Shown here: positions 1 through 64,000 of the stretch, piece by piece | How the letters are laid out: each line of letters opens with the position of its first letter | Numbering within the stretch: the stretch's first letter is position 1 | Origin: Pseudomonadota bacterium | GTDB taxonomy: Bacteria; Pseudomonadota; Gammaproteobacteria; Burkholderiales; Burkholderiaceae_C | Reading direction: 5' to 3' | DNA length: 64,000 nucleotides | Assembly (NCBI GenBank): GCA_021848345.1 | Contig: JAJZUV010000002.1 | Location: forward strand, 186,001-250,000 | The notes under the pieces: model-generated | Told to the model about the DNA's origin: nothing | The model's input: the letters and a program-made list of their open reading frames with translations, nothing else | Database searches by the model: none | Program-made: the position numbers and the translations under genes

Positions 1-431
1 CGCGGGGGATTGTCTGGTACACGAACTACCTCAGTCGCAAGGGGCGCGAATTGCAGGCGCACCCGTTCGCGGCCCTGCAGTTCCACTGGGTGGAGCTCGA
101 ACGCGTGGTGCGCATCGAGGGACGCGTGGAAAAGGTGTCCGACGAGGAGTCGGATGCCTACTTCGCCAGCCGCCCGCTGGCTTCGCGCATCGGCGCCTGG
201 GCCTCCGAGCAGAGCCAGCCCATCGCCGACCGCACGGTGCTGGTCCGGCGCGCGGCCTCCTACGGGCTGAAGTTCGGCTTGCAGCCGCCCAGGCCGCCGC
301 ACTGGGGTGGCTTTCGGCTGATCCCCGACGCCTGGGAGTTCTGGCAAGGCCGGCCCTCGCGACTGCACGATCGCCTGGCCTACCGCCCGAGCGCCGACGG
401 GGCCTGGAGTCGGCAGCGCCTGGCGCCCTGA
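1..431 (+). CDS. pdxH: Pyridoxamine 5'-phosphate oxidase, C-terminal part
   Basis: The gene runs in from the left edge; its frame begins at base 3. PdxH is a cytoplasmic FMN enzyme that oxidises pyridoxamine or pyridoxine phosphate to pyridoxal phosphate. The visible part opens with the family signature YTNY-x-SRKGREL, followed by the AALQFHW stretch, the [10 protein letters not shown] strand, SDAYFASRP and the C-terminal [17 protein letters not shown]-x-SRLHDR region that binds the pyridoxine phosphate. The protein ends RLAP, as PdxH proteins do. About 142 residues of an expected 200-215 are present, so the FMN-binding N-terminus lies outside the window. Family assignment is secure. Confidence 0.95.
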
Positions 432-515
432 GCAGGGACGTTCCCGCGAGCAGGATGCACGGCGCGGCGCATGGTGTCACAATCACGCAGCGAAACACCC
501 CGGGGAGTGCATTCG

Positions 516-1115
516 ATGAGTCACGAAGCTTCGACTTCGACGCGCCGCCGCCTGCTGGGCGGCGCCGCGCTGGCCGCGGTGCTGGCGACTTGGGGGCTGC
601 CCGCGGCCTGGGCCGCAGGCTCGTCGCAAGCCGCGGCCCTGCTCGCGGCGATGGGCCAGGCCACGAGCATCCGTCAGGGCAGCGGCAGGCACAGCCTGTA
701 CGTGTTCTTCGACCCCAACTGTCCCTACTGCCACCAGCTGTACCTGAAACTGGGGCCGCTGCTGGCCAAGGACCAGCTGCAGGTGCACTGGGTGGCGCTG
801 GGCATGCTCACCGCCAGCAGCCTGCCGAAGGCCGCGGCCATCCTGCAGGCGCCGGACCGGCTCAAGGCCTTCGAGACCAACGAGCACGACTACGACTTCG
901 CCGCCAACGGACAGCCCGGCGGAGGCATCGAGCCGGCCGCGACCATCGAGCCGCGCACGCGCCAGCAGCTGCAGCGCAACCTGGACATCTATCGAAGCCA
1001 GAAGCTGTTCGGCGTGCCGGTGCTGCTGTGGAAGCGCCGCGACGGGAAGGCCGACATGTTCGTCGGCGTCCCGTCCGACGCCCAGCTGCGCGCCCTGATC
1101 GCGGACCTGGCCTGA
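516..1115 (+). CDS. DsbG/DsbC-like exported thiol-disulfide protein
   Basis: Thioredoxin-fold protein of about 199 residues. The ATG at 516 is chosen because GGGGAG lies about 8 bases upstream and a signal peptide follows directly; an upstream ATG at 471 would place 15 unlikely residues before it. The N-terminus has three consecutive arginines before a hydrophobic run ending in an AWA cleavage site, so Tat export is possible. The active site CPYC is at residues 69-72 in the context FFDPNCPYCHQ, and a cis-proline loop is seen as FGVPVLLW. Family knowledge: DsbG/DsbC proteins isomerise or reduce periplasmic cysteines. The N-terminal dimerisation domain is shorter than in classical DsbC. It is convergent with msrA, only 10 bases away. 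The exact role (DsbG versus another reductase) is inferred. Confidence 0.85.
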   Translation: MSHEASTSTRRRLLGGAALAAVLATWGLPAAWAAGSSQAAALLAAMGQATSIRQGSGRHSLYVFFDPNCPYCHQLYLKLGPLLAKDQLQVHWVALGMLTASSLPKAAAILQAPDRLKAFETNEHDYDFAANGQPGGGIEPAATIEPRTRQQLQRNLDIYRSQKLFGVPVLLWKRRDGKADMFVGVPSDAQLRALIADLA

Positions 1116-1125
1116 GGCGCGGGGT

Positions 1126-1710
1126 TCAGTCCCTGCGCGCGAGCTGCGCGGCGAACTCGCGCTGCACCTTGGCCATCTTGGGCGCGATCACCACCTGGCA
1201 GTAGCCCTGCTCGGGGTGCTGCTCGAAGTAGCGCTGGTGATAGGCCTCTGCCGGCCAGAACACGCGCAGCGGCTCGATCTCGGTGACGATCGGCTGCGAG
1301 CCGTAGCGGCCGGACTTCTCCAGGCCTCGCACGTACTCGCGTACCGCCGCCTCGTGCGAGGGCTGCTCGAGGTAGATGCCCGAGCGGTATTGCGGCCCGA
1401 CGTCCGCGCCCTGGCGGTTCGGGGTGGTGGGGTCATGGATGGTGAAGAACACGTCGAGCAGGCGCTGCAGGCTCAGGCGCTGCGGGTCGAAGCGCACCCT
1501 GACGGCTTCGGCATGTCCGGTGCGTCCGCCGCACACCTGTTCGTAGCTGGGCTGCTCGACATGCCCCTGTGCGTAGCCGCTGGTGGCCTCGAGCACGCCG
1601 TCCAGGGCCAGCACGGCGGCCTCGACGCACCAGAAGCAGCCGCCGGCCAGCGTGATGGTCTCCAGGGTCGGCGCGGGCGCGCCGGACATCGTGCCGTTCG
1701 GGGTCGTCAT
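1126..1710 (-). CDS. msrA: Peptide methionine sulfoxide reductase A
   Basis: MsrA reduces the S epimer of methionine sulfoxide in proteins. The catalytic GCFWC motif is at residues 24-28 (nucleophile Cys25), followed by the family stretches SGYAQGH, GRTGHAEAVRV, FFTIHDPTT-NRQGADVGPQYRS and EQHPEQGYC, which carries the likely resolving cysteine. The length (194 residues) is typical. The start at 1710 is chosen because AGGAG lies about 10 bases upstream and the MsrA fold begins soon after; the frame stays open for 86 more codons upstream but these look non-coding. No signal peptide is seen, so the enzyme should be cytoplasmic. Confidence 0.95.
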   Translation of the reverse strand: MTTPNGTMSGAPAPTLETITLAGGCFWCVEAAVLALDGVLEATSGYAQGHVEQPSYEQVCGGRTGHAEAVRVRFDPQRLSLQRLLDVFFTIHDPTTPNRQGADVGPQYRSGIYLEQPSHEAAVREYVRGLEKSGRYGSQPIVTEIEPLRVFWPAEAYHQRYFEQHPEQGYCQVVIAPKMAKVQREFAAQLARRD

Positions 1711-2067
1711 GCTGGGGGTACTCCTGGCAAAGTGCTCCTGGGCTCGAAAGATACGCCGTTGCCGGCTTGCGTGCCGGCACCCGGGAGCCGGCACCATGCA
1801 AGGCGCAGCGGGGAGCCACAAACGAGAAGGCCGCGCGCCTGAAGCGGCGACGCGGCCTTGCATGGCGCGGTACCCGGGTGTGTTGCCGGACACCGCAACC
1901 GGCACCGAGTGCCGGGCTTGGCTTGCTCGGCCCAGGCTGCACCCGGGCCGGCGGTCGTGGCGGCTCAAACCTCCGCGACGGCTCCAAATCTAGGCCTGCG
2001 CCGGCCCAGCGTCAAGAGCATGAGCGAAAAAAATCAGGGCATTTTCGGCGCCGCGCGGCATCGTCCC
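1711..2067. other. Gene-free stretch with a perfect 9-bp inverted repeat
   Basis: No convincing gene is seen between msrA and the DUF748 gene. The stretch contains a perfect inverted repeat, AAGGCCGCG at 1827-1835 and CGCGGCCTT at 1851-1859, with a 15-base loop and no clear T-run. A run of seven A at about 2028-2034 reads as a T-run just beyond the DUF748 stop on the minus strand and could mark a weak terminator. Nothing else is supportable. Confidence 0.4.
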
Positions 2068-5000
2068 TCAGGGCAGGCTGACGCTCAGGCGCGCGCTGGG
2101 CGAGCACTTGGCCTGGCCTGCCCCGAGCACCTCCGGCGCGGCGATGAACTGGCGCGTCGCCGGCACCCCGAGTTTGCTCAGCGCGTCGCGCAGCGCGATG
2201 GCACGGCGCATCGCCAGCGCCTGCAACTGGTCGGCTCCGTCCGGGATGGAGCGCAGCAGCAGCTCCTGCATGGTCGCGGGCGGTACCTCCTTGGCCAGCC
2301 CCAGGGCGTTGCGCGGCTTGTCGGGCAGCGAGGTGGAGCGATAGAGCTGCGCCAGTGCCTGGTCGCGGTCCTTGGCCGGGACCTGGGTGTCCTTCGCGTG
2401 GGCATAGGCCTCGGCGCGCGGCAACTCGCCGCGCCAGGCCTGCAGCAGCCGGCGTTCGAGCACGGCGTGGCGCAAGGCCTGCGCCTCGGCGGCGCCGCAG
2501 CTCGCGCCGGTGATGGTGACCACCAGCTCGGGCTTGGCCTTCAGCAGCCTGGCGATGTCGGCCAGCCGCTGGTTGTCGGCATCGCCCAGGCGTGCCTGAC
2601 CGGCGTCGAAGGGAACCACGTTGAGTTGCGGCGGCGGTGCGGAGCCCGAGAACATGTGGGCCATCAGCGAGAACGGTGAGGTGATGGCGCGCAGCAGGAG
2701 CTTGCCGATGGCCTGCGCGATCACCGCGCCCAGGCTGAAGTGGGGGTCGTTGAGCGAGCCGGAGACCGGGATGTCCAGGTTGATGTTGCCGTTCGGGTCC
2801 TTCAGGAGGTTCACCGCCAGCAGCACCGGCAGCTTGGTCGCCGTCGGGTTGTCGACGTGGGGGCCGAAGGTCAGTTGGCGCAGCACCAGCTTGTTCTCGG
2901 CTTCCAGCTTGCCGCCGGCGTCGATGTCGTAATGCACGTCCATGGACAGCAGGCCGCGCTCGATGCCGTATCCCGCGTACCGGGTCGAGTAGGGCGACAG
3001 GGGCGCCAGTTGCAGGTTGTCCACGCGGCCGTGCACGTCGAGTTGCGGCGGACTGAGCAGCGGGTTGGCCTTGCCCGTCAGGGTCACGGGCGCGGTTCCC
3101 TCGGCCACCGCGCGCAGATCCACCGAGGCCTGCTGCGGCGAGGCCGAGGCGAAGGCTCCGATGCTGCCATGCACCTCGCTCAGGCTGGCCGAGTAATTGG
3201 GCTGCACGAAGTGATCGGCCCAGTCGATGCGCCCGCCGTCCAGCGTGATGCCGCCGATGCGCAGGCTCAGCGCGGGCGCCTTGGCGGGGCCGCCCGCCCC
3301 CTTCGCGGGGGCGGAAGGTGCGGGTGCGGTGGGCGATGCGGCGGAGGCGGCGGAGGCGGGGCGCAGCACTTCGGCCACGTTCAGGCGGGCCTGCGGGCTC
3401 AGGACGAGCCGGGCCTGGAAGTTGTTCAGCAGCACCTGGCCGATGTCCAGGCGCGTGGCCGGGCTCGCGGACGGATCCACGCGCACGCGCATCGATTGCA
3501 GTTGCAGGGAGCGCCAGCCGAGCAGGTTCGCGTCGGGTTGCAGGGTGTTCACCGCGAAGCCGCGCAGCGCCACGTTGCCGTCGAAGGCCAGTCGCGGGCC
3601 CGCCGCGGGCAGCGATACGTCGACGCTGCCGTCGGCGTCGGCGGTACCGCGTACCACCTGGGCGTTCACGCGCGGCAGGTAGTCGCCCGCCACCTGGGCC
3701 GGCAGGCCCTGCGCACGCAGGCGCCCGTGCAGCCTCCAGGGCGCGGAACGCAGCTGGCCCTGCAGGCTCAGCAGCGCGCCCCCGGGCGTCTTGTCTCCCG
3801 CGCGGCCCGAGGGTATCGGGGCCTGGCGTGCATCCACCACCCGAGCCTGCAGGCTCAGGTCGGCGGCGTCGTGCATCGGCCACGCGGCATGGTGCACCTC
3901 GGCATCGATGGCGCTGAAATACAGCACCACCGGGCGCGCGGCGCGGGTGTCGGCGAAGCCCACGGTACCGCCGCGAACGCTCGCGTCGGCCACCTGCACC
4001 GTCCACGGTGGCGAGGCGCCGGCGCCGCGCGCCGCTGGCCCGGCGCGATTGCCGCCGCCGGCGCGTGGAGTCGATGCGGGCCCGGTCGCCGTCGGCAGCA
4101 GTCCCGCGGGCAGGATGTGCTGCAGCGACCACGCACCGCTGGAGTCCCGCGTGATGGCCGCCTGCGGCTGCAGCAGCGCGGCGCTGCCCAGGCGCAGGCT
4201 GTGCGCGTCCAGGTCCAGTCTGGCGTCGCGCAACTGCAGGGCGGCCGCGTGCATGCCGGCCGGGCCGCCGATGGAAGGCTGCTCGACATCGAGGGAGCCG
4301 GCGCCGATGCGCAGCGCGGAGGGTCGGCGGCTCCAGGTCAGGCTGGCGTCGCGCAGCACGACGGCCTTGGCGCGCGGTCCCTGGCCGGCGTCGGCCCCGG
4401 TGGGTTGCCAGCTGAAGTCCTTCCACTGCGCCTCGTTCAGCGCGACGCGCAATGCCTGGTCCTTCCAGCCCACATGGGCGCGTGCCTGAAGGGTTCCGGA
4501 GGGCAGCGGCCCGCCATGCAGCCAGGGTTCGACGTAGGGCTGCGCAAGCCGCGGGTCCAGGCCCTGCAGGTCCACGCCGACGTCGACTCCGGCGGCATCG
4601 GCGCTGGCCTGCAGCTGCAGGCTCAGGCCCCGCGGGCCTTGCAGTTCGGCGCTGGCACGCACCGGATGGGCCGCGCCGGCGGCCGGCAAGGGCCATTGCA
4701 CCGGCCCCACCGTCAGCCGGGGCATGCGCAAGGCCCAGTCCACCTGAGGATGGACGGTGGCGTCGTGCCACTGGAACTGCGCGTCCTGCAGCCTGGCCCC
4801 GGCCAGCTGCAGCTTCCACGGCGCCGGGGCCGGCTTCGCGGCGCCCTTGGCCGGGGCCGCGGCTCGCTCGGGCCGGACGGACACGGTGGGTTCGCCGGCG
4901 CGGGAGGCGGCGCTCGCGCCCGATGCGGGGGCGGCGGCGCCGGAGTCCGGGGGCTGTGCCGGCGCGGCCGCGGCCGGGGCGCTCAAGCCCGCGCGATCGA

Positions 5001-5979
5001 GCCGGGCCTGGACGCCATCGATGGTCAACTGGCCCAGGCGCACGTCGCGCTGCAGCGGAAGCACCGAGACCAGGGCCAGGCTGGCGTCGTGCACCTGCGC
5101 CAGGGGCTGTCCCGCGCGCTCCAGCGCGACGTCCCGCAGGCGCAGCTGCCCCGAGATGTCCGGGCCGACCGGGCTGCGCAGCGGCCACTGCAGGTGCAAG
5201 GTGGTGTCCAGCGTGCCCTGGGTCAGGCGCACCGGCAGGTTCTTGGGCTGCAACGCGCTCCAGGGGGCCAGCGCCAGCTTGTCCAGGCGCAGGTCCACAC
5301 GCAGCAGGGGTTTGGCGCCGAACACCGTGCCGCCGAAGCGCAGGCTCAGCGGCGCGCCGTCGAGCAGGCCCTTGGCGCTGGCATGCAGCGAGCCGTCCGC
5401 GCTGCCCAGCGTGGACAGGTCGGTGAGTTGCAGGTGCAGGTTGCGCATGTTCGTGCGCAGGCCGCTGCCCTCGTCCTCGTAGAGCACGCTGCCGTCGGCG
5501 AGCTCGAAATCGTCCAGCGAGAAACCCGGGGTTCCTCCGGAGGACTTCGAGGGGTGGGAGGCCAGGCGGCGCAGGATGTCCTCGAAGTCCAGTTGCCCCG
5601 CGGCGTCGCGCACGACGCGCACATGAAGGCCCAGCAGGCGCACCTCGCCGATGCGCGGGTGCAGGCCCCACAGCGACGTCCAGTCCAGGCGCACGCTGCC
5701 TTGCTTCAGGCGCAGCGCGTCCGCGTGCCCGGCGGCGTCGAGCACCTGCAGGTCCTGCAGACGCAGGCGCAGCAGGAGGGGGTTGAAACTCAGTTCGCCG
5801 ACACGGACCACCCGCCCCAGTTGCTGCTGGCCCAGGCGGGGGATCTCGCGGCGCAGCAGCGAGGGCACGGCCCAGGGGGACACGGCCAGCAGCAACACCA
5901 CGAGCAGCGCGAGAACGGCCAGGACGCGCAGCGACCAGCGCAGGGACGTACGGGCGTAGGACGGGACTTGGGGCGGCAT
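2068..5979 (-). CDS. Giant DUF748 (AsmA-like) envelope protein
   Basis: Protein of about 1303 residues. A single N-terminal membrane anchor (LAVLALLVVLLLAVSPWAV) is followed by a long, mostly beta-strand-like periplasmic region of the DUF748 family, related to AsmA/TamB-like bridge proteins. A low-complexity Ala/Pro linker sits near the middle of the N-terminal half. The C-terminal part (LLKAKPELVVTITGASC and the helical tail) resembles an OmpA-like end of DUF748 proteins. Family knowledge: AsmA-like proteins help build or maintain the outer membrane, possibly by lipid transport; the DUF748 branch is poorly studied. ATG at 5979 is used; an in-frame GTG at 6006 is an alternative start. It is convergent with nothing and lies downstream of ubiD on the same strand with a 62-base gap. 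Confidence 0.85.
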   Translation of the reverse strand: MPPQVPSYARTSLRWSLRVLAVLALLVVLLLAVSPWAVPSLLRREIPRLGQQQLGRVVRVGELSFNPLLLRLRLQDLQVLDAAGHADALRLKQGSVRLDWTSLWGLHPRIGEVRLLGLHVRVVRDAAGQLDFEDILRRLASHPSKSSGGTPGFSLDDFELADGSVLYEDEGSGLRTNMRNLHLQLTDLSTLGSADGSLHASAKGLLDGAPLSLRFGGTVFGAKPLLRVDLRLDKLALAPWSALQPKNLPVRLTQGTLDTTLHLQWPLRSPVGPDISGQLRLRDVALERAGQPLAQVHDASLALVSVLPLQRDVRLGQLTIDGVQARLDRAGLSAPAAAAPAQPPDSGAAAPASGASAASRAGEPTVSVRPERAAAPAKGAAKPAPAPWKLQLAGARLQDAQFQWHDATVHPQVDWALRMPRLTVGPVQWPLPAAGAAHPVRASAELQGPRGLSLQLQASADAAGVDVGVDLQGLDPRLAQPYVEPWLHGGPLPSGTLQARAHVGWKDQALRVALNEAQWKDFSWQPTGADAGQGPRAKAVVLRDASLTWSRRPSALRIGAGSLDVEQPSIGGPAGMHAAALQLRDARLDLDAHSLRLGSAALLQPQAAITRDSSGAWSLQHILPAGLLPTATGPASTPRAGGGNRAGPAARGAGASPPWTVQVADASVRGGTVGFADTRAARPVVLYFSAIDAEVHHAAWPMHDAADLSLQARVVDARQAPIPSGRAGDKTPGGALLSLQGQLRSAPWRLHGRLRAQGLPAQVAGDYLPRVNAQVVRGTADADGSVDVSLPAAGPRLAFDGNVALRGFAVNTLQPDANLLGWRSLQLQSMRVRVDPSASPATRLDIGQVLLNNFQARLVLSPQARLNVAEVLRPASAASAASPTAPAPSAPAKGAGGPAKAPALSLRIGGITLDGGRIDWADHFVQPNYSASLSEVHGSIGAFASASPQQASVDLRAVAEGTAPVTLTGKANPLLSPPQLDVHGRVDNLQLAPLSPYSTRYAGYGIERGLLSMDVHYDIDAGGKLEAENKLVLRQLTFGPHVDNPTATKLPVLLAVNLLKDPNGNINLDIPVSGSLNDPHFSLGAVIAQAIGKLLLRAITSPFSLMAHMFSGSAPPPQLNVVPFDAGQARLGDADNQRLADIARLLKAKPELVVTITGASCGAAEAQALRHAVLERRLLQAWRGELPRAEAYAHAKDTQVPAKDRDQALAQLYRSTSLPDKPRNALGLAKEVPPATMQELLLRSIPDGADQLQALAMRRAIALRDALSKLGVPATRQFIAAPEVLGAGQAKCSPSARLSVSLP

Positions 5980-6041
5980 GATCCCCGCATTATGAACAAA
6001 ACCCACGGAAAAATTGTGGGTTCAGCGCAAGTCCAGGCCTT

Positions 6042-7592
6042 TCAGATCGGTCGTCCGCTGGAGCGACCGGCCGGCCACAGTTGCTCCACCAGATCCTCGG
6101 CGCGGCGCTGCGCCTGGGCGTCGGGCACGATCGGACGACCCCACTCGCGCGAGGTCTCGCCGGGCCACTTGTGGGTGGCGTCCATGCCCATCTTGCCGCC
6201 CAGTCCCGCCTGCGGCGACGCGAAATCCAGGTAGTCGATCGGGGTGTTGTCGATCAAGGTGGTGTCGCGTACCGGATCCATGCGCGTGGTGATGGCCCAG
6301 ATCACGTCGCGCCAGTCGCGGATGTTCACGTCGTCGTCGGTGACGATGATGAACTTGGTGTACAGGAACTGGCGCAGGAAGCTCCACAGGCCCATCATGA
6401 CCCGCTTGCCGTGCCCCGCGTATTGCTTGCGCATCGACACCACCGCGAGGCGGTACGAACACCCCTCCGGGGGCAGGTACACATCGGTGATCTCGGGGAA
6501 CTGCTGGCGCAGCAGGGGCACGAACACCTCGCCCAGCGCGGCGCCCAGCACGGCCGGCTCGTCGGGGGGCTTGCCGGTATAGGTGGAGTGGTAGATGGCG
6601 TCGGTGCGCCGGGTGAGGCGTTGCACCTCGAACACCGGGAACCATTCCTGCTCGTTGTAGTAGCCGGTGTGGTCCCCGAACGGGCCTTCCAGCGCATGCA
6701 GCCAGCCGCCGATCTCCTTCAGCGGCACGCCGTCGTCGCTGTGCCCCTGGAAGCCGGGCGCGGCCGGGGGAATGTGGCCCTCGAGCACGATCTCCGCGTT
6801 CGCCGGCACCTGCAGCGGCAGTCCCACGCAGTCGGCCACCTCGGTGCGCGCGCCGCGCAGCAGCCCCGCGAACTGGAATTCCGACAGCGAATCCGGCACC
6901 GGGGTGACGGCTCCGAGGATGGTCGCCGGATCGGCCCCCAGCGCCACGGCGATGGGAAAGGGCTGGCCCGGATGCATCGCCGCATGGTCGCGGAAGTCCA
7001 GCGCTCCTCCGCGGTGGGACAGCCAGCGCATGATCAGCTGGCGCCGGCCGATGCGTTGCTGGCGGTAGATGCCCAGGTTCTGGCGCGGCTTGCGCGGGCC
7101 GCGGGTGACGACCAGGCCCCAGGTCAGCAGCGGGGCCGCGTCGCCGGGCCAGCAGGTCTGCAGGGGCAGCGCGTGCAGGTCCACCGCGTCGCCTTCCAGG
7201 CATTCCTGCTGACAGGCGGGGCGGCGCACGGTGCTCGGGCGCATGTCCCAGACGGCGCGCACCAGATGGAACAGTTCGCCGGCGTCCTTGAGTCCGCGCG
7301 GCGGCTCGGGCTGGCGCAGCGCCGCCAGCACCTCGCCGATGCGCCGCAGTTCGCCGACCTCCTGTGCGCCCATGCCGAGAGCCACGCGCCGCGTGGTCCC
7401 GAACAGGTTGCCCAGCACCGGCATGTCGTGGCCGCCGGGGTGCCGGAACAACAGCGCGGGGCCGCCGCGTTGCAACATGGCATCGCACACCGCGGTCATT
7501 TCCAGGCGCGGGTCCACGGTTTGCGCGACGTCGACGAGGTCGCCGTGGCCTCTCAGGACATCCAGGAAATCCCTTAGATCGCGGTATTTCAT
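6042..7592 (-). CDS. ubiD: UbiD-family 4-hydroxy-3-polyprenylbenzoate decarboxylase
   Basis: UbiD removes the carboxyl group from 4-hydroxy-3-polyprenylbenzoate in ubiquinone synthesis and needs the prenylated FMN made by UbiX. The protein (516 residues) starts [14 protein letters not shown], which is the canonical UbiD N-terminus, and continues with [56 protein letters not shown] and the C-terminal [13 protein letters not shown] segment. The ATG at 7592 is chosen by homology of this N-terminus; the 100 codons of open frame upstream overlap the RNA candidate and look non-coding. No good ribosome binding site is visible. Confidence 0.95.
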
Positions 7593-7627
7593 ATAACGGA
7601 AAGTTTGGAATGCAAAAGGCTTGTGAA

Positions 7628-7655
7628 TTGACAGGATATAAGCAAGCTCTAAAAT
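7628..7655 (+). promoter_or_regulatory. Strong sigma-70 type promoter
   Basis: A perfect -35 box TTGACA (7628-7633) and a near-consensus -10 box TAAAAT (7650-7655) are separated by 16 bases, in an AT-rich patch that stands out from its GC-rich surroundings. It points right, away from ubiD. Transcription would begin near 7662, at the start of the structured RNA candidate and 260 bases before the next coding region, which suits a dedicated small RNA promoter. Confidence 0.65.
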
Positions 7656-7840
7656 GGCGCCTGTTCTCGCACCACCGGTGTGCCCTGCTCGCTTGGGGTC
7701 AGGGCCTACGCAGCGGCCCACGGGCTTCGCCTCGCGCGGGGCGTGCGGAGGAATCGCCCCGGAACCGTCCCGGCCCCGAGCCCGGTGACGACGTGCCAGC
7801 AGCATCGTAGGCCAGGCACGCCCGCTTTTATGCGCCGGTT
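7656..7840 (+). ncRNA. ssrS: Structured small RNA candidate, possibly 6S RNA
   Basis: About 180 bases behind a strong promoter form a long rod in which the two ends pair. GGTGTGCC (7677-7684) pairs with GGCACGCC (7815-7822), CTGC (7685-7688) with GCAG (7799-7802), and GCTTGGGGTC (7691-7700) with GGCCCCGAGC (7772-7781), counting G-U pairs; the unpaired bases between these arms form a bubble. A rod with a central bubble, this length and a sigma-70 promoter fit 6S RNA, which binds the housekeeping RNA polymerase holoenzyme. The location beside a murein transglycosylase gene would suit a housekeeping RNA. I fitted the structure by eye; a different structured leader of the downstream gene is possible. 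Confidence 0.45.
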
Positions 7841-7920
7841 CCGGATCTGTGCCCGGCAGGGGCATGCGCGGCGCCGCGAGTCGGCACCGCATGCCTCGCC
7901 AATCGACACAGGAGAAGACG

Positions 7921-8733
7921 ATGTCGCAAGACTCGCAAGTCCGGCTTCCCAGCTGGCGAAGCGTCGGCGCGGAGGTCCTTCAGTGGACCCACAACACGCT
8001 GATGATGGTGGGTTTTTTCGTGGTTGCGGCGGGTGCCTACCTTTATCTGCACCCGAAATCGGTTCTGTCGCTGGAACAGAACGTCGTGCAATGGGTGTCC
8101 GCGCGCAAGGTGGCCATGCAGGAACTGCAGTCCCTGGGCCAGCGCGCCTCGGACATGGGTTCGGGCATCTCCACCGCCGACGCGGCGGTGCTCGAGCCCC
8201 AGCCCCTGCCATCGCTGCCGCCGGCCCAGATGGCGGTGGCCGACTGGCTGGCGCGGCGCTACAGCATCGCCCCGGCGGCGATGCGCGAACTGGTGGCCGG
8301 CGCCTGGGCGGTGGGGCGCGAGGAACATCTCGACCCGACGTTGATCCTGGCCGTGATGGCGGTGGAGTCGTCCTTCAACCCCTACGCGCAAAGCGCGGTC
8401 GGGGCAACCGGGCTGATGCAGGTGATGGCCAGCGTGCACCGCGACAAGTTCGCCCCCTATGGCGGCGCGCGGGCCAGCCTGGATCCGCTGACCAACCTGC
8501 GCGTGGGAGCGGTGGTGCTGCGCGACGCGATCCAGCGCGGTGGTTCGCTGCAGGCCGGGTTGCGCATGTACGTGGGCGCCAGCTCGGTCGCCAGCGAGGG
8601 CGGCTATGCGACCAAGGTGCTGGCCGAGCAGGCTCGGCTCCAGCAGGTCGTCGCCTCGGTGAAGCCACGCACCGTGGCCGTGCGGGTGCAGACGGCCAGC
8701 AGCGAGCCGGTGCGCCGATCCTCGGCCACCTGA
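7921..8733 (+). CDS. Membrane-anchored lytic transglycosylase (SLT domain)
   Basis: Protein of 270 residues with one N-terminal membrane segment (about residues 26-44) followed by a periplasmic linker and a C-terminal Slt70-type domain. The catalytic glutamate is Glu149 in AVESSFNP, followed by the family motifs GATGLMQVM and [14 protein letters not shown]. Such enzymes cut peptidoglycan glycan strands and leave 1,6-anhydro ends. The ATG at 7921 follows AGGAG at a good distance. The hydrophobic segment is not followed by a clear cleavage site, so an anchored rather than secreted form is likely. Confidence 0.9.
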
Positions 8734-8821
8734 TCGGCGGGCCCCGACGGGGGCGGGCAGACCCTGTCGGCAGCGTGCCTTGCGTGCCCGCGACCCGTCG
8801 TGCCTCGGTTACCATATGCGT

Positions 8822-8955
8822 GTTGCGCGACTGGCGATGAGGCCCGGCAACGCCTGAAACGGCCCTCCGGGCCGGCGCAGGCGCAGCCGCGACGGGCCGA
8901 GGTGGGACGGACCACCGGGAAGCGCAACCGTTGCCGCCGTTCGCCTGGGCTCCAC
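8822..8955 (+). promoter_or_regulatory. ZTP (pfl motif) riboswitch upstream of glyA
   Basis: The conserved elements of the ZTP/ZMP riboswitch appear in the right order. GCGACTGGCGA starts near 8827, GGTGGGACGGACCACCGGGAAGC lies around 8901-8923 (the GTGG...CCAC stem with the GGGA-AGC strand), and CCGCC followed by CGCCTGGGC ends near 8950. Family knowledge: this RNA senses ZTP/ZMP, which accumulates when 10-formyl-tetrahydrofolate is short, and turns on one-carbon genes such as glyA. A following hairpin, GCCGCC (8959-8964) with GGCGGC (8984-8989), could be the expression platform. Its position directly before glyA supports the call. Confidence 0.85.
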
Positions 8956-9032
8956 CATGCCGCCGGGTCGCCTTGCGCGCCGCGGCGGCCCTTCCGTGCC
9001 CTTGCGGGCGCTTCGCCTCCCGGAAAACCTCC

Positions 9033-10286
9033 ATGTTCGACCGCTCCATCGCCATCGCCCAGGCCGACCCCGAGCTTTGGGCCGCCATCCAGAACGAGAA
9101 TCGCCGCCAGCACGAGCATCTGGAACTCATCGCCTCCGAGAACTACGCCTCGCCCGCGGTCATGCAGGCGCAGGGCACGCAGCTGACCAACAAGTACGCC
9201 GAGGGCTATCCCGGGCGCCGCTACTACGGCGGTTGCGAATACGTGGACGTGGCCGAGAGCCTGGCCATCGAGCGGGTCAAGCAACTGTTCGGCGCCGAGG
9301 CCGCCAACGTGCAGCCGCATTCGGGCGCGCAGGCCAACGAAGCGGTATTCCTGGCCTTCCTCAACCCCGGCGACACCATCATGGGCCTGAGCCTGGCCGA
9401 AGGCGGGCACCTGACCCACGGCATGTCGCTGAACATGAGCGGCAAGTGGTTCAAGGTCGTTCCCTACGGCCTGGATGCCCAGGAGCGCATCGACTACGAG
9501 CAGATGCACCGCCTGGCGCTGGAGCATCGCCCCAAGCTGCTGATCGCGGGGGCCTCGGCGTACAGCCTGCACATCGATTTCGAGCGCTGCGCGAGCATCG
9601 CGCGCGAAGTCGGGGCCATTTTCATGGTCGACATGGCGCACTACGCGGGGCTGATCGCCGCCGGCGTCTATCCCAACCCGGTGCCCCATGCGGACGTGGT
9701 CACCTCGACCACCCACAAGACCCTGCGCGGCCCGCGCGGCGGCATCATCCTGATGAAATCCCAGCATGAGAAGGCCATCAACTCGGCCATCTTCCCGGGC
9801 TTGCAGGGCGGTCCGCTGATGCACGTCATCGCGGCCAAGGCGGTGGCCTTCCGCGAAGCCCTGGCGCCGGAATTCAAGGTCTACCAGCAGCAGGTGGTGG
9901 CCAACGCCCGCGCCATGTCGGATGCACTGACCGCGCGCGGCCTGCGCATCGTCTCCGGCGGCACCCAGAGTCACCTGATGCTGGTGGACCTGCGCGCGAA
10001 GAACATCACCGGCAAGCTGGCCGAGGCCCTGCTGGGCCAGGCCCACATCACGGTGAACAAGAACGCCATCCCGAACGATCCCCAGAAGCCCATGGTGACC
10101 TCGGGCATCCGGGTGGGCACCCCGGCGATGACCACGCGCGGTTTCCGCGAGGCCGAGGTGGTGCGCACGGCCAACCTGATCGCCGACGTGCTGGAAGCGC
10201 CGGAGGACACCGCGGTGCTCGAGCGCGTGCGCGCCCAGGTGCGCGAACTCGCCGACGCCTTCCCGGTGTACTCGCCGGGCAGCTGA
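9033..10286 (+). CDS. glyA: Serine hydroxymethyltransferase
   Basis: PLP enzyme of 417 residues that converts serine and tetrahydrofolate to glycine and 5,10-methylene-tetrahydrofolate, the main entry to one-carbon metabolism. It shows [12 protein letters not shown] near the N-terminus, [20 protein letters not shown], the PLP-lysine region [12 protein letters not shown] and the C-terminal [15 protein letters not shown]. The ATG at 9033 gives the standard N-terminus; open frame upstream lies within the riboswitch region. The riboswitch in front implies control by folate status. It is convergent with galE across a strong hairpin. Confidence 0.97.
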
Positions 10287-10301
10287 GTCCGGCGCGGTGT
10301 C

Positions 10302-10323
10302 GCGGCGGCCGGCGGGCCGCCGC
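10302..10323. terminator. GC-rich hairpin between convergent glyA and galE
   Basis: Perfect 9-bp inverted repeat, GCGGCGGCC and GGCCGCCGC, around a 4-base loop, in the 49 bases between two converging genes. There is no T-run on either side, so if it terminates transcription it is not a classical intrinsic terminator. The position suits a bidirectional end. Confidence 0.5.
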
Positions 10324-10335
10324 CCGCCCGCACGC

Positions 10336-11358
10336 TCAGGCGGCGCCGAAGCCCTCGGGGTTGGACTGCTGCCAGCGCCAGGCGTCGGCGCAGATGGTGT
10401 CGAGGTCGCGCACGGCCTTCCAGCCCAGCAGCTCGCGCGCGGCGGTGGGGTCGGCCCAGCACTCGGCGATGTCCCCGTCGCGGCGCGGGGCGATCTCGTG
10501 GGGCAGCTCGCGACCGCTGGCGCGCTGCATCGCCCGCAGCAGCTGGAGCACCGAACAGCCCTGGCCGGTGCCCAGGTTGACGGTGAACATGCCCTCGTGC
10601 TCCAGCAGATGGCGCAGCGCCGCCACGTGGCCCTCGGCCAGATCCATGACGTGGATGAAGTCGCGCACGCCGCTGCCGTCCGGCGTGGGCCAGTCGCCGC
10701 CGAACACGCGCAGGCGCGGCAGGCGTCCGACCGCCACCTGGGTGATGTAGGGCAGCAGGTTGTTGGGCACGCCGCGGGGATCCTCGCCGATCAGCCCGCT
10801 GGGATGCGCGCCCACCGGGTTGAAGTAGCGCAGGCGGGCGATGCGCCAGCGTGCGTCGGCCCGCTGCAGGTCGGCCAGCATGTCCTCGATCACCAGCTTG
10901 CTGCGACCGTAGGGATTGGTCGCGCTGCGCGGGAAGTCCTCGCGGATCGGCACCGAGGCCGGATCCCCGTAGACCGTCGCGGACGAGGAAAAGATGATGT
11001 TGCGCAGCCCCGCGCCCTGCATCGCCCGCAGCAGGGTGGTGGTTCCGCCGAGGTTGTTGTCGTAGTACTCGAGCGGCTTGTGCACCGACTCGCCCACGGC
11101 CTTCAGGCCCGCGAAGTGGATCACCGCCTGCGGGCGGTGCTCGGCCAGCACGCGTTCGAGCAGCGCGAGATCGCGGATGTCGCCTTCGATCAACGCCGGG
11201 CGCACCCCGCAGATGCGCCCGACCCGGGCCAGCGACTCGGCGCTGCTGTTGCACAGGTTGTCGAGTACCAGCGGCGTGTAGCCGGCCTCGATCAAGGCCA
11301 CGCAGGTGTGCGAACCGATATAGCCGGCGCCGCCGGTCACGAGGATGGGGTCGGTCAT
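10336..11358 (-). CDS. galE: UDP-glucose 4-epimerase
   Basis: NAD-dependent short-chain dehydrogenase fold enzyme of 340 residues that interconverts UDP-glucose and UDP-galactose. It shows the N-terminal dinucleotide motif TGGAGYIGSHT, VIHFAGLKAVGES, the catalytic FSSSATVYG serine region and the YGRSK tyrosine-lysine pair, then RYFNPVGAHPSG-IGEDP and the C-terminal WKA-RDLD. The start at 11358 places the Rossmann motif at the N-terminus; 43 upstream open codons overlap the tRNA flank and are not family-like. It lies alone, between glyA and tRNA-Lys, and likely supplies surface polysaccharide sugars. Confidence 0.95.
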   Translation of the reverse strand: MTDPILVTGGAGYIGSHTCVALIEAGYTPLVLDNLCNSSAESLARVGRICGVRPALIEGDIRDLALLERVLAEHRPQAVIHFAGLKAVGESVHKPLEYYDNNLGGTTTLLRAMQGAGLRNIIFSSSATVYGDPASVPIREDFPRSATNPYGRSKLVIEDMLADLQRADARWRIARLRYFNPVGAHPSGLIGEDPRGVPNNLLPYITQVAVGRLPRLRVFGGDWPTPDGSGVRDFIHVMDLAEGHVAALRHLLEHEGMFTVNLGTGQGCSVLQLLRAMQRASGRELPHEIAPRRDGDIAECWADPTAARELLGWKAVRDLDTICADAWRWQQSNPEGFGAA

Positions 11359-11492
11359 CAGTATGCTTTTGGGAAGGTGCCGGCACGAGAGGGCAGGCCT
11401 CCGACATCCTACGCAAGGCGTGGCACGATGCGCCATCGCTGCCGGAAAAAACAAAGCCGGCGCGCATCGCGGGCCGGCTTGGTGCATGAATC

Positions 11493-11568
11493 TGGTGGGG
11501 GCACAAGGATTCGAACCTTGGACCTACTGATTAAGAGTCAGCTGCTCTACCAACTGAGCTATACCCCC
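11493..11568 (-). tRNA. tRNA-Lys(CTT)
   Basis: On the minus strand a full cloverleaf is readable. The acceptor strand GGGGGTA (from 11568) pairs with TGCCCCC, a D-arm AGCTCAGTTGGTAGAGC follows, the anticodon loop CTCTTAA carries anticodon CTT (codon AAG), and the T-arm contains GGTTCGAATCC. Discriminator A and an encoded CCA end at 11493. Length is 76 bases. Confidence 0.97.
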
Positions 11569-11579
11569 GAAAGCTCGAC

Positions 11580-11609
11580 ATCATAGCCGAAGTCGCGCGC
11601 GGTGGACAA
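11580..11609 (-). promoter_or_regulatory. Promoter of tRNA-Lys
   Basis: On the minus strand TTGTCC (11604-11609) and TATGAT (11580-11585) are separated by 18 bases. The -10 box ends 11 bases before the mature tRNA 5' end, which fits a short leader. No discriminator analysis was possible. Confidence 0.55.
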
Positions 11610-11635
11610 GGCCCTGGCCGCCGCCGCGTTGCGTC

Positions 11636-12079
11636 TCAGGCGCCTTCGGGCGGCGGCCGGTTGGTGAGCAGCCAGTAGGCGCCGAGACTGGCCACCGTTT
11701 CGGCGAATTCCCCGAAATCCAGCGGCTTGCGCACGAAGCTGTTGGCGCCGCACTCGTAGCTGCGCAGGCGATCCATGTCCTCGTCGGAGGAGGTCAGCAT
11801 GACCACCGGCAGCAGCCGGGTGTGTTCGCAGTCGCGCAGGCGCTGCAGCACCTCGATGCCCGACAGCCTCGGCAGGCCGATGTCGAGCAGCACCACGGCG
11901 GGGAGCTGGGTGCGATCGCGCGCGGCGAATTCGCCCTCGGCCATCAGGAAGTCGACCGCCTGCTGGCCGTCGCGCATGACCTCGACCTTGTTGGCAAGAT
12001 GGATCTTGCGCAGGGATCGCAGGATCAGCATTTCGTCCTGCGGGTTGTCCTCGACCAGCAATACCGACGGTGGATTCAT
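11636..12079 (-). CDS. Single-domain (CheY-like) response regulator
   Basis: Protein of 147 residues made only of a receiver domain. The acidic pocket is VEDNPQDE near the N-terminus, the phosphorylatable Asp is in VVLLDIGLPRLSG, and the conserved Thr/Ser and Lys are in MLTSSDED and VRKPLD. No output domain follows. Its start codon overlaps the stop of the sensor kinase gene by four bases (ATGA), so the pair is translationally coupled. Such Rcp1-type regulators often act by protein contact or phosphotransfer. Confidence 0.9.
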   Translation of the reverse strand: MNPPSVLLVEDNPQDEMLILRSLRKIHLANKVEVMRDGQQAVDFLMAEGEFAARDRTQLPAVVLLDIGLPRLSGIEVLQRLRDCEHTRLLPVVMLTSSDEDMDRLRSYECGANSFVRKPLDFGEFAETVASLGAYWLLTNRPPPEGA

Positions 12080-13704
12080 GGACGCGAAGCCTCTGAGCTC
12101 GTGGTGACGGTGCCTGCCGCGGCCTGGGACCCGGCGGGAGCGGATGCTGGCGCCGCGTCGGGTGCCAGGGTGAATTCGAAACGCGCGCCCTGCGAGGGCG
12201 CGCCCTGTGCGCGAATGGTGCCGCCGTGGCGGGTGACGATGCGCTGCGCGGTGGCCAGGCCGATGCCCAGGCCGGGGAATTCGTCCTGCCGGTGCAGGCG
12301 CTGGAAGGGCCGGAACAGGCGGGCGGCATGGGCCATGTCGAAGCCCGCGCCGTTGTCCTCGACCGCGAACCCGGCTGCGCCGTCGAGTTCGGCGGCGCAA
12401 AGCCGGATGCGCGGCGACGCGGTCCTGGCGGTGTATTTCCACGCGTTGCCCAGCAGGTTGCGCAGCACGGCCTCAACCATGCGCGGGTCGGCCTGCGCCC
12501 GCAGGCCGGGCTCGACCTCGCATTGCACCTGTCGCGCAGGGTCCCCGCGCGCGAGTTCCCCCAGCAGTTGCTCGCCCAGCGCGGACAGGTCCACCGGATC
12601 CCGTCGCACTTCGCCGCGGGTGCTGCGGGACAAGGCGAGGATGCCCTCGATGAGTTCGCCCATCTTGTGGCTGGCGATGTCGATCTGGCGCAGGTACAGG
12701 CGCCCCTGCTCGGGCAGTTCGTCCGAGTAGTCCTCCAGCAGCGCCTGGCTGAAGCCGCTCATCGCGCGCAGCGGAGCGCGCAGGTCGTGGGACACGGCGT
12801 AGGCGAAGGCGTCGAGCTCGCGATTGGCCCCGCTGAGCTCGGCGGTACGCTCGGCCACGCGGCGCTCCAGGTCCGCGTTGAGTTGCAGGACCTGCTCGCG
12901 CAGCTGTTGCTGGGCCCTGCGCAGATGCGTGACGTCGCGCAGGATGCGCGCCGAGCCCACCGGGTGGCCGGCCTCGTCGAGGATGGGGGAGACGGACACG
13001 AACACGGTGAGCGCGCTGCCGTCGCTGCGCACGCGCCGGGCCTCGTGATGCTGCACGGCTTCGCCTCGGCGCACGCTTTCGAGCAGGCGCTGGCGCTCGA
13101 GGTCGTCGTCGGGATGGAACAACATGCCCAGGCTGCGGCCGATGGCCTGCTGCGGCGTGTAGCCGAACATGGCCTGCGCGCCGTGGTTCCAGCCCATGAT
13201 CATGCCGTCCAGGTCGGTGCCGATGATGGCGTCGTCCGAGCTTTCCACCACGGCGCGATACCACGAGGCGGTGTCGGCCTGCAGGGCGCGCGCGCGGCCC
13301 TCGGCGCGTTGGGCGCGCTCGACGAACCATGCCAGCACGCTGGCCAGTACGCCGTTGCCGACCAGCAGGCTCCACTGCAGCAGGTCGCGCGGATGGACGA
13401 TGGAGAAATGCCCGGGCAGTTGCGCCAGGCCCACTGCGGTGATCAGCCCGCTGAGCGCGGTGCACAGCAGTCCCGGGCCGAGCCCGCCGAGCAGTGCGCA
13501 CGCGGTGACCGGCACCATGAACAGCACCAGCAGGGGACGCTCGCCGTACACGCCCGCCAGCGCCTCGCGCAGGCTCAGCGCCGCCAGCGGCAGCACGATG
13601 GCCAGTACGTAGGCGATGCTTTGCCGGGACGGCAGGTGCCTTTCGCGAGACTCCATGGACGGGCGCGGGGCGGGGCGGGAAAAGCGGGACCGGCGCGATG
13701 GCAT
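12076..13704 (-). CDS. Membrane sensor histidine kinase (DUF4118-PAS-HisKA-HATPase)
   Basis: Protein of up to 542 residues. The N-terminus has about four membrane segments of the DUF4118 (KdpD-like) type. A PAS domain follows (VVESSDDAIIGTDLDGMIMGWN), then a coiled-coil, the H-box YAVSHDLRAPLRAM, the N-box LRNLLGNAWKYT and the ATP motifs VEDNGAGFD and FPGLGIGLA. This DHp type, with the downstream single-domain receiver, resembles cyanobacterial Cph1/Rcp1 pairs. The start is uncertain: ATG at 13704 or ATG at 13656 (MESRERH), neither with a good ribosome site. The signal sensed is unknown. Confidence 0.88.
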   Translation of the reverse strand: MPSRRSRFSRPAPRPSMESRERHLPSRQSIAYVLAIVLPLAALSLREALAGVYGERPLLVLFMVPVTACALLGGLGPGLLCTALSGLITAVGLAQLPGHFSIVHPRDLLQWSLLVGNGVLASVLAWFVERAQRAEGRARALQADTASWYRAVVESSDDAIIGTDLDGMIMGWNHGAQAMFGYTPQQAIGRSLGMLFHPDDDLERQRLLESVRRGEAVQHHEARRVRSDGSALTVFVSVSPILDEAGHPVGSARILRDVTHLRRAQQQLREQVLQLNADLERRVAERTAELSGANRELDAFAYAVSHDLRAPLRAMSGFSQALLEDYSDELPEQGRLYLRQIDIASHKMGELIEGILALSRSTRGEVRRDPVDLSALGEQLLGELARGDPARQVQCEVEPGLRAQADPRMVEAVLRNLLGNAWKYTARTASPRIRLCAAELDGAAGFAVEDNGAGFDMAHAARLFRPFQRLHRQDEFPGLGIGLATAQRIVTRHGGTIRAQGAPSQGARFEFTLAPDAAPASAPAGSQAAAGTVTTSSEASRP

Positions 13705-13800
13705 GCGCCATGACCGCGCGTGCCGCCTTCGGCGCTCGCCCGGCCTGGCGCACGAACATACGGGGAGCGCTCGCGCGCTGTCAACGCCGCCGGTGGCGTA

Positions 13801-14361
13801 TCAGGTACCCGCCCACTGGCGCACCCGCCCGACGTCGACGTGCACGAAATCCGAGCGCGGGTAATAGCCCACGCCTCCGCCCCGCAGCGACAGCGCCAGC
13901 GCGCGCAGCTGCGGCAGCGCGCAGCCCGGGATGCGGATGTCCGCCGCCATGCCCTGCATGTGCAGGCTGCCGCTCGCGACCTGGCTGCTGCGCGCGTGCA
14001 GGGCCGCGTTCGTGGCCGGCGAGCGGTAGCCGCTGATCAGCTGGATGGGACGCGAGCAGCCGAGGCGTTCGCGCATCGTGGACAGCAGGTCGAGCAGACC
14101 GAGGTCGATGGCGTGCGTCTGGTCGTTGTGGTAGTCGCGCAGCAGGTGCTGGATGTCGAGCAGGGGCTGCGCGAGGTACTGCCCCTGCTCCCAATAGACG
14201 GTGCGAAGGGTTTCGCCGGTATGCAGGCTCTCGAAGGCCAGGCTGCGCACGGCTCCGGTCGAGGCGAGGGCGCGGCGGCGCGGCAGCGCGTACAGCGCGG
14301 TGCTGGCCGCGCCGGCCAGCAGGCGGCGCCGCGTGGGGCAGGGCAATGACTTCGGTTCCAT
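13801..14361 (-). CDS. Tat-exported DUF882 (YcbK-like) peptidase
   Basis: Protein of 186 residues with a twin-arginine type leader (TRRRLLAGAAS) and the DUF882/peptidase M15A fold. Likely zinc ligands are in SLHMQGMAADIR (H-x6-D) and FVHVDVGRVRQW (final His). DUF882 proteins such as E. coli MepK (YcbK) are peptidoglycan endopeptidases that cleave 3-3 crosslinks. This fits well with the L,D-transpeptidase gene 43 bases upstream, which would form such crosslinks. The ATG at 14361 gives the leader; upstream open frame overlaps the neighbour. Confidence 0.88.
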   Translation of the reverse strand: MEPKSLPCPTRRRLLAGAASTALYALPRRRALASTGAVRSLAFESLHTGETLRTVYWEQGQYLAQPLLDIQHLLRDYHNDQTHAIDLGLLDLLSTMRERLGCSRPIQLISGYRSPATNAALHARSSQVASGSLHMQGMAADIRIPGCALPQLRALALSLRGGGVGYYPRSDFVHVDVGRVRQWAGT

Positions 14362-14404
14362 GGCGCGAGCGGGTGCAACGAGCGCACATGCTACGCGATG
14401 TAAC

Positions 14405-15373
14405 TCACGAGCTGCCGGTGTGGTCAATGCGCGCGGCCAATCCCGTGGGCGCTTCCAGCAGGCTTTGCGCCAGCGGCCAGTCGACGCGGCCCTGCAGTCC
14501 TTGGCTTGCGGCCAGCGCGCGCAGGTCGCGCAGTTCGTCGCGCGGACTGCTGCGGTGGTAGGGGTCGGGATTGGCCTGCAGCCACAGCTGTCCGTCGGGC
14601 AGCTCGGCGAGCAGCCAGGTCCTGTAGACGATGTGCACGGGCACGCCGGGGTGCACGGCCTGGAACAGCTGCGTGGCATGGTCGTCGTCGAGGCGCACGC
14701 AGCCGTGGGTGCGAAAGCTGTGGATGCTGGCGGGCGCATTGGTGCCGTGAATGCCATAGCCGACGGCGTCCAGGCCGATCCATGCGTGGCCCAGCGGGTT
14801 GTCCGGGCCGCTGGGCACCTCGTGCAGCACCGGCTTGCCCTCGCGGCGCATTTCCTCCTGGATGGAGGCGGGCACGTGCCACACCGGGTCGCGGCGCATC
14901 TGGGTGACGCGAAAGCGCCCCAGCGGGGTGGGCCAGTCGGCGCGCCCCACCGCCACCGGCCACGCGGCCTCGAGGCGACCGTCGCGGCGCAGGAACAGCA
15001 TGCGTTGCGGCAGGTTGATCAGCACGCCGTCGGCCGGCCCCGGCGGGACCACCTGCGGGTTGTCGATGCGCAGGCACTGCCCCGGGCGCAGGCGCGCGCG
15101 CGCATCCAGGCCGTTGTCGCGCAGCAGGCGGGCCAGCGGCTCGCCGTAGCGCGCGGCGATCGCCAGCAGGGTGTCGCCGGCGCGCACGCAATGCTCCGAG
15201 AGGCCGCCGACCAGCTGGCGCGACAGTTCCTGCGATGCATCCTGCCGAGCCGCCGCGGATGCGCCGGGCAGGGGAGCGGCCGCCGCCGCCGGCGGTCGCC
15301 CCGCGCAGCCCAGCAGACACAGCACGACGGCCCCGGCCCGGCAACCCGCGCGGAGTCGGCCCGCAAGGCTCAT
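14405..15373 (-). CDS. LysM-YkuD L,D-transpeptidase lipoprotein
   Basis: Protein of 322 residues. A lipoprotein signal peptide ends in the lipobox LLGC (Cys23). A LysM-type segment follows (CVRAGDTLLAIAARYGEPLARLLRDNGL), then a YkuD catalytic domain with YGIHGTN and the nucleophile motif THGCVRL. Such enzymes make 3-3 peptidoglycan crosslinks or attach lipoproteins. The ATG at 15373 overlaps the end of the FUSC gene by four bases, which indicates coupled translation. The neighbouring DUF882 gene could encode the opposing 3-3 endopeptidase. Confidence 0.92.
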   Translation of the reverse strand: MSLAGRLRAGCRAGAVVLCLLGCAGRPPAAAAAPLPGASAAARQDASQELSRQLVGGLSEHCVRAGDTLLAIAARYGEPLARLLRDNGLDARARLRPGQCLRIDNPQVVPPGPADGVLINLPQRMLFLRRDGRLEAAWPVAVGRADWPTPLGRFRVTQMRRDPVWHVPASIQEEMRREGKPVLHEVPSGPDNPLGHAWIGLDAVGYGIHGTNAPASIHSFRTHGCVRLDDDHATQLFQAVHPGVPVHIVYRTWLLAELPDGQLWLQANPDPYHRSSPRDELRDLRALAASQGLQGRVDWPLAQSLLEAPTGLAARIDHTGSS

Positions 15374-17583
15374 GCGGGAGTCGGTCCGGCGCCCCGCGCC
15401 TGGGCCTCGGCGGCCCGCATCTCGCGTTGCAGGCGCTGGCGGATCTGGCCGATGCGGGCGGCCTCCAGGCCGATGCGCGACAGTCTCGCCAGCAGCGGAT
15501 CGTCGCTGGCCAGCCAGTCCTCGGGTGGGCCCGCCTCGGCGCTGGCCGAGGGTGCCAGGCGGCGCAGCACGCGCTCGCGACAGAGGTCGATCCACTGCAG
15601 CGCGTGCGCGTCGATGCGTCCCTGGGGGGTCAACTGGGCGCGCAGCAGGCGCAGCGAGGCCAGTTGCGATGCCAGCAGGTAGGCGTGGGTGATGATCTGG
15701 GCCAGGTCCTGCGGGGCCCGGCGCTGGGCCTGCGGCTCCTCGAGCATGCGCCCGTACAGGCCGGTGATCGCCGCGAGGCTGTCGAACAGCTGCTTGCGCG
15801 CGACCCGGAATTCGCGCTCCTCGTGCGCTTCATGCGCCAGCACCACCTGCGCGTAGCGGCCGAGCGCGGCCAGCAGATCGCGAAGCTGGCGCGGCGCATC
15901 CAGGTATTCCCAGCGCGGCAGTACATGGCTCGCGGCCCACGCCAGCGCGGCCCCGATGGCCGTGTCCAGCAGGCGCTGCTGGACCAGGATGTGCGTGTTC
16001 TCCTGCAGCAGCTGCGCCAGCAGCAGCGCCAGCACGCTGCCTGCCATGGCCGTGAAGCGGTAGTGGGTGGTGACGAAGGTGCGCGCCAGCGCCATGGCCA
16101 GGAACAGCGCAGCCAGCAGCCAGTCGAGGCCCGGGTTCAGCGCCACGAACAGCGCCACCAGCAGGCAGCCGGCGATGGTGCCGAACAGGCGGTCGCGGAT
16201 GCGCTGGCGGGTCACTCCGTAGTTGGGGCGCAGGATCACCGCGATGGTCAGCGCGATCCAGTAGTCGTGGGTCTGGTGCGAGAACAGCAGACGCGACACC
16301 AGCAGCGAAAGTCCCAGCGCCAGGGCCAGACGCACCGCGTGGCGGAAGATCGGGGAGCCCAGGCGCAGATGCGCCGGCACTCGCTTCGGGTCGTAGCGCC
16401 AGGCGCTGACGAACAGGCGCACGTCGGGCAGGTCGGGCGTGGCGGGCGGCGCGTTGCGCATCGCGTACGCCTGGTCGATTGCCGCGATCAGGCGGTCGGC
16501 CTGGCGCAGGGTCTGCAATTGCGCGTGGAGTTGTTCGCGGGCGTCGCGCAGCTCGGCGTCCTCGCGAGCGCCCAGCCATGCGTCGGCGCGCTGCTGCACG
16601 CCGTCCCAGCGCCGCGGGTCGGGCGGGGGCTCGGGCGTCTCGCGGTCGTACAGCAGCGCCAGCGCGAGCGCGCCCAGCGCGTCGGCGCTGCGCTGCATGC
16701 CGTGGCCCAGTGCGTCCAGCACGTCGCTGCCGTCGAAGGTCTCGCGCAGCGGTGCCGCGTCGATCTGCGCGGCCAACTGGGCCTCGAACAGATCCAGCGC
16801 GATCAGCAGCATGTGGGTCCACACCGCGTCGCGCGGGCCATGGCCTTCGCGCAGCACCAGGTCGCGGGCCGATTGCAGCGCGTCGTTGACGGCGCCCTGC
16901 AGCGCGGCAGCCTGGGCGTAGGCGTCGCCCTCGCCGGGCGCCGCGGGGCGCGCGGCCTGACGCAGGTACACCGAGCCCTGCCAGCGCGTATAGGCGCTCA
17001 TGCTGTCGATCAGCTCGGCCAGGGCCTGCTGCTTCACGCGCGAGCGCAGCCATCGCCCGAGCAGCAGCGCGTAGACCGTGTAGGCCAGCGCGCCCGCCAG
17101 CAACAGTCCGGTGCCCGCGGCGAACTCCCCGAGGTTGCGCGGCGCCGGGATGCCCAGGGTGATGATGGTGATGAACAGCAGGCAGAAGGCCACCGCCACC
17201 GCGCGCTTGCCCCACAGGCTGACCAGCCCGGCGCCGAAGCCCAGCAGCGGCACCACCGCCAGTTGCATCCACGGGTGGGCCACGCTGGCCCACACCGCGG
17301 CGAAGCACAGGGTTCCGGCGAAGGAGGCGAACAACAGTTCCACCGCCTTGAGCCCGACCGGAGCCGGGTTGTCGGCGAAGGACACCATCAGCGCGCCGGT
17401 GCCCAGGCTGAGCGCGGCGCTCATGCCTCCGATCGCGTAGCCGACGAAGCTCAGCGCGAGCGTGCCGGTGGCGGAAATCAGCCCGCTGGTGAAGTAGCGG
17501 CTGAAGACGACGCGACTGAGCTGGTTGATCGCGCCCTGGGCCGCTCCCAGGCCGGCCCGGCGATCCTGGATCAGGAACTTCAC
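15370..17583 (-). CDS. FUSC-family (YccS/YhfK-like) inner membrane protein
   Basis: Protein of 737 residues with two membrane blocks, each of about five to six segments (about residues 30-165 and 410-545), separated by a cytoplasmic helical region and followed by a long helical tail. This is the FUSC/YccS/AaeB arrangement. The motif HDYWIALTIAVILRPNYGVTRQRIRDRLFGT in the second block is a family hallmark. AaeB pumps aromatic acids; the YccS branch has no firm substrate. The start is a GTG at 17583 that touches the stop of the DUF465 gene with no gap. Confidence 0.88.
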   Translation of the reverse strand: MKFLIQDRRAGLGAAQGAINQLSRVVFSRYFTSGLISATGTLALSFVGYAIGGMSAALSLGTGALMVSFADNPAPVGLKAVELLFASFAGTLCFAAVWASVAHPWMQLAVVPLLGFGAGLVSLWGKRAVAVAFCLLFITIITLGIPAPRNLGEFAAGTGLLLAGALAYTVYALLLGRWLRSRVKQQALAELIDSMSAYTRWQGSVYLRQAARPAAPGEGDAYAQAAALQGAVNDALQSARDLVLREGHGPRDAVWTHMLLIALDLFEAQLAAQIDAAPLRETFDGSDVLDALGHGMQRSADALGALALALLYDRETPEPPPDPRRWDGVQQRADAWLGAREDAELRDAREQLHAQLQTLRQADRLIAAIDQAYAMRNAPPATPDLPDVRLFVSAWRYDPKRVPAHLRLGSPIFRHAVRLALALGLSLLVSRLLFSHQTHDYWIALTIAVILRPNYGVTRQRIRDRLFGTIAGCLLVALFVALNPGLDWLLAALFLAMALARTFVTTHYRFTAMAGSVLALLLAQLLQENTHILVQQRLLDTAIGAALAWAASHVLPRWEYLDAPRQLRDLLAALGRYAQVVLAHEAHEEREFRVARKQLFDSLAAITGLYGRMLEEPQAQRRAPQDLAQIITHAYLLASQLASLRLLRAQLTPQGRIDAHALQWIDLCRERVLRRLAPSASAEAGPPEDWLASDDPLLARLSRIGLEAARIGQIRQRLQREMRAAEAQARGAGPTPA

Positions 17584-17799
17584 TTAGGCCGCGGCCTTTC
17601 GCAGCATCAGGTACAGCTCGTCCTTGAGCTTGAGCTTCTGCTTTTTCAGGGTCTCGATGGTCCGATCGTCGCCCGTCTCGATGCCTTCCTCGAGGTTGCG
17701 GATGCGCTGATCCAGTTCATTGTGGCGTTCGAACAGCTTGGCGAAATGGGCATCGACGGTCTTGAGCTGGGAAATCAGGTCGCGATATTCGGGAAACAC
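17584..17799 (-). CDS. DUF465 (YdcH-like) small coiled-coil protein
   Basis: Protein of 71 residues, all helical, with the family pattern FPEYRDLISQLK, HFAKLFERHNELD, IRNLE and LKKQKLKLKDELY. The start is a GTG at 17799 with AGGAG about eight bases upstream. DUF465 proteins are small and of unknown function. It abuts the FUSC gene and probably begins an operon of DUF465, FUSC, YkuD and DUF882 genes. Confidence 0.88.
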   Translation of the reverse strand: MFPEYRDLISQLKTVDAHFAKLFERHNELDQRIRNLEEGIETGDDRTIETLKKQKLKLKDELYLMLRKAAA

Positions 17800-17908
17800 G
17801 TCGTTCTCCTGTTCGGGGGCGGGACCTGGCGCCGGGCGTTGCGCCCGGCGACGCGATGGCTGCGCGTCCAGTATAGGAAGCCCTCGCGCTCGACGCCAAG
17901 CCGGGGAC

Positions 17909-18886
17909 TCAGGCCGCCGCGTGCGCGGCGCGCCACTCCGCCACCCGGCGCGGCAGCGCCTGCAGGCTGCGCAGGACCTGCACGCCTGTCGGCGGCCTCG
18001 ACAGGGCGGGCGAGGAGCCCCCGGCCCAGATCTCCACCCGGGCGGGCAAGGCCGAACGCAGCGCGGTGAGCGTGTCGCGCACCTGCGCCCTCGCGGGTTG
18101 GGCGCTGAAACTCAGCGCCAGGACGTCGGTGTGGTGCGCGGTCACGGCCAGCAGCATGTCGGCCACGGGAGTCTGCACCCCCAGGGACACGCAGTGGCAG
18201 CCTTCCAGGGCCATCATGGCCTCGGCCATCAGCAATCCCAGGCCGTGCGGCTCCTGGGCCATGGTGGTGAGCAGCACCCGCGGACGCTCGAGGGGCGAGG
18301 ACTCGGCCGCGCTCAACGCGGCGATGGCCCCGCGCAGCACGCGGTGCACCGTCTCGGAATACAGGTGCTCCTCGAACACCTGCAGTTCCCCGCGCATCCA
18401 GGACTCGCCCACCGCGGTGGTCAGCGGCGCGACGAGTTCGGTCACGAAGCGCTCCAGGCCCAGGCGGATCTGCGCCTGCTGCAGTTCGCGCCGCAGGCGC
18501 TCGGCGTCATGGCCACGCAACAGCGCGAGCCAGTGTTCCAGCCTGGCGTCCGGTGCGCCTGCCGCTCCTGCGGGAGACGGCGTGCGCGGCGCCATGGCCT
18601 CGAGTTGCTCGCGCGGCAGCGCCACGATGCGCCCCGGGCGGTGGCCCTGCATCATCAGGCGTCGCAGCAATTGCAGCTTGTACACCTGCTCGGCCGGGTA
18701 CAGGCGCTCGTCGGCCGCGTTGCGCAGCGGGGCCGGAAAGCCGTAGCGGCGCTCCCACATGCGCAGGGTGTCCTTCGACAATCCGGTGTCGCGTTCCACC
18801 GCGGCGATACTCAGGCCGCGCGCGTCCTCGGAGCTCGGCTCGTCCGGAGGCATGTTGTTTTTCGAGGTGATCGGGGGCTGGGCCAT
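17909..18886 (-). CDS. B12-binding MerR-family regulator (LitR/CarH type)
   Basis: Protein of 325 residues. A MerR winged helix (about residues 26-95, with DTLRMWERRYGFP) is followed by a helical bundle and a cobalamin-binding Rossmann domain. The adenosylcobalamin photoreceptor signature W-x9-EH is exact: Trp163, then Glu173-His174. The lower-ligand motif E-x-H-x-x-G is present with His214 (EPHGLG). Both are features of CarH/LitR, which bind DNA in the dark and release it when light breaks the Co-C bond. ATG at 18886 is used; ATG at 18853 is an alternative. It is divergent from the DUF3833 gene, across a palindrome. Confidence 0.88.
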   Translation of the reverse strand: MAQPPITSKNNMPPDEPSSEDARGLSIAAVERDTGLSKDTLRMWERRYGFPAPLRNAADERLYPAEQVYKLQLLRRLMMQGHRPGRIVALPREQLEAMAPRTPSPAGAAGAPDARLEHWLALLRGHDAERLRRELQQAQIRLGLERFVTELVAPLTTAVGESWMRGELQVFEEHLYSETVHRVLRGAIAALSAAESSPLERPRVLLTTMAQEPHGLGLLMAEAMMALEGCHCVSLGVQTPVADMLLAVTAHHTDVLALSFSAQPARAQVRDTLTALRSALPARVEIWAGGSSPALSRPPTGVQVLRSLQALPRRVAEWRAAHAAA

Positions 18887-18940
18887 GGCAGGACCCGATG
18901 ATAAGGGGCACGGCCGCCCGACTGCGCGCGCCCTCTGGAT

Positions 18941-18951
18941 TGTCCTGGACA
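18941..18951. promoter_or_regulatory. Palindrome in the LitR-DUF3833 divergent promoter
   Basis: TGTCC-T-GGACA is a perfect 5+1+5 palindrome in the 202-base intergenic region, 55 bases before the LitR start and 138 before the DUF3833 start, in a locally AT-richer patch. It is a candidate operator for the neighbouring regulator. No second copy was found by eye. Confidence 0.35.
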
Positions 18952-19088
18952 TTTTGATGGAATCGAGGCCCTCGCCCCACGCTTTCCGGAGGGGGCGACG
19001 GACCGGCGCATTACCATCGGGGGTTTGCGCAGGTCGCACGCCCGGGCGCTGGTGCCGGTGCCCCCTGTGTTTGTCCGGAATTCCCGCC

Positions 19089-19730
19089 ATGATCCAGCGC
19101 AGACCCGCCAGTTTCGAACTGCCTCCCGATACGGTCGTCGACACCCTGGGCGACGCGCCTTACGGCGACGCCCAGGCGACGCCCGCGCAGCCGGAGCTTG
19201 CTCCCGAGCAACTGGGCGAGCCCGCGCTGGCCGAGCGCGAACTGCGCCTGGAGGAATTCTTCAACGGACGCCTGTGGGCCGAAGGCGTGCTGTGCGACCG
19301 CCGCGGACGCGTGCGCAGGCGCCTGCGCATCGACATGCAAGCCCTGTGGGAGGGCGACTGGGGGCGCCTGCAGGAGTCCTATGTGTTCGACGACGGCGAG
19401 CGCCAGCAACGGACCTGGAGCCTGCGGCGCTTTCCCGGGCACGACGGCGTGCGGCGCTACGAGGCCACGGCGGCCGACGTGGTCGGTACCGCGCGCGGGC
19501 GGGCGCAGGGCAACGAGATGCGCTGGAGCTATGTGCTGGATGTTCCGCTCGGGCGCCTGCGGGTGCGCCTGCGCATGGACGATCGCATGTACCTGGTCGG
19601 CGACGCGCTGGTGCTCAACCGCATCGAGATGCGCAAGTTCGGCGTGCGTGTGGGCAGCCTGCTGCTGAGCTGCGGCAGGACCGACGCGACGGCCGACCTG
19701 GAACTCGCGCCCGCGCCGCGCGCGCGCTGA
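19089..19730 (+). CDS. DUF3833 family protein
   Basis: Protein of 213 residues. The core from about residue 55 fits DUF3833: LEEFFNGRLWAEG, RRRLRIDM, WEGDWGRLQESYVFDDGE, RTWSLRRF, ATAADVVGTARGRAQGNEMRWSYVLDVP and RMDDRMYLV-ALVLNRIEMRKFG. In other proteobacteria DUF3833 genes sit in light-induced LitR/PplR clusters with lipid-modifying genes, and here the gene is divergent from a LitR-type regulator. The family is often a lipoprotein, but this copy has a 50-residue acidic N-terminus without a signal peptide or lipobox, so it may act in the cytoplasm. Molecular function is unknown. Confidence 0.82.
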   Translation: MIQRRPASFELPPDTVVDTLGDAPYGDAQATPAQPELAPEQLGEPALAERELRLEEFFNGRLWAEGVLCDRRGRVRRRLRIDMQALWEGDWGRLQESYVFDDGERQQRTWSLRRFPGHDGVRRYEATAADVVGTARGRAQGNEMRWSYVLDVPLGRLRVRLRMDDRMYLVGDALVLNRIEMRKFGVRVGSLLLSCGRTDATADLELAPAPRAR

Positions 19731-19744
19731 GGCGCGTCGACCGC

Positions 19745-19761
19745 GCGCCCGCTGCGGGCGC
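19745..19761. terminator. Hairpin between convergent DUF3833 gene and pckG
   Basis: Perfect 7-bp stem, GCGCCCG and CGGGCGC, around a three-base loop in the 65 bases between converging genes. No T-run is present on either side. Confidence 0.4.
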
Positions 19762-19795
19762 CGCGATCAACGCGCGGACGCGCGGGCGCGCGGGA

Positions 19796-21661
19796 TCAGT
19801 CCTCGAGCGCGGACTGCAGCGCCTGGCGCACCGCCAGCAGTTCGTCGGGAACCCGCGGCGCCAGCCTGGCGAACAGTTCGTCGTGCAGCGCGAGTTCCCT
19901 GCGCCAGTCGGAAGCGGGCGCGTCGATCACGCGGTCGAAGTCCTCGGCGCCGAAGTCGAGCCCGGTCCAATCCAGGTCCTCCCGGCGCGGGCTGACCCCG
20001 AAGAAGTGATCCCGTCCCTGGGCCTTGCCTTCGATGCGCTCGATCATCCACTTGAGCACGCGGGCGTTCTCGCCGTAGCCCGGCCACACGAAGCGCCCGT
20101 CGGCCCCCTTGCGGAACCAGTTGACGCAGAAGATGTGAGGCAGCGTGGACGACTCGCCCTGCAGCTTGTGCTCGACGTCCACCCAATGGCGGAAATAATC
20201 GCCCATGTTGTAGCCGCAGAAGGGCAGCATGGCGAAGGGGTCGCGGCGCACCACGCCCTGCTTGCCGGCCGCCGCGGCGGTGGTCTCCGAGCCCATGGTG
20301 GCGGCCATGTACACGCCTTCCAGCCAGTTGCGGGCCTCGGTCACCAGCGGCACCGTGTCGGAGCGGCGCCCGCCGAACACGAAGGCGTCGATAGGCACCC
20401 CGGCGGGATCGTCCCATGCCGGATCCAGCGCCGGGTTGTTGGTGGCCGCCACCGTGAAACGCGCGTTGGGATGCGCCGCCTTCGCGCCGGTGGCCGCGGC
20501 GATTTCCGGCGTCCAGTCGCGTCCCTGCCAGTCGATGGCGTGGCGCGGCGCCGGGCCCATGCCTTCCCACCAGACGTCGCCGTCGTCGGTCAGCGCGACG
20601 TTGGTGAAGATCACGTCGCGCTCCAGGCTGCGCATGCAGTTGGGATTGGTCTCGAAGTTGGTGCCCGGAGCCACGCCGAAATAGCCGGCCTCCGGGTTGA
20701 TCGCCACCATGCGCCCGTCGGCGCGCGGCTTGATCCATGCGATGTCGTCGCCGATGGTGGTGATGGTCCAGCCGGGCATCGCGGCCGGCGGGATCAGCAT
20801 CGCGAAGTTGGTCTTGCCGCAGGCGCTGGGGAAGGCCGCGGCGACGTGGTACTTGCGTCCGGCCGGCGTGGTCACGCCGAGGATCAGCATGTGCTCGGCC
20901 AGCCAGCCCTGGTCGCGCCCCATGCGCGAGGCGATGCGCAGCGCGAAGCATTTCTTGCCCAGCAGCGCGTTGCCGCCGTATCCCGAGCCGTAGGACCAGA
21001 TCTCCGAGGTCTCGGGGTAGTGCACGATGTACTTGTGCTCGGCGTTGCAGGGCCAGGGCACGTCGGCCTGGCCGGGCTGCAGCGGCGCGCCCACGCTGTG
21101 CACGCAGGGCACGAAATCGCCATCGGTGCCCAGCAGTTCCACCACCGCGCGGCCCATGCGGGTCATCAGGCGCATGTTCACCGCCACGTAGGGCGAATCG
21201 GACAGTTCGACGCCGATGTGGGAGATCGGCGAGCCCAGCGGCCCCATGCTGAAGGGCACCACGTACAGGGTGCGCCCGCGCATGCAGCCGCGGAACAGCG
21301 CCTTGTCGCCGCTTTGCAGCAGCGCGCGCATCTCGGCCGGGTCCACCCAGTTGTTGGTGGGGCCCGCGTCCTCGCGGCGCACGCTGCAGATGAAGGTGCG
21401 GTCCTCCACGCGGGCCACGTCGGAGGGGTCCGAACAGGCCAGGTAGCTGTTCGGGCGCCGCATCGGATCGAGACGCCGGAAGGTGCCGGCGTCCACCAGT
21501 TGCTGGCAAAGGCGGTCGTATTCCTCCTGGCTGCCGTCGCACCAGTGCACCTTGTCGGCTTGCGTCAGGTGGGCGATGCGGGCGACCCAGGCGATGAGTT
21601 TGGCGTTGCGCACGTAATCGGGCACCGGGCCCGGCGCGCTGGCCTGAGGAATGGCATTCAT
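19796..21661 (-). CDS. pckG: Phosphoenolpyruvate carboxykinase (GTP)
   Basis: Gluconeogenic enzyme of 621 residues that converts oxaloacetate and GTP to PEP, GDP and CO2. The GTP class is clear from [35 protein letters not shown], the phosphate loop [13 protein letters not shown], the metal region [12 protein letters not shown], and [11 protein letters not shown] and [13 protein letters not shown]. Length matches the family. The ATG at 21661 gives the usual N-terminus; an upstream in-frame ATG at 21709 is less likely. It is monocistronic, and growth on organic acids (see the transport genes further right) would require such an enzyme. Confidence 0.96.
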
Positions 21662-21847
21662 GGGTTGGCTGGCTCCGTGTTCGGCATGGCCGCGCTGCGC
21701 GGTGTGCACCGCAACATCGGGCGTAGCCGTCGTTTTGGTCGTGGACGGCGCCGGATGCGCCGTGGAGCCAGTGTACTCACCCGTCGCACGCGCGACGGGT
21801 CTTCGCCGGCCGCCAGGATGCGCCGGCGCAACTTCGGTGGTGCGCTG

Positions 21848-22837
21848 TCAGGGGCGGTAGAAAGCCCAGAAGAATTCGCGTTGCGCCTTGGTCGCCTTGA
21901 CCTGTTGCATCGCGCACCTGGCGTGCAGCACCAGGTCGGCGGCGTCGCCGGCATCGTCGGGGAACAGGGTCACGCCCATGCTGATCGGGCATTGCCAGAA
22001 CAGCGCGTCCGACAGGGCGTAGGGCACGTCGAAGTCCAGTTGCAGTCGCTCGAGCAGGGGCGCGATGTTGTGCATGCCCTGGATGCCTTCGAGCACCAGG
22101 ACGAATTCGTCTCCGTCGCTGCGCGCGACCAGGTCGGTCTTGCGCAACGCGCGCAGCAGGCGCTGCGAGAACTGGCGCAGCACCGCGTCGCCGGCGGCGC
22201 GTCCGTGGGCCAGGTTGAGTTCCTCGAAGGCGTCGAAGTCCAGCACCGCCAAGGCCAGGAGCCGTCCGTTGCGCCGGCTGCGCTCCAGCGCCAGAGGGAG
22301 CATCTCGTCCAGCGCGGCGCGGTTGAGCAGGCCCGTCAGGTCGTCACGCAGCGGGCTTTGCTCCAGGCGCCTGCGCAAGCCGTCGCCCGCCTGGCGGTAG
22401 CCCTCGAGCTGCCAGGCCTCGTCGCGGCGCAGGCGCTTGTACAGCGCGCCCATCAGCGGGCGGCGCTGCTGCAGCGACATGCCGGCGGCGAAGAGCTCGA
22501 AATCGGCTGCGAATCCCGACGACATGGTCATGATCCACAGCGGACCCAGCCCCCAGGCGTGAAACAGCTTGCCGGTCTCGAGCATGCGTTGCTGCAGTTC
22601 AGGCGTGTAGTGCGGCGCCAGAAGTTCGCGGTAGTGGGCGCCGTGCAACTCGAGCAGCGAGGCCAGGGCGTCCTCTCCCAGCGCCTCGAGCATCTCGCCG
22701 CGAGCGAGCAGCGCGCGGGCTTGCGCCTCGAAGGACTTCGCGGCGACATCGGCACGCGCCAGCAGCGCGGGGGCATGCTCGCGCAGCGCGCGCGTTTCCT
22801 CCGCGCTGAGCTGCAGGAAATCGAGCAAGGTCTCCAT
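21848..22837 (-). CDS. Globin-coupled sensor with degenerate GGDEF domain
   Basis: Protein of 329 residues. Residues 1-155 form a sensor globin with the probable proximal heme ligand His93 in KLFHAWGLGPLW. Residues 160-329 form a GGDEF domain like that of the oxygen sensor DosC. The signature reads DGDEF (241-245), with the first Gly replaced by Asp. The upstream D-x-D-x-F-K-x-x-N-D motif reads DFDAFEELNL, losing Lys and Asp. The fold is recognisable but diguanylate cyclase activity is doubtful; it may act by binding GTP or a partner. ATG at 22837 is used. It is a single gene. Confidence 0.85.
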   Translation of the reverse strand: METLLDFLQLSAEETRALREHAPALLARADVAAKSFEAQARALLARGEMLEALGEDALASLLELHGAHYRELLAPHYTPELQQRMLETGKLFHAWGLGPLWIMTMSSGFAADFELFAAGMSLQQRRPLMGALYKRLRRDEAWQLEGYRQAGDGLRRRLEQSPLRDDLTGLLNRAALDEMLPLALERSRRNGRLLALAVLDFDAFEELNLAHGRAAGDAVLRQFSQRLLRALRKTDLVARSDGDEFVLVLEGIQGMHNIAPLLERLQLDFDVPYALSDALFWQCPISMGVTLFPDDAGDAADLVLHARCAMQQVKATKAQREFFWAFYRP

Positions 22838-22973
22838 CGTGGCGTTCCCCCGAGGCGGGCGGGCGGCGGGCACGCGGCGACTGCCGGAGCCTGTCCCTGG
22901 CGCGGATTGTCGTTCGCGCGGCCGACCCCAGGGCGGCGCGAGGCCGGGAAAAATGCCTTTCCCGTGATCTATT

Positions 22974-23957
22974 TCACGCCAGACGCTCGCGCATGCCGCG
23001 ACAAATCCGGTCGAAGGCCTCGCGCGCGGCCGGCAGGGTGTTGGCCATGGCCAGGAAACTGTGCAGCACGCCGGGGCAACGCAGCATCTCGCAGTCCACG
23101 CCGGCCGCGCGCAGGCGCTCGGCGTAGCGCTCGCCTTCGTCGCGTAGCGGGTCCAGCTCGGCGCTGAACAGCAGGGTCGGCGGCAGCACGCCCAGGTCGT
23201 CGGCGCGCAGCGGCGACACGTCCGGGTCCAGGCGCAGCGCGTGATCGGCGCAATAGTGGTTCCAGAACCAGCGCATGTCGTCGGCCGTGAGCAGGTAACC
23301 CTCGGCATAGTCCCGGTAGCTCGGCGTGTCGAAGCCGGCGTCGGTGACCGGGTAGACCAGCACCTGGAGGTCGGCCCCGCGCCGGTCCGGCGTGGCCGCC
23401 AGGCGGCGGGCCGCCACCGTGGCCAGCGTGGCGCCGGCGCTGTCGCCCATGACGACCAGGCGGCGCAGCGGACGACCCAGCAGGCGCTGGCCCTGCTCGG
23501 CGCCGAAGCGCAGCGCGGCCTCGGCATCGTCCACCGGAGTGGGAAAGGGATGCTCGGGGGCCAGGCGGTAGTCCACCGAGAGCACCGCGGTGCCGGTGCG
23601 CTGCGCCAGCAGGGCCGTGTAGGGTTCGAAGGCCGCCACCGATCCGAGCACCCAGCCGCCGCCGTGGAAGTACACCACCAGGACGTCGGGCGCGGGATCG
23701 TCGGCGTACAGCCGGGCCCGCAGCGTGGTGCCGTCGGGGACGGGGATGCGCACGTCGCGCAGGGTGGCGAGCTTCGGCGCCGGGCCGAACAGCAGTTCGA
23801 ACCAGCTCGGGAAGCGGCGTGCCTGCTCCACGCTGAGCCCGCTCAGGGGCTGGCGTCCGCGGGTGCGCGTGCGGCGCAGGAAATCGACGGTGGCCGGGTC
23901 CATCGCGGGGGGCGAGGATGTGGCGGATGGCGAGGGCGTGGCGGATGGCGAGGACAT
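22974..23957 (-). CDS. Alpha/beta hydrolase, hormone-sensitive lipase family
   Basis: Esterase or lipase of about 327 residues. It has the oxyanion motif YFHGGGWVLGS, the nucleophile elbow GDSAGAT, the acid in ELDPLRDEG and the catalytic His in LHSFLAM, together with LSVDYRLAPEHPFP. These are hallmarks of the HSL/bacterial carboxylesterase family. The N-terminus carries a Ser-Pro-Ala-Thr repeat encoded by an 18-base tandem repeat; the true start could be ATG at 23957 or at 23903 (MDPATVDF). It lies 10 bases from the DUF1289 gene on the same strand. The natural substrate is unknown. Confidence 0.9.
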   Translation of the reverse strand: MSSPSATPSPSATSSPPAMDPATVDFLRRTRTRGRQPLSGLSVEQARRFPSWFELLFGPAPKLATLRDVRIPVPDGTTLRARLYADDPAPDVLVVYFHGGGWVLGSVAAFEPYTALLAQRTGTAVLSVDYRLAPEHPFPTPVDDAEAALRFGAEQGQRLLGRPLRRLVVMGDSAGATLATVAARRLAATPDRRGADLQVLVYPVTDAGFDTPSYRDYAEGYLLTADDMRWFWNHYCADHALRLDPDVSPLRADDLGVLPPTLLFSAELDPLRDEGERYAERLRAAGVDCEMLRCPGVLHSFLAMANTLPAAREAFDRICRGMRERLA

Positions 23958-23964
23958 GGCGGGT
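23911..23964. repeat. Three 18-bp tandem repeats across a start codon
   Basis: Three consecutive 18-base units begin at 23911, 23929 and 23947 and share GGCGAGG-N3-TGGCGG. They encode the Ser/Pro/Ala/Thr-rich leader of the esterase on the minus strand, and the third unit contains the ATG at 23957. Changes in copy number would alter the leader length and possibly the start. Confidence 0.7.
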
Positions 23965-23967
23965 GGC

Positions 23968-24186
23968 TCAGGCGCGACGCCCGTTCTGGCGCGGCTGCCA
24001 TCCCTGCGCGAGCACGCGGCGCCAGATGACCTGGCGCTCGCCATCGCTCATGAACAGCCAGTTGGAGATCTCCGTCAGCGTACGGCCGCAACCGCGGCAC
24101 ACGTCGTCGAAGCAGGCCGAGCAGATGCCCACGCAGGGGCTCTGAGGAAGATCCGGCGGCAGCGGCGTGGGGTCGGAGGTTTTCAT
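23968..24186 (-). CDS. DUF1289 domain small protein
   Basis: Protein of 72 residues with the cysteine pattern of DUF1289: SPCVGICSACFDDVCRGCGRTLTEI, then W-x5-GERQVIWRRV. The four to five cysteines may hold a metal, but this is inferred. DUF1289 proteins are common small proteobacterial proteins of unknown function. ATG at 24186. It precedes the esterase gene by 10 bases and follows the PTPS-like gene by 31 bases, so all three may be co-transcribed. Confidence 0.87.
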   Translation of the reverse strand: MKTSDPTPLPPDLPQSPCVGICSACFDDVCRGCGRTLTEISNWLFMSDGERQVIWRRVLAQGWQPRQNGRRA

Positions 24187-24217
24187 CGCGGGTCGGGAGG
24201 GTGGAGCGCCGGCTTGC

Positions 24218-25285
24218 TCAGAACGCGCGGCCCGCCACGACGCCGCAGCCGTCGGCCTCGAGCAGGCGCACGGCATCGATGGCCGCCAACTGCGGCTGGC
24301 AGGCGCGCAGGATCCAGTGTGCCAGGGTCTGGGTGTCGGTGTCTTCCAGCCCGTCGATCTCGTACAGCGGCTGGTGGTCCAGGCGTTCGAACAACGGGCG
24401 GAACAGGGTCTTGACGTCGCCGAAGTCGACCACCCAGCCCAGCACCCGATCCAGCGGCGCGCTCAGACCCAGGCGCAGGCGGAAGGTCTGGCCGTGCAGG
24501 CGCGCCTGCGCGCTGCCGTCCGGCGCGCGGCGCACGCGTACCGCGCTGTCCAGGCTGAATTCCTTCCAGATGCGGTAGTCCTGGCCGTCGTAGCGCGCGC
24601 CGGAGGAGCCGGTCTCGAACACCGACACGCTGCGCAGGGTATCCAGCGACGGGCGCAGGCGTTCCCAGATCCAGGCCGCGAGCACTTCGCTGGTGGGATT
24701 GTCCAGGCCCTCGATGTCGTTGAGCAGCACGTGGTCGAGGCGCGCGGCCAGCGGGGCCCAGTGCGCGTCGAGGGTGTCGTGGTCGATCTGGGCCGCGCAC
24801 AGTTCCACCTCGAAGCCGTGACCGTGCATGCGACCGCATTTGTGCCCCGCGGGAACCCTGGGCAGGAAATGCGCGGCCTGGAAGCGATAACGCCGCAGGC
24901 TCAGCGCCTTGCCCTGCGCGTCGGTGCGCACGCCCTGGAAGGGCGTGCTGCGCAGCTCCAGCGCGGCCGGCACCGACCCGACGCGCAGGCGCCCGGCCAG
25001 CCACGCGACCAGGCTCGCGTCGTCGGGGTGGTCGAGCAGGCCGTTGAGATCGGTGTAGGCCAGCGGTTGCAGCGCCCTCGCCAGATGCTCGCGCATGGCT
25101 TGGACCTCGCCGCCCGCCGGCGAGCCCAGCGCCGACGCGGGCACATGGGCGCGCAGCACGAAGCCGTGGCCGTGCAGCCCATGCTCCCGATGGCCGCTGG
25201 GGAGCCGGGGCAGCCGGCGCGCGGCCTCGAAGCGCCCGCGGGCGCTGAGCAGGGACGGGGCGGAAGCGGGAGATGGCGACGACAT
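24218..25285 (-). CDS. Protein with three tandem 6-pyruvoyl-tetrahydropterin-synthase-like (T-fold) domains
   Basis: Protein of 355 residues; a normal QueD/PTPS has about 120. Domain 1 (about 15-125) keeps HGH (38-40) but has Arg in place of the first zinc His and no catalytic Cys. Domain 2 (about 130-232) is complete in the zinc region: His139, catalytic Cys150, His154 and His156, LDHVLLNDIEGLDNPTSE and Glu224. It lacks the usual DFGDLK strand. Domain 3 (about 236-350) has lost the zinc site (HGQ at 264-266) but keeps VVDFGDVK, ERLDH and the Glu of LLEADG. Single-domain enzymes work as trimers of T-folds, so one chain may mimic a trimer with one active site. The reaction (queuosine precursor, pterin or other) is not deducible. 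Confidence 0.82.
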   Translation of the reverse strand: MSSPSPASAPSLLSARGRFEAARRLPRLPSGHREHGLHGHGFVLRAHVPASALGSPAGGEVQAMREHLARALQPLAYTDLNGLLDHPDDASLVAWLAGRLRVGSVPAALELRSTPFQGVRTDAQGKALSLRRYRFQAAHFLPRVPAGHKCGRMHGHGFEVELCAAQIDHDTLDAHWAPLAARLDHVLLNDIEGLDNPTSEVLAAWIWERLRPSLDTLRSVSVFETGSSGARYDGQDYRIWKEFSLDSAVRVRRAPDGSAQARLHGQTFRLRLGLSAPLDRVLGWVVDFGDVKTLFRPLFERLDHQPLYEIDGLEDTDTQTLAHWILRACQPQLAAIDAVRLLEADGCGVVAGRAF

Positions 25286-25424
25286 GGGACGGAAGGCGGC
25301 TTCGGAGCGCCCCGGGGCGGGAGATCCCGGGCGCCGGGGGTCGAGCAAGCGCGGGTCGGCCCCGAGCCTGGTCAAGACGAAGTGTAGCCAGCGCGTCGTC
25401 ACCCAGGCTCCTAGAATTCTGCGG

Positions 25425-26645
25425 ATGCGTCCGATTCCCGCCGATTCCCCGCGTCTGCTCGTGCTGCTGGGCGCATTGAGCGCCATGGTGTCCCTGTCCA
25501 TCGACATGGGTCTGCCGGCGCTGCCGGGGCTGGCGACCGCGCTGCACGCACCGCAACGCGACGGCGCGCTCACGCTCAGCCTGTTCCTGGCCGGCTTCGC
25601 CCTGGCGCAGCTCGGATTCGGACCGCTGTCGGACCGCTTCGGCAGGCGTCCGACCCTGCTCGCCGGATGCGTGCTGTTCAGCCTGGGCAGCTTGGCGTGC
25701 ACGCTCGCGCCGGGCATGCCCACGCTGCTGGCGGCGCGCCTGCTCGCCGGCTGCGGCGCGGGCGCGGGCATGGTGGTGGTGCTGGCGGTGGTGCGCGATC
25801 TGTTCGAGGGCGCGCGGGCGCGCAGCCACCTGTCGACCCTGAACCTGATTCGCGCCATCGCGCCCATCGTCGCGCCATCCATCGGCGCCTGGGTGCTGCG
25901 CGTGTCCTCGTGGCGCGGCATCTACGCCCTGCTCACCGGCTTCGGGCTGCTGGTCACGCTGATGGCCTGGCGCGGCCTGGGCGAGAGCCTGCGCCAGCCG
26001 GATGCGCATGCGCTGCGCCTGCGACGCCTGGCAGCGAACTACCGCGACATGCTGGCGCACCCCGAGGCCTTCGGCCATGCCATGGTCAACGCGCTGGCCT
26101 TCGGCAGCCTGTTCGCCTATGTCGCCGGCTCGCCGCTGCTGATGACCCGCGTGCTGGGCCTGAGCCCGGCGCAGTACGGCATCGTGTTCGCCTGCACCGC
26201 GCTGGGCATCGTGGGCGGCGCCAGCACCAGCAAGTACCTGGGGCATCGGCACGTGCCGGGCCACCGGCCCCTGGCCGTGGGCCTGTGCATGGCCCTGGTC
26301 GCCGCGTGCATGCTGGTCGTGCTGGGCTGGCTGCCGCAGGCCGGGCTGGCCGCCTACCTGCCGTTGCTGCTGCTGGGCACCTTCTCCTACGGACTGATCT
26401 CCCCCAACGCGGTCCATGGGGCGCTGCACCCCATGCCCCACATCGCCGGGGTCGCCGGGGCCTCGCTGGGATTCGTGCAGATGGCCATCGGTGCCGCGGC
26501 GTCGGCGATGGTGGCCTGGTTCGACGACGGGCGCAGCGCGCACTCGATGAGCCTGACCATGGTGCTGTGTTGCGCGAGCGCCTTGCTCACCTACCTGGCG
26601 GTGGCGCGGCCGGCCCAGCGCCGACGACTGGCGCAGCCGGCGTAG
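25425..26645 (+). CDS. MFS drug-efflux transporter, Bcr/CflA type
   Basis: Protein of 406 residues with 12 predicted membrane segments. It shows the Bcr/CflA features D-x-GLPALP in the first helix and the A-motif GPLSDRFGRRPTLLAG between helices 2 and 3. Family members expel drugs such as bicyclomycin or small molecules by proton antiport. It is divergent from the PTPS-like gene with 139 bases between the starts. ATG at 25425; open frame upstream overlaps that intergenic region and is not family-like. Confidence 0.9.
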   Translation: MRPIPADSPRLLVLLGALSAMVSLSIDMGLPALPGLATALHAPQRDGALTLSLFLAGFALAQLGFGPLSDRFGRRPTLLAGCVLFSLGSLACTLAPGMPTLLAARLLAGCGAGAGMVVVLAVVRDLFEGARARSHLSTLNLIRAIAPIVAPSIGAWVLRVSSWRGIYALLTGFGLLVTLMAWRGLGESLRQPDAHALRLRRLAANYRDMLAHPEAFGHAMVNALAFGSLFAYVAGSPLLMTRVLGLSPAQYGIVFACTALGIVGGASTSKYLGHRHVPGHRPLAVGLCMALVAACMLVVLGWLPQAGLAAYLPLLLLGTFSYGLISPNAVHGALHPMPHIAGVAGASLGFVQMAIGAAASAMVAWFDDGRSAHSMSLTMVLCCASALLTYLAVARPAQRRRLAQPA

Positions 26646-26690
26646 CGTCGCGGCACATCCGCGCCCGCCCGAACCCTTTTTCGAACCATC

Positions 26691-27887
26691 ATGAAATTTT
26701 CCGCACGCGCCCAGGCCATCACCCCCTTTCTCGCCATGGAGTTCGGCAAACGTGCCGCCGAACTGGAGGCCGCGGGGCGCTCCGTGGTGCGACTCAACAT
26801 CGGCGAGCCGGATTTCGGAGCGCCTCCCCAGGTGCTGGAGGCCGCGGCCGAGGCGGCGCGCGGCACGCGCCTGACCTACACCGCCGCGCTCGGCCTGCCG
26901 CAACTGCGCGAGGCGATCGCCCGCTTTTACCTGCGTGCGCACGGCGTGCGCGTGGATCCCGCGCGGGTGGTGGTCACCGCCGGAGCCTCGGCGGCCTTGC
27001 TGCTGGTGACCGCGGCGCTGGTCGACCCCGGCGACGAGGTGCTGGTGGGCGACCCTTCCTACCCCTGCAACCGCCAGTTCCTGGCCGGCTTCGGCGCCGA
27101 CGTGCGCCTGGTGCCCACCGACGCCTCCACGCGTTTCCAGCTCGACGAGCACCTGGTGCGCCGGCACTGGAGCCCGCGCACCCGCGGCTTGATGATCGCC
27201 ACGCCGTCGAATCCCACGGGCACCTCGGCGCCGCCGGATTCGTTGCGCGCCATGTGCGGCTTCGCGCGCGAGCGCGACGCCTGGCGCGTGGTGGACGAGA
27301 TCTATCTCGACCTGGCCGACGGCGACGCCAGCGGACGCCCCGCGCCCAGCGTGCTGGCCTGCGACGACCAGGCGGTGGTGATCAACAGCTTCTCCAAGTA
27401 CTTCGGCATGACCGGCTGGCGCCTGGGCTGGTGCGTGGTGCCGCCGGACATGGTGCCGGTGGTCGAGCGCCTGGCGCAGAACTACTACATCTGCCCGTCG
27501 ACCCTCGCGCAGCATGCCGCGCTGGCCTGTTTCACGCCCGAGGCGATCGCGGTGTGCGAGCAGCGCCGGGCCGAATTCGCCGCGCGACGGCGCCTGGTGC
27601 TGGACGGTCTGCGCGAGGCCGGCTTGTCGGTGCCGGTGGAGCCCGACGGCGCCTTCTACGTGTACATCGACGTCGGCTCCACAGGCCTGGACTCGATGCG
27701 CTTTTGCGAGCGCGCGCTGGACGAGGCCGGCGTGGCGCTGACGCCGGGCCACGATTTCGGCGCTTGCGGCGCGGGTCGCCACGTGCGCCTGTCCTACGCC
27801 GCCTCGCGCGAACAGCTGCGCGAAGGCCTGCGGCGCCTGGCGGAGTTCGTGGCGGGGCTGGGCGCGCGCGGGGGCATGGCGGCATGA
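26691..27887 (+). CDS. PLP aminotransferase, aspartate aminotransferase fold type I
   Basis: Protein of 398 residues. It shows RLNIGEPDFGAPPQV, LTYTAALGLPQLREAI, PSNPTGT, the DEIY motif and the PLP-lysine region NSFSKYFGMTGWRLGW, then GAFYVYIDVG and HVRLSYA. These define class I/II aminotransferases of the aspartate/aromatic/alanine group. The amino donor and acceptor cannot be told from motifs alone. It follows the MFS gene by 45 bases and precedes the YbaK-like gene by 73. Confidence 0.92.
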   Translation: MKFSARAQAITPFLAMEFGKRAAELEAAGRSVVRLNIGEPDFGAPPQVLEAAAEAARGTRLTYTAALGLPQLREAIARFYLRAHGVRVDPARVVVTAGASAALLLVTAALVDPGDEVLVGDPSYPCNRQFLAGFGADVRLVPTDASTRFQLDEHLVRRHWSPRTRGLMIATPSNPTGTSAPPDSLRAMCGFARERDAWRVVDEIYLDLADGDASGRPAPSVLACDDQAVVINSFSKYFGMTGWRLGWCVVPPDMVPVVERLAQNYYICPSTLAQHAALACFTPEAIAVCEQRRAEFAARRRLVLDGLREAGLSVPVEPDGAFYVYIDVGSTGLDSMRFCERALDEAGVALTPGHDFGACGAGRHVRLSYAASREQLREGLRRLAEFVAGLGARGGMAA

Positions 27888-27960
27888 GCGCCGCGCACGC
27901 CGGCGGACGCGACGCGTCGGGTCTTGCCGGGGCATCGCGCGCGATGGGAAGGGGGCGGCG

Positions 27961-28428
27961 ATGAGCCTGCAATCGGTACGGGACTTCCTGGGCCTGCACG
28001 CGCCGGACATCGAGGTGCTGGAGAGCGCCGAGCCCACCGCCACGGTGGCCGCGGCGGCGGCCGCGCACGGCGTGCTGCCGGGGCAGATCGCCAAGACTCT
28101 TTCCCTGTGGCTGCGCGACCAGGCGGTGCTGGTGGTGCTGGGCGGCGATGCGCGCCTGGACAACCGCAAGTTCAAGGAGCACTTCGGCGCCAAGGCGAAG
28201 ATGCTCGACGCGCAGGAGGTGGTGCACTGGACCGGGCATCCGGTCGGCGGCGTGTGCCCCTTCGGACTGGCGCACCCGCTGCCGGTGTTCGCCGACGTGT
28301 CGCTGCGGCGCTTCGACCTGGTGTTGCCGGCGGCCGGCTCCATCCACTCGGCCTTGCGCATCGAGCCGGAGCGCCTGGCGCGCATCACCGAGGCCCGCTG
28401 GGTGGACGTGGCGCAGCTCCCGGCCTGA
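27961..28428 (+). CDS. YbaK/EbsC-type aminoacyl-tRNA deacylase
   Basis: Protein of 155 residues of the YbaK/ProRS-editing fold. The conserved lysine is in GQIAKTLSLWL, and GGDARLDNRKFKEHF, VGGVCPFGL and LPAAGSIHSALRI are typical of this fold. Such enzymes hydrolyse mischarged tRNAs (for example Ala-tRNA-Pro or Cys-tRNA-Pro). ATG at 27961. It is a stand-alone domain without synthetase parts. Confidence 0.92.
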   Translation: MSLQSVRDFLGLHAPDIEVLESAEPTATVAAAAAAHGVLPGQIAKTLSLWLRDQAVLVVLGGDARLDNRKFKEHFGAKAKMLDAQEVVHWTGHPVGGVCPFGLAHPLPVFADVSLRRFDLVLPAAGSIHSALRIEPERLARITEARWVDVAQLPA

Positions 28429-28495
28429 GGCGCGTCCTGCAGAGTTTCCGAGCGAGCGCTATGGTTCATGGTGCATTCGCCCTGGAGAACCGTGC

Positions 28496-29353
28496 ATGAG
28501 TGAACAAGACACCTACACCCCGCCCCGCGTGTGGACCTGGAAGTCCGCCAACGGCGGGCATTTCGCTTCCATCAACCGTCCCGTCGCGGGTGCCACGCAC
28601 GACAAGGAACTTCCGGTCGGACGCCATCCGCTGCAGCTGTATTCGCTGGGCACGCCCAACGGCGTGAAGGTGACGGTGATGCTGGAGGAACTGCTGGCCG
28701 CCGGCCATGCCGGAGCCGAGTACGACGCCTGGCTGATCCGCATCGGCGAGGGCGACCAGTTCGGCAGCGGATTCGTCGAGGTCAACCCCAACTCGAAGAT
28801 CCCGGCGCTGGTCGACCGCAGCGGCCCCGAACCGATCCGCGTGTTCGAGTCGGGCGCGATCCTGCTGTACCTGGCCGAGAAGTTCGGCGCCTTCGTGCCC
28901 ACCGATCCGGCGCGGCGTGCCGAATGCCTTTCCTGGCTGTTCTGGCAAATGGGCAGCGCGCCGTTTCTCGGCGGCGGCTTCGGACACTTCTACACCTACG
29001 CGCCGGTGAAGATCGAGTACGCGATCGACCGCTACGCGATGGAGTCCAAGCGCCAGCTCGACGTGCTGGACCGTCGCCTGGCGCAGTCGCCCTTCGTGGC
29101 CGGCGACGCCTACACCATCGCCGACATGGCCATCTGGCCCTGGTACGGGCAACTCGTGCTGGGCGACCTGTACGGCGCGGCGGAATTCCTGCAGGTGCAG
29201 GAGTACCGGCACGTGCAGCGCTGGGCCAAGGAACTCGCGCAGCGGGTGCCGGTTCAGCGCGGGCGGCGGGTCAACCGGACCTTCGGCGACCCGGCGCTGC
29301 AGTTGCCCGAGCGCCACGACGCGTCGGACTTCGACAAGGCGCCGCGGGCGTAG
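28496..29353 (+). CDS. yghU: YghU-type glutathione S-transferase / disulfide-bond oxidoreductase
   Basis: Protein of 285 residues of the Nu-class GST group (YghU/YfcG). The N-terminal extension TYTPPRVWTWKSANGG-FASINRPVAG is specific for YghU, followed by LQLYSLGTPNGVKVTVMLEEL with the Thr-Pro-Asn glutathione region, NPNSKIPALVD, FESGAILLYLAEK, and the C-terminal helices with YTIADMAIWPWYG. E. coli YghU reduces disulfides with two bound glutathiones. ATG at 28496. It follows the YbaK gene by 67 bases. Confidence 0.92.
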   Translation: MSEQDTYTPPRVWTWKSANGGHFASINRPVAGATHDKELPVGRHPLQLYSLGTPNGVKVTVMLEELLAAGHAGAEYDAWLIRIGEGDQFGSGFVEVNPNSKIPALVDRSGPEPIRVFESGAILLYLAEKFGAFVPTDPARRAECLSWLFWQMGSAPFLGGGFGHFYTYAPVKIEYAIDRYAMESKRQLDVLDRRLAQSPFVAGDAYTIADMAIWPWYGQLVLGDLYGAAEFLQVQEYRHVQRWAKELAQRVPVQRGRRVNRTFGDPALQLPERHDASDFDKAPRA

Positions 29354-29428
29354 CCCGGGCAGGGCCGAGCCGGGTCGCCGGGGTCGTCGCGGGGCGCCGT
29401 GACGGCGGGCGTGCCGCCGCCGGGGCGA

Positions 29429-30376
29429 TCAGTTCAGCGGCGGCGCCCGCTCGGGCAGGCGGGCCCACTGCTCGGGGCTCTGCTCGCGCAGCCAGTCGCG
29501 GATCTGCATGGCGTCGACGAAGTCGTTGTAGGCCCCCCAGGTGTCGAGCAGCACGACGATCACGGGGCGCCCGCGCAACCTGGCGTCGAAGGCCAGGCAG
29601 TGGCCGGCCTCGTTGATGAACCCGGTCTTGGACACCACCATGTGCCAGCCGCCGCCGTACAGCAGGTGATCGCTGTTGCGGTAGACCAGGCGCTCGCCGT
29701 CGGCATGCACCACGGTGCCCACGTGGGTGGTGTCGCGCCGGATCGTGGCGTAGCCCGTGGCCGCCCGCACCAGCAGCGCCAGGTCGTGCGCGTCGGAGCG
29801 GTTGCCGGGCCACAGGCCGGTGGGGTCCACGTAACGGGTGTGGTCCATGCCCAGCATGCGCGCCTTGCGGTTCATCGCGCGGATGCAGGCGGCCAGCCCG
29901 CCGGGATAGTGCCGCGCCAGCGCATGCGCGGCCCGGTTCTCGGAGGACATCAGCGCCAGTTGCAGCAGACGCGCCCGCGTGAAACGCATGCCGGGGCGCA
30001 GGCGCGACTCGCTCCACTTCAGGGTGTCGATGTCGGCCCGCGTGATGGTGATCATGCGATCCATGGACTGGTGCGCGTCCAGCACGACCATGGCGGTCAT
30101 CAACTTGGTCAGCGACGCGATCGGGCGCACCACGTCGGCGTTCTTGCGCAACAGCACGCGCTGACTGTCGGCGTCGACGACGATGGCCGACGCGGCGTGC
30201 AGCAGCAGCGGATCGCGTTGCCAAAGGCGGATCACCTGCGATCCGGACCCCGCCGCCGCCTCGTCGCGCGGGGGTACGTTGGCGCGCGCCGCCCCCATGC
30301 CGAGCAGGAGCCATGCGCATGCCGCGGCGATGCCCGCCGCTCCCCATCTCCTGGCCAAGCTGTCCCCCCTTTCCAT
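29429..30376 (-). CDS. pbpG: D-alanyl-D-alanine endopeptidase (PBP7 type)
   Basis: Low-molecular-mass penicillin-binding protein of 315 residues. A signal peptide (to about residue 32) precedes the S11 peptidase domain with the three active-site motifs: SLTK (Ser88, Lys91), SEN (145-147) and KTG (250-252). E. coli PBP7 cuts D-Ala-DAP crosslinks. The ATG at 30376 is followed by a plausible leader. The same frame stays open for over 2 kb upstream, antisense to the next gene, but only this part resembles a protein family. It is divergent from the MHYT gene. Confidence 0.93.
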   Translation of the reverse strand: MERGDSLARRWGAAGIAAACAWLLLGMGAARANVPPRDEAAAGSGSQVIRLWQRDPLLLHAASAIVVDADSQRVLLRKNADVVRPIASLTKLMTAMVVLDAHQSMDRMITITRADIDTLKWSESRLRPGMRFTRARLLQLALMSSENRAAHALARHYPGGLAACIRAMNRKARMLGMDHTRYVDPTGLWPGNRSDAHDLALLVRAATGYATIRRDTTHVGTVVHADGERLVYRNSDHLLYGGGWHMVVSKTGFINEAGHCLAFDARLRGRPVIVVLLDTWGAYNDFVDAMQIRDWLREQSPEQWARLPERAPPLN

Positions 30377-30559
30377 GCCGTGGACCTTCGTGCGGCCCGA
30401 TCGTGAACTAATGCGCGATTGCATCACGAATCTTGCATGCGCGACAGCCCTGCGACGAGGGTTTCCCCGGAAAATGTCTCCCATGGATCCGCGCGCGGCG
30501 GCGGAACCCGCGTGCGAGCACTCCGGCCCGCGCTTGCGCGGCCGCAACGGAATCCCTTC

Positions 30560-32674
30560 ATGTATCACGTCTCCTACGCCTGGCCGCTGGTGCTGGCATC
30601 CCTGCTCGTGGCGGTCCTGGCGGCCTATACCGCGCTCGACCTCGCGGCACGCATTTCCACGGCCCGTTCCACGCAGGCGCGCGCCTGGTGGCTGGGCGGC
30701 GGCGCACTGTGCATGGGCGTGGGCATCTGGTCCATGCACTTCGTCGGCATGCTGGCCGCCACGCTGCCGGTGCCGGTGGCGTACGACCCGGGCCTGACCC
30801 TGCTGTCGCTGCTCATCGCCATCGCCGCCTCGGGCTTCGCGCTGTATCTGGTCAGCGGCGCCGACCTGACGCGCGCGCGTCTGGGGATCGGGGCGCTGGG
30901 CATGGGCGGCGGCGTCGCCGCCATGCACTACACGGGCATGGCGGCCATGCGCATGAGCCCCTTCATCGCCTACGACCCGTGGCTGGTGTTGCTGTCCGTC
31001 GTCATCGCCATCGGCGCATCGGGCACGGCGCTGTGGATCGCCTTTCGCCTGCGGGGGCGTACCCACCACATTCTTCGTCTGCGTGCGGGCTCGGCCAGTG
31101 TCATGGGCGTGGCCATCGCCGGCATGCACTACACCGGCATGGCGGCCGCAGGCTTCCCGGACGGAAGCCTGTGCGGCGTGCTGCCCGGCGGCTGGAGCGG
31201 CCAGGGCCTGGCGCCCATGGTGATCACCGCCGCGGTGGCCGTGCTGGCGGCAGCCATCGTGCTGTCCATGCTCGACCGGCGCTTCGAATCCCGCAGCGAC
31301 CTGCTGCAGTCGTCCCTGTCGCAGGCGCACGGCGAAATCGCCTTCCTGGCGCTGCACGACGCGCTGACCAAGTTGCCCAACCGGCTGCAACTGGAGCGCC
31401 GCCTGGACCAGGCCATGCGCGAGAGCCGCCGCAGCGCGCGCGCCTGCGCGGTGCTGTTCGTCGATCTCGACGGGTTCAAGGCGGTCAACGATGCCTTCGG
31501 TCACCAGGCCGGCGACCGCCTGCTGGGCCTGATCGGGCAGTGCCTGCGCGAGACCATGCGCCCGGGCGATACCGCCGCGCGCATCGGCGGCGACGAGTTC
31601 GTCGTGGTGGCCGAGGGCGTGCGGCGCGAGGATGCCGATGCCCTGGCGGCGCGCCTGGGCTCGGCGCTGCGGCAGGAGTTCGAGGTCGACGGCCACCATC
31701 TGCGCATTTCCGCCAGCATCGGCATCGCGCTGTACCCCGAGGACGGTCGTTCGGCGCAGGAACTCATCAGCCACGCCGACGCCGCGATGTACCGGGCCAA
31801 GGCCGGAGGGCGCGACGCGCACCACTTCTTCGATCCGTCGATGCTGGTCAACGCGCAGGAGAACCTGCAACTGCTGGCGGACCTGCGCGGCGCGCTGGCG
31901 CGCGGCGAGTTCCGCCTGCACTACCAGCCCAAGCTGGACCTGCGCAGCGGGCGCGCGGTGGGGGCCGAGGCCCTGCTGCGCTGGGCCAGCCCGACGCGCG
32001 GCAACGTGCCTCCCGACCGTTTCCTGGAACTGGCCGAGCAGGCCGGGCTGATCGTGCCCATCGGCGACTGGGTGCTCGACGAGGCCTGCCGCCAGGCCGC
32101 GGCCTGGCGCGCCGCGGGGCACGCACACTGGAGCGTGGCGGTGAACCTGTCGGCGCTGCAGTTCGACCACCCGGGCCTGGTGCAATCCGTGCGCGACGCC
32201 TTGCGCCGGCATTCGCTTCCGCCGCGTGCGCTGGTGCTGGAGGTGACCGAGTCGACGGCGATGCGCAACGTCGAGGCCAGCATGGCGATCCTCAAGCAGT
32301 TCGAGGCCATGGGCGTGGGGGTGTCCATCGACGATTTCGGCACCGGCTACTCCAGCCTGCTGTATCTCAAGCGCCTGCCGGCCACCGAACTCAAGGTGGA
32401 CCGCGGCTTCATCCGCGACGTGCAGCACGACGCGGACGACGCCGCCATCGTCTCGGCCATCGTCGCGCTGGCCCAGCGCCTGCAACTGCGGGTGGTGGCC
32501 GAGGGCGTGGAGACGCCGGCGCAGCAGGACTATCTCAAGCAGTTGCATTGCGACCAGGCGCAGGGTTTCCTGTTCAGCGAGGCGGTGCCGGCGGCGGAGT
32601 TCGCGCGCGTGGTCGAGCGCGCCGAGGCCCATCTGCGCGAGTCGGACGATCTGCGCGCTGTCAATGTCGCGTAG
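30560..32674 (+). CDS. MHYT-GGDEF-EAL cyclic-di-GMP signalling protein
   Basis: Protein of 704 residues. The N-terminal membrane sensor has three MHYT-type motifs (WSMHFVGM, AAMHYTGM, AGMHYTGM), thought to bind copper or sense gases. A GGDEF domain follows with intact GGDEF and D-x-D-x-F-K-x-V-N-D, then an EAL domain with AEALLRW, NLSALQF, DDFGTGYSSL and VVAEGVET. Both catalytic domains look complete, so it could make or break cyclic-di-GMP. ATG at 30560 (MYHVSY) places the first helix at the N-terminus; ATG at 30419 would add 47 unlikely residues. Confidence 0.93.
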   Translation: MYHVSYAWPLVLASLLVAVLAAYTALDLAARISTARSTQARAWWLGGGALCMGVGIWSMHFVGMLAATLPVPVAYDPGLTLLSLLIAIAASGFALYLVSGADLTRARLGIGALGMGGGVAAMHYTGMAAMRMSPFIAYDPWLVLLSVVIAIGASGTALWIAFRLRGRTHHILRLRAGSASVMGVAIAGMHYTGMAAAGFPDGSLCGVLPGGWSGQGLAPMVITAAVAVLAAAIVLSMLDRRFESRSDLLQSSLSQAHGEIAFLALHDALTKLPNRLQLERRLDQAMRESRRSARACAVLFVDLDGFKAVNDAFGHQAGDRLLGLIGQCLRETMRPGDTAARIGGDEFVVVAEGVRREDADALAARLGSALRQEFEVDGHHLRISASIGIALYPEDGRSAQELISHADAAMYRAKAGGRDAHHFFDPSMLVNAQENLQLLADLRGALARGEFRLHYQPKLDLRSGRAVGAEALLRWASPTRGNVPPDRFLELAEQAGLIVPIGDWVLDEACRQAAAWRAAGHAHWSVAVNLSALQFDHPGLVQSVRDALRRHSLPPRALVLEVTESTAMRNVEASMAILKQFEAMGVGVSIDDFGTGYSSLLYLKRLPATELKVDRGFIRDVQHDADDAAIVSAIVALAQRLQLRVVAEGVETPAQQDYLKQLHCDQAQGFLFSEAVPAAEFARVVERAEAHLRESDDLRAVNVA

Positions 32675-32718
32675 GGTCTTGGCTGCGCGCATGCGGCGAG
32701 GCGCGTAGCATGCGCGGC

Positions 32719-32982
32719 ATGCGACGAAACCTGTTCATCACCGCCGTGGGAGTCTTCGTGCTCGTGGGCGCCGCGGTCTCCGCCTGGATGCTGGTGCCGA
32801 TGTCGGGGCATCCGCTGGGCTCCCTCAGCGCCTCCCAGGGCGACCGCGTGATCTGGGGCTGGGCCCTGGCCACGCTGGTGTTCGGCATGGCCTGCGTGTG
32901 GCTGGTGCTGGTGCTGCATCGGGTGATCCAGCGCGCCGACCAGCGTGCGGCGCTGCGGCGTACCGCCGAGCAGTCGCGCTAG
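32719..32982 (+). CDS. Small membrane protein with two transmembrane segments
   Basis: Protein of 87 residues with two hydrophobic segments, NLFITAVGVFVLVGAAVSAWM and VIWGWALATLVFGMACVWLVLVL, and a basic C-terminus. ATG at 32719, or at 32710 in the same frame, 36-45 bases after the MHYT gene on the same strand. I do not recognise a family. The hydrophobic pattern and the basic tail support it as a real inner membrane protein. Confidence 0.6.
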   Translation: MRRNLFITAVGVFVLVGAAVSAWMLVPMSGHPLGSLSASQGDRVIWGWALATLVFGMACVWLVLVLHRVIQRADQRAALRRTAEQSR

Positions 32983-33120
32983 CGCGACAGGCGCGCTGGC
33001 GGGGCAGGGCCCTCAGGCGGGGCTAAGTCCCCGGACATAGGCTTGTCATGCGGCCGGGTTCGAATGCGGCCGTACGCGCCCCATCGCGGCGCGCAGCCCC
33101 GTCCATCCCTGGCTCGTGCC

Positions 33121-34227
33121 ATGTCCCGCATGTCTCGCAATTCCCGCTCCCATCGATTCCGCTTGCCCGCCTGCCTTGGCGCGCTGGGCCTGGCGCTGCT
33201 GTGCGCAGCCGGTCCCGTCCACGCCGCGCCCGTTCCGCGGGTGATCCAGCGCATCGACATACCCGGCCACGCCTTGCGCAGTTTCGACATCGGCTTCGCG
33301 CGCGACGGGCTGTACGCCTTCGCCGACCGCTCCAACGCCGGCGTGGACCTGATCGACACCCGCAGCCTGCGCTTCCTGGGGCGCATCGACGGCTTCGCCG
33401 GCGCGCGCGCCGCCGACCAGGGCGGCCCCAACGGGGTGCTGCTGGTGGGCACGCGCCAGGTCTGGGCCGGCGACGGCGGCAGCCGCGTGCGCATCGCCGA
33501 CCTGGCCACGCGGCGCATCGTCGCCACCGTGTCCACCGGCGGGGTCAAGCGGGTCGACGAGATGGCCCTGGATGCGCGCGATCATCTGGTGATCGCCGCC
33601 AACAACGCCGACAAGCCGCCCTTTCTCAGTTTCATCTCCACCCGACCGCCGTACCGCGTGCTCGGCCGCGTGGTGCTGGAGCGTGCCACGCACGGACTGG
33701 AGCAGCCGCTGTGGGATCCGCGCAGCGGCAGGGTCTACGTGTCGGTGCCCGAACTCGACGGCCTGCCGGCGCTGGGCGGCGTGGCGGTGATCGACCCGCG
33801 CACGCGCAGCCTGGTGGGTACGCGGGAAGTGGCGCGTTGCATGCCCGCCGGGTTGGCCCTGGGCCCTGGCGGCAATCTGCTGGTCGGTTGCAGCGACGAC
33901 GCTGTGGCGGCCGGTTTCGGCGCCCGCTCGCTGCTGCTCGACCCGACGAACGGCAAGCTGCTGCGCACCTACGGCCAGGTCGGCGGCTCCGACGAGGTCT
34001 GGTACGACCCGGCGTGGGGCCGCTTCCTGCTGGCGGCGGTGGCCGAGCCGGGCGGCTCGGTGCTGGGTGTGATCGATGCGCTCAACGGCCGCTGGCTGCG
34101 CAACCTGCGGACCGGCGCCCATGCGCATTCGGTGGCCGCGGACCCGGTCAACGGCCGCGCCTTCGTCCCCGTGGCTGCCGGCGACCCAGGCTGCAAGCGC
34201 GGCTGCGTGGAGGTGTTCGGACACTGA
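33121..34227 (+). CDS. Secreted YncE-like beta-propeller protein
   Basis: Protein of 368 residues with a signal peptide (cleavage near AGPVHAA) and repeated blades such as DLIDTRSLRFLGRI, RIADLATRRIVATV, VAVIDPRTRSLVG, LLDPTNGKLLRTYG and GVIDALNGRWLRNL. This is the YVTN/YncE type of beta-propeller, normally periplasmic and of unclear function. Four cysteines near the middle and end could form disulfides. ATG at 33121. It is convergent with the P450 gene. Confidence 0.85.
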   Translation: MSRMSRNSRSHRFRLPACLGALGLALLCAAGPVHAAPVPRVIQRIDIPGHALRSFDIGFARDGLYAFADRSNAGVDLIDTRSLRFLGRIDGFAGARAADQGGPNGVLLVGTRQVWAGDGGSRVRIADLATRRIVATVSTGGVKRVDEMALDARDHLVIAANNADKPPFLSFISTRPPYRVLGRVVLERATHGLEQPLWDPRSGRVYVSVPELDGLPALGGVAVIDPRTRSLVGTREVARCMPAGLALGPGGNLLVGCSDDAVAAGFGARSLLLDPTNGKLLRTYGQVGGSDEVWYDPAWGRFLLAAVAEPGGSVLGVIDALNGRWLRNLRTGAHAHSVAADPVNGRAFVPVAAGDPGCKRGCVEVFGH

Positions 34228-34278
34228 TGACGACCTCGTCCCGGTAGGTTTCTCCGGTCCCTTCGTGGCCCGCGCAGG

Positions 34279-34300
34279 GCGCCCGATGGCGAGCGGGCGC
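34279..34300. terminator. Hairpin between convergent propeller and P450 genes
   Basis: Perfect 7-bp stem, GCGCCCG and CGGGCGC, with an eight-base loop, in the 111 bases between two converging genes. No T-run follows in either direction. Confidence 0.4.
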
Positions 34301-34338
34301 TTCGGCAGCGCGACGACCGGGGTGCATCACCGGCAGGC

Positions 34339-36657
34339 TCAGAGCTCGAGCACCAGACGCGTGCCCACGGCGCGCGAGCAGCAGCTCATCATCTTGTCGT
34401 GGCGGGCGCGCTCCGTCGGGGTGAGCACCACGTCGCGGTGGTCGACCTCGCCTTCCAGCACCCGCACCTCGCAGGAACCGCACAGTCCCTCGCAGCAGTC
34501 GCTGGGCAGGTCGATGTTGGCGGCGCGCAGCGCCTGCAGCAGGGTCTGGTCGGCGCCCACGCGGATGCGCTGGCCGCTGTCGCTGAGCTCCACGTCGAAG
34601 GCATGCTCCTTCGTGGGGTCGAGCGCGCCGGCGCCGCCCTGGAAGCGCTCCACGCGCAGCGTGCCCGGCGGCCAGGCGGCCGACAGTTCCTGCAGCGCGT
34701 CGAGCAGGCGCTGCGGGCCGCAGGCGTAGACGCCGCAGCCCGCGGGCAGGTCGCGCAGTTCGCGCGCGTAATCGGCGCGCGCGCCCTGGTCGGCCGCGTG
34801 CAGGCGCAGGCGCTCGCCGTGCAGCGCGCGCAGTTCGTCCACGTAGGCCATGCCGGCGCGGGCGTGGCCGCTGTAGTGCAGCACGTAGTCCATGCCCAGG
34901 CGGCGCGCGCGCAGCGCCATCGCCGCGATGGGCGTGATGCCGATGCCGCCGGCGACGAACACCAGGCTCGGCGCGTTCTCGTCGAAGCCGAAATGGTTGC
35001 GCGGTCCGCGCAGACGCAGGCGGTCGCCCACGCGCAGTCGGGTGTGGATCCAGTGCGAGCCGCCGCGGCCCTCGGGTTCGTGCAGCACGGCCAGGCGCAG
35101 GCGGCGCGTGTCGTCGGGGTCGCCGCACAGCGAGTACTGGCGCGACAGGCCGGTGTCGCCGCATTCCAGGTCCACGTGGGCGCCGGGGCTCCAGCGCGGC
35201 AGCGCGCGCTGGTCGTCGGGCTCCAGTTCGATTTCCAGCACGCGCTCGGCCACGGGGCGCAGCGCCGCCACGCGCACCAGCCGCGCGCCGGTCGCGCGCG
35301 TGGACTCGCCGATGCGCACCGGCTGGCGCGCGTCGAGCAGCGCGGGATCGCGGCGCTCGGGGTTGTCGCGGGGGTCCCACTCGACCCACAGGTGTTCGGG
35401 GCCGCGGAAGGAGATGTTGGGCACGTAGCTGAAACGCTGCTCGGCCAGGCGCATGTGCGGCAGGCGCCGGGACAGTTCCTCCAGGAACACCTGCAGTTCC
35501 AGGCGCGCCAGGTTCTTGCCCATGCATTGATGCGCGCCGTAGCCGAAGGACAGGTGCTCCCCGGCGTTGTCGCGGTGGATGTCGAGCAGGTCGGCGTCGG
35601 TGAAGCGCGCGTCGTCGTGGTTGCCCGAGGTCATCACGATCAGCAGGCGCGAGCCGGCCGGAAGATCCACGCCGCCGACCCGCACGTCGTTCAGGGCCAC
35701 GCGGCGCCAGGCGACGATCGAACCCGACATGCGCAGGCATTCCTCGACCGCGTTGGGGATCAGCGAGGGGTCCTCGCAGATCTCGCGCCATGCGCTGGGG
35801 TGCTCCAGCAGCAGGCGCAGGGCGTTGGCGGTGGCGTTGGCGGTGGTTTCGTGGGCGGCGACGATGCCGGCCATCATCATCGAATGCAGGTAGGAGTCGG
35901 TGACCACGTCCGGATGCTCGGCCTGCATGCGGATGCCGAATTTCATCCAGCCCGGGCCCGAAGGGTCGGCGCGCATCTTGTCGAGGATGCGCCCGGCCAG
36001 GGCCCAGAAGTTGCCCACCGCGTGGGCGACTTCCAGTTGCTGGTCCGGGCTCGGGCGTCCCCAGGTGTTGACGGTATGGGCGATGGAATAACGCCGCAGC
36101 TGGGGCATATCCTCTTCGTCTATGCCCAGGAAGTGCAGCGCGATGGTCAGCGGAACCTCCCACAGCATGGCGTCGACCAGGTCGACGCGGCCGGAGTCGA
36201 TGAACCGGTCCACGTACTCGCGCGCCAGGCGGCGCGCCATGGGTTCGTGCTCGCGCACCGCCTCGGGCGTGAACGGGCCCAGCAGCAGGCGCCTGCGCGC
36301 CATGTGCGCCGGTTCGTCCTCGTTGACCAGGGTGCGGTTCATCGCGTAGCCGTAGGAGGCCATGACGGCCTGCGCCTGCTCGCTGGGCGGGGTGAGCTTT
36401 TCCAGCGCGTTGGACGGGCTGAAGTCGCGGTGGTTGCGGAACACGCCCTTGACGTCCTCGTAGCGCGTGACCACCCAGTAGCCCAGGGCCTCGCTGTAGA
36501 ACACCGGCAGTTGCTCGCGCGCCCAGCGCAGATATCGAGCCGGGTCGTCGTGGTAGCCGCTGGAGAAGGGATCGAAGCGCTCGGCGCCTACGGCGGGACA
36601 GGCGCCGGCGGCGCCGTGCATCGGGCAGCCCGCGGCTGCCGGGGAGGAAGGATTCAT
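34339..36657 (-). CDS. Self-sufficient cytochrome P450 fused to reductase (CYP116B type)
   Basis: Fusion protein of 772 residues. The P450 domain (about 1-430) has the I-helix AAHETT, the ExxR pair Glu306/Arg309 and the heme loop FGYGAHQCMG with Cys378. An FMN/NAD(P)H reductase domain of the phthalate dioxygenase reductase type follows (SRQYSLCGD, GGIGITP, YACGP). A C-terminal plant-type [2Fe-2S] domain has LPSDCCEGLCGSC and a final Cys. This is the layout of P450-RhF/CYP116B, which needs no separate redox partner and oxidises aromatic or aliphatic substrates. ATG at 36657 follows GGAG. A 30-base element sits 18 bases upstream. Confidence 0.94.
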   Translation of the reverse strand: MNPSSPAAAGCPMHGAAGACPAVGAERFDPFSSGYHDDPARYLRWAREQLPVFYSEALGYWVVTRYEDVKGVFRNHRDFSPSNALEKLTPPSEQAQAVMASYGYAMNRTLVNEDEPAHMARRRLLLGPFTPEAVREHEPMARRLAREYVDRFIDSGRVDLVDAMLWEVPLTIALHFLGIDEEDMPQLRRYSIAHTVNTWGRPSPDQQLEVAHAVGNFWALAGRILDKMRADPSGPGWMKFGIRMQAEHPDVVTDSYLHSMMMAGIVAAHETTANATANALRLLLEHPSAWREICEDPSLIPNAVEECLRMSGSIVAWRRVALNDVRVGGVDLPAGSRLLIVMTSGNHDDARFTDADLLDIHRDNAGEHLSFGYGAHQCMGKNLARLELQVFLEELSRRLPHMRLAEQRFSYVPNISFRGPEHLWVEWDPRDNPERRDPALLDARQPVRIGESTRATGARLVRVAALRPVAERVLEIELEPDDQRALPRWSPGAHVDLECGDTGLSRQYSLCGDPDDTRRLRLAVLHEPEGRGGSHWIHTRLRVGDRLRLRGPRNHFGFDENAPSLVFVAGGIGITPIAAMALRARRLGMDYVLHYSGHARAGMAYVDELRALHGERLRLHAADQGARADYARELRDLPAGCGVYACGPQRLLDALQELSAAWPPGTLRVERFQGGAGALDPTKEHAFDVELSDSGQRIRVGADQTLLQALRAANIDLPSDCCEGLCGSCEVRVLEGEVDHRDVVLTPTERARHDKMMSCCSRAVGTRLVLEL

Positions 36658-36674
36658 GGGCTGACTCCGCGTAT

Positions 36675-36704
36675 GGCGTAAGTCTAGTACGCAAAGCGTA
36701 ATGC
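36675..36704. promoter_or_regulatory. 30-bp putative IclR operator upstream of the P450 gene
   Basis: Read on the minus strand, the element follows TTACGC-N3-GCGTA-N6-TTACGC: an inverted pair with a third direct half-site. The same layout, base for base in the conserved parts, occurs at 37675-37704 in front of the IclR and binding-protein genes. It lies between the P450 ribosome site and the end of the IclR gene. Confidence 0.7.
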
Positions 36705-36769
36705 ACACGCGGGCAAACCCGTGCCGCGCGGACACGCCGGCCCGGGCGCGAGGATCCGGTCGCGCGAAC

Positions 36770-37621
36770 TCAGGCGCGGCGCGAGGTGGCGCCCGCGCCG
36801 TGGCCCAGCAAGGTGCTGCAGGCCTCGGCTTCGCGGCGCAAGGCTTGCGCCACGGCGCCGTCGGGCGAGGCGTCGAAGCCGCCGCTGGCGCCCAGCACGG
36901 TGAGCACCGCGCACACGGCACCGTTGACGTCGAACAAAGGCGCCGACACCGCGCTGATACCCGGCAGATAGACGTCGCGGATCACCGCCATGCGATGCGC
37001 GCGCACCTCGCGGCGCAACTCGCCCATCGGATCCTTCGCGTCGAGCGTGGCGCGGCGCTCGGAGCTGGAGCGCGCCAGTTCGGCGCGCGCCTGCGCCAGC
37101 ATCGCGGCATCGTCGCGCAGGCCCAGGAACACGCGCCCGGTGGCCGACCACAGCAGCGACATCACCGAGCCCACGCGCACGTTCACGGTGACCGGCAGCA
37201 CCGGTTCCTCGAAGCGCACGATGGTGGGCCCCTTGTTGCCCATGACGGCCAGGAAGCAGGTCAGCCCCAGTTGCTCGCGCAGGCGCGCCAGCGCGGGCTC
37301 GCCGATGCGCACCGGGTCGGCCTGGCGCATTGCCGTCACGCCGATCAGGATCGCCTCGGGCCCCAGGTAGTACTGCTGCGAGGCCGCGTCCTGGCACACC
37401 AGGCCCTCCTCGACGAAACTGGCCAGGTAGCGATGCACCTTGGCGGGGTGCTCCCCCACCTCGGCGGCCAGCGCGCTGAGCCCGGCGCGCCCGCCCAGGC
37501 GGGCCAGCGCCTTGAGCACCGCCACCCCGGTGGCAGCCGCCTGCACGCGCTGGCGGCGAGGCTTGGCCGGCGTTGGAGCCGGAGGGCAGACGGCTTTGGG
37601 AGAGGCGGGAGCACGGGGCAT
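36770..37621 (-). CDS. IclR-family transcriptional regulator
   Basis: Protein of 283 residues. An N-terminal winged helix (about 30-95; VAVLKALARLGGRAGLSALAAEVGEHPAKVHRYLASFVEEGLVCQD) is followed by the IclR effector domain (GNKGPTIVRFEEP, SATGRVFLGL, ISAVSAPLFDVNGAVCAVLTVLG). IclR proteins repress or activate catabolic genes with a small aromatic or organic acid effector. ATG at 37621. It is between the P450 gene and the divergent binding-protein gene, and matching 30-base elements occur in both adjacent control regions. Confidence 0.92.
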   Translation of the reverse strand: MPRAPASPKAVCPPAPTPAKPRRQRVQAAATGVAVLKALARLGGRAGLSALAAEVGEHPAKVHRYLASFVEEGLVCQDAASQQYYLGPEAILIGVTAMRQADPVRIGEPALARLREQLGLTCFLAVMGNKGPTIVRFEEPVLPVTVNVRVGSVMSLLWSATGRVFLGLRDDAAMLAQARAELARSSSERRATLDAKDPMGELRREVRAHRMAVIRDVYLPGISAVSAPLFDVNGAVCAVLTVLGASGGFDASPDGAVAQALRREAEACSTLLGHGAGATSRRA

Positions 37622-37674
37622 GGTGGGCGCCTTTATAGCCCACGGCGCCGTGTTCAGGGTAATCCCGGCGCCAC

Positions 37675-37704
37675 GAATTACGCACCGCGTAGACAATTTA
37701 CGCG
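37675..37704. promoter_or_regulatory. 30-bp putative IclR operator between iclR-type gene and binding-protein gene
   Basis: TTACGC-N3-GCGTA-N6-TTACGC on the plus strand, preceded by GAA and followed by G. It is in the 142-base divergent intergenic region, 54 bases before the regulator start and 60 before the binding-protein start, so it could control both. It matches 36675-36704 in order and spacing of all half-sites. Confidence 0.7.
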
Positions 37705-37763
37705 AAAGTCGCGCGCAGGCGCCAGGCGCCGCGCGCCCCGCACATTCATTCGAGGAGATCCCG

Positions 37764-38927
37764 TTGAAACCCTTCGCTCGTCTCGCGCTTGGCGCAACCC
37801 TGTGCGCCGCGGTCGCATCCCCGGCGCTGGCCGACGTGCACGTCGGTCTGGTGCTGTCGCTCACCGGCCCCGCGGCCTCGCTGGGCATTCCCGAGAAGAA
37901 GACCCTGGATCTGCTGCCCAAGGAGATCGCCGGCCAGAAGATCGACTACACGGTGCTCGACGATCGCTCCGATCCCACCGAGGCCGTGAAGGACACGCGC
38001 CAGCTGATCGACGTGGACAAGGTCGCGCTGGTCATCGGCGCGTCCACCACGCCCAGCTCGCTGGCCATGGTGGACGTGGTGGGGCAGGCGGCGGTGCCCA
38101 ACATCTCGCTGGCCTCGGGCAAGAGCATCGTGTTCCCGGTGCAGGGCAACCGGGAGTACGTGTTCAACTCGGTGCAGACCACCGCGCTGATGGCGCATTC
38201 CACCGCCCAGTACATGGCCCAGCACGGCGTGCACAAGGTGGCCTTCATCGGCTTCGCCAACGCGCTCGGCGAGGACTGGTTGCAGAATTTCGGCACCGAG
38301 GCGAAGAAGCAGGGCATCGACATCGTCGACGTGGAGCGCTTCGAGCCCACCGCCACCTCGGTCACCGGCGAGGTGCTGCACATCCTGGCCGCCAAGCCCC
38401 AGGCGGTACTGATCGCCGCGTCGGGAACTCCGGCCGCGCTGCCGCAGCGCGAGCTGAAGAAGGTGGGCTACAAGGGGCAGATCTACCAGACCCATGGCGT
38501 GGCCAACCCGGACTTCCTGCGCGTGTGCGGCGCCGACTGCGACGGCACGCTGCTGTCCCTGTCGCCCGGGGTCGTGGCGCGCCAGCTGCCGGCGACGAGC
38601 CCGGTCAAGGCCTCGGCGATGCGCTACGCCCAGGCGTACGAGGGCGCCTACGGGCGCCATACCCTGTCGCAGTTCAGCGTGGGTGCCTGGGATGCGGGCG
38701 TGATGATGGAACAGGCGATTCCGGTGGCCCTCCAACACGCGAGCCCGAAGGATCTGCCGGCCTTCCGCAAGGCCTTGCGCGATGCGCTGGAGGGCCTGCA
38801 CGGCGTGGCGGGTGCGCAGGGCGTCTACGACATGAGCCCGAGCAACCACAACGGGCTGGATGAACGCGCGGTCGCGGTCGCCGAGATCCGCGGCGGCGAC
38901 TGGAAGTTGATCAGCTACGGCAAGTGA
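37764..38927 (+). CDS. ABC transporter periplasmic binding protein, type 1 (LivJ-like)
   Basis: Protein of 387 residues with a signal peptide ending ASPALA-DV. The type 1 periplasmic fold shows GLVLSLTGPAASLGIPEKKTLDLLP, DDRSDPTEAVKDTRQLI, VIGASTTPSSLAMVDV and VAFIGFANALGEDWL. The start is a TTG at 37764 with GAGGAG about seven bases upstream; no ATG fits the signal peptide. These proteins bind branched-chain amino acids, amides or aromatic acids for ABC uptake. No permease or ATPase gene is nearby, so it must share a transporter. Divergent from the IclR gene. Confidence 0.9.
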   Translation: MKPFARLALGATLCAAVASPALADVHVGLVLSLTGPAASLGIPEKKTLDLLPKEIAGQKIDYTVLDDRSDPTEAVKDTRQLIDVDKVALVIGASTTPSSLAMVDVVGQAAVPNISLASGKSIVFPVQGNREYVFNSVQTTALMAHSTAQYMAQHGVHKVAFIGFANALGEDWLQNFGTEAKKQGIDIVDVERFEPTATSVTGEVLHILAAKPQAVLIAASGTPAALPQRELKKVGYKGQIYQTHGVANPDFLRVCGADCDGTLLSLSPGVVARQLPATSPVKASAMRYAQAYEGAYGRHTLSQFSVGAWDAGVMMEQAIPVALQHASPKDLPAFRKALRDALEGLHGVAGAQGVYDMSPSNHNGLDERAVAVAEIRGGDWKLISYGK

Positions 38928-38934
38928 TGCGCCA

Positions 38935-38954
38935 GCGCCCGGGCGACCGGGCGC
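38935..38954. terminator. Hairpin between convergent genes
   Basis: Perfect 8-bp stem, GCGCCCGG and CCGGGCGC, around a four-base loop, directly after the binding-protein stop and before the end of the convergent hypothetical gene. It has no T-run, but the position fits a shared terminator. Confidence 0.5.
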
Positions 38955-38963
38955 CTTGCCCCG

Positions 38964-39509
38964 TCAAGGGGCGGCCGACAGCAGCTGGCGATCCTCGTAC
39001 AGCGCCGGCTTTCCCGGCGAGCCGTTGCGTACCGCGCGTGCGAAGCGAACGATGCTGTCCAGGTTGTCGAAGCCGAAAGCCACTCCGCTCGGGCGGGGAT
39101 CGCCGTTGGCGGAGTACACGACGAACATCGGGCGGTCCAGATGGCCCTGGGCCAGCGTGCGCGCCTGCGCCGCATCCACTCCCAGGCGGAACTCGTCCTG
39201 GGCGCAAGGTTCGATTCCGTCGCATTCCCCGGCAAGGCGTTCCACGCGATAGCCCTGGCCGGTGCGCGGGCGCAGCACCACGAGGTCGAAGCGGCGCAAT
39301 GCGTAGCGGGCGGAGCGCGAATGCATCAGCGCGGCGACGTCCGCCGATTCCTCCCCGTGGCTCAGCACCAGCACGCCCACGCCGAGCAGGTGGCGTTGGT
39401 GCGCGTCCAGCTGGGAACGCTGAAGGGGAGTGGGTGCCCCGTGGGCGAGGGCTTGCAGGGCGTACAGGCTGAGGGCGGCGGCGAGGCCGCGAAGGGTCGA
39501 TCTGGGCAT
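38964..39509 (-). CDS. Hypothetical secreted protein
   Basis: Protein of 181 residues with a probable signal peptide (MPRSTLRGLAAALSLYALQALAHGA). The mature part contains SHGEESADVAALMHSRSARYALRRFDLVVLRP, a CDGIEPC pair of cysteines that could form a disulfide, RPMFVVYSANGDPRPSGVAFGFDNLDSIVRFARAV. I do not recognise a family. ATG at 39509 is chosen for the leader; an upstream in-frame ATG near 39593 is less likely. Codon use and the leader argue that it is a real gene. Confidence 0.6.
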   Translation of the reverse strand: MPRSTLRGLAAALSLYALQALAHGAPTPLQRSQLDAHQRHLLGVGVLVLSHGEESADVAALMHSRSARYALRRFDLVVLRPRTGQGYRVERLAGECDGIEPCAQDEFRLGVDAAQARTLAQGHLDRPMFVVYSANGDPRPSGVAFGFDNLDSIVRFARAVRNGSPGKPALYEDRQLLSAAP

Positions 39510-40005
39510 GGTGATCCGAAGGGTGCATCGGCCGCGGCAACCCCGCGGCGCCTCCCTGAGAATTAGAGGCAGGTTTTCCGCCGACGCGTTCATCAATATT
39601 GAGCATGAACCCCTCGATCAAGGGGGTGGCGCGGCGACCGCCGGATTTGTCGCATCCAGGCGTCAAGGCATTTGCGCCGGACTTCGGGAGTCCTCCCGGG
39701 GCGGCCGTGTTTTCCGCCGATCTCGGGGAATGACATCATCAAGTTTGCCGATGCCCCATGGGGTTTGGCCCCGAGGGCGGAACCCTGGCGAAGCCGCGGT
39801 TCGGGCGCCCCTATTCACGGTTTCTTGCATATTCCTTACATAATCGAGACTTGAATCGCAAGGAACTTGCAAGTGGCTTCGAAGGTATCATTTGATTACC
39901 AGCGAACACGCGGCATTACAATTCTTTCGACGGACTTTCCGGAATAATCGTCCGTACTCGCGAGGCACGAATCATGGTTGCCCGGAGTGATTCATTCGCG
40001 TCGAT
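39510..40005. other. AT-richer intergenic region with inverted repeats
   Basis: No gene is supportable here. The right half (about 39815-39990) is visibly richer in A and T than anything else in the window. It holds an imperfect inverted repeat, CTTGCATATTCCTT (39825-39838) with AAGGAACTTGCAAG (39861-39874), 12 of 14 positions pairing, and within it the perfect palindrome ACTTGCAAGT (39866-39875). This is probably the control region of the LuxR-type gene that follows. Confidence 0.45.
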
Positions 40006-40704
40006 ATGTTCGCTCCCCGATCGATTTCCCGACCCCGCGCTCCGGAAACCCCCTGGACGGGCTCGCGCGCGGTGGCCGCGGGTGACGCGGGCCTTTGCAT
40101 GGATGCCGCGATCGCGCTCGCGGCGGCGGTCCGCCATGCCGGACTGGGGGTGATGGCTCTGGGCAACGGGGGCCGACTGCTCTACGCCAACGAGGTCGCC
40201 CGATCCTGTCTGGGGCTCGGTGGTCCGTTGCGCCTTCGTCAAGGGCGCTTGGTGGCGACCGGTGCGGCCGGGCGCTATGTGTTCGAAGCCCTGGCGCGAC
40301 TGGACCAGACCGGGCGCCCCCAGTTCTTCGCGTTGCAGGGGCCGGCACGCGTGGCGGGCGGGACCGGAGCGGCCGCGCAGGCCTTTGCCGTCACGGCCTG
40401 CATCGAGGAACTCGGGCGCGTGCGCCAGCGCGTCCTGATCCTGGAGCCATTCGGCGAGCGCGGCCCGCTGGACGAGACGGCGCTGAGCCATTGGCTGGGC
40501 CTGACCGGCGCCCAGGCACGCGTGGCCGCCGCGCTGTCACGCGGTCTTTCCCCGGAAGAGGTCGCCAGGCATTGCGGTCGTTCGATCGCCACCATACGCA
40601 CCCATATCCGCGGGATCCTCGAACGCACCAACCTGGAAAGCCTGCAGCAGCTCTACCGCGCCCTGGCCGGCCTGGGCCGCGGCTGGTTCGCGGCATCCAG
40701 GTAA
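40006..40704 (+). CDS. LuxR-type HTH regulator with PAS-like N-terminus
   Basis: Protein of 232 residues. The N-terminal part (about 35-140) resembles a PAS fold ([42 protein letters not shown]). The C-terminus is a LuxR/GerE helix-turn-helix ([51 protein letters not shown]). ATG at 40006 has no good ribosome site; ATG at 40099 is an alternative. The last 52 bases overlap the convergent D-serine dehydratase gene. Effector and targets are unknown. Confidence 0.82.
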
Positions 40705-42011
40705 GCCCGCATCTCGGCCTCGGGCACCATGCCGCCGCCGGTCGCCCACGCCAGGTGGGTCGCCGCGCGCGCGGATTCGGGCACGCGCGTGCAGGCGGCG
40801 AAGCCGGCCAGCGCCGAGGGTTCCAGGCGCAGGCCTTCGCTGCGATCCAGCAGCGCCAGCAAGCCCAGCAACTCCGCGTCGTCCACCGTGCAGTAGCCGT
40901 CCACCAGGTGCTGCACGGTGCGTCCGACGAGAGCCGAGGCGCGGCCCACGGCAAGCCCATCGGCGATGGTGCGGTTGTCGATGCCGAAATCCTGCACCGA
41001 CACCGCGTCGTGCAGCCCGGTGTACACGCCCAGCAGCATGCAGGGTGAATGCGTGGGTTCGGCGAACAGGCAGTGCACGGCGTCGCCGAAGGCGAGCTTC
41101 AGCCCGAAGGCCACGCCGCCCGGCGCGCCGCCGACCCCGCAGGGCAGGTGCACCCACAGCGGGTGCTCGGCGTCCACGCGCACTCCCGCCTCGTCGAGCT
41201 GGTCGCGCAGGCGCCGTGCGGCGACCGCGTAGCCGAGGAACAGCTGGCGCGAGTTCTCGTCGTCGACGAAGTGGCAGCGCGGGTCGGCGGCGGCCTCGTC
41301 GCGGCCCTCGCGCACGGCGGCACCGTAGTCGCCGGCATGCTCCACCACGCGCACGCCGCGTTCGCGCAGCAGGCGCTTTTTCCATTCCCGCGCATCGGCC
41401 GACATGTGCACGCTGACCTGAAAGCCCAGCGCGGCGCCGACGATGCCGATGGAAAGCCCCAGGTTGCCGGTGGAGGCCACCGCGATGCGGTGCGCGGCGA
41501 ACAGCTCACGCGCGGGAGCATCGGCCAGTCGGGCGTAGTCGTCGTCCGGGCGCAGCAGGCCCGCGGCCAGCGCCAGGCTTTCCGCCTGCTGCAGCACCTC
41601 GTGGATGCCGCCGCGCGCCTTGATCGAGCCGGAGATGGGCAGATGGCTGTCCAGCTTGACCCACAGATCCCCGTGGTGCGGCGCGCCGTGGCGTTGGCGC
41701 AGCGCCTCGCGCATGGCGGGAAGTCGCCGCAGCGGCGATTCGATCAGCCCTTGCCGCGGCGCCGTCTCGGGAAACACCCGCGCCACCCACGGCGCGAAAC
41801 GCTGCAGCCGCCGGGCCGCCTCGTCCACGTCGGCCTCGCCCAGGGCGCAGCCGGCCAGCGCCGACGTGGCCGGTTGCAGGGCAGGGTTGAACCAGGTGGT
41901 CTCGCGCAGCGCCATCAACTCGCGCAGCAGCGGATGGCTGCGCAGCCAGTCCTCGACGCCGCGCCCGGCGATCGTGGCCTGCCCCTGCGCCCCGGGGATC
42001 GCGTCGTGCAT
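40653..42011 (-). CDS. dsdA: D-serine ammonia-lyase (DsdA type)
   Basis: PLP fold-type II enzyme of 452 residues that converts D-serine to pyruvate and ammonia. The PLP lysine is Lys131 in [14 protein letters not shown], the DsdA hallmark. Other family parts are [61 protein letters not shown] and the C-terminal [17 protein letters not shown] at 42011 overlaps the GntR stop by one base, so the two are one operon. A related hydroxy-amino-acid dehydratase activity cannot be excluded. Confidence 0.92.
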
Positions 42012-42682
42012 CACGGCGCGGTCACGGCCACCAGGCGCTGGTAGCCGCGTCCGACGTGGGCGCGCATGGTCTGCGCCGCGCGCTCGGGTTCGCGCGTGGC
42101 CAGCGCATCGACGATCGCACGGTGCTCGTCCTGCGAGGCATGGCTTTCATGGGTGACGGAGAAGTAGCGCCGGCGCAGCAGGTGCATGCGGTCGATCACG
42201 CGGCGGTAGAACTCCAGCAAGGTGGCGTTGCCGGTCATTTGCACCACGCGGTCGTGGAAGTCGATGTTCAGCGAGAAGTAGGAGGTCATGTCGCCGCGCC
42301 CGGCGGCATCGTCGAGGCGCTTGAGCAGGGTACGCAGTTCCTTGAGCTGCGCCTCGGTGATGCGCGGCGCCAGCAGGCGCCCGGTGGCCTCGTCCAGCGC
42401 GGCGCGAAGTTCGTAGAGTTCGCGCGCCTCGGTCTCGCCGATCTCGCGCACGAACACCCCGCGGTTCTTCTCCAGCTTCACCAGTCCGGCGGCCTCCAGG
42501 CCCCGGAAGGCCTCGCGGATGGGGGCCCGGCTGACCTTGAAGTGCTGCGCGAAGCTCAGCTCGTTGAGCTTGTCTCCCGCGGCCAGCTCTCCGGTCTTGA
42601 TCAGGCGCAGGATCTCCTCGTGCACCAGGTCGGAAACCGAGCGCGTCTGGAGGATCTGGAGATTGCTGAGAGCCGTGGTCAT
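42011..42682 (-). CDS. GntR-family regulator with FCD domain
   Basis: Protein of 223 residues. The winged helix (about 15-75; [50 protein letters not shown]) is followed by an all-helical FCD ligand domain with potential metal ligands in [19 protein letters not shown] and RAHV. Such regulators bind organic acids and recognise TNGTNNNACNA-like palindromes; a TTGTCGACAA site lies in the divergent region. It is in an operon with dsdA and divergent from the MmgE/PrpD gene. Confidence 0.92.
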
Positions 42683-42782
42683 GCACTTCCTCGAGGTCCG
42701 GCGGGCCGTTCCCGCAGGTGTGCGAATCGTAGCGTGAAGGCATAGCGTGAAGGCACTCGACCCTGGTCGGATGTTCATGTAG

Positions 42783-42796
42783 GATTGTCGACAATC
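42783..42796. promoter_or_regulatory. Probable GntR operator
   Basis: GATTGTCGACAATC is a perfect 14-bp palindrome containing TTGTCGACAA, the typical core of FCD-type GntR operators. It is 101 bases before the GntR start and 29 before the MmgE/PrpD start, in the 142-base divergent region. A further CGACAA follows on the right. Confidence 0.65.
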
Positions 42797-42824
42797 GACA
42801 AATTGCACCGCAGGAGGGCCGCCC

Positions 42825-44174
42825 ATGTCCGATCAAGCCGAACCCGTCACCGCCACGCTGGCGAACTATCTGGTGCAAGCCAGGCCCGAGGAGCTGCCCA
42901 CGGCCGTGCGGGAGGAGGCGGTGCGCACCTTCGTCAACTGGGTTGGTTGCGCCGTGGGCGGCTCGCGTCACGAGGCGGTGGAGGCGGGGCTGGCCGCGCT
43001 CGGGCCGTTCTCGGGGCCGCCGCGTGCCAGCCTGCTGGGGCGCGCGGAGCGCGTCGACCCCCTGCTGGCCGCGCTGCTCAACGGCATCAGCTCGCACGTG
43101 TTCGACTTCGACGACACCCACCTGCGCACGGTGATCCATCCCGCCGGTCCGGTGGCCAGCGCGCTGCTCGCCTTCGCCGAGCACCGGCCGGTGCGCGGCG
43201 AGGACTTTCTCCATGCCCTGGTGCTGGGCGTGGAGGTGGAGTGCCGCATCGGCAACGCGGTGTTTCCGGCCCACTATGACATCGGTTGGCACATCACCGG
43301 CAGCGCCGGCGTGTTCGGCGCGGCCGCCGCGGTGGGCAAACTGCTGGGACTGGATGCACGGGGCATGGCCTGGGCGCTGGGCCTGGCGGCGACCCAGCCG
43401 GTGGGTCTGCGCGAGATGTTCGGCTCGATGACCAAGAGCTTCCATCCGGGGCGCGCCGCGCAGAACGGCATGACCGCCGCCCTGCTGGCGTCGCGGGGCT
43501 ACACCAGCTCCGAGCAGGCGCTGGAGGCGCGGCGCGGCTGGCTCAACGTGCTCAGCGTCCGTCACGATGCGAGCGCCATCACCCAAGGCCTGGGCGAGAC
43601 CTACGAGATTTCGGTCAACAGCTACAAGCCCTTTGCCTGCGGCATCGTGATCCATCCGGTGATCGACGCCTGCCTGCAACTGCGCGAGCGCGAGAACTTC
43701 GAGCTCGATGCCGTGCGTGCGGTGCGCCTGCGCGTGCATCCTCTGGTGCTCGAGCTCACCGGCAAGACCGAGCCGCGCAGCGGCCTGGAGGGCAAGTTCA
43801 GCGTGTTCCACGCGGCCGCCGTGGCGCTGCGCGAAGGCGACGGCGGCGAGCGCCAGTTCAGCGACCGCGCCGTGCTCGATCCGGCGGTGGTGGCGCTGCG
43901 GCGCAAGGTGAGCGCCAGCATCGACGACGCCCTGGAGGCCGACGCGGCGCGCGTCGACATCGAACTGGTCGACGGGCGCAGGCTGGAACTGCACGTGGAG
44001 CACGCCATCGGCAGCAAGCACCGCCCCATGGGCCATGCGGACCTGGAGCGCAAGTTCCTCGGCCTCGCGGACGAGGTGCTCGGCCGGGCGCGCGCCCGGC
44101 GCCTGCTCGACGCCTGCTGGAGCGTCGAGCATCTGGAAGACGTCGCGGCCATCGCCGCGGCCGCGCGGACGTAG
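42825..44174 (+). CDS. MmgE/PrpD family protein
   Basis: Protein of 449 residues of the MmgE/PrpD fold, which includes 2-methylcitrate dehydratase and cis-aconitate decarboxylase. Family features are VNWVGCAVGGSRHEAVE, NGISSHVFDFDDTH, PVASALLAFAEHR, VFPAHYDIGWHITGSAGVFGAAAAVGKLLGL, GSMTKSFHPGRAAQNG and NSYKPFACGIVIHPVIDA. The substrate differs widely in the family and cannot be read here. It starts a likely operon with an MFS transporter and an isocitrate/isopropylmalate-type dehydrogenase, under the probable GntR operator. Confidence 0.88.
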   Translation: MSDQAEPVTATLANYLVQARPEELPTAVREEAVRTFVNWVGCAVGGSRHEAVEAGLAALGPFSGPPRASLLGRAERVDPLLAALLNGISSHVFDFDDTHLRTVIHPAGPVASALLAFAEHRPVRGEDFLHALVLGVEVECRIGNAVFPAHYDIGWHITGSAGVFGAAAAVGKLLGLDARGMAWALGLAATQPVGLREMFGSMTKSFHPGRAAQNGMTAALLASRGYTSSEQALEARRGWLNVLSVRHDASAITQGLGETYEISVNSYKPFACGIVIHPVIDACLQLRERENFELDAVRAVRLRVHPLVLELTGKTEPRSGLEGKFSVFHAAAVALREGDGGERQFSDRAVLDPAVVALRRKVSASIDDALEADAARVDIELVDGRRLELHVEHAIGSKHRPMGHADLERKFLGLADEVLGRARARRLLDACWSVEHLEDVAAIAAAART

Positions 44175-44218
44175 AAGCCGCGCGCGGACTTGAACCCACA
44201 ACGACAGGAGACGACCCC

Positions 44219-45622
44219 ATGAATGCTGCAAGCATCGAGCCTCGGCGCTCGGGCCCGAACGTGTTGGCGCGCATCGACCGGCTGCCGCCCTCGCGCTATC
44301 TCGTCGGTCTGGTCGGACGCATCGCGTCCGGCGGCTGGTTCGAGTTCTACGAGTTGTTCATGCCCGGCTTCATCGCCGTCGGGCTGGTCAAGTCGGGCAT
44401 CTACAAGTTCGGCGCGGGCAGCATGTTCGACCCGCATCTGTTCGCGAGCTTCCTGGCGTCCTTCTTCCTGGGCATGCTGGTCAGCACCTCGGTGTTCAGC
44501 TTCATTTCCGACGGTTCGGGGCGGCGCGCGATCTTCGCGCGCTCCATGATCGTGTACTCCGTCGCGCAACTGGCCATCGCGCTGCTCAGCGACCCGCTGT
44601 GGATCAACGTCGCGCGCTTCGTCGCGGGACTCGCCGTGGGCATGCAGTTGATCAACAACGACAGCTACGTGACCGAGCTGGTCCCGCGCGCGCGCCGCGG
44701 CCAGTACATGTCGATGTCCTTCATCTTCATCCTCACGGCCATACCGGTCTCGGCGCTGCTGGCGGCGCTGCTGGTTCCGCATGCCCCGCTGGGCATCGCG
44801 GGCTGGCGCTGGGTGGTGGCCATCGGCGCCACCAGCGGCATCGTGGTGCTGTTCGTGCAGAAGGGCCTGCCGGAATCACCGCGCTGGCTGGAGGTGCACG
44901 GGCGGCTGGACGAGGCCGAGCGCGTGGTCGCGGGCATCGAGGCACGGGTGCAGGCCGAACTCGGGCGGCCGCTGCCGGCCCCCGCGGACGACGTGCCGGA
45001 GGCGGAGGCGAATACCGGAAGCTGGAGCGAGATGTTCTCGGCCTTCTACCTGCCGCGCACGATCATGATTTCGATCTTCCAGTTCGCGCAGACCGTGGCG
45101 GTGTTCGGCTTCACCGCCTTCGTGCCGCAGTTGCTGATCAAGCAGGGCTTCAACATCGTGCACTCGCTGGAGTACACGGCGCTGATCGTGCTGCTGGCGC
45201 CCATCGGTGCGGCCTGCGCCAGCTTCTTCTCCGAGCGCATCGAGCGCAAGTGGCAACTGGTCGGCACGGCCATTCTCATCGGCGTCGGCGGGGTCGGCTT
45301 CGCCAGCGGCCACAGCGCCGCCATGGTGCTGGCGTGCGGCGCACTGATCGCACTCGGCAACAACTGGATGATCGCCATCTTCCACCCGTACGCGGCCGAG
45401 CTGTTTCCCACGCGCATCCGGGCGCGGGCCGTCGGATTCACCTTCTCCTGGAGTCGCGTGAGCTCGATTTTCGTCAGCTACTGGGCCGCCGCACTGCTGG
45501 CCGGTTTCGGCCCGCCGGGGGTGTTCGCCATGATCGGCGCCGCCATGGCGGCCATCGTCATCAGCGTGGGCGTGTTCGGGCCGCGCACCAACGGGCGCAG
45601 TCTGGAAGTCCTTTCTCCCTGA
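44219..45622 (+). CDS. MFS transporter of sugar/organic-acid type
   Basis: Protein of 467 residues with 12 membrane segments. The loop between helices 6 and 7 carries GLPESPRWLEVHGRLDEAERVVAGIE, and the second half has PYAAELFPTRIRARAVGF, which places it in the sugar-porter/AAHS-like branch (E. coli YgcS-like). The A-motif is partly altered (SDGSGRRAIFA). ATG at 44219 follows AGGAG. It lies between the MmgE/PrpD and dehydrogenase genes, so it probably imports the substrate of this operon. Confidence 0.88.
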   Translation: MNAASIEPRRSGPNVLARIDRLPPSRYLVGLVGRIASGGWFEFYELFMPGFIAVGLVKSGIYKFGAGSMFDPHLFASFLASFFLGMLVSTSVFSFISDGSGRRAIFARSMIVYSVAQLAIALLSDPLWINVARFVAGLAVGMQLINNDSYVTELVPRARRGQYMSMSFIFILTAIPVSALLAALLVPHAPLGIAGWRWVVAIGATSGIVVLFVQKGLPESPRWLEVHGRLDEAERVVAGIEARVQAELGRPLPAPADDVPEAEANTGSWSEMFSAFYLPRTIMISIFQFAQTVAVFGFTAFVPQLLIKQGFNIVHSLEYTALIVLLAPIGAACASFFSERIERKWQLVGTAILIGVGGVGFASGHSAAMVLACGALIALGNNWMIAIFHPYAAELFPTRIRARAVGFTFSWSRVSSIFVSYWAAALLAGFGPPGVFAMIGAAMAAIVISVGVFGPRTNGRSLEVLSP

Positions 45623-45654
45623 GGCATTTCATCCCTTCGACGAGGTAAGCACAC

Positions 45655-46716
45655 ATGAGAATCGGGATTCTGAACGGCGACGACATCGGCCACGAGATCG
45701 TCCCCGAGACCGTCAAGGTCCTGCAGGCCGCGGCGCAGGTCGCCGGGGTGCGCATCGATTGGGAGCCCATCCCGATCGGGCGCGCCGCCTACGACACCCT
45801 GGGCACGACCATGCCCGGCGACACGCTGCAGCGCCTGGGCGCCCTGGATGGATGGATCCTGGGGCCCATTGGGCACATGGCCTATCCCAAGGTGCCCGAG
45901 GCCCCGAACCCGCATCCGATTCTGCGCAAGCACTTCGACCTGTTCGCCAACATCCGGCCCGTGAAGTCCTACCCCACGCTGCCCAGCGTGCATCAGGACG
46001 TGGATCTGGTGATCGTGCGCGAGAACAACGAAGGCTTCCAGCCGGACCGCAACGTGGTGGCCGGCAGCGGCGAGTTCCGCCCCACCCACGACGTGACCAT
46101 CTCGGTGCGCGTGATCACGCGGGCCGGATCGTCCAAGGTGGCGCGCGCCGCCTTCGAACTGGCGCGCGCGCGCCGCGGCCACCTGACCGTGGTGCACAAG
46201 GACACGGTGTTCAAGCTGGGCTGCGGCATGTTCGTCGAGGAATGCCGCAAGCTGGCCGCCGAGTTTCCCGACGTGCGCCTCGACGAGGCGATCGTCGACA
46301 CCTTCGCGATGCGTCTGGTGATGACCCCGCAGCGCTACGATGTCGTGGTGACGACCAACATGTTCGGAGACATCCTCACCGACGAAGCCGCGGGCCTGGT
46401 CGGCGGCCTGGGCATGGCACCCGGCCTGTGCGCGGGGCCGAGCCATGCGATGGCGCAGGCCACGCACGGCTCGGCGCCGGACATCTCCGGGCGCAACATC
46501 GCCAACCCCTACGCCATGATCATGTCGGGCAAGATGCTGCTGGACTGGCTCGGGCGGCGCCGCGGCGACGCGGCGGCGATCGCCGCCGCCGCGCGCATCG
46601 AGCGCGCGGTGGAACGCGTGATCGCGGAGCGTCGCGCGCTGACCCCGGATCTGGGCGGCACCGGCACGACCAGCGGCATGGGCGACGCGATCGCACAGGC
46701 GGTGCGCGAGGCTTGA
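45655..46716 (+). CDS. Isocitrate/isopropylmalate dehydrogenase family protein
   Basis: Protein of 353 residues of the beta-hydroxyacid oxidative decarboxylase family. It shows GDDIGHEIVPETVKVL, LGPIGHMAYPKVPEAPNPHPILRKHFDLFANIRPVKSYP, VIVRENNEGFQPDRNV, VVHKDTVFKLG, the metal aspartates in TTNMFGDILTDEAAGL, and THGSAPDISGRNIANP. The loop IGHMAYPK replaces the IPMDH/ICDH substrate-loop sequence, so its substrate is probably a different 2-hydroxy acid. NAD is expected as cofactor. It follows the MFS gene by 32 bases. Confidence 0.88.
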   Translation: MRIGILNGDDIGHEIVPETVKVLQAAAQVAGVRIDWEPIPIGRAAYDTLGTTMPGDTLQRLGALDGWILGPIGHMAYPKVPEAPNPHPILRKHFDLFANIRPVKSYPTLPSVHQDVDLVIVRENNEGFQPDRNVVAGSGEFRPTHDVTISVRVITRAGSSKVARAAFELARARRGHLTVVHKDTVFKLGCGMFVEECRKLAAEFPDVRLDEAIVDTFAMRLVMTPQRYDVVVTTNMFGDILTDEAAGLVGGLGMAPGLCAGPSHAMAQATHGSAPDISGRNIANPYAMIMSGKMLLDWLGRRRGDAAAIAAAARIERAVERVIAERRALTPDLGGTGTTSGMGDAIAQAVREA

Positions 46717-47960
46717 GCTCTTCACCGCTTCCGCGCCCGTCCGCGCCGCCGCCATCGCCCGGGGGAGCCTTCCCGGGGCTGGCGCTGTCCAGCATGCTGG
46801 CCGTGCAGACGCTGGTGTCGATGGGGGCGCTGGCGGTGCCGGCGATGGCGCCCGCGGTGGCGGCCGCCACCGGACTTCCGCTCAGCGCGGTCGGCGTGTT
46901 CAGCGGCGCCTTGTACGTGGGCGCGATGCTGTCGGCAATCAACGCCGGCGGCCCGGTGGTCCGGCTGGGGGCCGTGCGCACGGCGCAGCTTTGCCTGGTG
47001 GTCGCCGCCTGCGGCATGCTGCTGGTGGCCAGTGCCGTTCATGGCTTGCTGCTTCCCGGCGCCGCGCTGGTCGGACTGGGCTACGGGTCGTCGACGCCGG
47101 CAAGCTCCCATCTGTTCGCCTACGAGGTGCCGCCGCGCTGGCGCGGGCTGGTGTTCTCCATCAAGCAGACCGGGGTTCCGCTCGGCGGCATGCTCGCGGG
47201 GGCCTTGCTTCCGGCCGCGGATCAGCGCATCGGCTGGCGCGCGGCGCTGGGGCTGATGGCCCTGGCCTGCGTGGCCTGTTCGCTGGCGCTGCAGCCGATG
47301 CGCGCTCGCTTCGACCGCCATCGCGAGCCCGGGCGGCGCGTCGGCGCCGCGGGCTCGCTGAGCACCTTGCGCGCGGTGTGGACGCACGCGCCGATGCGCG
47401 AGCTGGCCGTGTCCACCTTCTTCTTCGCGGCGATGCAAGGCAGCCTGGCCACCTATCTCGTGGCGCAGGCGCATGTGGGCGCGCGACTCGATGCGGTTCG
47501 CGCGGGGCTGCTGCTGGCCGCCGCGCAGGCGGCCGGCGTGGTCGGACGCATCGTCTGGGGCTGGATCAGCGACCACTGGGTGCGCCCTTCGCGCATGCTC
47601 GCCTTCCTGGCGCTGGCGATGGGCCTGTGTGCGCTGCTCGCCGGCCTGCTCACGCCGGCCTGGCCGCGGCCGGCGCTGCTGCTGCTGGCCCTGCTGTTCG
47701 GCGCCACCGCCACCGGCTGGAACGGGGTGTACCTGGCCGAAGTGGCGCGCCTGGCGCCGCCGGGCATGGCCGGGGTGCTCACCGGAGGCACGCTGTTCTT
47801 CACTTTTTGCGGGGCCTTCGCGGGGCCCTCGGCCTTCGCCGCGGTGGCCTCGATGACCGGACGCGTGGGCAACGGCTACCTGGCCATGGGCAGCGTGCTT
47901 GCGGTGCTCGGCCTGCTGCTGCTGTGGCGGCAGGCGCATCGTGCGCGCCCGCGGACATAG
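46713..47960 (+). CDS. MFS transporter (CynX/NarK-like)
   Basis: Protein of about 415 residues with 12 membrane segments (for example MLAVQTLVSMGALAVPAMAP, VFSIKQTGVPLGGMLAGALLP, VVGRIVWGWISDHWV). The start is taken as TTG at 46713, which overlaps the dehydrogenase stop (TTGA); an internal ATG at 46795 would remove a proline-rich leader but keep the first helix. It is of the CynX/anion:cation symporter-like group. Its position at the end of the operon makes it a second transporter for the same pathway, import or export. Confidence 0.82.
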   Translation: MSSSPLPRPSAPPPSPGGAFPGLALSSMLAVQTLVSMGALAVPAMAPAVAAATGLPLSAVGVFSGALYVGAMLSAINAGGPVVRLGAVRTAQLCLVVAACGMLLVASAVHGLLLPGAALVGLGYGSSTPASSHLFAYEVPPRWRGLVFSIKQTGVPLGGMLAGALLPAADQRIGWRAALGLMALACVACSLALQPMRARFDRHREPGRRVGAAGSLSTLRAVWTHAPMRELAVSTFFFAAMQGSLATYLVAQAHVGARLDAVRAGLLLAAAQAAGVVGRIVWGWISDHWVRPSRMLAFLALAMGLCALLAGLLTPAWPRPALLLLALLFGATATGWNGVYLAEVARLAPPGMAGVLTGGTLFFTFCGAFAGPSAFAAVASMTGRVGNGYLAMGSVLAVLGLLLLWRQAHRARPRT

Positions 47961-48116
47961 CCGAAACGGAACGATACGTACTACTGCTTATATAGATTGC
48001 GCATAGCTGCTAGAGCGTGCACCTGCTGGTGCGCAGCGCCGATCCGGCGGAGTATGCAGGCTGGGCGGGGCGTGCAGGCGCGCGCCAGCCGTTTTCCATA
48101 AGAAGGGGACATTTCC

Positions 48117-49439
48117 GTGCAAGCTTCACGAGCCGAGGCAGCGAGCAGTGCGCTGACCCAGGGCCAGGTCACCGCGGCCATCGCCTTTTCCGCGCTGGGC
48201 TGGGCCTTCGACCTGTTCGACCTGTTCATCCTGCTGTATGTCGCACCGGTGCTGGCCAAGGTGTTCTTTCCCTCGGGCCAGCAGATGTTGTCGTTGGCCG
48301 GGGTCTACGCCGCATTTACCGCTACGCTGATCATGCGCCCGGCGGGAGGTTGGGTCTTCGGGCGCTTCGCCGACCGACGCGGGCGTCGGCGTGCCATGGT
48401 GGTCGCCGCGGTCGGCGTCGGCCTGTCCACCGCGCTGATGGGAGCGCTGCCCACCGTGCAGTCCATCGGCCTGCTGGCGCCCGCGCTGTTCCTCGGCCTG
48501 CGCCTGGTGCAGGGCGTGTTCATGGGCGGCATGGTGGCCTCCACCCATACCCTGGGCACCGAATCCATCGCGCCGGCGCGCCGCGGCCTGGCCTCGGGGA
48601 TCATCTCCGGAGGCGGCTCCGGCGTGGGCAAGCTGATGGCCTCGCTGGTATTCCTGGCCGTGACCGCGCTGTTTCCGGGGCCCGCCTTCGTGCAATGGGG
48701 CTGGCGCTTCATGTTCTTCAGCGGCCTGCTCAGTTCGCTGCTGGGGCTTTTCGTGTTCAGCCGCCTGCACGAGTCGCCGCTGTGGGAGGCGCTGCAGCGT
48801 GCGCAGCCCGGGGAGGCGAAGCGCGCGGCGCCCGTCGCACCCACGGCGCGCCTGGGAGCCTTCCTGCCGGTGGTGCTGCTGTGCATCGTGCTCACCACCT
48901 GCGGCGGCGGCCTGTCGTACCTGACCTCCGGCTACCTGCCCACGTTCATGAAGCTGGTGAACCACGTCAAGCCCAAGGACCTGGGGCAGATCCTCAGCCT
49001 GTCGGCGCTGGCCGTGATCGCCTCGTCGGTGGTGTCGGGCTGGCTCACCGACATCGTCGGGCGCAAGCCGGCCATGCTGGTCTACGGCGTCGTCTCGCTG
49101 GTGGCGATCCCGCTGATGTACCACGGCCTCGCGCAGGCCTCGTCGCTGCGCGAGATCGGGCTGTACTCGGTGCTGCTCAGCGCCGTGGGCACCTTCTGCT
49201 ACGCGCCGCTGCTCATCGTGCTCAACGAGCGCTTCCCCACGTCCATCCGCTCCAGCGGCACCGCGGTGTCGTGGAACATCGGCTTCGCCCTCGGCGGCTC
49301 CATGCCGGTGGTGGTGTCGCTGATCGCCAAGGCCTCCAGCGGCCTGAGCGTGGCGCTGGCCATTTCCACCGCGATGCTGGCCGTGGCCTACCTGCTGGCG
49401 GCCTGGGCCACGCCCACGCGGCACAACCTGATGAACTGA
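48117..49439 (+). CDS. MFS transporter of metabolite:H+ symporter type
   Basis: Protein of 440 residues. It has FSALGWAFDLFDLFILLYV in helix 1, the A-motif GRFADRRGRRRAMV, RLVQGVFMGGMVASTHTLGTESIAPARRG and the second-half motif ERFPTSIRSSGTAVSWNIGFALGG. This is the MHS/AAHS group that imports aromatic or dicarboxylic acids. The start is GTG at 48117 with AAGGGGA about nine bases upstream. It is followed by a porin and an exported amidohydrolase on the same strand. Confidence 0.88.
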   Translation: MQASRAEAASSALTQGQVTAAIAFSALGWAFDLFDLFILLYVAPVLAKVFFPSGQQMLSLAGVYAAFTATLIMRPAGGWVFGRFADRRGRRRAMVVAAVGVGLSTALMGALPTVQSIGLLAPALFLGLRLVQGVFMGGMVASTHTLGTESIAPARRGLASGIISGGGSGVGKLMASLVFLAVTALFPGPAFVQWGWRFMFFSGLLSSLLGLFVFSRLHESPLWEALQRAQPGEAKRAAPVAPTARLGAFLPVVLLCIVLTTCGGGLSYLTSGYLPTFMKLVNHVKPKDLGQILSLSALAVIASSVVSGWLTDIVGRKPAMLVYGVVSLVAIPLMYHGLAQASSLREIGLYSVLLSAVGTFCYAPLLIVLNERFPTSIRSSGTAVSWNIGFALGGSMPVVVSLIAKASSGLSVALAISTAMLAVAYLLAAWATPTRHNLMN

Positions 49440-49540
49440 AGCGCGGACATCGCCGCGCCAGGCCCCCCGACCGGACAGGCGGGACGGGCCGGGCCGAGTG
49501 CACCCCGAAGAACCATCACGAACCCCGGAGGAGATCCACC

Positions 49541-50683
49541 ATGAACACCCCCAAGCTGCTGGCCCTGAGCTGCGCCGTGGCCGCCGCCTGCGCGCTGAAC
49601 GCGCGCGCCGGCGCAGGCCCCACCGTGTACGGCAACATCGACGTGGGCATCACCCACGCCACCGGCACGCCCGGCGGCTCGCTCACCGAGCTGACCGCGG
49701 GCAACGATTTTCCCGACCAGATCGGCTTTCGCGGCAGCGAGGCGCTGGGCGGCGGCAACTCGGTGATCTACGACCTGGCCACCGGCTTTTGCGGCACCGG
49801 CGACTTCGCCAACGGCACCGGGGCCAGCAGCCTGCCCTCCAACGGCTACTGCACCGGCGGCGGCTTCATGCAGCGCACCTCGCTGCTGGGGGTGAAGGGG
49901 CATTTCGGCAAGGTGATCGCCGGGCGCTTCCTGATGCCCGTCTACACCAACGCGGTGTCCATCGATCCCTTCCGCAACGGCACCACGGCGTCCATCACCA
50001 GCCTGAACCGCGCGGTGTCTGCCTTCAACTACCTGCGCGAGTCCCAGCTGGTGGAGTACGCCACGCCCACGCTCGAGGGCTTCAGCGCGCAGCTGGTGTA
50101 CGGCTTCGGCGGCGTGGCCGGCTCGGTGCAGGCCGGCAGCCTGGCCAACCTGAGCGTGCATTACCAGCATGGGCCGCTGTACCTGGGAGCCGCCTACCTG
50201 TACAACGACTACCGCACCGGCACCGCGCTGGAGTCGGGGAAGATCCCGGTGGGCGCCACCGCCTCCACGCACGTGACCCAGCTGTTCGGGCATTACGACC
50301 TGCACGTGGTCGTGCTCAGCGCGATGTTCCAGACCTACACCAGCGGCTTTCCCGGATCGGGCTTCACGCCGGTCAAGGCCTCCACGGCGCGCATGGACAA
50401 CCGCTTCTGGATGGTGGGCGCCGCGGTGCCGGCCGGGCGCGGGCAGTTCAATCTGTCGTATTCCCATGCCGACAACCAGGAAGTGGCCGACAGCAACGCC
50501 AGCATGATCGGCGCGGGCTACCAGTACTCGCTGTCCAAGTCGACCATGCTGTACGGCGGGCTGAGCCACATCTCCAACGGCAGCGCCGCGGCCTACGGGG
50601 TGCACGACGCCAGCAACACCTTCGCCGGCAGCTACGGCCAGTCCGCCAACGGACTCGACCTCGGCCTGCGCCATTCCTTCTGA
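49541..50683 (+). CDS. Gram-negative porin
   Basis: Protein of 380 residues with a signal peptide (cleavage near LNARA-GAGP) and the betaproteobacterial porin beginning VYGNIDVGI. Other hallmarks are IGFRGSEALGGGNSVIYDLATGF, the external cysteine-containing loop, RTSLLGVKGHFGKVIAGR and the C-terminal LGLRHSF ending in Phe, needed for BAM insertion. ATG at 49541 with GGAGGAG upstream. It is between an MFS importer and an exported amidohydrolase, so it probably admits the same substrate. Confidence 0.93.
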   Translation: MNTPKLLALSCAVAAACALNARAGAGPTVYGNIDVGITHATGTPGGSLTELTAGNDFPDQIGFRGSEALGGGNSVIYDLATGFCGTGDFANGTGASSLPSNGYCTGGGFMQRTSLLGVKGHFGKVIAGRFLMPVYTNAVSIDPFRNGTTASITSLNRAVSAFNYLRESQLVEYATPTLEGFSAQLVYGFGGVAGSVQAGSLANLSVHYQHGPLYLGAAYLYNDYRTGTALESGKIPVGATASTHVTQLFGHYDLHVVVLSAMFQTYTSGFPGSGFTPVKASTARMDNRFWMVGAAVPAGRGQFNLSYSHADNQEVADSNASMIGAGYQYSLSKSTMLYGGLSHISNGSAAAYGVHDASNTFAGSYGQSANGLDLGLRHSF

Positions 50684-50697
50684 ACCGGGAGCCGACG

Positions 50698-51654
50698 ATG
50701 AAAGCCCTTCGACTCACTCTGGCCGGCTTGCTGCTGGGCGCCGGCACGCTGGCGGCCCAGGCGGCGGATCCCGGCTTCGCGCTGTTCGACACCCAGGTGC
50801 ACTTCTACAGCGACGACTTCGCGAAATTTCCCCTGCACGACGAGCACGCCTACATGGGCCAGGCCGTGATGACCCGGCGTGCGGCCGAACATCCGACGCT
50901 TCCGCGCCGCGTGTTCGCCGATTGGAAGGCCGAGGGCGTGGGCTCGGGGGTGGGGATCCAGTATGGCGCGGCCTACGGCGCGGACAATCGCTACCTGCTG
51001 TCCGTGGCGTCCCGCTTTCCGGCGAAGATCAGGCCGCTGGTGATCCTGAACCCGGAGGCACCCGGGGCGGCCGACATGCTGGTCAAGCTCGCGCGCGACC
51101 ATGACGTGGCGGGGTTTCGCAAGCTCGGGCACCGCGCACCCGATGGCGGCTACCCCTGGTTGCGCACTCCCGGCATGCTGGCGCTGTGGAAGGCGGCCGA
51201 CGAACACGGCCTGGTGGTCGAGCTGATGGCGTATCCGCGTGCGCCGGATCCTCGCTTCCTGCACGACGTCGGCGAACTGGCGGCGCGCTATCCCCATGCG
51301 AAGATCGTGCTCGACCATCTGGCCTGGGCTATGGCCGGACCCGCTCCCGACTACGGCATCGGCGCACCCTTCGAGACGCTGGCATCGGCGCGCAACGTGT
51401 ACTGGAAGTTCACGACCGAGAACCTCGAGCACGCGCACTTCAGGCCCCGGGCCATGCAGGAGCTCGTGCAGCGCGCCGTGCACGTGTTCGGCGCCGACCA
51501 CGTGATGTGGGGTTCGGACATGGGCAACACCATGCTGCCGTATCCCCGCATGGTGCAGGCCGCGCTGGTGGCCACCGAGGGACTCGACTCCGCGCAGCGT
51601 CGCGCCGTGCTCTCGACCACCGGCGAGTCAGTCTACGCTGCCGCGAAGCCGTGA
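50698..51654 (+). CDS. Exported amidohydrolase (TIM-barrel metal-dependent hydrolase)
   Basis: Protein of 318 residues with a signal peptide ending AAQA-ADP. The mature part belongs to the amidohydrolase-2 / COG3618-like TIM barrel: FDTQVHFY at the first strand, IRPLVILNPE, GFRKLG, VVELMAYP, KIVLDHLAWAM and VMWGSDMGN with the catalytic Asp. The first motif reads Q-x-H, seen in a branch of this family. Members hydrolyse lactones or decarboxylate acids. A periplasmic location is unusual for the family. ATG at 50698, 14 bases after the porin stop. Confidence 0.85.
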   Translation: MKALRLTLAGLLLGAGTLAAQAADPGFALFDTQVHFYSDDFAKFPLHDEHAYMGQAVMTRRAAEHPTLPRRVFADWKAEGVGSGVGIQYGAAYGADNRYLLSVASRFPAKIRPLVILNPEAPGAADMLVKLARDHDVAGFRKLGHRAPDGGYPWLRTPGMLALWKAADEHGLVVELMAYPRAPDPRFLHDVGELAARYPHAKIVLDHLAWAMAGPAPDYGIGAPFETLASARNVYWKFTTENLEHAHFRPRAMQELVQRAVHVFGADHVMWGSDMGNTMLPYPRMVQAALVATEGLDSAQRRAVLSTTGESVYAAAKP

Positions 51655-52040
51655 AGGCGCCGGCCCCGCGGGACGCCATGACCCCTGCCCGCAAGGTGGT
51701 GGTCACGGGCACGCAGGCGCAGGCGCGGGTGTCGCGCCTGCACCTGCGGCCGGATGCCCTGCAGGGTCTGGTGCTGGCGGCCCAGCTCGGAAGCGTGCGC
51801 CGGGCAGCGCGCATGCTCGGGCTTTCGCAGCCGGGGCTGAGCAAGCTGTTGCACGAGCTCGAGGTGGAGCTCGGCGCGCCGCTGCTGGTGCGCAGCTTCC
51901 GCGGCGTGGCGCCGACACCGCAGGGGCAGGCGGTGCTCGGTCCGGCGAGGCGAATCTGCGAGGAGCTCCGGGAATTGCACCAGCGCATCGGTGGCGCAAC
52001 GTCCGCCTGGTCGGATGCCTGGCCCGGCCGCCCCGGGTAG
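51651..52040 (+). CDS. LysR-type HTH domain without effector domain (stub)
   Basis: Protein of 129 residues (GTG at 51651, overlapping the amidohydrolase stop as GTGA) or 120 (ATG at 51678). It holds a full LysR helix-turn-helix (LVLAAQLGSVRRAARMLGLSQPGLSKLLHELEVELGAPLLVRSFRGVAPTPQGQAVLGPARRI) and part of the linker helix, then stops. The usual 200-residue effector domain is missing, and the next gene starts 51 bases later. It may be a relic, or a short DNA-binding protein that competes for sites. No frameshift continuation is seen. Confidence 0.68.
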   Translation: MKAPAPRDAMTPARKVVVTGTQAQARVSRLHLRPDALQGLVLAAQLGSVRRAARMLGLSQPGLSKLLHELEVELGAPLLVRSFRGVAPTPQGQAVLGPARRICEELRELHQRIGGATSAWSDAWPGRPG

Positions 52041-52091
52041 GGGCTCGCGGCCTGCTAGATTGCCGGGGTCGCCACGCGCCGCCGCGCTCCG

Positions 52092-54110
52092 ATGAGCACT
52101 CCGACCCTTCCCATCCCGAGCCTTTCGGCCCCGCCCCGGCGCTGGCTGTGGTGGGCCATGCTGGTCGCGCTCATCGCGGTGGCGCAGACCTGGCTCGTAT
52201 GGCTGACCATGGATTTCCAGGCCACGCGCCAGCAGCAGCGCGTGGACGCGGTCACGGCCGAGCTGGCGGCCCAGCTGCGTCACCGCCTGTTCATCGACAC
52301 GCAGCGCGTGGCCGCGCTGGCCGACTCCACGCAGGCGCCCGCCGAATGGCGGCGGGAGGCCGCGGCGCTGTTGCTGTCGCAACGCGAATTGCTGCGCGTG
52401 GAGCGCCGCGACGCTTCGTCGCGGGTGAGCACGGCGGTCGACAACCCCTTGCACAAACCCCTGTTCTCGGTGCTCCCGCGCGACCAGCTCGATTTCGCCA
52501 CGCAAAGCGCCTGCATCGCGGCACGCCGCGCCGGCGAACCGCAGTACTCGCAGAGCTATTTCGTGCCCCTGGGCAACGGCCTGGGCGAGGAGGTGATGGA
52601 TCTGTGCGCGGCGCAGATCGCCGACGCGCACCTCATCGGTTATCTGGTGGGTTCGATCTCGCTGGGTGCACTGCTGGAGAGCGTCGAGAGTCCCGATCTC
52701 GCGCGCAACTACGAGATCTCCTTCGTCGAAGGTGACGGCACGCGCATCGTACGCACGGGCTCGCCGCACGGCGCGGGCGTGTTCGTGGCCGACCGGGTGG
52801 TGGGCGTTCCCGGGCACAGCCTGCAGCTGCATGTGGACAGCGCCTCCGGCCGCCCGGGGGTGATCCCCAACCTGAGCACGGCGCTGGTGCTCGGGCTGTC
52901 GCTGCTGCTGTTCGGCGTGGCGCTGGTGCTCGCCCACGACATGCGCCGCCGCTCGCGGGCCGAACGGGCGCTCGGCGAGTCCCTGGCCTTTCGCAAGGCG
53001 ATGGAGGATTCGGTGCTGGCGGGACTGCGCGTGCGCGACCTGCAGGGGCGCGTCACCTTCGCCAACCAGGCCTTCTGCGACATGGTGGGCTACGCGCCGT
53101 CCCAGCTGCTGGGGCGCGGCGAGCAGCGCTACTGGCCGGAGGCGGCGACCGCGGCGGGCGAGCGCCCCGCCTCGCAGGGACGCGAAGCCGAATTCGTCTC
53201 CAGCGGCGGCAGGCGCTTCCCGGTGATGATCCACGAATCCCCGCTGCTGGATGCGCACGGCCGCCAGACGGGATGGATCTGCACCGCGCTGGACCTGAGC
53301 ACCCAGCGCCGCATCGAGGACGTTTCGAGGCTCCAGCAGGAGCGGCTGCAGGCCACGGCCCGGCTGGCCACGGTCGGGGAGATGGCTTCGCTGCTCAGCC
53401 ACGAACTCAACCAGCCGCTGTCCGCCATTGCAAGCTTCGCCGCCGGTTCGATCAACCTGATGAACGATCGGCAGGCGGCGCCCGAGCCTTCGCTGTTGCT
53501 GCAGGCGATGGAGCGCATCGCCGAGCAGTCCGAGCGTGCCGGACGCATCATCCGCAGCGTGCAGGACTTCGTGCGTCGCCGCGAGCACGAGCGCCTGTCC
53601 ATCGATGCGGACCTGCTGGTCGAGGCCATCCTGCCCCTGGTGCGCATGCAGGCGCGGCGCAGTGCCGCGCGTGTCGAAGTGCACGTGGCGCAGCCGGCGC
53701 CGCGCGTGCTGTGCGACCGGACCATGATCGAGCAGGTGCTGATCAACCTCGCGCGCAACGGCATCCAGGCCATGGAGGCATGCGTGCAGGAACCCGAGCC
53801 GCTGCTGCGCATCGAGGTGCGCGCACTGGGCGAGGGGCTGGTGGAGTTCGCCGTGGTCGACCGCGGACCGGGGGTGGGCGAGGAGGTGCGCGCGCAGATC
53901 TTCACCCCGTTCTTCACCACCCGCGAGGAGGGCATGGGCCTGGGCCTGAGCCTGTGCCGCACCGTCATCGAGCAGCACGGCGGATCCCTGGACTTCGACA
54001 ACCTGCGTGACGCGGCCGGGCGCGTGATCGGCGCGCGTTTTCGCTTCACGCTGCCGGCCGCCCCGCGCGGGCGGGCCCGGGCCAGCGCTCAGGACTCCAA
54101 AGATGTCTGA
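52092..54110 (+). CDS. Membrane sensor histidine kinase (DctB-like with PAS)
   Basis: Protein of 672 residues. One membrane segment (about 20-40), a periplasmic sensing region (about 45-255) and a second membrane segment (VLGLSLLLFGVALVLAHDM) are followed by a PAS domain (MEDSVLAGLRVRDLQGRVTFANQAF), the H-box LLSHELNQPLSAIASF, N-box INLARNGIQAM, and the G-boxes VDRGPGVGEE and GMGLGLSLC. This H-box type is typical of DctB/FixL kinases. Its partner response regulator overlaps by eight bases; transporter genes for carboxylates follow, so it likely senses a carboxylate. Confidence 0.92.
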   Translation: MSTPTLPIPSLSAPPRRWLWWAMLVALIAVAQTWLVWLTMDFQATRQQQRVDAVTAELAAQLRHRLFIDTQRVAALADSTQAPAEWRREAAALLLSQRELLRVERRDASSRVSTAVDNPLHKPLFSVLPRDQLDFATQSACIAARRAGEPQYSQSYFVPLGNGLGEEVMDLCAAQIADAHLIGYLVGSISLGALLESVESPDLARNYEISFVEGDGTRIVRTGSPHGAGVFVADRVVGVPGHSLQLHVDSASGRPGVIPNLSTALVLGLSLLLFGVALVLAHDMRRRSRAERALGESLAFRKAMEDSVLAGLRVRDLQGRVTFANQAFCDMVGYAPSQLLGRGEQRYWPEAATAAGERPASQGREAEFVSSGGRRFPVMIHESPLLDAHGRQTGWICTALDLSTQRRIEDVSRLQQERLQATARLATVGEMASLLSHELNQPLSAIASFAAGSINLMNDRQAAPEPSLLLQAMERIAEQSERAGRIIRSVQDFVRRREHERLSIDADLLVEAILPLVRMQARRSAARVEVHVAQPAPRVLCDRTMIEQVLINLARNGIQAMEACVQEPEPLLRIEVRALGEGLVEFAVVDRGPGVGEEVRAQIFTPFFTTREEGMGLGLSLCRTVIEQHGGSLDFDNLRDAAGRVIGARFRFTLPAAPRGRARASAQDSKDV

Positions 54111-54777
54111 CTCGCCGGCCGCACACCTGCCCCTGGGCCTTCCCACGGTCTACCTGGTGGATGACGAGCCGGTGGTGCGCGACGCGCTCGCCTGGCTGCT
54201 GCGCTCGCGGCGCCTGCTGTGCGAGGCCCATGCCGACGCCGGCTCCTTCCAGTCCATGCTCGACGCCGCGCTGGCGCAGGATGCCGCGTGGCCGCGGGCG
54301 CCTTGCTGTCTGCTGCTGGACATCCGCATGCCCGGCACCAGCGGCCTGGTCCTGTTCGAGGACCTGGCGCGGCGCGGGCTGTGCGAGGCGATGCCGGTCA
54401 TCTTCCTCACCGGTCACGGGGACGTTCCCACGGCGGTGGCGGCGCTCAAGCGCGGAGCCTTCGATTTCGTGGAGAAGCCGTTCTCCAACAACGCCCTGGT
54501 GGACCGCGTGGAGCAGGCGCTGCACGCCAGCGAGACGGTGATCCGCGCGCGCCAACAGCATGCCGCGCTGCAGCAACGCCTGCGCGACCTGACCGAACGG
54601 GAGCGCCAGATCCTGGATCTCATCGCCCGCGGCGATTCGAACAAGCAGATCGCACGCGACCTGGACATCAGCGTGCGCACCGTGGAGGTCCATCGCTCGC
54701 GGGTGTTCGACAAGATGGGCGTGCGCTCGGCGGTGGAACTGGCCAACCGGCTGCGCGAACTCGGCGCGGGGAGATGA
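54103..54777 (+). CDS. FixJ-type response regulator
   Basis: Protein of 224 residues. The receiver has VDDEPVVRDA, the phospho-Asp in LLLDIRMPGTSG, FLTGHGDVPTAVAALKRGAFDFVEKPF, which is the FixJ/NtrC type, and then a LuxR helix-turn-helix (LTERERQILDLIARGDSNKQIARDLDISVRTVEVHRSRVFDKMGVRSAVEL). It overlaps the kinase gene by eight bases. The likely target is the tripartite transporter operon 108 bases downstream. Confidence 0.93.
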   Translation: MSDSPAAHLPLGLPTVYLVDDEPVVRDALAWLLRSRRLLCEAHADAGSFQSMLDAALAQDAAWPRAPCCLLLDIRMPGTSGLVLFEDLARRGLCEAMPVIFLTGHGDVPTAVAALKRGAFDFVEKPFSNNALVDRVEQALHASETVIRARQQHAALQQRLRDLTERERQILDLIARGDSNKQIARDLDISVRTVEVHRSRVFDKMGVRSAVELANRLRELGAGR

Positions 54778-54885
54778 TCGGAGCGAGCCCGGTACGTAAT
54801 CTCCACATGCGACGGCGCCCCCGCGCGCTCTACAGTTCCATGCAACCCCGGCACGACCGCGGGAAGGACAAACTGGGAGACATGC

Positions 54886-55368
54886 ATGGCGCCGGCGTCC
54901 CCGCGCACGAAAGACCGCATGGCCGCACTGCTGCTGCTGGCGCTGGGCGCCGGCGTGGCGTGGAGCGGGCATGTCTACGGCGTGGGCAGCCTCACCCGCA
55001 TGGGCGCGGGCTACTTTCCCATGCTGCTGGGCCTGCTGAGCATCGGCGTCGGCCTGTTGCTGGGACTGGGCACGCTGGCGCGGCGCGCCCCGGGCGCCGC
55101 GCCGCGCGACCCGCGGCTGCAGCGGCGCCACGGCGCCGACCCGCGCGGCGCCGCCCTGCTGTTGCTGTCCATCGGATCCTTCATCGTCTTCGGGCGCTAC
55201 GGGGGCATGGTGCCCGCGACCTTCGCCTGCGTGTTCCTGGCCGCGCTGGCCGACCGCGGCAACCGCCTGCGCGACGCGCTGCTGCTGGCCGCCGCGGCCA
55301 CCGCGCTGGGCTATCTGGTGTTCGGCCTGGGCCTGCAGTTGCAGTTCAACCCCTTCCAGTGGGGCTGA
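54886..55368 (+). CDS. tctB: Tripartite tricarboxylate transporter small membrane subunit
   Basis: Protein of 160 residues with four membrane segments, beginning RMAALLLLALGAGVAW and containing GAGYFPMLLGLLSIGVGLLL, the TctB hallmark. With the large subunit TctA it forms the membrane part of a TTT-family importer driven by an ion gradient. ATG at 54886, no close ribosome site in the first six bases but GGGAG lies just upstream. It starts the operon. Confidence 0.88.
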   Translation: MAPASPRTKDRMAALLLLALGAGVAWSGHVYGVGSLTRMGAGYFPMLLGLLSIGVGLLLGLGTLARRAPGAAPRDPRLQRRHGADPRGAALLLLSIGSFIVFGRYGGMVPATFACVFLAALADRGNRLRDALLLAAAATALGYLVFGLGLQLQFNPFQWG

Positions 55369-55378
55369 GAGAGCGTCC

Positions 55379-56905
55379 ATGGAACACAGCCTGCTCGATC
55401 TCTGGTACGGCTTCGGCGTCGCGCTGCAGCCGGCGCACCTGCTGTGGGCGGTGGTGGGTGTGCTGCTGGGCAACATGGTGGGGGTGCTGCCGGGTCTGGG
55501 GGCGCTGACCACCATTTCCATGCTGCTCCCACTGACCTATGCGATGGCTCCGGTGCCGGCCATCCTCATGCTCGCCGGCATCTTCTACGGCTCGCAGTAC
55601 GGCGGGGCGATCGGCGCCATCCTGCTCAACCTGCCCAGCCATCCGCCGCATGCGGTGACCTGCCTGGACGGCTATCCCATGACCCGCGCCGGGCGCGGCG
55701 GAGCGGCGCTGGGCGTGACCATGCTGGCCTCCTTCTTCGCCGCCTCTGTGGGCATCGTGGTGATGATCTTCCTGTCGCCCTACCTGGTGCGCATCGCCTT
55801 CAAGTTCGGCCCCGCCGAGGTCAGCTCCATCATGCTGCTGGGCCTACTCGCGGGTGCCACGATGTCGCGCGGCTCGCCGCTCAAGGGCGTGGCCATGACC
55901 CTGTTCGGCATGATGTGCGGCGTGGTGGGCACCGACGTCAACACCGGCGTGCTGCGTCTGACCTTCGGCATGCCTTCGCTCAGCGACGGCGTGGAACTGG
56001 GCGCGCTGTGCATGGGACTGTTCGCCATCGCCGACTTCCTGGTCACCGTGAACCGTGAGCGGGTGGTGACCGAGCACGCGCGCATGTCCATGCGGGACAT
56101 GCGCCCGACCCGCGACGAGCTCAGGCGCTCCTTGCTGCCGATGCTGCGCGGCACGCTGGTGGGCACGCTGTTCGGTGCGATTCCCGGCACCGGCCCGACC
56201 ATCACCACCTTCATCGCCTACGCGCTGGAGCGCAAGGTCTCGCGCCACCCCGAGCGCTTCGGCAGCGGCCTGATCGAGGGCGTCGCGGCGCCCGAGGCGG
56301 CTTCGCACTCCAAGACCCAGGTGGACTTCATCCCGACCCTCACGCTGGGCATTCCGGGCGACGCCGTGATGGCGCTGCTGCTGGGGGCATTGATCCTCAA
56401 GGGCATCGAACCCGGTCCCGAGCTCATCACCGCGCACCGGGACATCTTCTGGGGCCTGGTGGCCAGCTTCTGGATCGGCAACGTGCTGCTGCTGGTGCTC
56501 AACGTGCCCATGATCGGCGTCTGGGTGCGCCTGCTGCGCGTGCCCTACCGCCTGCTTGTTCCCGCCGCGGTGTTCTTCACCTGCATCGGCGTGTACAGCG
56601 GACGCAACAGCCTGTTCGACGTCGGCGAGCTGGCCGTGTTCGGTGTGCTGGGGGCCGTGTTCCTGGTGCTGGAATTCCCGATTTCGCCCATCATCCTGGG
56701 TTACGTGCTGGGGCCCTTGCTGGAGGAGAACTTCCGCCGCGCGCTGCTGCTGTCGCGCGGCGATCTGGGCGTGTTCCTGCAGCGGCCGATCAGTGCCGGC
56801 TTTCTCGCCGCCTGCTGCCTGGTGCTGGGCGTGCAGCTGGCTTCGTGGCTGCGGCGCCTGCGCATGGCGCCGCCCTTGGCCGCCGGCGAGGGGGTCGCGC
56901 CGTGA
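55379..56905 (+). CDS. tctA: Tripartite tricarboxylate transporter large membrane subunit
   Basis: Protein of 508 residues with about 12 membrane segments. The hallmarks GNMVGVLPGLGALTTISMLLPLTY, AGIFYGSQYGGAIGAILLNLPSHPPHAVTCLDGYPM, GTLFGAIPGTGPTITTFIAYALERKVS, EGVAAPEAASHSKTQVDFIPTLTLGIPGDAVMALLLGAL and FPISPIILGYVLGPLLEENFRRALLLSRGD define TctA. It follows tctB by 10 bases and overlaps the first binding-protein gene. Confidence 0.95.
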   Translation: MEHSLLDLWYGFGVALQPAHLLWAVVGVLLGNMVGVLPGLGALTTISMLLPLTYAMAPVPAILMLAGIFYGSQYGGAIGAILLNLPSHPPHAVTCLDGYPMTRAGRGGAALGVTMLASFFAASVGIVVMIFLSPYLVRIAFKFGPAEVSSIMLLGLLAGATMSRGSPLKGVAMTLFGMMCGVVGTDVNTGVLRLTFGMPSLSDGVELGALCMGLFAIADFLVTVNRERVVTEHARMSMRDMRPTRDELRRSLLPMLRGTLVGTLFGAIPGTGPTITTFIAYALERKVSRHPERFGSGLIEGVAAPEAASHSKTQVDFIPTLTLGIPGDAVMALLLGALILKGIEPGPELITAHRDIFWGLVASFWIGNVLLLVLNVPMIGVWVRLLRVPYRLLVPAAVFFTCIGVYSGRNSLFDVGELAVFGVLGAVFLVLEFPISPIILGYVLGPLLEENFRRALLLSRGDLGVFLQRPISAGFLAACCLVLGVQLASWLRRLRMAPPLAAGEGVAP

Positions 56906-57933
56906 GCGAGGCTCGGCATCGCCGCGACGGGGGCGCGCCGGGGCGGCGCGCCGTCCCGCCGTCGCCGGCCCGGCGCCGCCTGCTGGCCCTGCTGGGCACG
57001 GCGTGCCCGCTGGCGGCCGCGGGCGGCGTGTCCGAAGCCTGGGCGACGGAGCCGCTGCGCATCATCGTCGGCTACACCGCCGGCGGGGCGGTGGACACGC
57101 TGGCGCGCCTGGTGGGCGCGGCGCTGTCGCGCTCGCTCGGGGAGCCGCTGGTGGTCGAGGACCGCCCCGGGGCGGGCGGCAACCTGGCGGTCAAGCTCAT
57201 GCTGCAAAGCCGGGCCGACGGGCGCACGCTGCTGCTGGCGGCGAACGCGCTGGCGGCGAACGTTTCCCTGTACCAGCCGCCGCCCTTCGACCTCGAGCGC
57301 GACATCGTGCCGGTGGGCATGATCGGGCGCGTTCCGGTGCTCATCGCCGTGGGCGCGGATTCGCCGCTGCGCAGCCTGGCCGACCTGTTGCGCAGCGCGC
57401 GTCGCAAGCCCGACAGCCTGACCTTCGCGTCGCCAGGGATCGGATCCACGCCGCACCTGGCGATGCTGCAGTTCGAGCATGCCGCGCATGTCCGGCTTCG
57501 CCACATTCCCTACAAGGGCGGTGCGCCGGCCATTGCCGATGCGCTGGCGGGCGAGGTCGACTGCGTGGCGGTCAACGCCCTGGAGGTCGTGGACCTGGCG
57601 CGCAGCGGGCGCATGCGCGTGCTCGCGCTCATGAGCCCGCGGCCGTCGCCCCGGTTCCCCGGCGTTCCCACCATCGCGCAGTCGGGCTATCCCGGTTTCG
57701 CCGCCTCGGTCTGGTACGGGTTGGTGGCGCCCGCCGGCACGCCGCGCGCGACCGTGCTGCGCCTGAACGCCGCGCTGGGCCAGGCCCTGGCCGACCCCGC
57801 GGTGCGCCGCCCGCTGTTGGGTGCCGGCGGAGAGATCGACCCCGGAACGCCCGAGCAGTTCGGCCGCCTGCTGCTGTCCGAACGGGCGCGCTACGCGGCG
57901 CTGATCCGCAACGAATCCATCCGCACCGAATGA
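56902..57933 (+). CDS. tctC: Bug/TctC periplasmic binding protein 1
   Basis: Protein of 343 residues. The GTG start at 56902 overlaps the tctA stop (GTGA). A twin-arginine-like leader (ARRRLLALLGTA) ends near AWA. The Bug fold shows IIVGYTAGGAVDTLARLVGAALS, VVEDRPGAGGNLAVK, HIPYKGGAPAIADALAGEVD and VWYGLVAPAGTP. Bug proteins bind carboxylates or similar solutes for TTT transporters. Its direct coupling to tctA makes it the probable cognate receptor. Confidence 0.92.
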   Translation: MSEARHRRDGGAPGRRAVPPSPARRRLLALLGTACPLAAAGGVSEAWATEPLRIIVGYTAGGAVDTLARLVGAALSRSLGEPLVVEDRPGAGGNLAVKLMLQSRADGRTLLLAANALAANVSLYQPPPFDLERDIVPVGMIGRVPVLIAVGADSPLRSLADLLRSARRKPDSLTFASPGIGSTPHLAMLQFEHAAHVRLRHIPYKGGAPAIADALAGEVDCVAVNALEVVDLARSGRMRVLALMSPRPSPRFPGVPTIAQSGYPGFAASVWYGLVAPAGTPRATVLRLNAALGQALADPAVRRPLLGAGGEIDPGTPEQFGRLLLSERARYAALIRNESIRTE

Positions 57934-57995
57934 ACCGTCCGGCCCGCGCAGGCGGGCCGGCGGACACGGCTTTTCGACCCACAGGAGACACTCGC

Positions 57996-58973
57996 ATGCA
58001 TCGCAAACCCTGGCGCGCTGCCGCCGCGGCCCTCGGCCTGATCGGAGCCCTGAGCGGGGCGCCGTCCCATGCCGCAGGCTTTCCGGACCGCACGCTGACC
58101 ATCGTCGTACCCTTCGCCCCCGGCGGAGGCGTGGACATGATCGGTCGCGTGCTGGCCCAGCAGATGTCCAAGGAAACCGGGCAGACCGTGCTGGTCGACG
58201 ACCGGCCCGGCGCCAGCGCCAATCTGGGAGCCGGCTATGTGGCGCGCGCCAAGCCGGACGGCTACACCATTCTGCTGGCCGCCAACGGACTGGCCGCCAA
58301 CGCCACCCTGTTTCCGGACGCGCCCTTCAATCCGCTCAAGGACTTCGTCCCCGTGGGCAAGGTCGGCGAGGCGCCGCTGGTGGTGATCGTGTCGCAGAAA
58401 TCGCGCTTCGAAAACCTCCGCCAGCTGCTCGACGAAGCGCGCGCGCATCCGGGCAAGCTGACCTTCGGTTCGGCCGGCAACGGCAGCTCGCAGCACCTGG
58501 CCGGCGAACTGCTCAAGATGGACGCCCACATCCAGGCCCTGCACGTGCCCTACAAGGGCGGCGCGCCGGCCACCACCGACCTGCTGGGCGGGCGCATCGA
58601 CTTCATGGTGCAGAACCCGCTGGAGGCGCTTCCGCTGCTGCGCTCGCACCAACTGCGCGCGCTGGCCGTGGCCAGCGATCAACGCCTGAAGCTGCTGCCC
58701 GACGTGCCCACCGCGGCGCAGGCCGGGCTGCCGGGTTACGAGGCCTCGGTGTGGTGGGGCGTGGTGGCTCCGGCCGGGACCCCGGAACCGGTGGTGCACA
58801 AGCTCAACGAACTGCTCGACCAGGCGCTGAACGATCCCGCCACCAAGGCCAGGCTCGAGTCCATGGGCGTGGTCGTGCAGGCCGGCACCCGCCAACAGTT
58901 CGGCAGCTTCCTGCACGGCGAAGTGTTCAAGTGGCGCAAGGTGATCCAGACCGCGCATATCCACGTAAACTGA
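57996..58973 (+). CDS. Bug/TctC periplasmic binding protein 2
   Basis: Protein of 325 residues with a Sec signal peptide ending SHA-AGF. It shows FPDRTLTIVVPFAPGGGVDMIGRVLAQQM, VLVDDRPGASANLGAGYVARAKPDGYTIL, GSSQHLAGELLKMDAHIQALHVPYKGGAPATTDLLGGRIDFM and PGYEASVWWGVVAPAGTP. It is clearly related to the preceding binding protein but has a different leader and ligand loops. ATG at 57996 follows AGGAG, 62 bases after the first copy. It may widen substrate range or act as a sensor. Confidence 0.93.
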   Translation: MHRKPWRAAAAALGLIGALSGAPSHAAGFPDRTLTIVVPFAPGGGVDMIGRVLAQQMSKETGQTVLVDDRPGASANLGAGYVARAKPDGYTILLAANGLAANATLFPDAPFNPLKDFVPVGKVGEAPLVVIVSQKSRFENLRQLLDEARAHPGKLTFGSAGNGSSQHLAGELLKMDAHIQALHVPYKGGAPATTDLLGGRIDFMVQNPLEALPLLRSHQLRALAVASDQRLKLLPDVPTAAQAGLPGYEASVWWGVVAPAGTPEPVVHKLNELLDQALNDPATKARLESMGVVVQAGTRQQFGSFLHGEVFKWRKVIQTAHIHVN

Positions 58974-59026
58974 GCCTCCACGTGCGTGCGGCAGGGGGCC
59001 GCGCGCAGGTGTTCCCCGTGAATGAC

Positions 59027-59617
59027 ATGCCTGGCACCGAGCCCGCCGCCGCCGCGGACCGGGTGCAGCCCACGATGGGCTGCACCCAGCTTTTCTGGAT
59101 GTTCAGCCACATCACCATGCTCGGCTTCGGCGGTGTGCTGCCGTGGATGTACCGCGTGCTGGTGGACCAGCGGCAGGTGCTGTCGGCGCAGGAGTTCCGG
59201 GAACTGTTCGCGCTGGGCCAGGTGCTGCCGGGGCCGTCCATCTGCAACATGGCGGTCATGGTCGGGTACCGCCATGCCGGCGTGGCCGGCGGCGCGAGCG
59301 CGCTGGCCGGCATGATGCTCGGCCCCATGGTGCTGATGATCCTGCTCGGGCTGGGCTACGAGTCGCACGGACGCTCGCCGGTGCTGGCCTCGGTGCTGGC
59401 GGGCATGTCGGCCGCGGCGTCCGGCCTGATCGTGGTGATGGCCCTGCGCATGGCCGCCGGCCTGCCGCGGCGCTGGCGCAGCGGGATCGTGGCGCTGCTG
59501 GCACTGCTGGGCATCGCCGCGGTGCACCTGCCGCTGTGGCTGGTCCTGGCGGCGCTGGCGCCCTTGGGCATGCTGCTGCTGCGAGGCGAGCAGCCTGGTG
59601 CGGGGAAGGCCCGGTGA
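59027..59617 (+). CDS. CHR-family permease, N-terminal half protein
   Basis: Protein of 196 residues with about five membrane segments. It matches the chromate transporter (CHR) family domain: FSHITMLGFGG, QEFRELFALGQVLPGPSICNMAVMVGYRHAGVAGGASALAGMMLGP. The family has two such halves, either fused or as two short genes; this is the first of two. GTG at 59018 in the same frame is an alternative start. The next gene overlaps by four bases (GTGA). Despite the family name, the substrate in this context may be an organic anion. Confidence 0.85.
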   Translation: MPGTEPAAAADRVQPTMGCTQLFWMFSHITMLGFGGVLPWMYRVLVDQRQVLSAQEFRELFALGQVLPGPSICNMAVMVGYRHAGVAGGASALAGMMLGPMVLMILLGLGYESHGRSPVLASVLAGMSAAASGLIVVMALRMAAGLPRRWRSGIVALLALLGIAAVHLPLWLVLAALAPLGMLLLRGEQPGAGKAR

Positions 59618-60156
59618 GCCATCGCCTGCTGGTCGCCTGGGCGATCTTCAAGTACTTTTGCGCCATCTCGATGATGGCGGTCGGCGGCGGCGTGGTGTCG
59701 CTTACACCGCAGATCTACCGTTTCGTCGTGGTCGAGCACCACTGGCTCAGCCCGCAGGGTTTCGTGGCCGCATTCAGCATCGCGCAGGCCGCGCCCGGAC
59801 CGAATTTCCTCTATGCCACGTTGGTGGCGCTTCAGGCCGGTGGCGTGCTCGCCGCGGTGGGCGCCACGCTGGCGCTGGTGGTGCCGCCCGCACTGCTGAC
59901 CCTGGTGGCTCTGACGGTGCGCCTGCGCGGCCGTGCCCGCGAGTTCATGGGCCTGTTGCGCTTCTCGCTGGCGCATGTGGCCGTGGGCATGATGCTGGCC
60001 ACCGCGATCGCCCTGGTCGGCGCCGCCGACACCGGCTGGGCGACGGCGGCGCTGACCGCGTTGACCGTGGTGGCGGTGATGCGCTGGAACGCGCATCCGC
60101 TGCTGCTGATCGGTGCCGGCGCGCTGGGCGGTCTGTTGCTGGGTCTGCACGCCTGA
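59614..60156 (+). CDS. CHR-family permease, C-terminal half protein
   Basis: Protein of 180 residues with about five membrane segments: LLVAWAIFKYFCAISMMAVGGGVVSL, LSPQGFVAAFSIAQAAPGPNFLYATLVALQAGGVLAAVGATLALVVPPALL. It has the second CHR signature (Q-x-APGP-N). The GTG start overlaps the stop of the first half. Short-chain CHR pairs work together as a heterodimer. It follows the TTT genes on the same strand and is convergent with the PiT gene. Confidence 0.87.
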   Translation: MSHRLLVAWAIFKYFCAISMMAVGGGVVSLTPQIYRFVVVEHHWLSPQGFVAAFSIAQAAPGPNFLYATLVALQAGGVLAAVGATLALVVPPALLTLVALTVRLRGRAREFMGLLRFSLAHVAVGMMLATAIALVGAADTGWATAALTALTVVAVMRWNAHPLLLIGAGALGGLLLGLHA

Positions 60157-60186
60157 CGGCCCTGCGCGGCGCCGCCACGTGCGTGC

Positions 60187-61146
60187 TCAGATGCCGCGCG
60201 TGGCCAGCGCCAGCAGGTAGCCGAGCAGGGCGCCGGCCGCCGGGCCGATCACCCAGCCGCGCACCACGCCGAGCATCACCCTCGTGTCGATGGTCTCGCG
60301 TCCGCGCGCGAAGCCGGCGCCCGCCATGGCGCCGATCAGCGCCTGGTTCATGGACGTGAAATAGCCGAAGGCCACCGCCGTCAGCACCACCAGCGCCTGC
60401 ACCAGTTGCGCCGCCGTGGCCATGGGCAGGTCCACCTTGACCATGTCGAAGGCCACGCGGCGCAGCAGCGGGCGTCCCCAGGTGAGCACGCCGGCGGCCA
60501 GGCCCAGGCCGCCCACCAGTCCGGCCAGCAGCGGGCCGCACAGACCGGTGGAGAGGAATACCGCGGTGGCGTTGGACACGTCGTTGGCCCCCATGGCCAG
60601 CGAGGCGGCGCCGCCGACGATCACCAGCGCGCGCGCCACCAGGGGCAGGGCGCGGGCGTTGGCGCGCAGTGCCGGCACGGCGTCCAGCAGGCGCGTGAAC
60701 AGGTAGCCGAGCCCGAAGGCGATCACCGGCGCCAGCACCCACAGCAGCGCCAGGCGCGCGATGGCGTCCCAGCGGATGCGCAGGCCCAGCGCCGCGCCGG
60801 CGCCGACGACGCAGAACACGAGGATCTGGATGGTCGAGGTGGGAATGCGCCGTTGCGTGAACAGCGTGGTCAGCGCGAAGGCCGCCGCGATCACCGCGAT
60901 CGCCGCCGGCGTGGCCAGTCGGCCGCCGGCCACGATGCCGTGCCCCACGTTCAGCAGCACCGCGTGGCTGAGCAAGGTGGCGCCCAGCAGGGTCAGCGGC
61001 GCCATGGTCCACAGCGCCGCGCGCTCGCCGATGCTGCCGCTGGCGTGCGCCATGCCCATGCAGGCGCCGGTGTAATGCGCGCCCATGCTCCACGCGAAAC
61101 CCAGCGCCAGCAGCACCAGGAGGAGGTCGGCAAGGTTCATCGGCAT
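60187..61146 (-). CDS. PiT-family inorganic phosphate/anion permease, N-half variant
   Basis: Protein of 319 residues with about 10 membrane segments. The second half has the PiT/PHO4 signature AMGANDVSNATAVFLSTG. The first half has the related but altered MGAHYTGACMGMAHASGS, where the Asn-Asp pair is His-Tyr. PiT proteins import phosphate with H+ or Na+; CysP of Bacillus in this family moves sulfate. The changed motif may alter ion coupling or anion. ATG at 61146 (MPMNL) or 61140. It is divergent from the MoxR gene with 170 bases between. Confidence 0.85.
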   Translation of the reverse strand: MPMNLADLLLVLLALGFAWSMGAHYTGACMGMAHASGSIGERAALWTMAPLTLLGATLLSHAVLLNVGHGIVAGGRLATPAAIAVIAAAFALTTLFTQRRIPTSTIQILVFCVVGAGAALGLRIRWDAIARLALLWVLAPVIAFGLGYLFTRLLDAVPALRANARALPLVARALVIVGGAASLAMGANDVSNATAVFLSTGLCGPLLAGLVGGLGLAAGVLTWGRPLLRRVAFDMVKVDLPMATAAQLVQALVVLTAVAFGYFTSMNQALIGAMAGAGFARGRETIDTRVMLGVVRGWVIGPAAGALLGYLLALATRGI

Positions 61147-61316
61147 GTTCGCGGATCGGGGAAGTCCTCATGCTATCGCCCGCCGGCCGCGGCCCTTGGC
61201 GCGAGATCCCTCAGGGTTGCCCCGCTTGCCCTGATAATTGAGCGCATGCGAATATCGTAAACAACGAATAATAAGCAGTCTCCGGCGCGCCGCGGGCGTC
61301 CCGACCCGAGGCCTCG

Positions 61317-62378
<1,062 letters not shown>

Positions 62379-62383
62379 GCCCC

Positions 62384-63406
62384 ATGACCGCGGCCTGGCG
62401 CGACGCGCACCACGCAGGCGCCGCCGGCCGCGGCGGTTTCGCGCTGCTGGAGCCGGCCGAGTGGCTCGAGCTGGCACCGCTGCTCGGCGGGCGCGCGCGA
62501 TCGACGGGCGCGCCGCCGCTGGCGCGCCGGCCGCGCTCCGGCGAAGCCCCGACGCGCCTGCCCGGACGCGGGCAGGACTACGCCCAAAGCCGCGCCTACC
62601 AGCCGGGCGACGACCTGCGCGACATGCACTGGGCGCTGCTCGCGCGCACCGGCAAGCCCTACGTGCGCGTGCACGAACAGGAACAGGCGCTGGCCTGGCA
62701 TGGGCTGCTCGATGCCCACGGCGCCATGCTGTTCGGCACGCGCGTGCGCACCAAGGCCGCGCAGGCGGCGCGCGCGGTGCTGGCCGGCGCCGCATGGCAG
62801 CTGGCGCGCTGGCCGCTCTCGCGCCTGCAGCTTTCGCTGTGGGCCCCGCAGGGCCTGCGCACCCACGGTTTCGGCCATGGCGTCGCGGCGCTGCAGCGCA
62901 TGGCGGCGTGGCTGGGCGAGCAGCGCATCGAGCCGCCCGGGGTCACCCGGGCAGGCTCCGATGGCGCGCCTGGCGTGCCGGCCTTCGCGCGCGGCGCCGA
63001 GACCTCGCGCGCAGCCTTCGAGGCCTGGGTGCTCGGGCTGCGCGGGGCCCAGGCCGCTCCCACCCATGTGCTGCTTTGCAGCGACTTCGCCTGGCTGGAA
63101 GCGCGCGCGGGCGCGGCTCTGGGCGAGCTGGCGACGCGCGCCCGCGTCGCCGCGCTGCAGGTGCGGGACGTGGCTGAAGCGGCGCTGCCCGAGCTGCCCG
63201 CGGCGTGTTTCGTCGATGGGGCGGGCGCCACCAGCGGCTGGCTGGCCGCCGGCACCCAGGTGCGCGACAGCTTCCAGCGCGAATCCCAGGCGCGGCGCGA
63301 GCGCCTGCGACAGTCGCTGCGCACGCTGCGCGTCCCCGCGAGCGAGCTGTGCACGATCGACTCCGCCGCGCGCATCCAGGCGGCCCTCGAGGAGCTGGCT
63401 CCATGA
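62384..63406 (+). CDS. DUF58 domain protein
   Basis: Protein of 340 residues. The DUF58 core is RLPGRGQDYAQSRAYQPGDDLRDMHWALLARTGKPYVRVHEQEQ, near residues 60-107. DUF58 proteins accompany MoxR ATPases and VWA proteins and are thought to resemble VWA folds. The function is unknown. ATG at 62384, five bases after the moxR stop; its last bases overlap the DUF4381 start (ATGA). Confidence 0.9.
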   Translation: MTAAWRDAHHAGAAGRGGFALLEPAEWLELAPLLGGRARSTGAPPLARRPRSGEAPTRLPGRGQDYAQSRAYQPGDDLRDMHWALLARTGKPYVRVHEQEQALAWHGLLDAHGAMLFGTRVRTKAAQAARAVLAGAAWQLARWPLSRLQLSLWAPQGLRTHGFGHGVAALQRMAAWLGEQRIEPPGVTRAGSDGAPGVPAFARGAETSRAAFEAWVLGLRGAQAAPTHVLLCSDFAWLEARAGAALGELATRARVAALQVRDVAEAALPELPAACFVDGAGATSGWLAAGTQVRDSFQRESQARRERLRQSLRTLRVPASELCTIDSAARIQAALEELAP

Positions 63407-63810
63407 TCGATCGCCTCGCCGCGCTGGCCGACATCGTGCCGCCGCGGCCGGTCGCGCCGGTCCACACGAGCGCCGCGTGGCAGGTCGCCGCGGGGCGCTG
63501 GCTGCCGGCGCTGTTGCTGTTCGGGCTCATCGCGCTGGGGCTCGTGCTGGTGGCGCTGTGCTGGCGGCCGTTGCGCAGGGCCTTCGCCCGGCGTCGCCTG
63601 GCGCGCCTGCGGGCGCGCCTGTGCGCCGGCCCGCCGGATGCGCCCATCGCGCCCTTGCTGCCGCGGGTGTGGGAGGAGTTGCGTCGTGCCGGCCTGCCGG
63701 AGCACGGTGAGGGCGAGCCGGCAAGGTGCCTGCGCCAGCGCCTGCTGTATGGGCGCGATGCCCCTGCCCGGCTGCTCTGCCGGTACCTGGAGCGGCGCCT
63801 CGGGCCATGA
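63403..63810 (+). CDS. DUF4381 domain membrane protein
   Basis: Protein of 135 residues. It starts MIDRLAALADIVPPRPV, has one membrane segment (LPALLLFGLIALGLVLVALCW) and a cytoplasmic basic helical region with ARCLRQRLLYGRDAPARLL. This is the DUF4381 pattern found between DUF58 and VWA genes in MoxR operons. ATG at 63403 overlaps the DUF58 stop by four bases, and its own stop overlaps the VWA gene by four bases. Confidence 0.88.
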   Translation: MIDRLAALADIVPPRPVAPVHTSAAWQVAAGRWLPALLLFGLIALGLVLVALCWRPLRRAFARRRLARLRARLCAGPPDAPIAPLLPRVWEELRRAGLPEHGEGEPARCLRQRLLYGRDAPARLLCRYLERRLGP

Positions 63811-64000
63811 GTGCCACACTGCAACACGCCTGGAGCCAGCTGTTCTGGGGCCGGCCCTGGGCCTTCGCGCTGCTGCCGCTGAGCGTGGGCGTCGGCTGGC
63901 TGGCGCTGCGGCGTGTCGCGCATGCGGCGCCGGCCGACGAACTGCTGCATGTCCATCCGGATCTGTTCGGCCTGCTGCAGGCCCCGGCGCCGCGGCCCCG
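63807..64000 (+). CDS. VWA-domain (BatA-like) protein, N-terminal part
   Basis: The gene begins at the ATG at 63807 and runs past the right edge; 64 residues are visible. The N-terminus has FWGRPWAFALLPLSVGVGWLALRRVAH, a membrane helix typical of BatA/VWA proteins that follow MoxR-DUF58-DUF4381, and HVHPDLFGLLQAP. The VWA domain itself lies outside the window. Overlap with the DUF4381 stop (ATGA) supports one operon. Confidence 0.75.
   Translation, partial: MSATLQHAWSQLFWGRPWAFALLPLSVGVGWLALRRVAHAAPADELLHVHPDLFGLLQAPAPRP

Follow-up and report, generated by a model that had tools for sequence, protein, structure and literature searches.

Conserved three-box elements as candidate operators of an OhpR-type IclR regulator at a self-sufficient P450 locus of a Thiomonas-like bacterium

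The stretch of DNA analyzed here, referred to as the window, comprises 64,000 nucleotides of a contig from a Pseudomonadota bacterium of the order Burkholderiales. Three genes in the middle of the window are the subject of this report: a P450 gene and an adjacent regulator gene on the minus strand, and a binding-protein gene on the plus strand.

34339 to 36657, minus strand: self-sufficient P450 of the CYP116B/OhpA type, 772 amino acids, with P450, reductase and 2Fe-2S ferredoxin parts
36770 to 37621, minus strand: OhpR-like regulator of the IclR family, 283 amino acids, Pfam HTH_IclR and IclR_C above cut-off
37764 to 38927, plus strand: LivK-like periplasmic binding protein, 387 amino acids, Peripla_BP_6 with an E value of 1.6e-46

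The P450 scores above the Pfam cut-offs for p450 and Fer2 and matches the PDB entries 6kbh and 6laa across nearly its full length with high similarity; nothing unusual was seen in these domain and structure matches. P450, reductase and ferredoxin are joined in one chain, as they are in the CYP116B enzymes P450 RhF, C. metallidurans CYP116B1, 6kbh and 6laa. The IclR protein reaches 69.6 bits against the PcaR/PcaU/PobR model TIGR02431, below its curated cut-off of 284.75, and is therefore not filed in that subfamily; against the BhcR equivalog NF045644 it reaches 75.8 bits, below the curated cut-off of 350. The gene for the LivK-like protein starts with TTG, preceded by GGAGAT, and no transporter partner for the protein was found among the nine neighboring proteins scanned. 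Further along the window, at 40653-44174, a D-serine ammonia-lyase that exceeds its cut-off with 645 bits, a GntR regulator scoring just under the phnR_burk cut-off (245.5 versus 271.5) and an MmgE/PrpD protein adjoin one another.

By sequence comparison, the source organism is close to Thiomonas. The P450 of Thiomonas sp. FB-6 (locus L158) is 92% identical to that of the window and the gene order is the same; this Thiomonas locus is in turn identical over 12.3 kb to a same-genus genome (G308). Within the set of the 80 best of 586 relatives, a proteobacterial metagenome bin (L106) is, at 98%, nearer to the window than L158. The LivK-like protein occurs, among the loci searched, in the Thiomonas-like ones only (the window, L065/L158 and L106).

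Two short elements lie upstream of these genes. The first-pass annotation had described them as identically built and on opposite strands, and both are indeed present, each matching TTACGC-N3-GCGTA-N6-TTACGC exactly; the two additional matching flank bases that it had reported are g and a, located 3 bases and 1 base before the core.

36676 to 36701, minus strand: core of candidate operator site A, TTACGCTTTGCGTACTAGACTTACGC, exact pattern match; box 1 at 36696-36701, box 2 at 36688-36692, box 3 at 36676-36681; directed at the P450 gene
37678 to 37703, plus strand: core of candidate operator site B, TTACGCACCGCGTAGACAATTTACGC, exact pattern match; box 1 at 37678-37683, box 2 at 37687-37691, box 3 at 37698-37703; located between the divergent genes for IclR and the binding protein and pointing toward the binding-protein gene

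A spacing of 18 bp separates the end of site A from the P450 ATG (36657); site B is 56 bp away from the IclR ATG (37621) and 60 bp away from the TTG of the binding-protein gene (37764). The earlier judgment that such an arrangement is too ordered for chance is borne out by the controls: at up to 3 mismatches the window holds two matches, both exact, and 100 dinucleotide shuffles of the window gave a mean of 0.03 matches, with 0 of 100 yielding two. The genome-wide search that had been proposed was also carried out, over a host assembly of 3.26 Mb that is 93.7% complete, and it returned no other copies at up to 2 mismatches. At up to 3 mismatches there is one further match, carrying 3 mismatches, and the control pattern read backward gives 8.

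The gene set resembles a system described in Cupriavidus pinatubonensis JMP134, composed of ohpR, ohpT and ohpA, in which the CYP116B enzyme OhpA converts 2-hydroxyphenylacetate (2-HPA) to homogentisate and ohpT encodes a Bug-type binding protein (PMC8449657). This natural role of CYP116B was reported only in 2021 (PMC8449657). In that work, 2-HPA raised the ohpR and ohpT transcripts, and a PohpT-GFP fusion carried by a 1062-bp fragment (ohpR plus the ohpT upstream region) was induced by 2-HPA and showed no induction by phenylacetate, phenylalanine, tyrosine, 3-HPA or 4-HPA (PMC8449657). Among the strains tested there, the presence of ohpA and growth on 2-HPA matched perfectly (PMC8449657). 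The main text of the paper does not mention Thiomonas, nor does it contain the words "binding site", and no OhpR operator was seen in the part of the paper covered (PMC8449657).

The published primers connect this system to the element found in the window. In one Cupriavidus genome (G819, locus L199), 10 of 10 ohp primers tested match exactly and the promoter primers span 1062 bp, as published, from which we infer that G819 is JMP134 or a close relative. The motif lies in exact form within the L199 1062-bp fragment, 30 bp before the ohpT ATG, so that the window shares its operator-like element with the fragment that carries the inducible promoter. The window further resembles the JMP134 ohp locus in its CYP116B P450, its adjacent OhpR-like IclR and its binding-protein gene; its IclR and P450 proteins are 66% and 64% identical, respectively, to those of L199. 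As was looked for in an OhpR/OhpA regulon, the host genome encodes two homogentisate-pathway enzymes, homogentisate dioxygenase (hmgA) and fumarylacetoacetase, both above curated cut-offs. The pattern is not shared with these genes, since neither TTACG nor CGTAA occurs in the two stretches examined around hmgA and the fumarylacetoacetase gene (L034, L104). The two loci differ in layout. JMP134 has an ohpT-ohpA operon, divergent from ohpR and driven by a single operator. In the window, iclR is flanked by the P450 gene on one side and the binding-protein gene on the other, and these two genes have an operator each. Separate operators before the P450 and beside IclR were seen in nine loci (the window, L071, L074, L106, L108, L111, L137, L158 and L162). 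Furthermore, the binding protein of the window is Peripla_BP_6/LivK-like, unlike the TctC/Bug-type OhpT; in four relatives scanned, the gene downstream of the operator is of the TctC/Bug type in all four. The first-pass annotation proposed a single IclR regulator for both the uptake and the oxidation of the same compound, and this agrees with the ohpR/ohpT/ohpA system (PMC8449657).

Conservation of the motif was assessed in loci picked by protein or primer match and never by the motif itself, which was counted anywhere in the locus stretch. P450 relatives came from 399 genomes of the same family and from 80 named contigs, the best 80 of 586 and hence a set skewed toward close relatives. IclR relatives were taken from genomes of the order (9 of 399, E up to 1e-60) and from plasmids (3 of 7 records with a 60-80% identical IclR), and two Cupriavidus genomes were added by primer match (2 of 60). 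Removal of six duplicate loci and of L065, which is on the same contig as L158, left 124 loci, the window included.

The motif accompanies the IclR orthologue. Where an IclR of at least 45% identity is present, 99 of 102 loci carry the motif at up to 2 mismatches (83 exact, 14 with one mismatch, 2 with two), which upholds the expectation that it would be found beside orthologous IclR genes. Of the three exceptions, L085 keeps boxes 1 and 3 along with a half-site like box 4, and L086 and L103 depart from the pattern by 3 and 4 mismatches, respectively. More distant IclR proteins of 38-45% identity (L015-L033) do not share the motif, as 0 of 19 such loci have it at up to 3 mismatches and 2 have a match at 4. 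Outside the 102 stand L132 and L168 (Cupriavidus gilardii and a relative), with an IclR of 43-44% identity and the motif at 2 and 1 mismatches. In these, two operator-like sites lie 64 bp apart by the IclR gene, at about 4600-4850 of the locus, and in some of the sites all four boxes are well formed; this IclR may be a paralogue whose operator has four boxes.

The P450 gene by itself does not account for the motif. Among 19 P450 loci without an IclR of at least 45% identity in the stretch examined, 16 lack the motif and 3 have it, which refutes a tie to the P450 gene alone; 12 of the 16 include at least 1.3 kb of upstream DNA and 4 include less than 1 kb. Other control of such P450 genes thus exists. 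Several loci, among them L080, L081, L088, L090, L092, L115, L126, L128 and L151, encode a P450 64-69% identical to that of the window and have neither IclR nor motif in the stretch examined. One of them (L126, P450 67% identical) is on a contig labeled as a Rickettsia typhi metagenome bin, which is probably mislabeled or mixed.

Whole-genome counts were made as well. Exact copies occur in 14 of the 399 family genomes, all within the 37 that have a full-length P450 orthologue (Fisher p 2.6e-16), and at up to one mismatch the motif occurs in 25 of these 37 versus 3 of the 362 without the orthologue (p 1.7e-27). In two genomes (G031 and G152) the 3 kb around a one-mismatch copy contain no relative of IclR, P450 or LivK, and in G044 a copy at up to one mismatch accompanies a 48% identical IclR next to a more distant P450-like gene. 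The backward control pattern matches 21 of 399 family genomes at up to one mismatch, so isolated one-mismatch matches elsewhere mean little. In 12 chosen genomes searched at up to 2 mismatches, an exact copy lies at the IclR locus in 8 of the 8 that have the orthologue, accompanied by 4 further stray matches without IclR, P450 or LivK relatives nearby; the other 4 genomes have none. Exact copies are also present in C. metallidurans CH34 and on a Burkholderia multivorans plasmid, from a strain other than that of PMC8449657. Taken together, the window shuffles and the searches of the host genome and the 399 genomes rule out chance or a widespread repeat as the source of the pattern. Separately, nine Pandoraea loci (L112, L114, L116, L117, L119, L121, L122, L124 and L125) share an operator-like sequence with 3 mismatches, TTACGCTTTGCGGAAGTTTATATCGC, about 3-5 kb past the P450 gene, two letters of which differ in L125; it may be coding sequence or a further target.

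The collected sites, 116 at up to 2 mismatches (86 exact, 22 with one, 8 with two), show how the element is built and oriented. They reduce to 87 non-redundant sites, or 93 when a longer stretch is compared. Across the 87, the 17 box positions are 93-100% invariant, the flanks vary, and the spacers are A+T-rich. The motif has a polarity: 89 of the 116 sites are divergent from the adjoining IclR gene and 21 more stand before the P450 gene, so that 110 of 116 point at a P450 gene or away from a divergent IclR gene. A fourth box forming a strict tandem palindrome is not the rule, as box 4 agrees at five or all six positions in only 8 of 93 sites. Loci near to four boxes are L093, L094 and L168; L085 has lost box 2. 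The full form of the operator may be two tandem palindromes with box 4 mostly degenerate, the window sites having three boxes.

A promoter element appears to be embedded in the motif. Of 93 sites, 76 have a hexamer that overlaps box 2 or the spacer, carries T1, A2 and T6, and agrees with TATAAT at 4 or more of its 6 positions. When the spacers were shuffled 200 times, the count averaged 40 and never exceeded 50, and five control stretches gave 0-3 of 93. The hexamer starts variably at motif position 13, 15, 16 or 17, and the -35 region of the aligned promoters is weak. Site A has such a hexamer; at site B none passes the same test, the best being GACAAT.

36681 to 36686, minus strand: -10-like hexamer TAGACT, identical to TATAAT at 4 of 6 positions, lying partly in the spacer and partly in box 3 of site A

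A second dyad, resembling GGGTWANCCC, is conserved in a position-specific manner about 10-23 bp upstream of box 1 in roughly half of the promoters, around -43 from the predicted start site.

36711 to 36720, minus strand: upstream dyad of site A, GGGTTTGCCC, separated from box 1 by 9 bp
37657 to 37666, plus strand: upstream dyad of site B, GGGTAATCCC, separated from box 1 by 11 bp

The dyad scores at least 7 of 8 in 50 of 93 sites versus 0 of 93 in two control stretches, and does so in 46 of 75 divergent sites and 4 of 18 others. The strict form (GGGT, 2-4 A/T, CCC) has 13 copies no more than 60 bp from an operator and 5 at other places; with 11.7 expected overall in the 1.32 Mb of locus DNA, this is not a generally common sequence in that DNA. 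When both strands are counted, 25 copies of the 11-base sequence AGGGTTAACCC (20 places) are present in 7 genomes, and the backward pattern has 1; AGGGTTAACCC is over-represented in several Burkholderiales genomes, and several copies lie upstream of open reading frames in a crude call. A literature search with GGGTTAACCC yielded no bacterial regulator in the titles among the matches listed. The dyad may be the site of a second regulator, and that regulator could be an activator. A tentative extension is that ohp promoters are composite switches, in which OhpR would occupy two tandem palindromes around the -10 element and a second factor the dyad; it is equally tentative that OhpR usually fills three of the four half-sites and that the dyad stands at the position of a class II activator.

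Three-box operators are known in the IclR family, for PcaU, PobR and HmgR, and have been predicted for 32 orthologous groups (PMC8222616). The present sites are alike in combining a palindromic pair with a third, external box at fixed spacing, and the HmgR core ATTACG-N5-CGTAAT is close to the TTACG-N5-CGTA of the window sites (PMC8222616). The regulator and the genes differ from those of the PcaU, PobR and HmgR systems. The main text of PMC8222616 mentions no P450, cytochrome or TctC; OhpR may nevertheless be among the 32 predicted groups. The architecture is thus already of a known kind; what is probably new is an OhpR-type candidate operator, with firm comparative support.

In the reading that we prefer, with a probability of about 0.82, both elements are operators of the adjoining OhpR-type IclR, and repression of the P450 and binding-protein genes is relieved by 2-HPA. 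An IclR dimer, or half a tetramer, would bind the palindrome of box 1 and box 2, while a further subunit would bind box 3, which sits 20 bp, or about two helical turns, from box 1 and so on the same face. Since a -10-like hexamer overlaps box 2 or the spacer in most relatives, RNA polymerase would start near box 3 and be blocked by the bound regulator. The inducer, by homology most likely 2-HPA, would release the regulator and thereby turn on the P450, for 5-hydroxylation to homogentisate, from site A and the LivK-like protein, a putative uptake component, from site B. The regulator probably also controls its own gene, given that site B is near the iclR start.

The sign of regulation could be the reverse. 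PcaU and PobR are activators of their catabolic operons, and OhpR might likewise recruit polymerase at the operator. Among described architectures, that of the three-box PcaU and PobR sites comes closest (PMC8222616), and both the poor -35 region of the aligned promoters and the failure of site B to offer a passing -10-like hexamer would fit activation. However, in 76 of 93 sites a -10-like hexamer coincides with part of the operator, and an activator bound upstream of a -35 element at site A would require a start site within or beyond the P450 start codon. This overlap favors repression, the case being clearer for site A than for site B, and the hexamer in the spacer together with the 18 bp between site A and the P450 ATG makes repression the most likely mode, with activation an unlikely one. 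That the site belongs instead to a different, co-conserved regulator and merely adjoins the IclR gene is very improbable. The second dyad does indicate that other factors may act at these promoters, but the motif follows the IclR orthologue (it is present in 99 of 102 loci that have the orthologue and in 3 of 19 P450 loci that lack it in the stretch examined), it adjoins the IclR gene even in G361, where the P450 is on another contig, and its box resembles the HmgR site ATTACGTTATTCGTAAT (PMC8222616, Table 1).

The identity of the inducer also leaves room for doubt. The same operator might respond here to another aromatic compound or to an alkane, given that identity between the P450 proteins of the window and of the JMP134-like locus is only 64%, that the binding protein is of another family than OhpT, and that CYP116B enzymes accept many substrates, with an alkane role claimed for one (PMC8449657). 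Against this stand the perfect correspondence of ohpA with growth on 2-HPA in the tested strains (PMC8449657) and the two homogentisate-pathway enzymes of the host genome, so that a substrate other than 2-HPA seems rather unlikely.

CYP116B enzymes are studied as biocatalysts, and the present motif provides a specific, conserved candidate operator for the native regulator of such an enzyme across many Burkholderiales. Its pattern can serve as a search string for such loci, and the operators are candidate parts for a 2-HPA biosensor. The replacement of a TctC/Bug-type by a LivK-like protein suggests that the transporter-like component is exchangeable while the operator stays constant. If the ohp promoters were composite switches, 2-HPA catabolism would be gated both by its substrate and by a second, wider signal.
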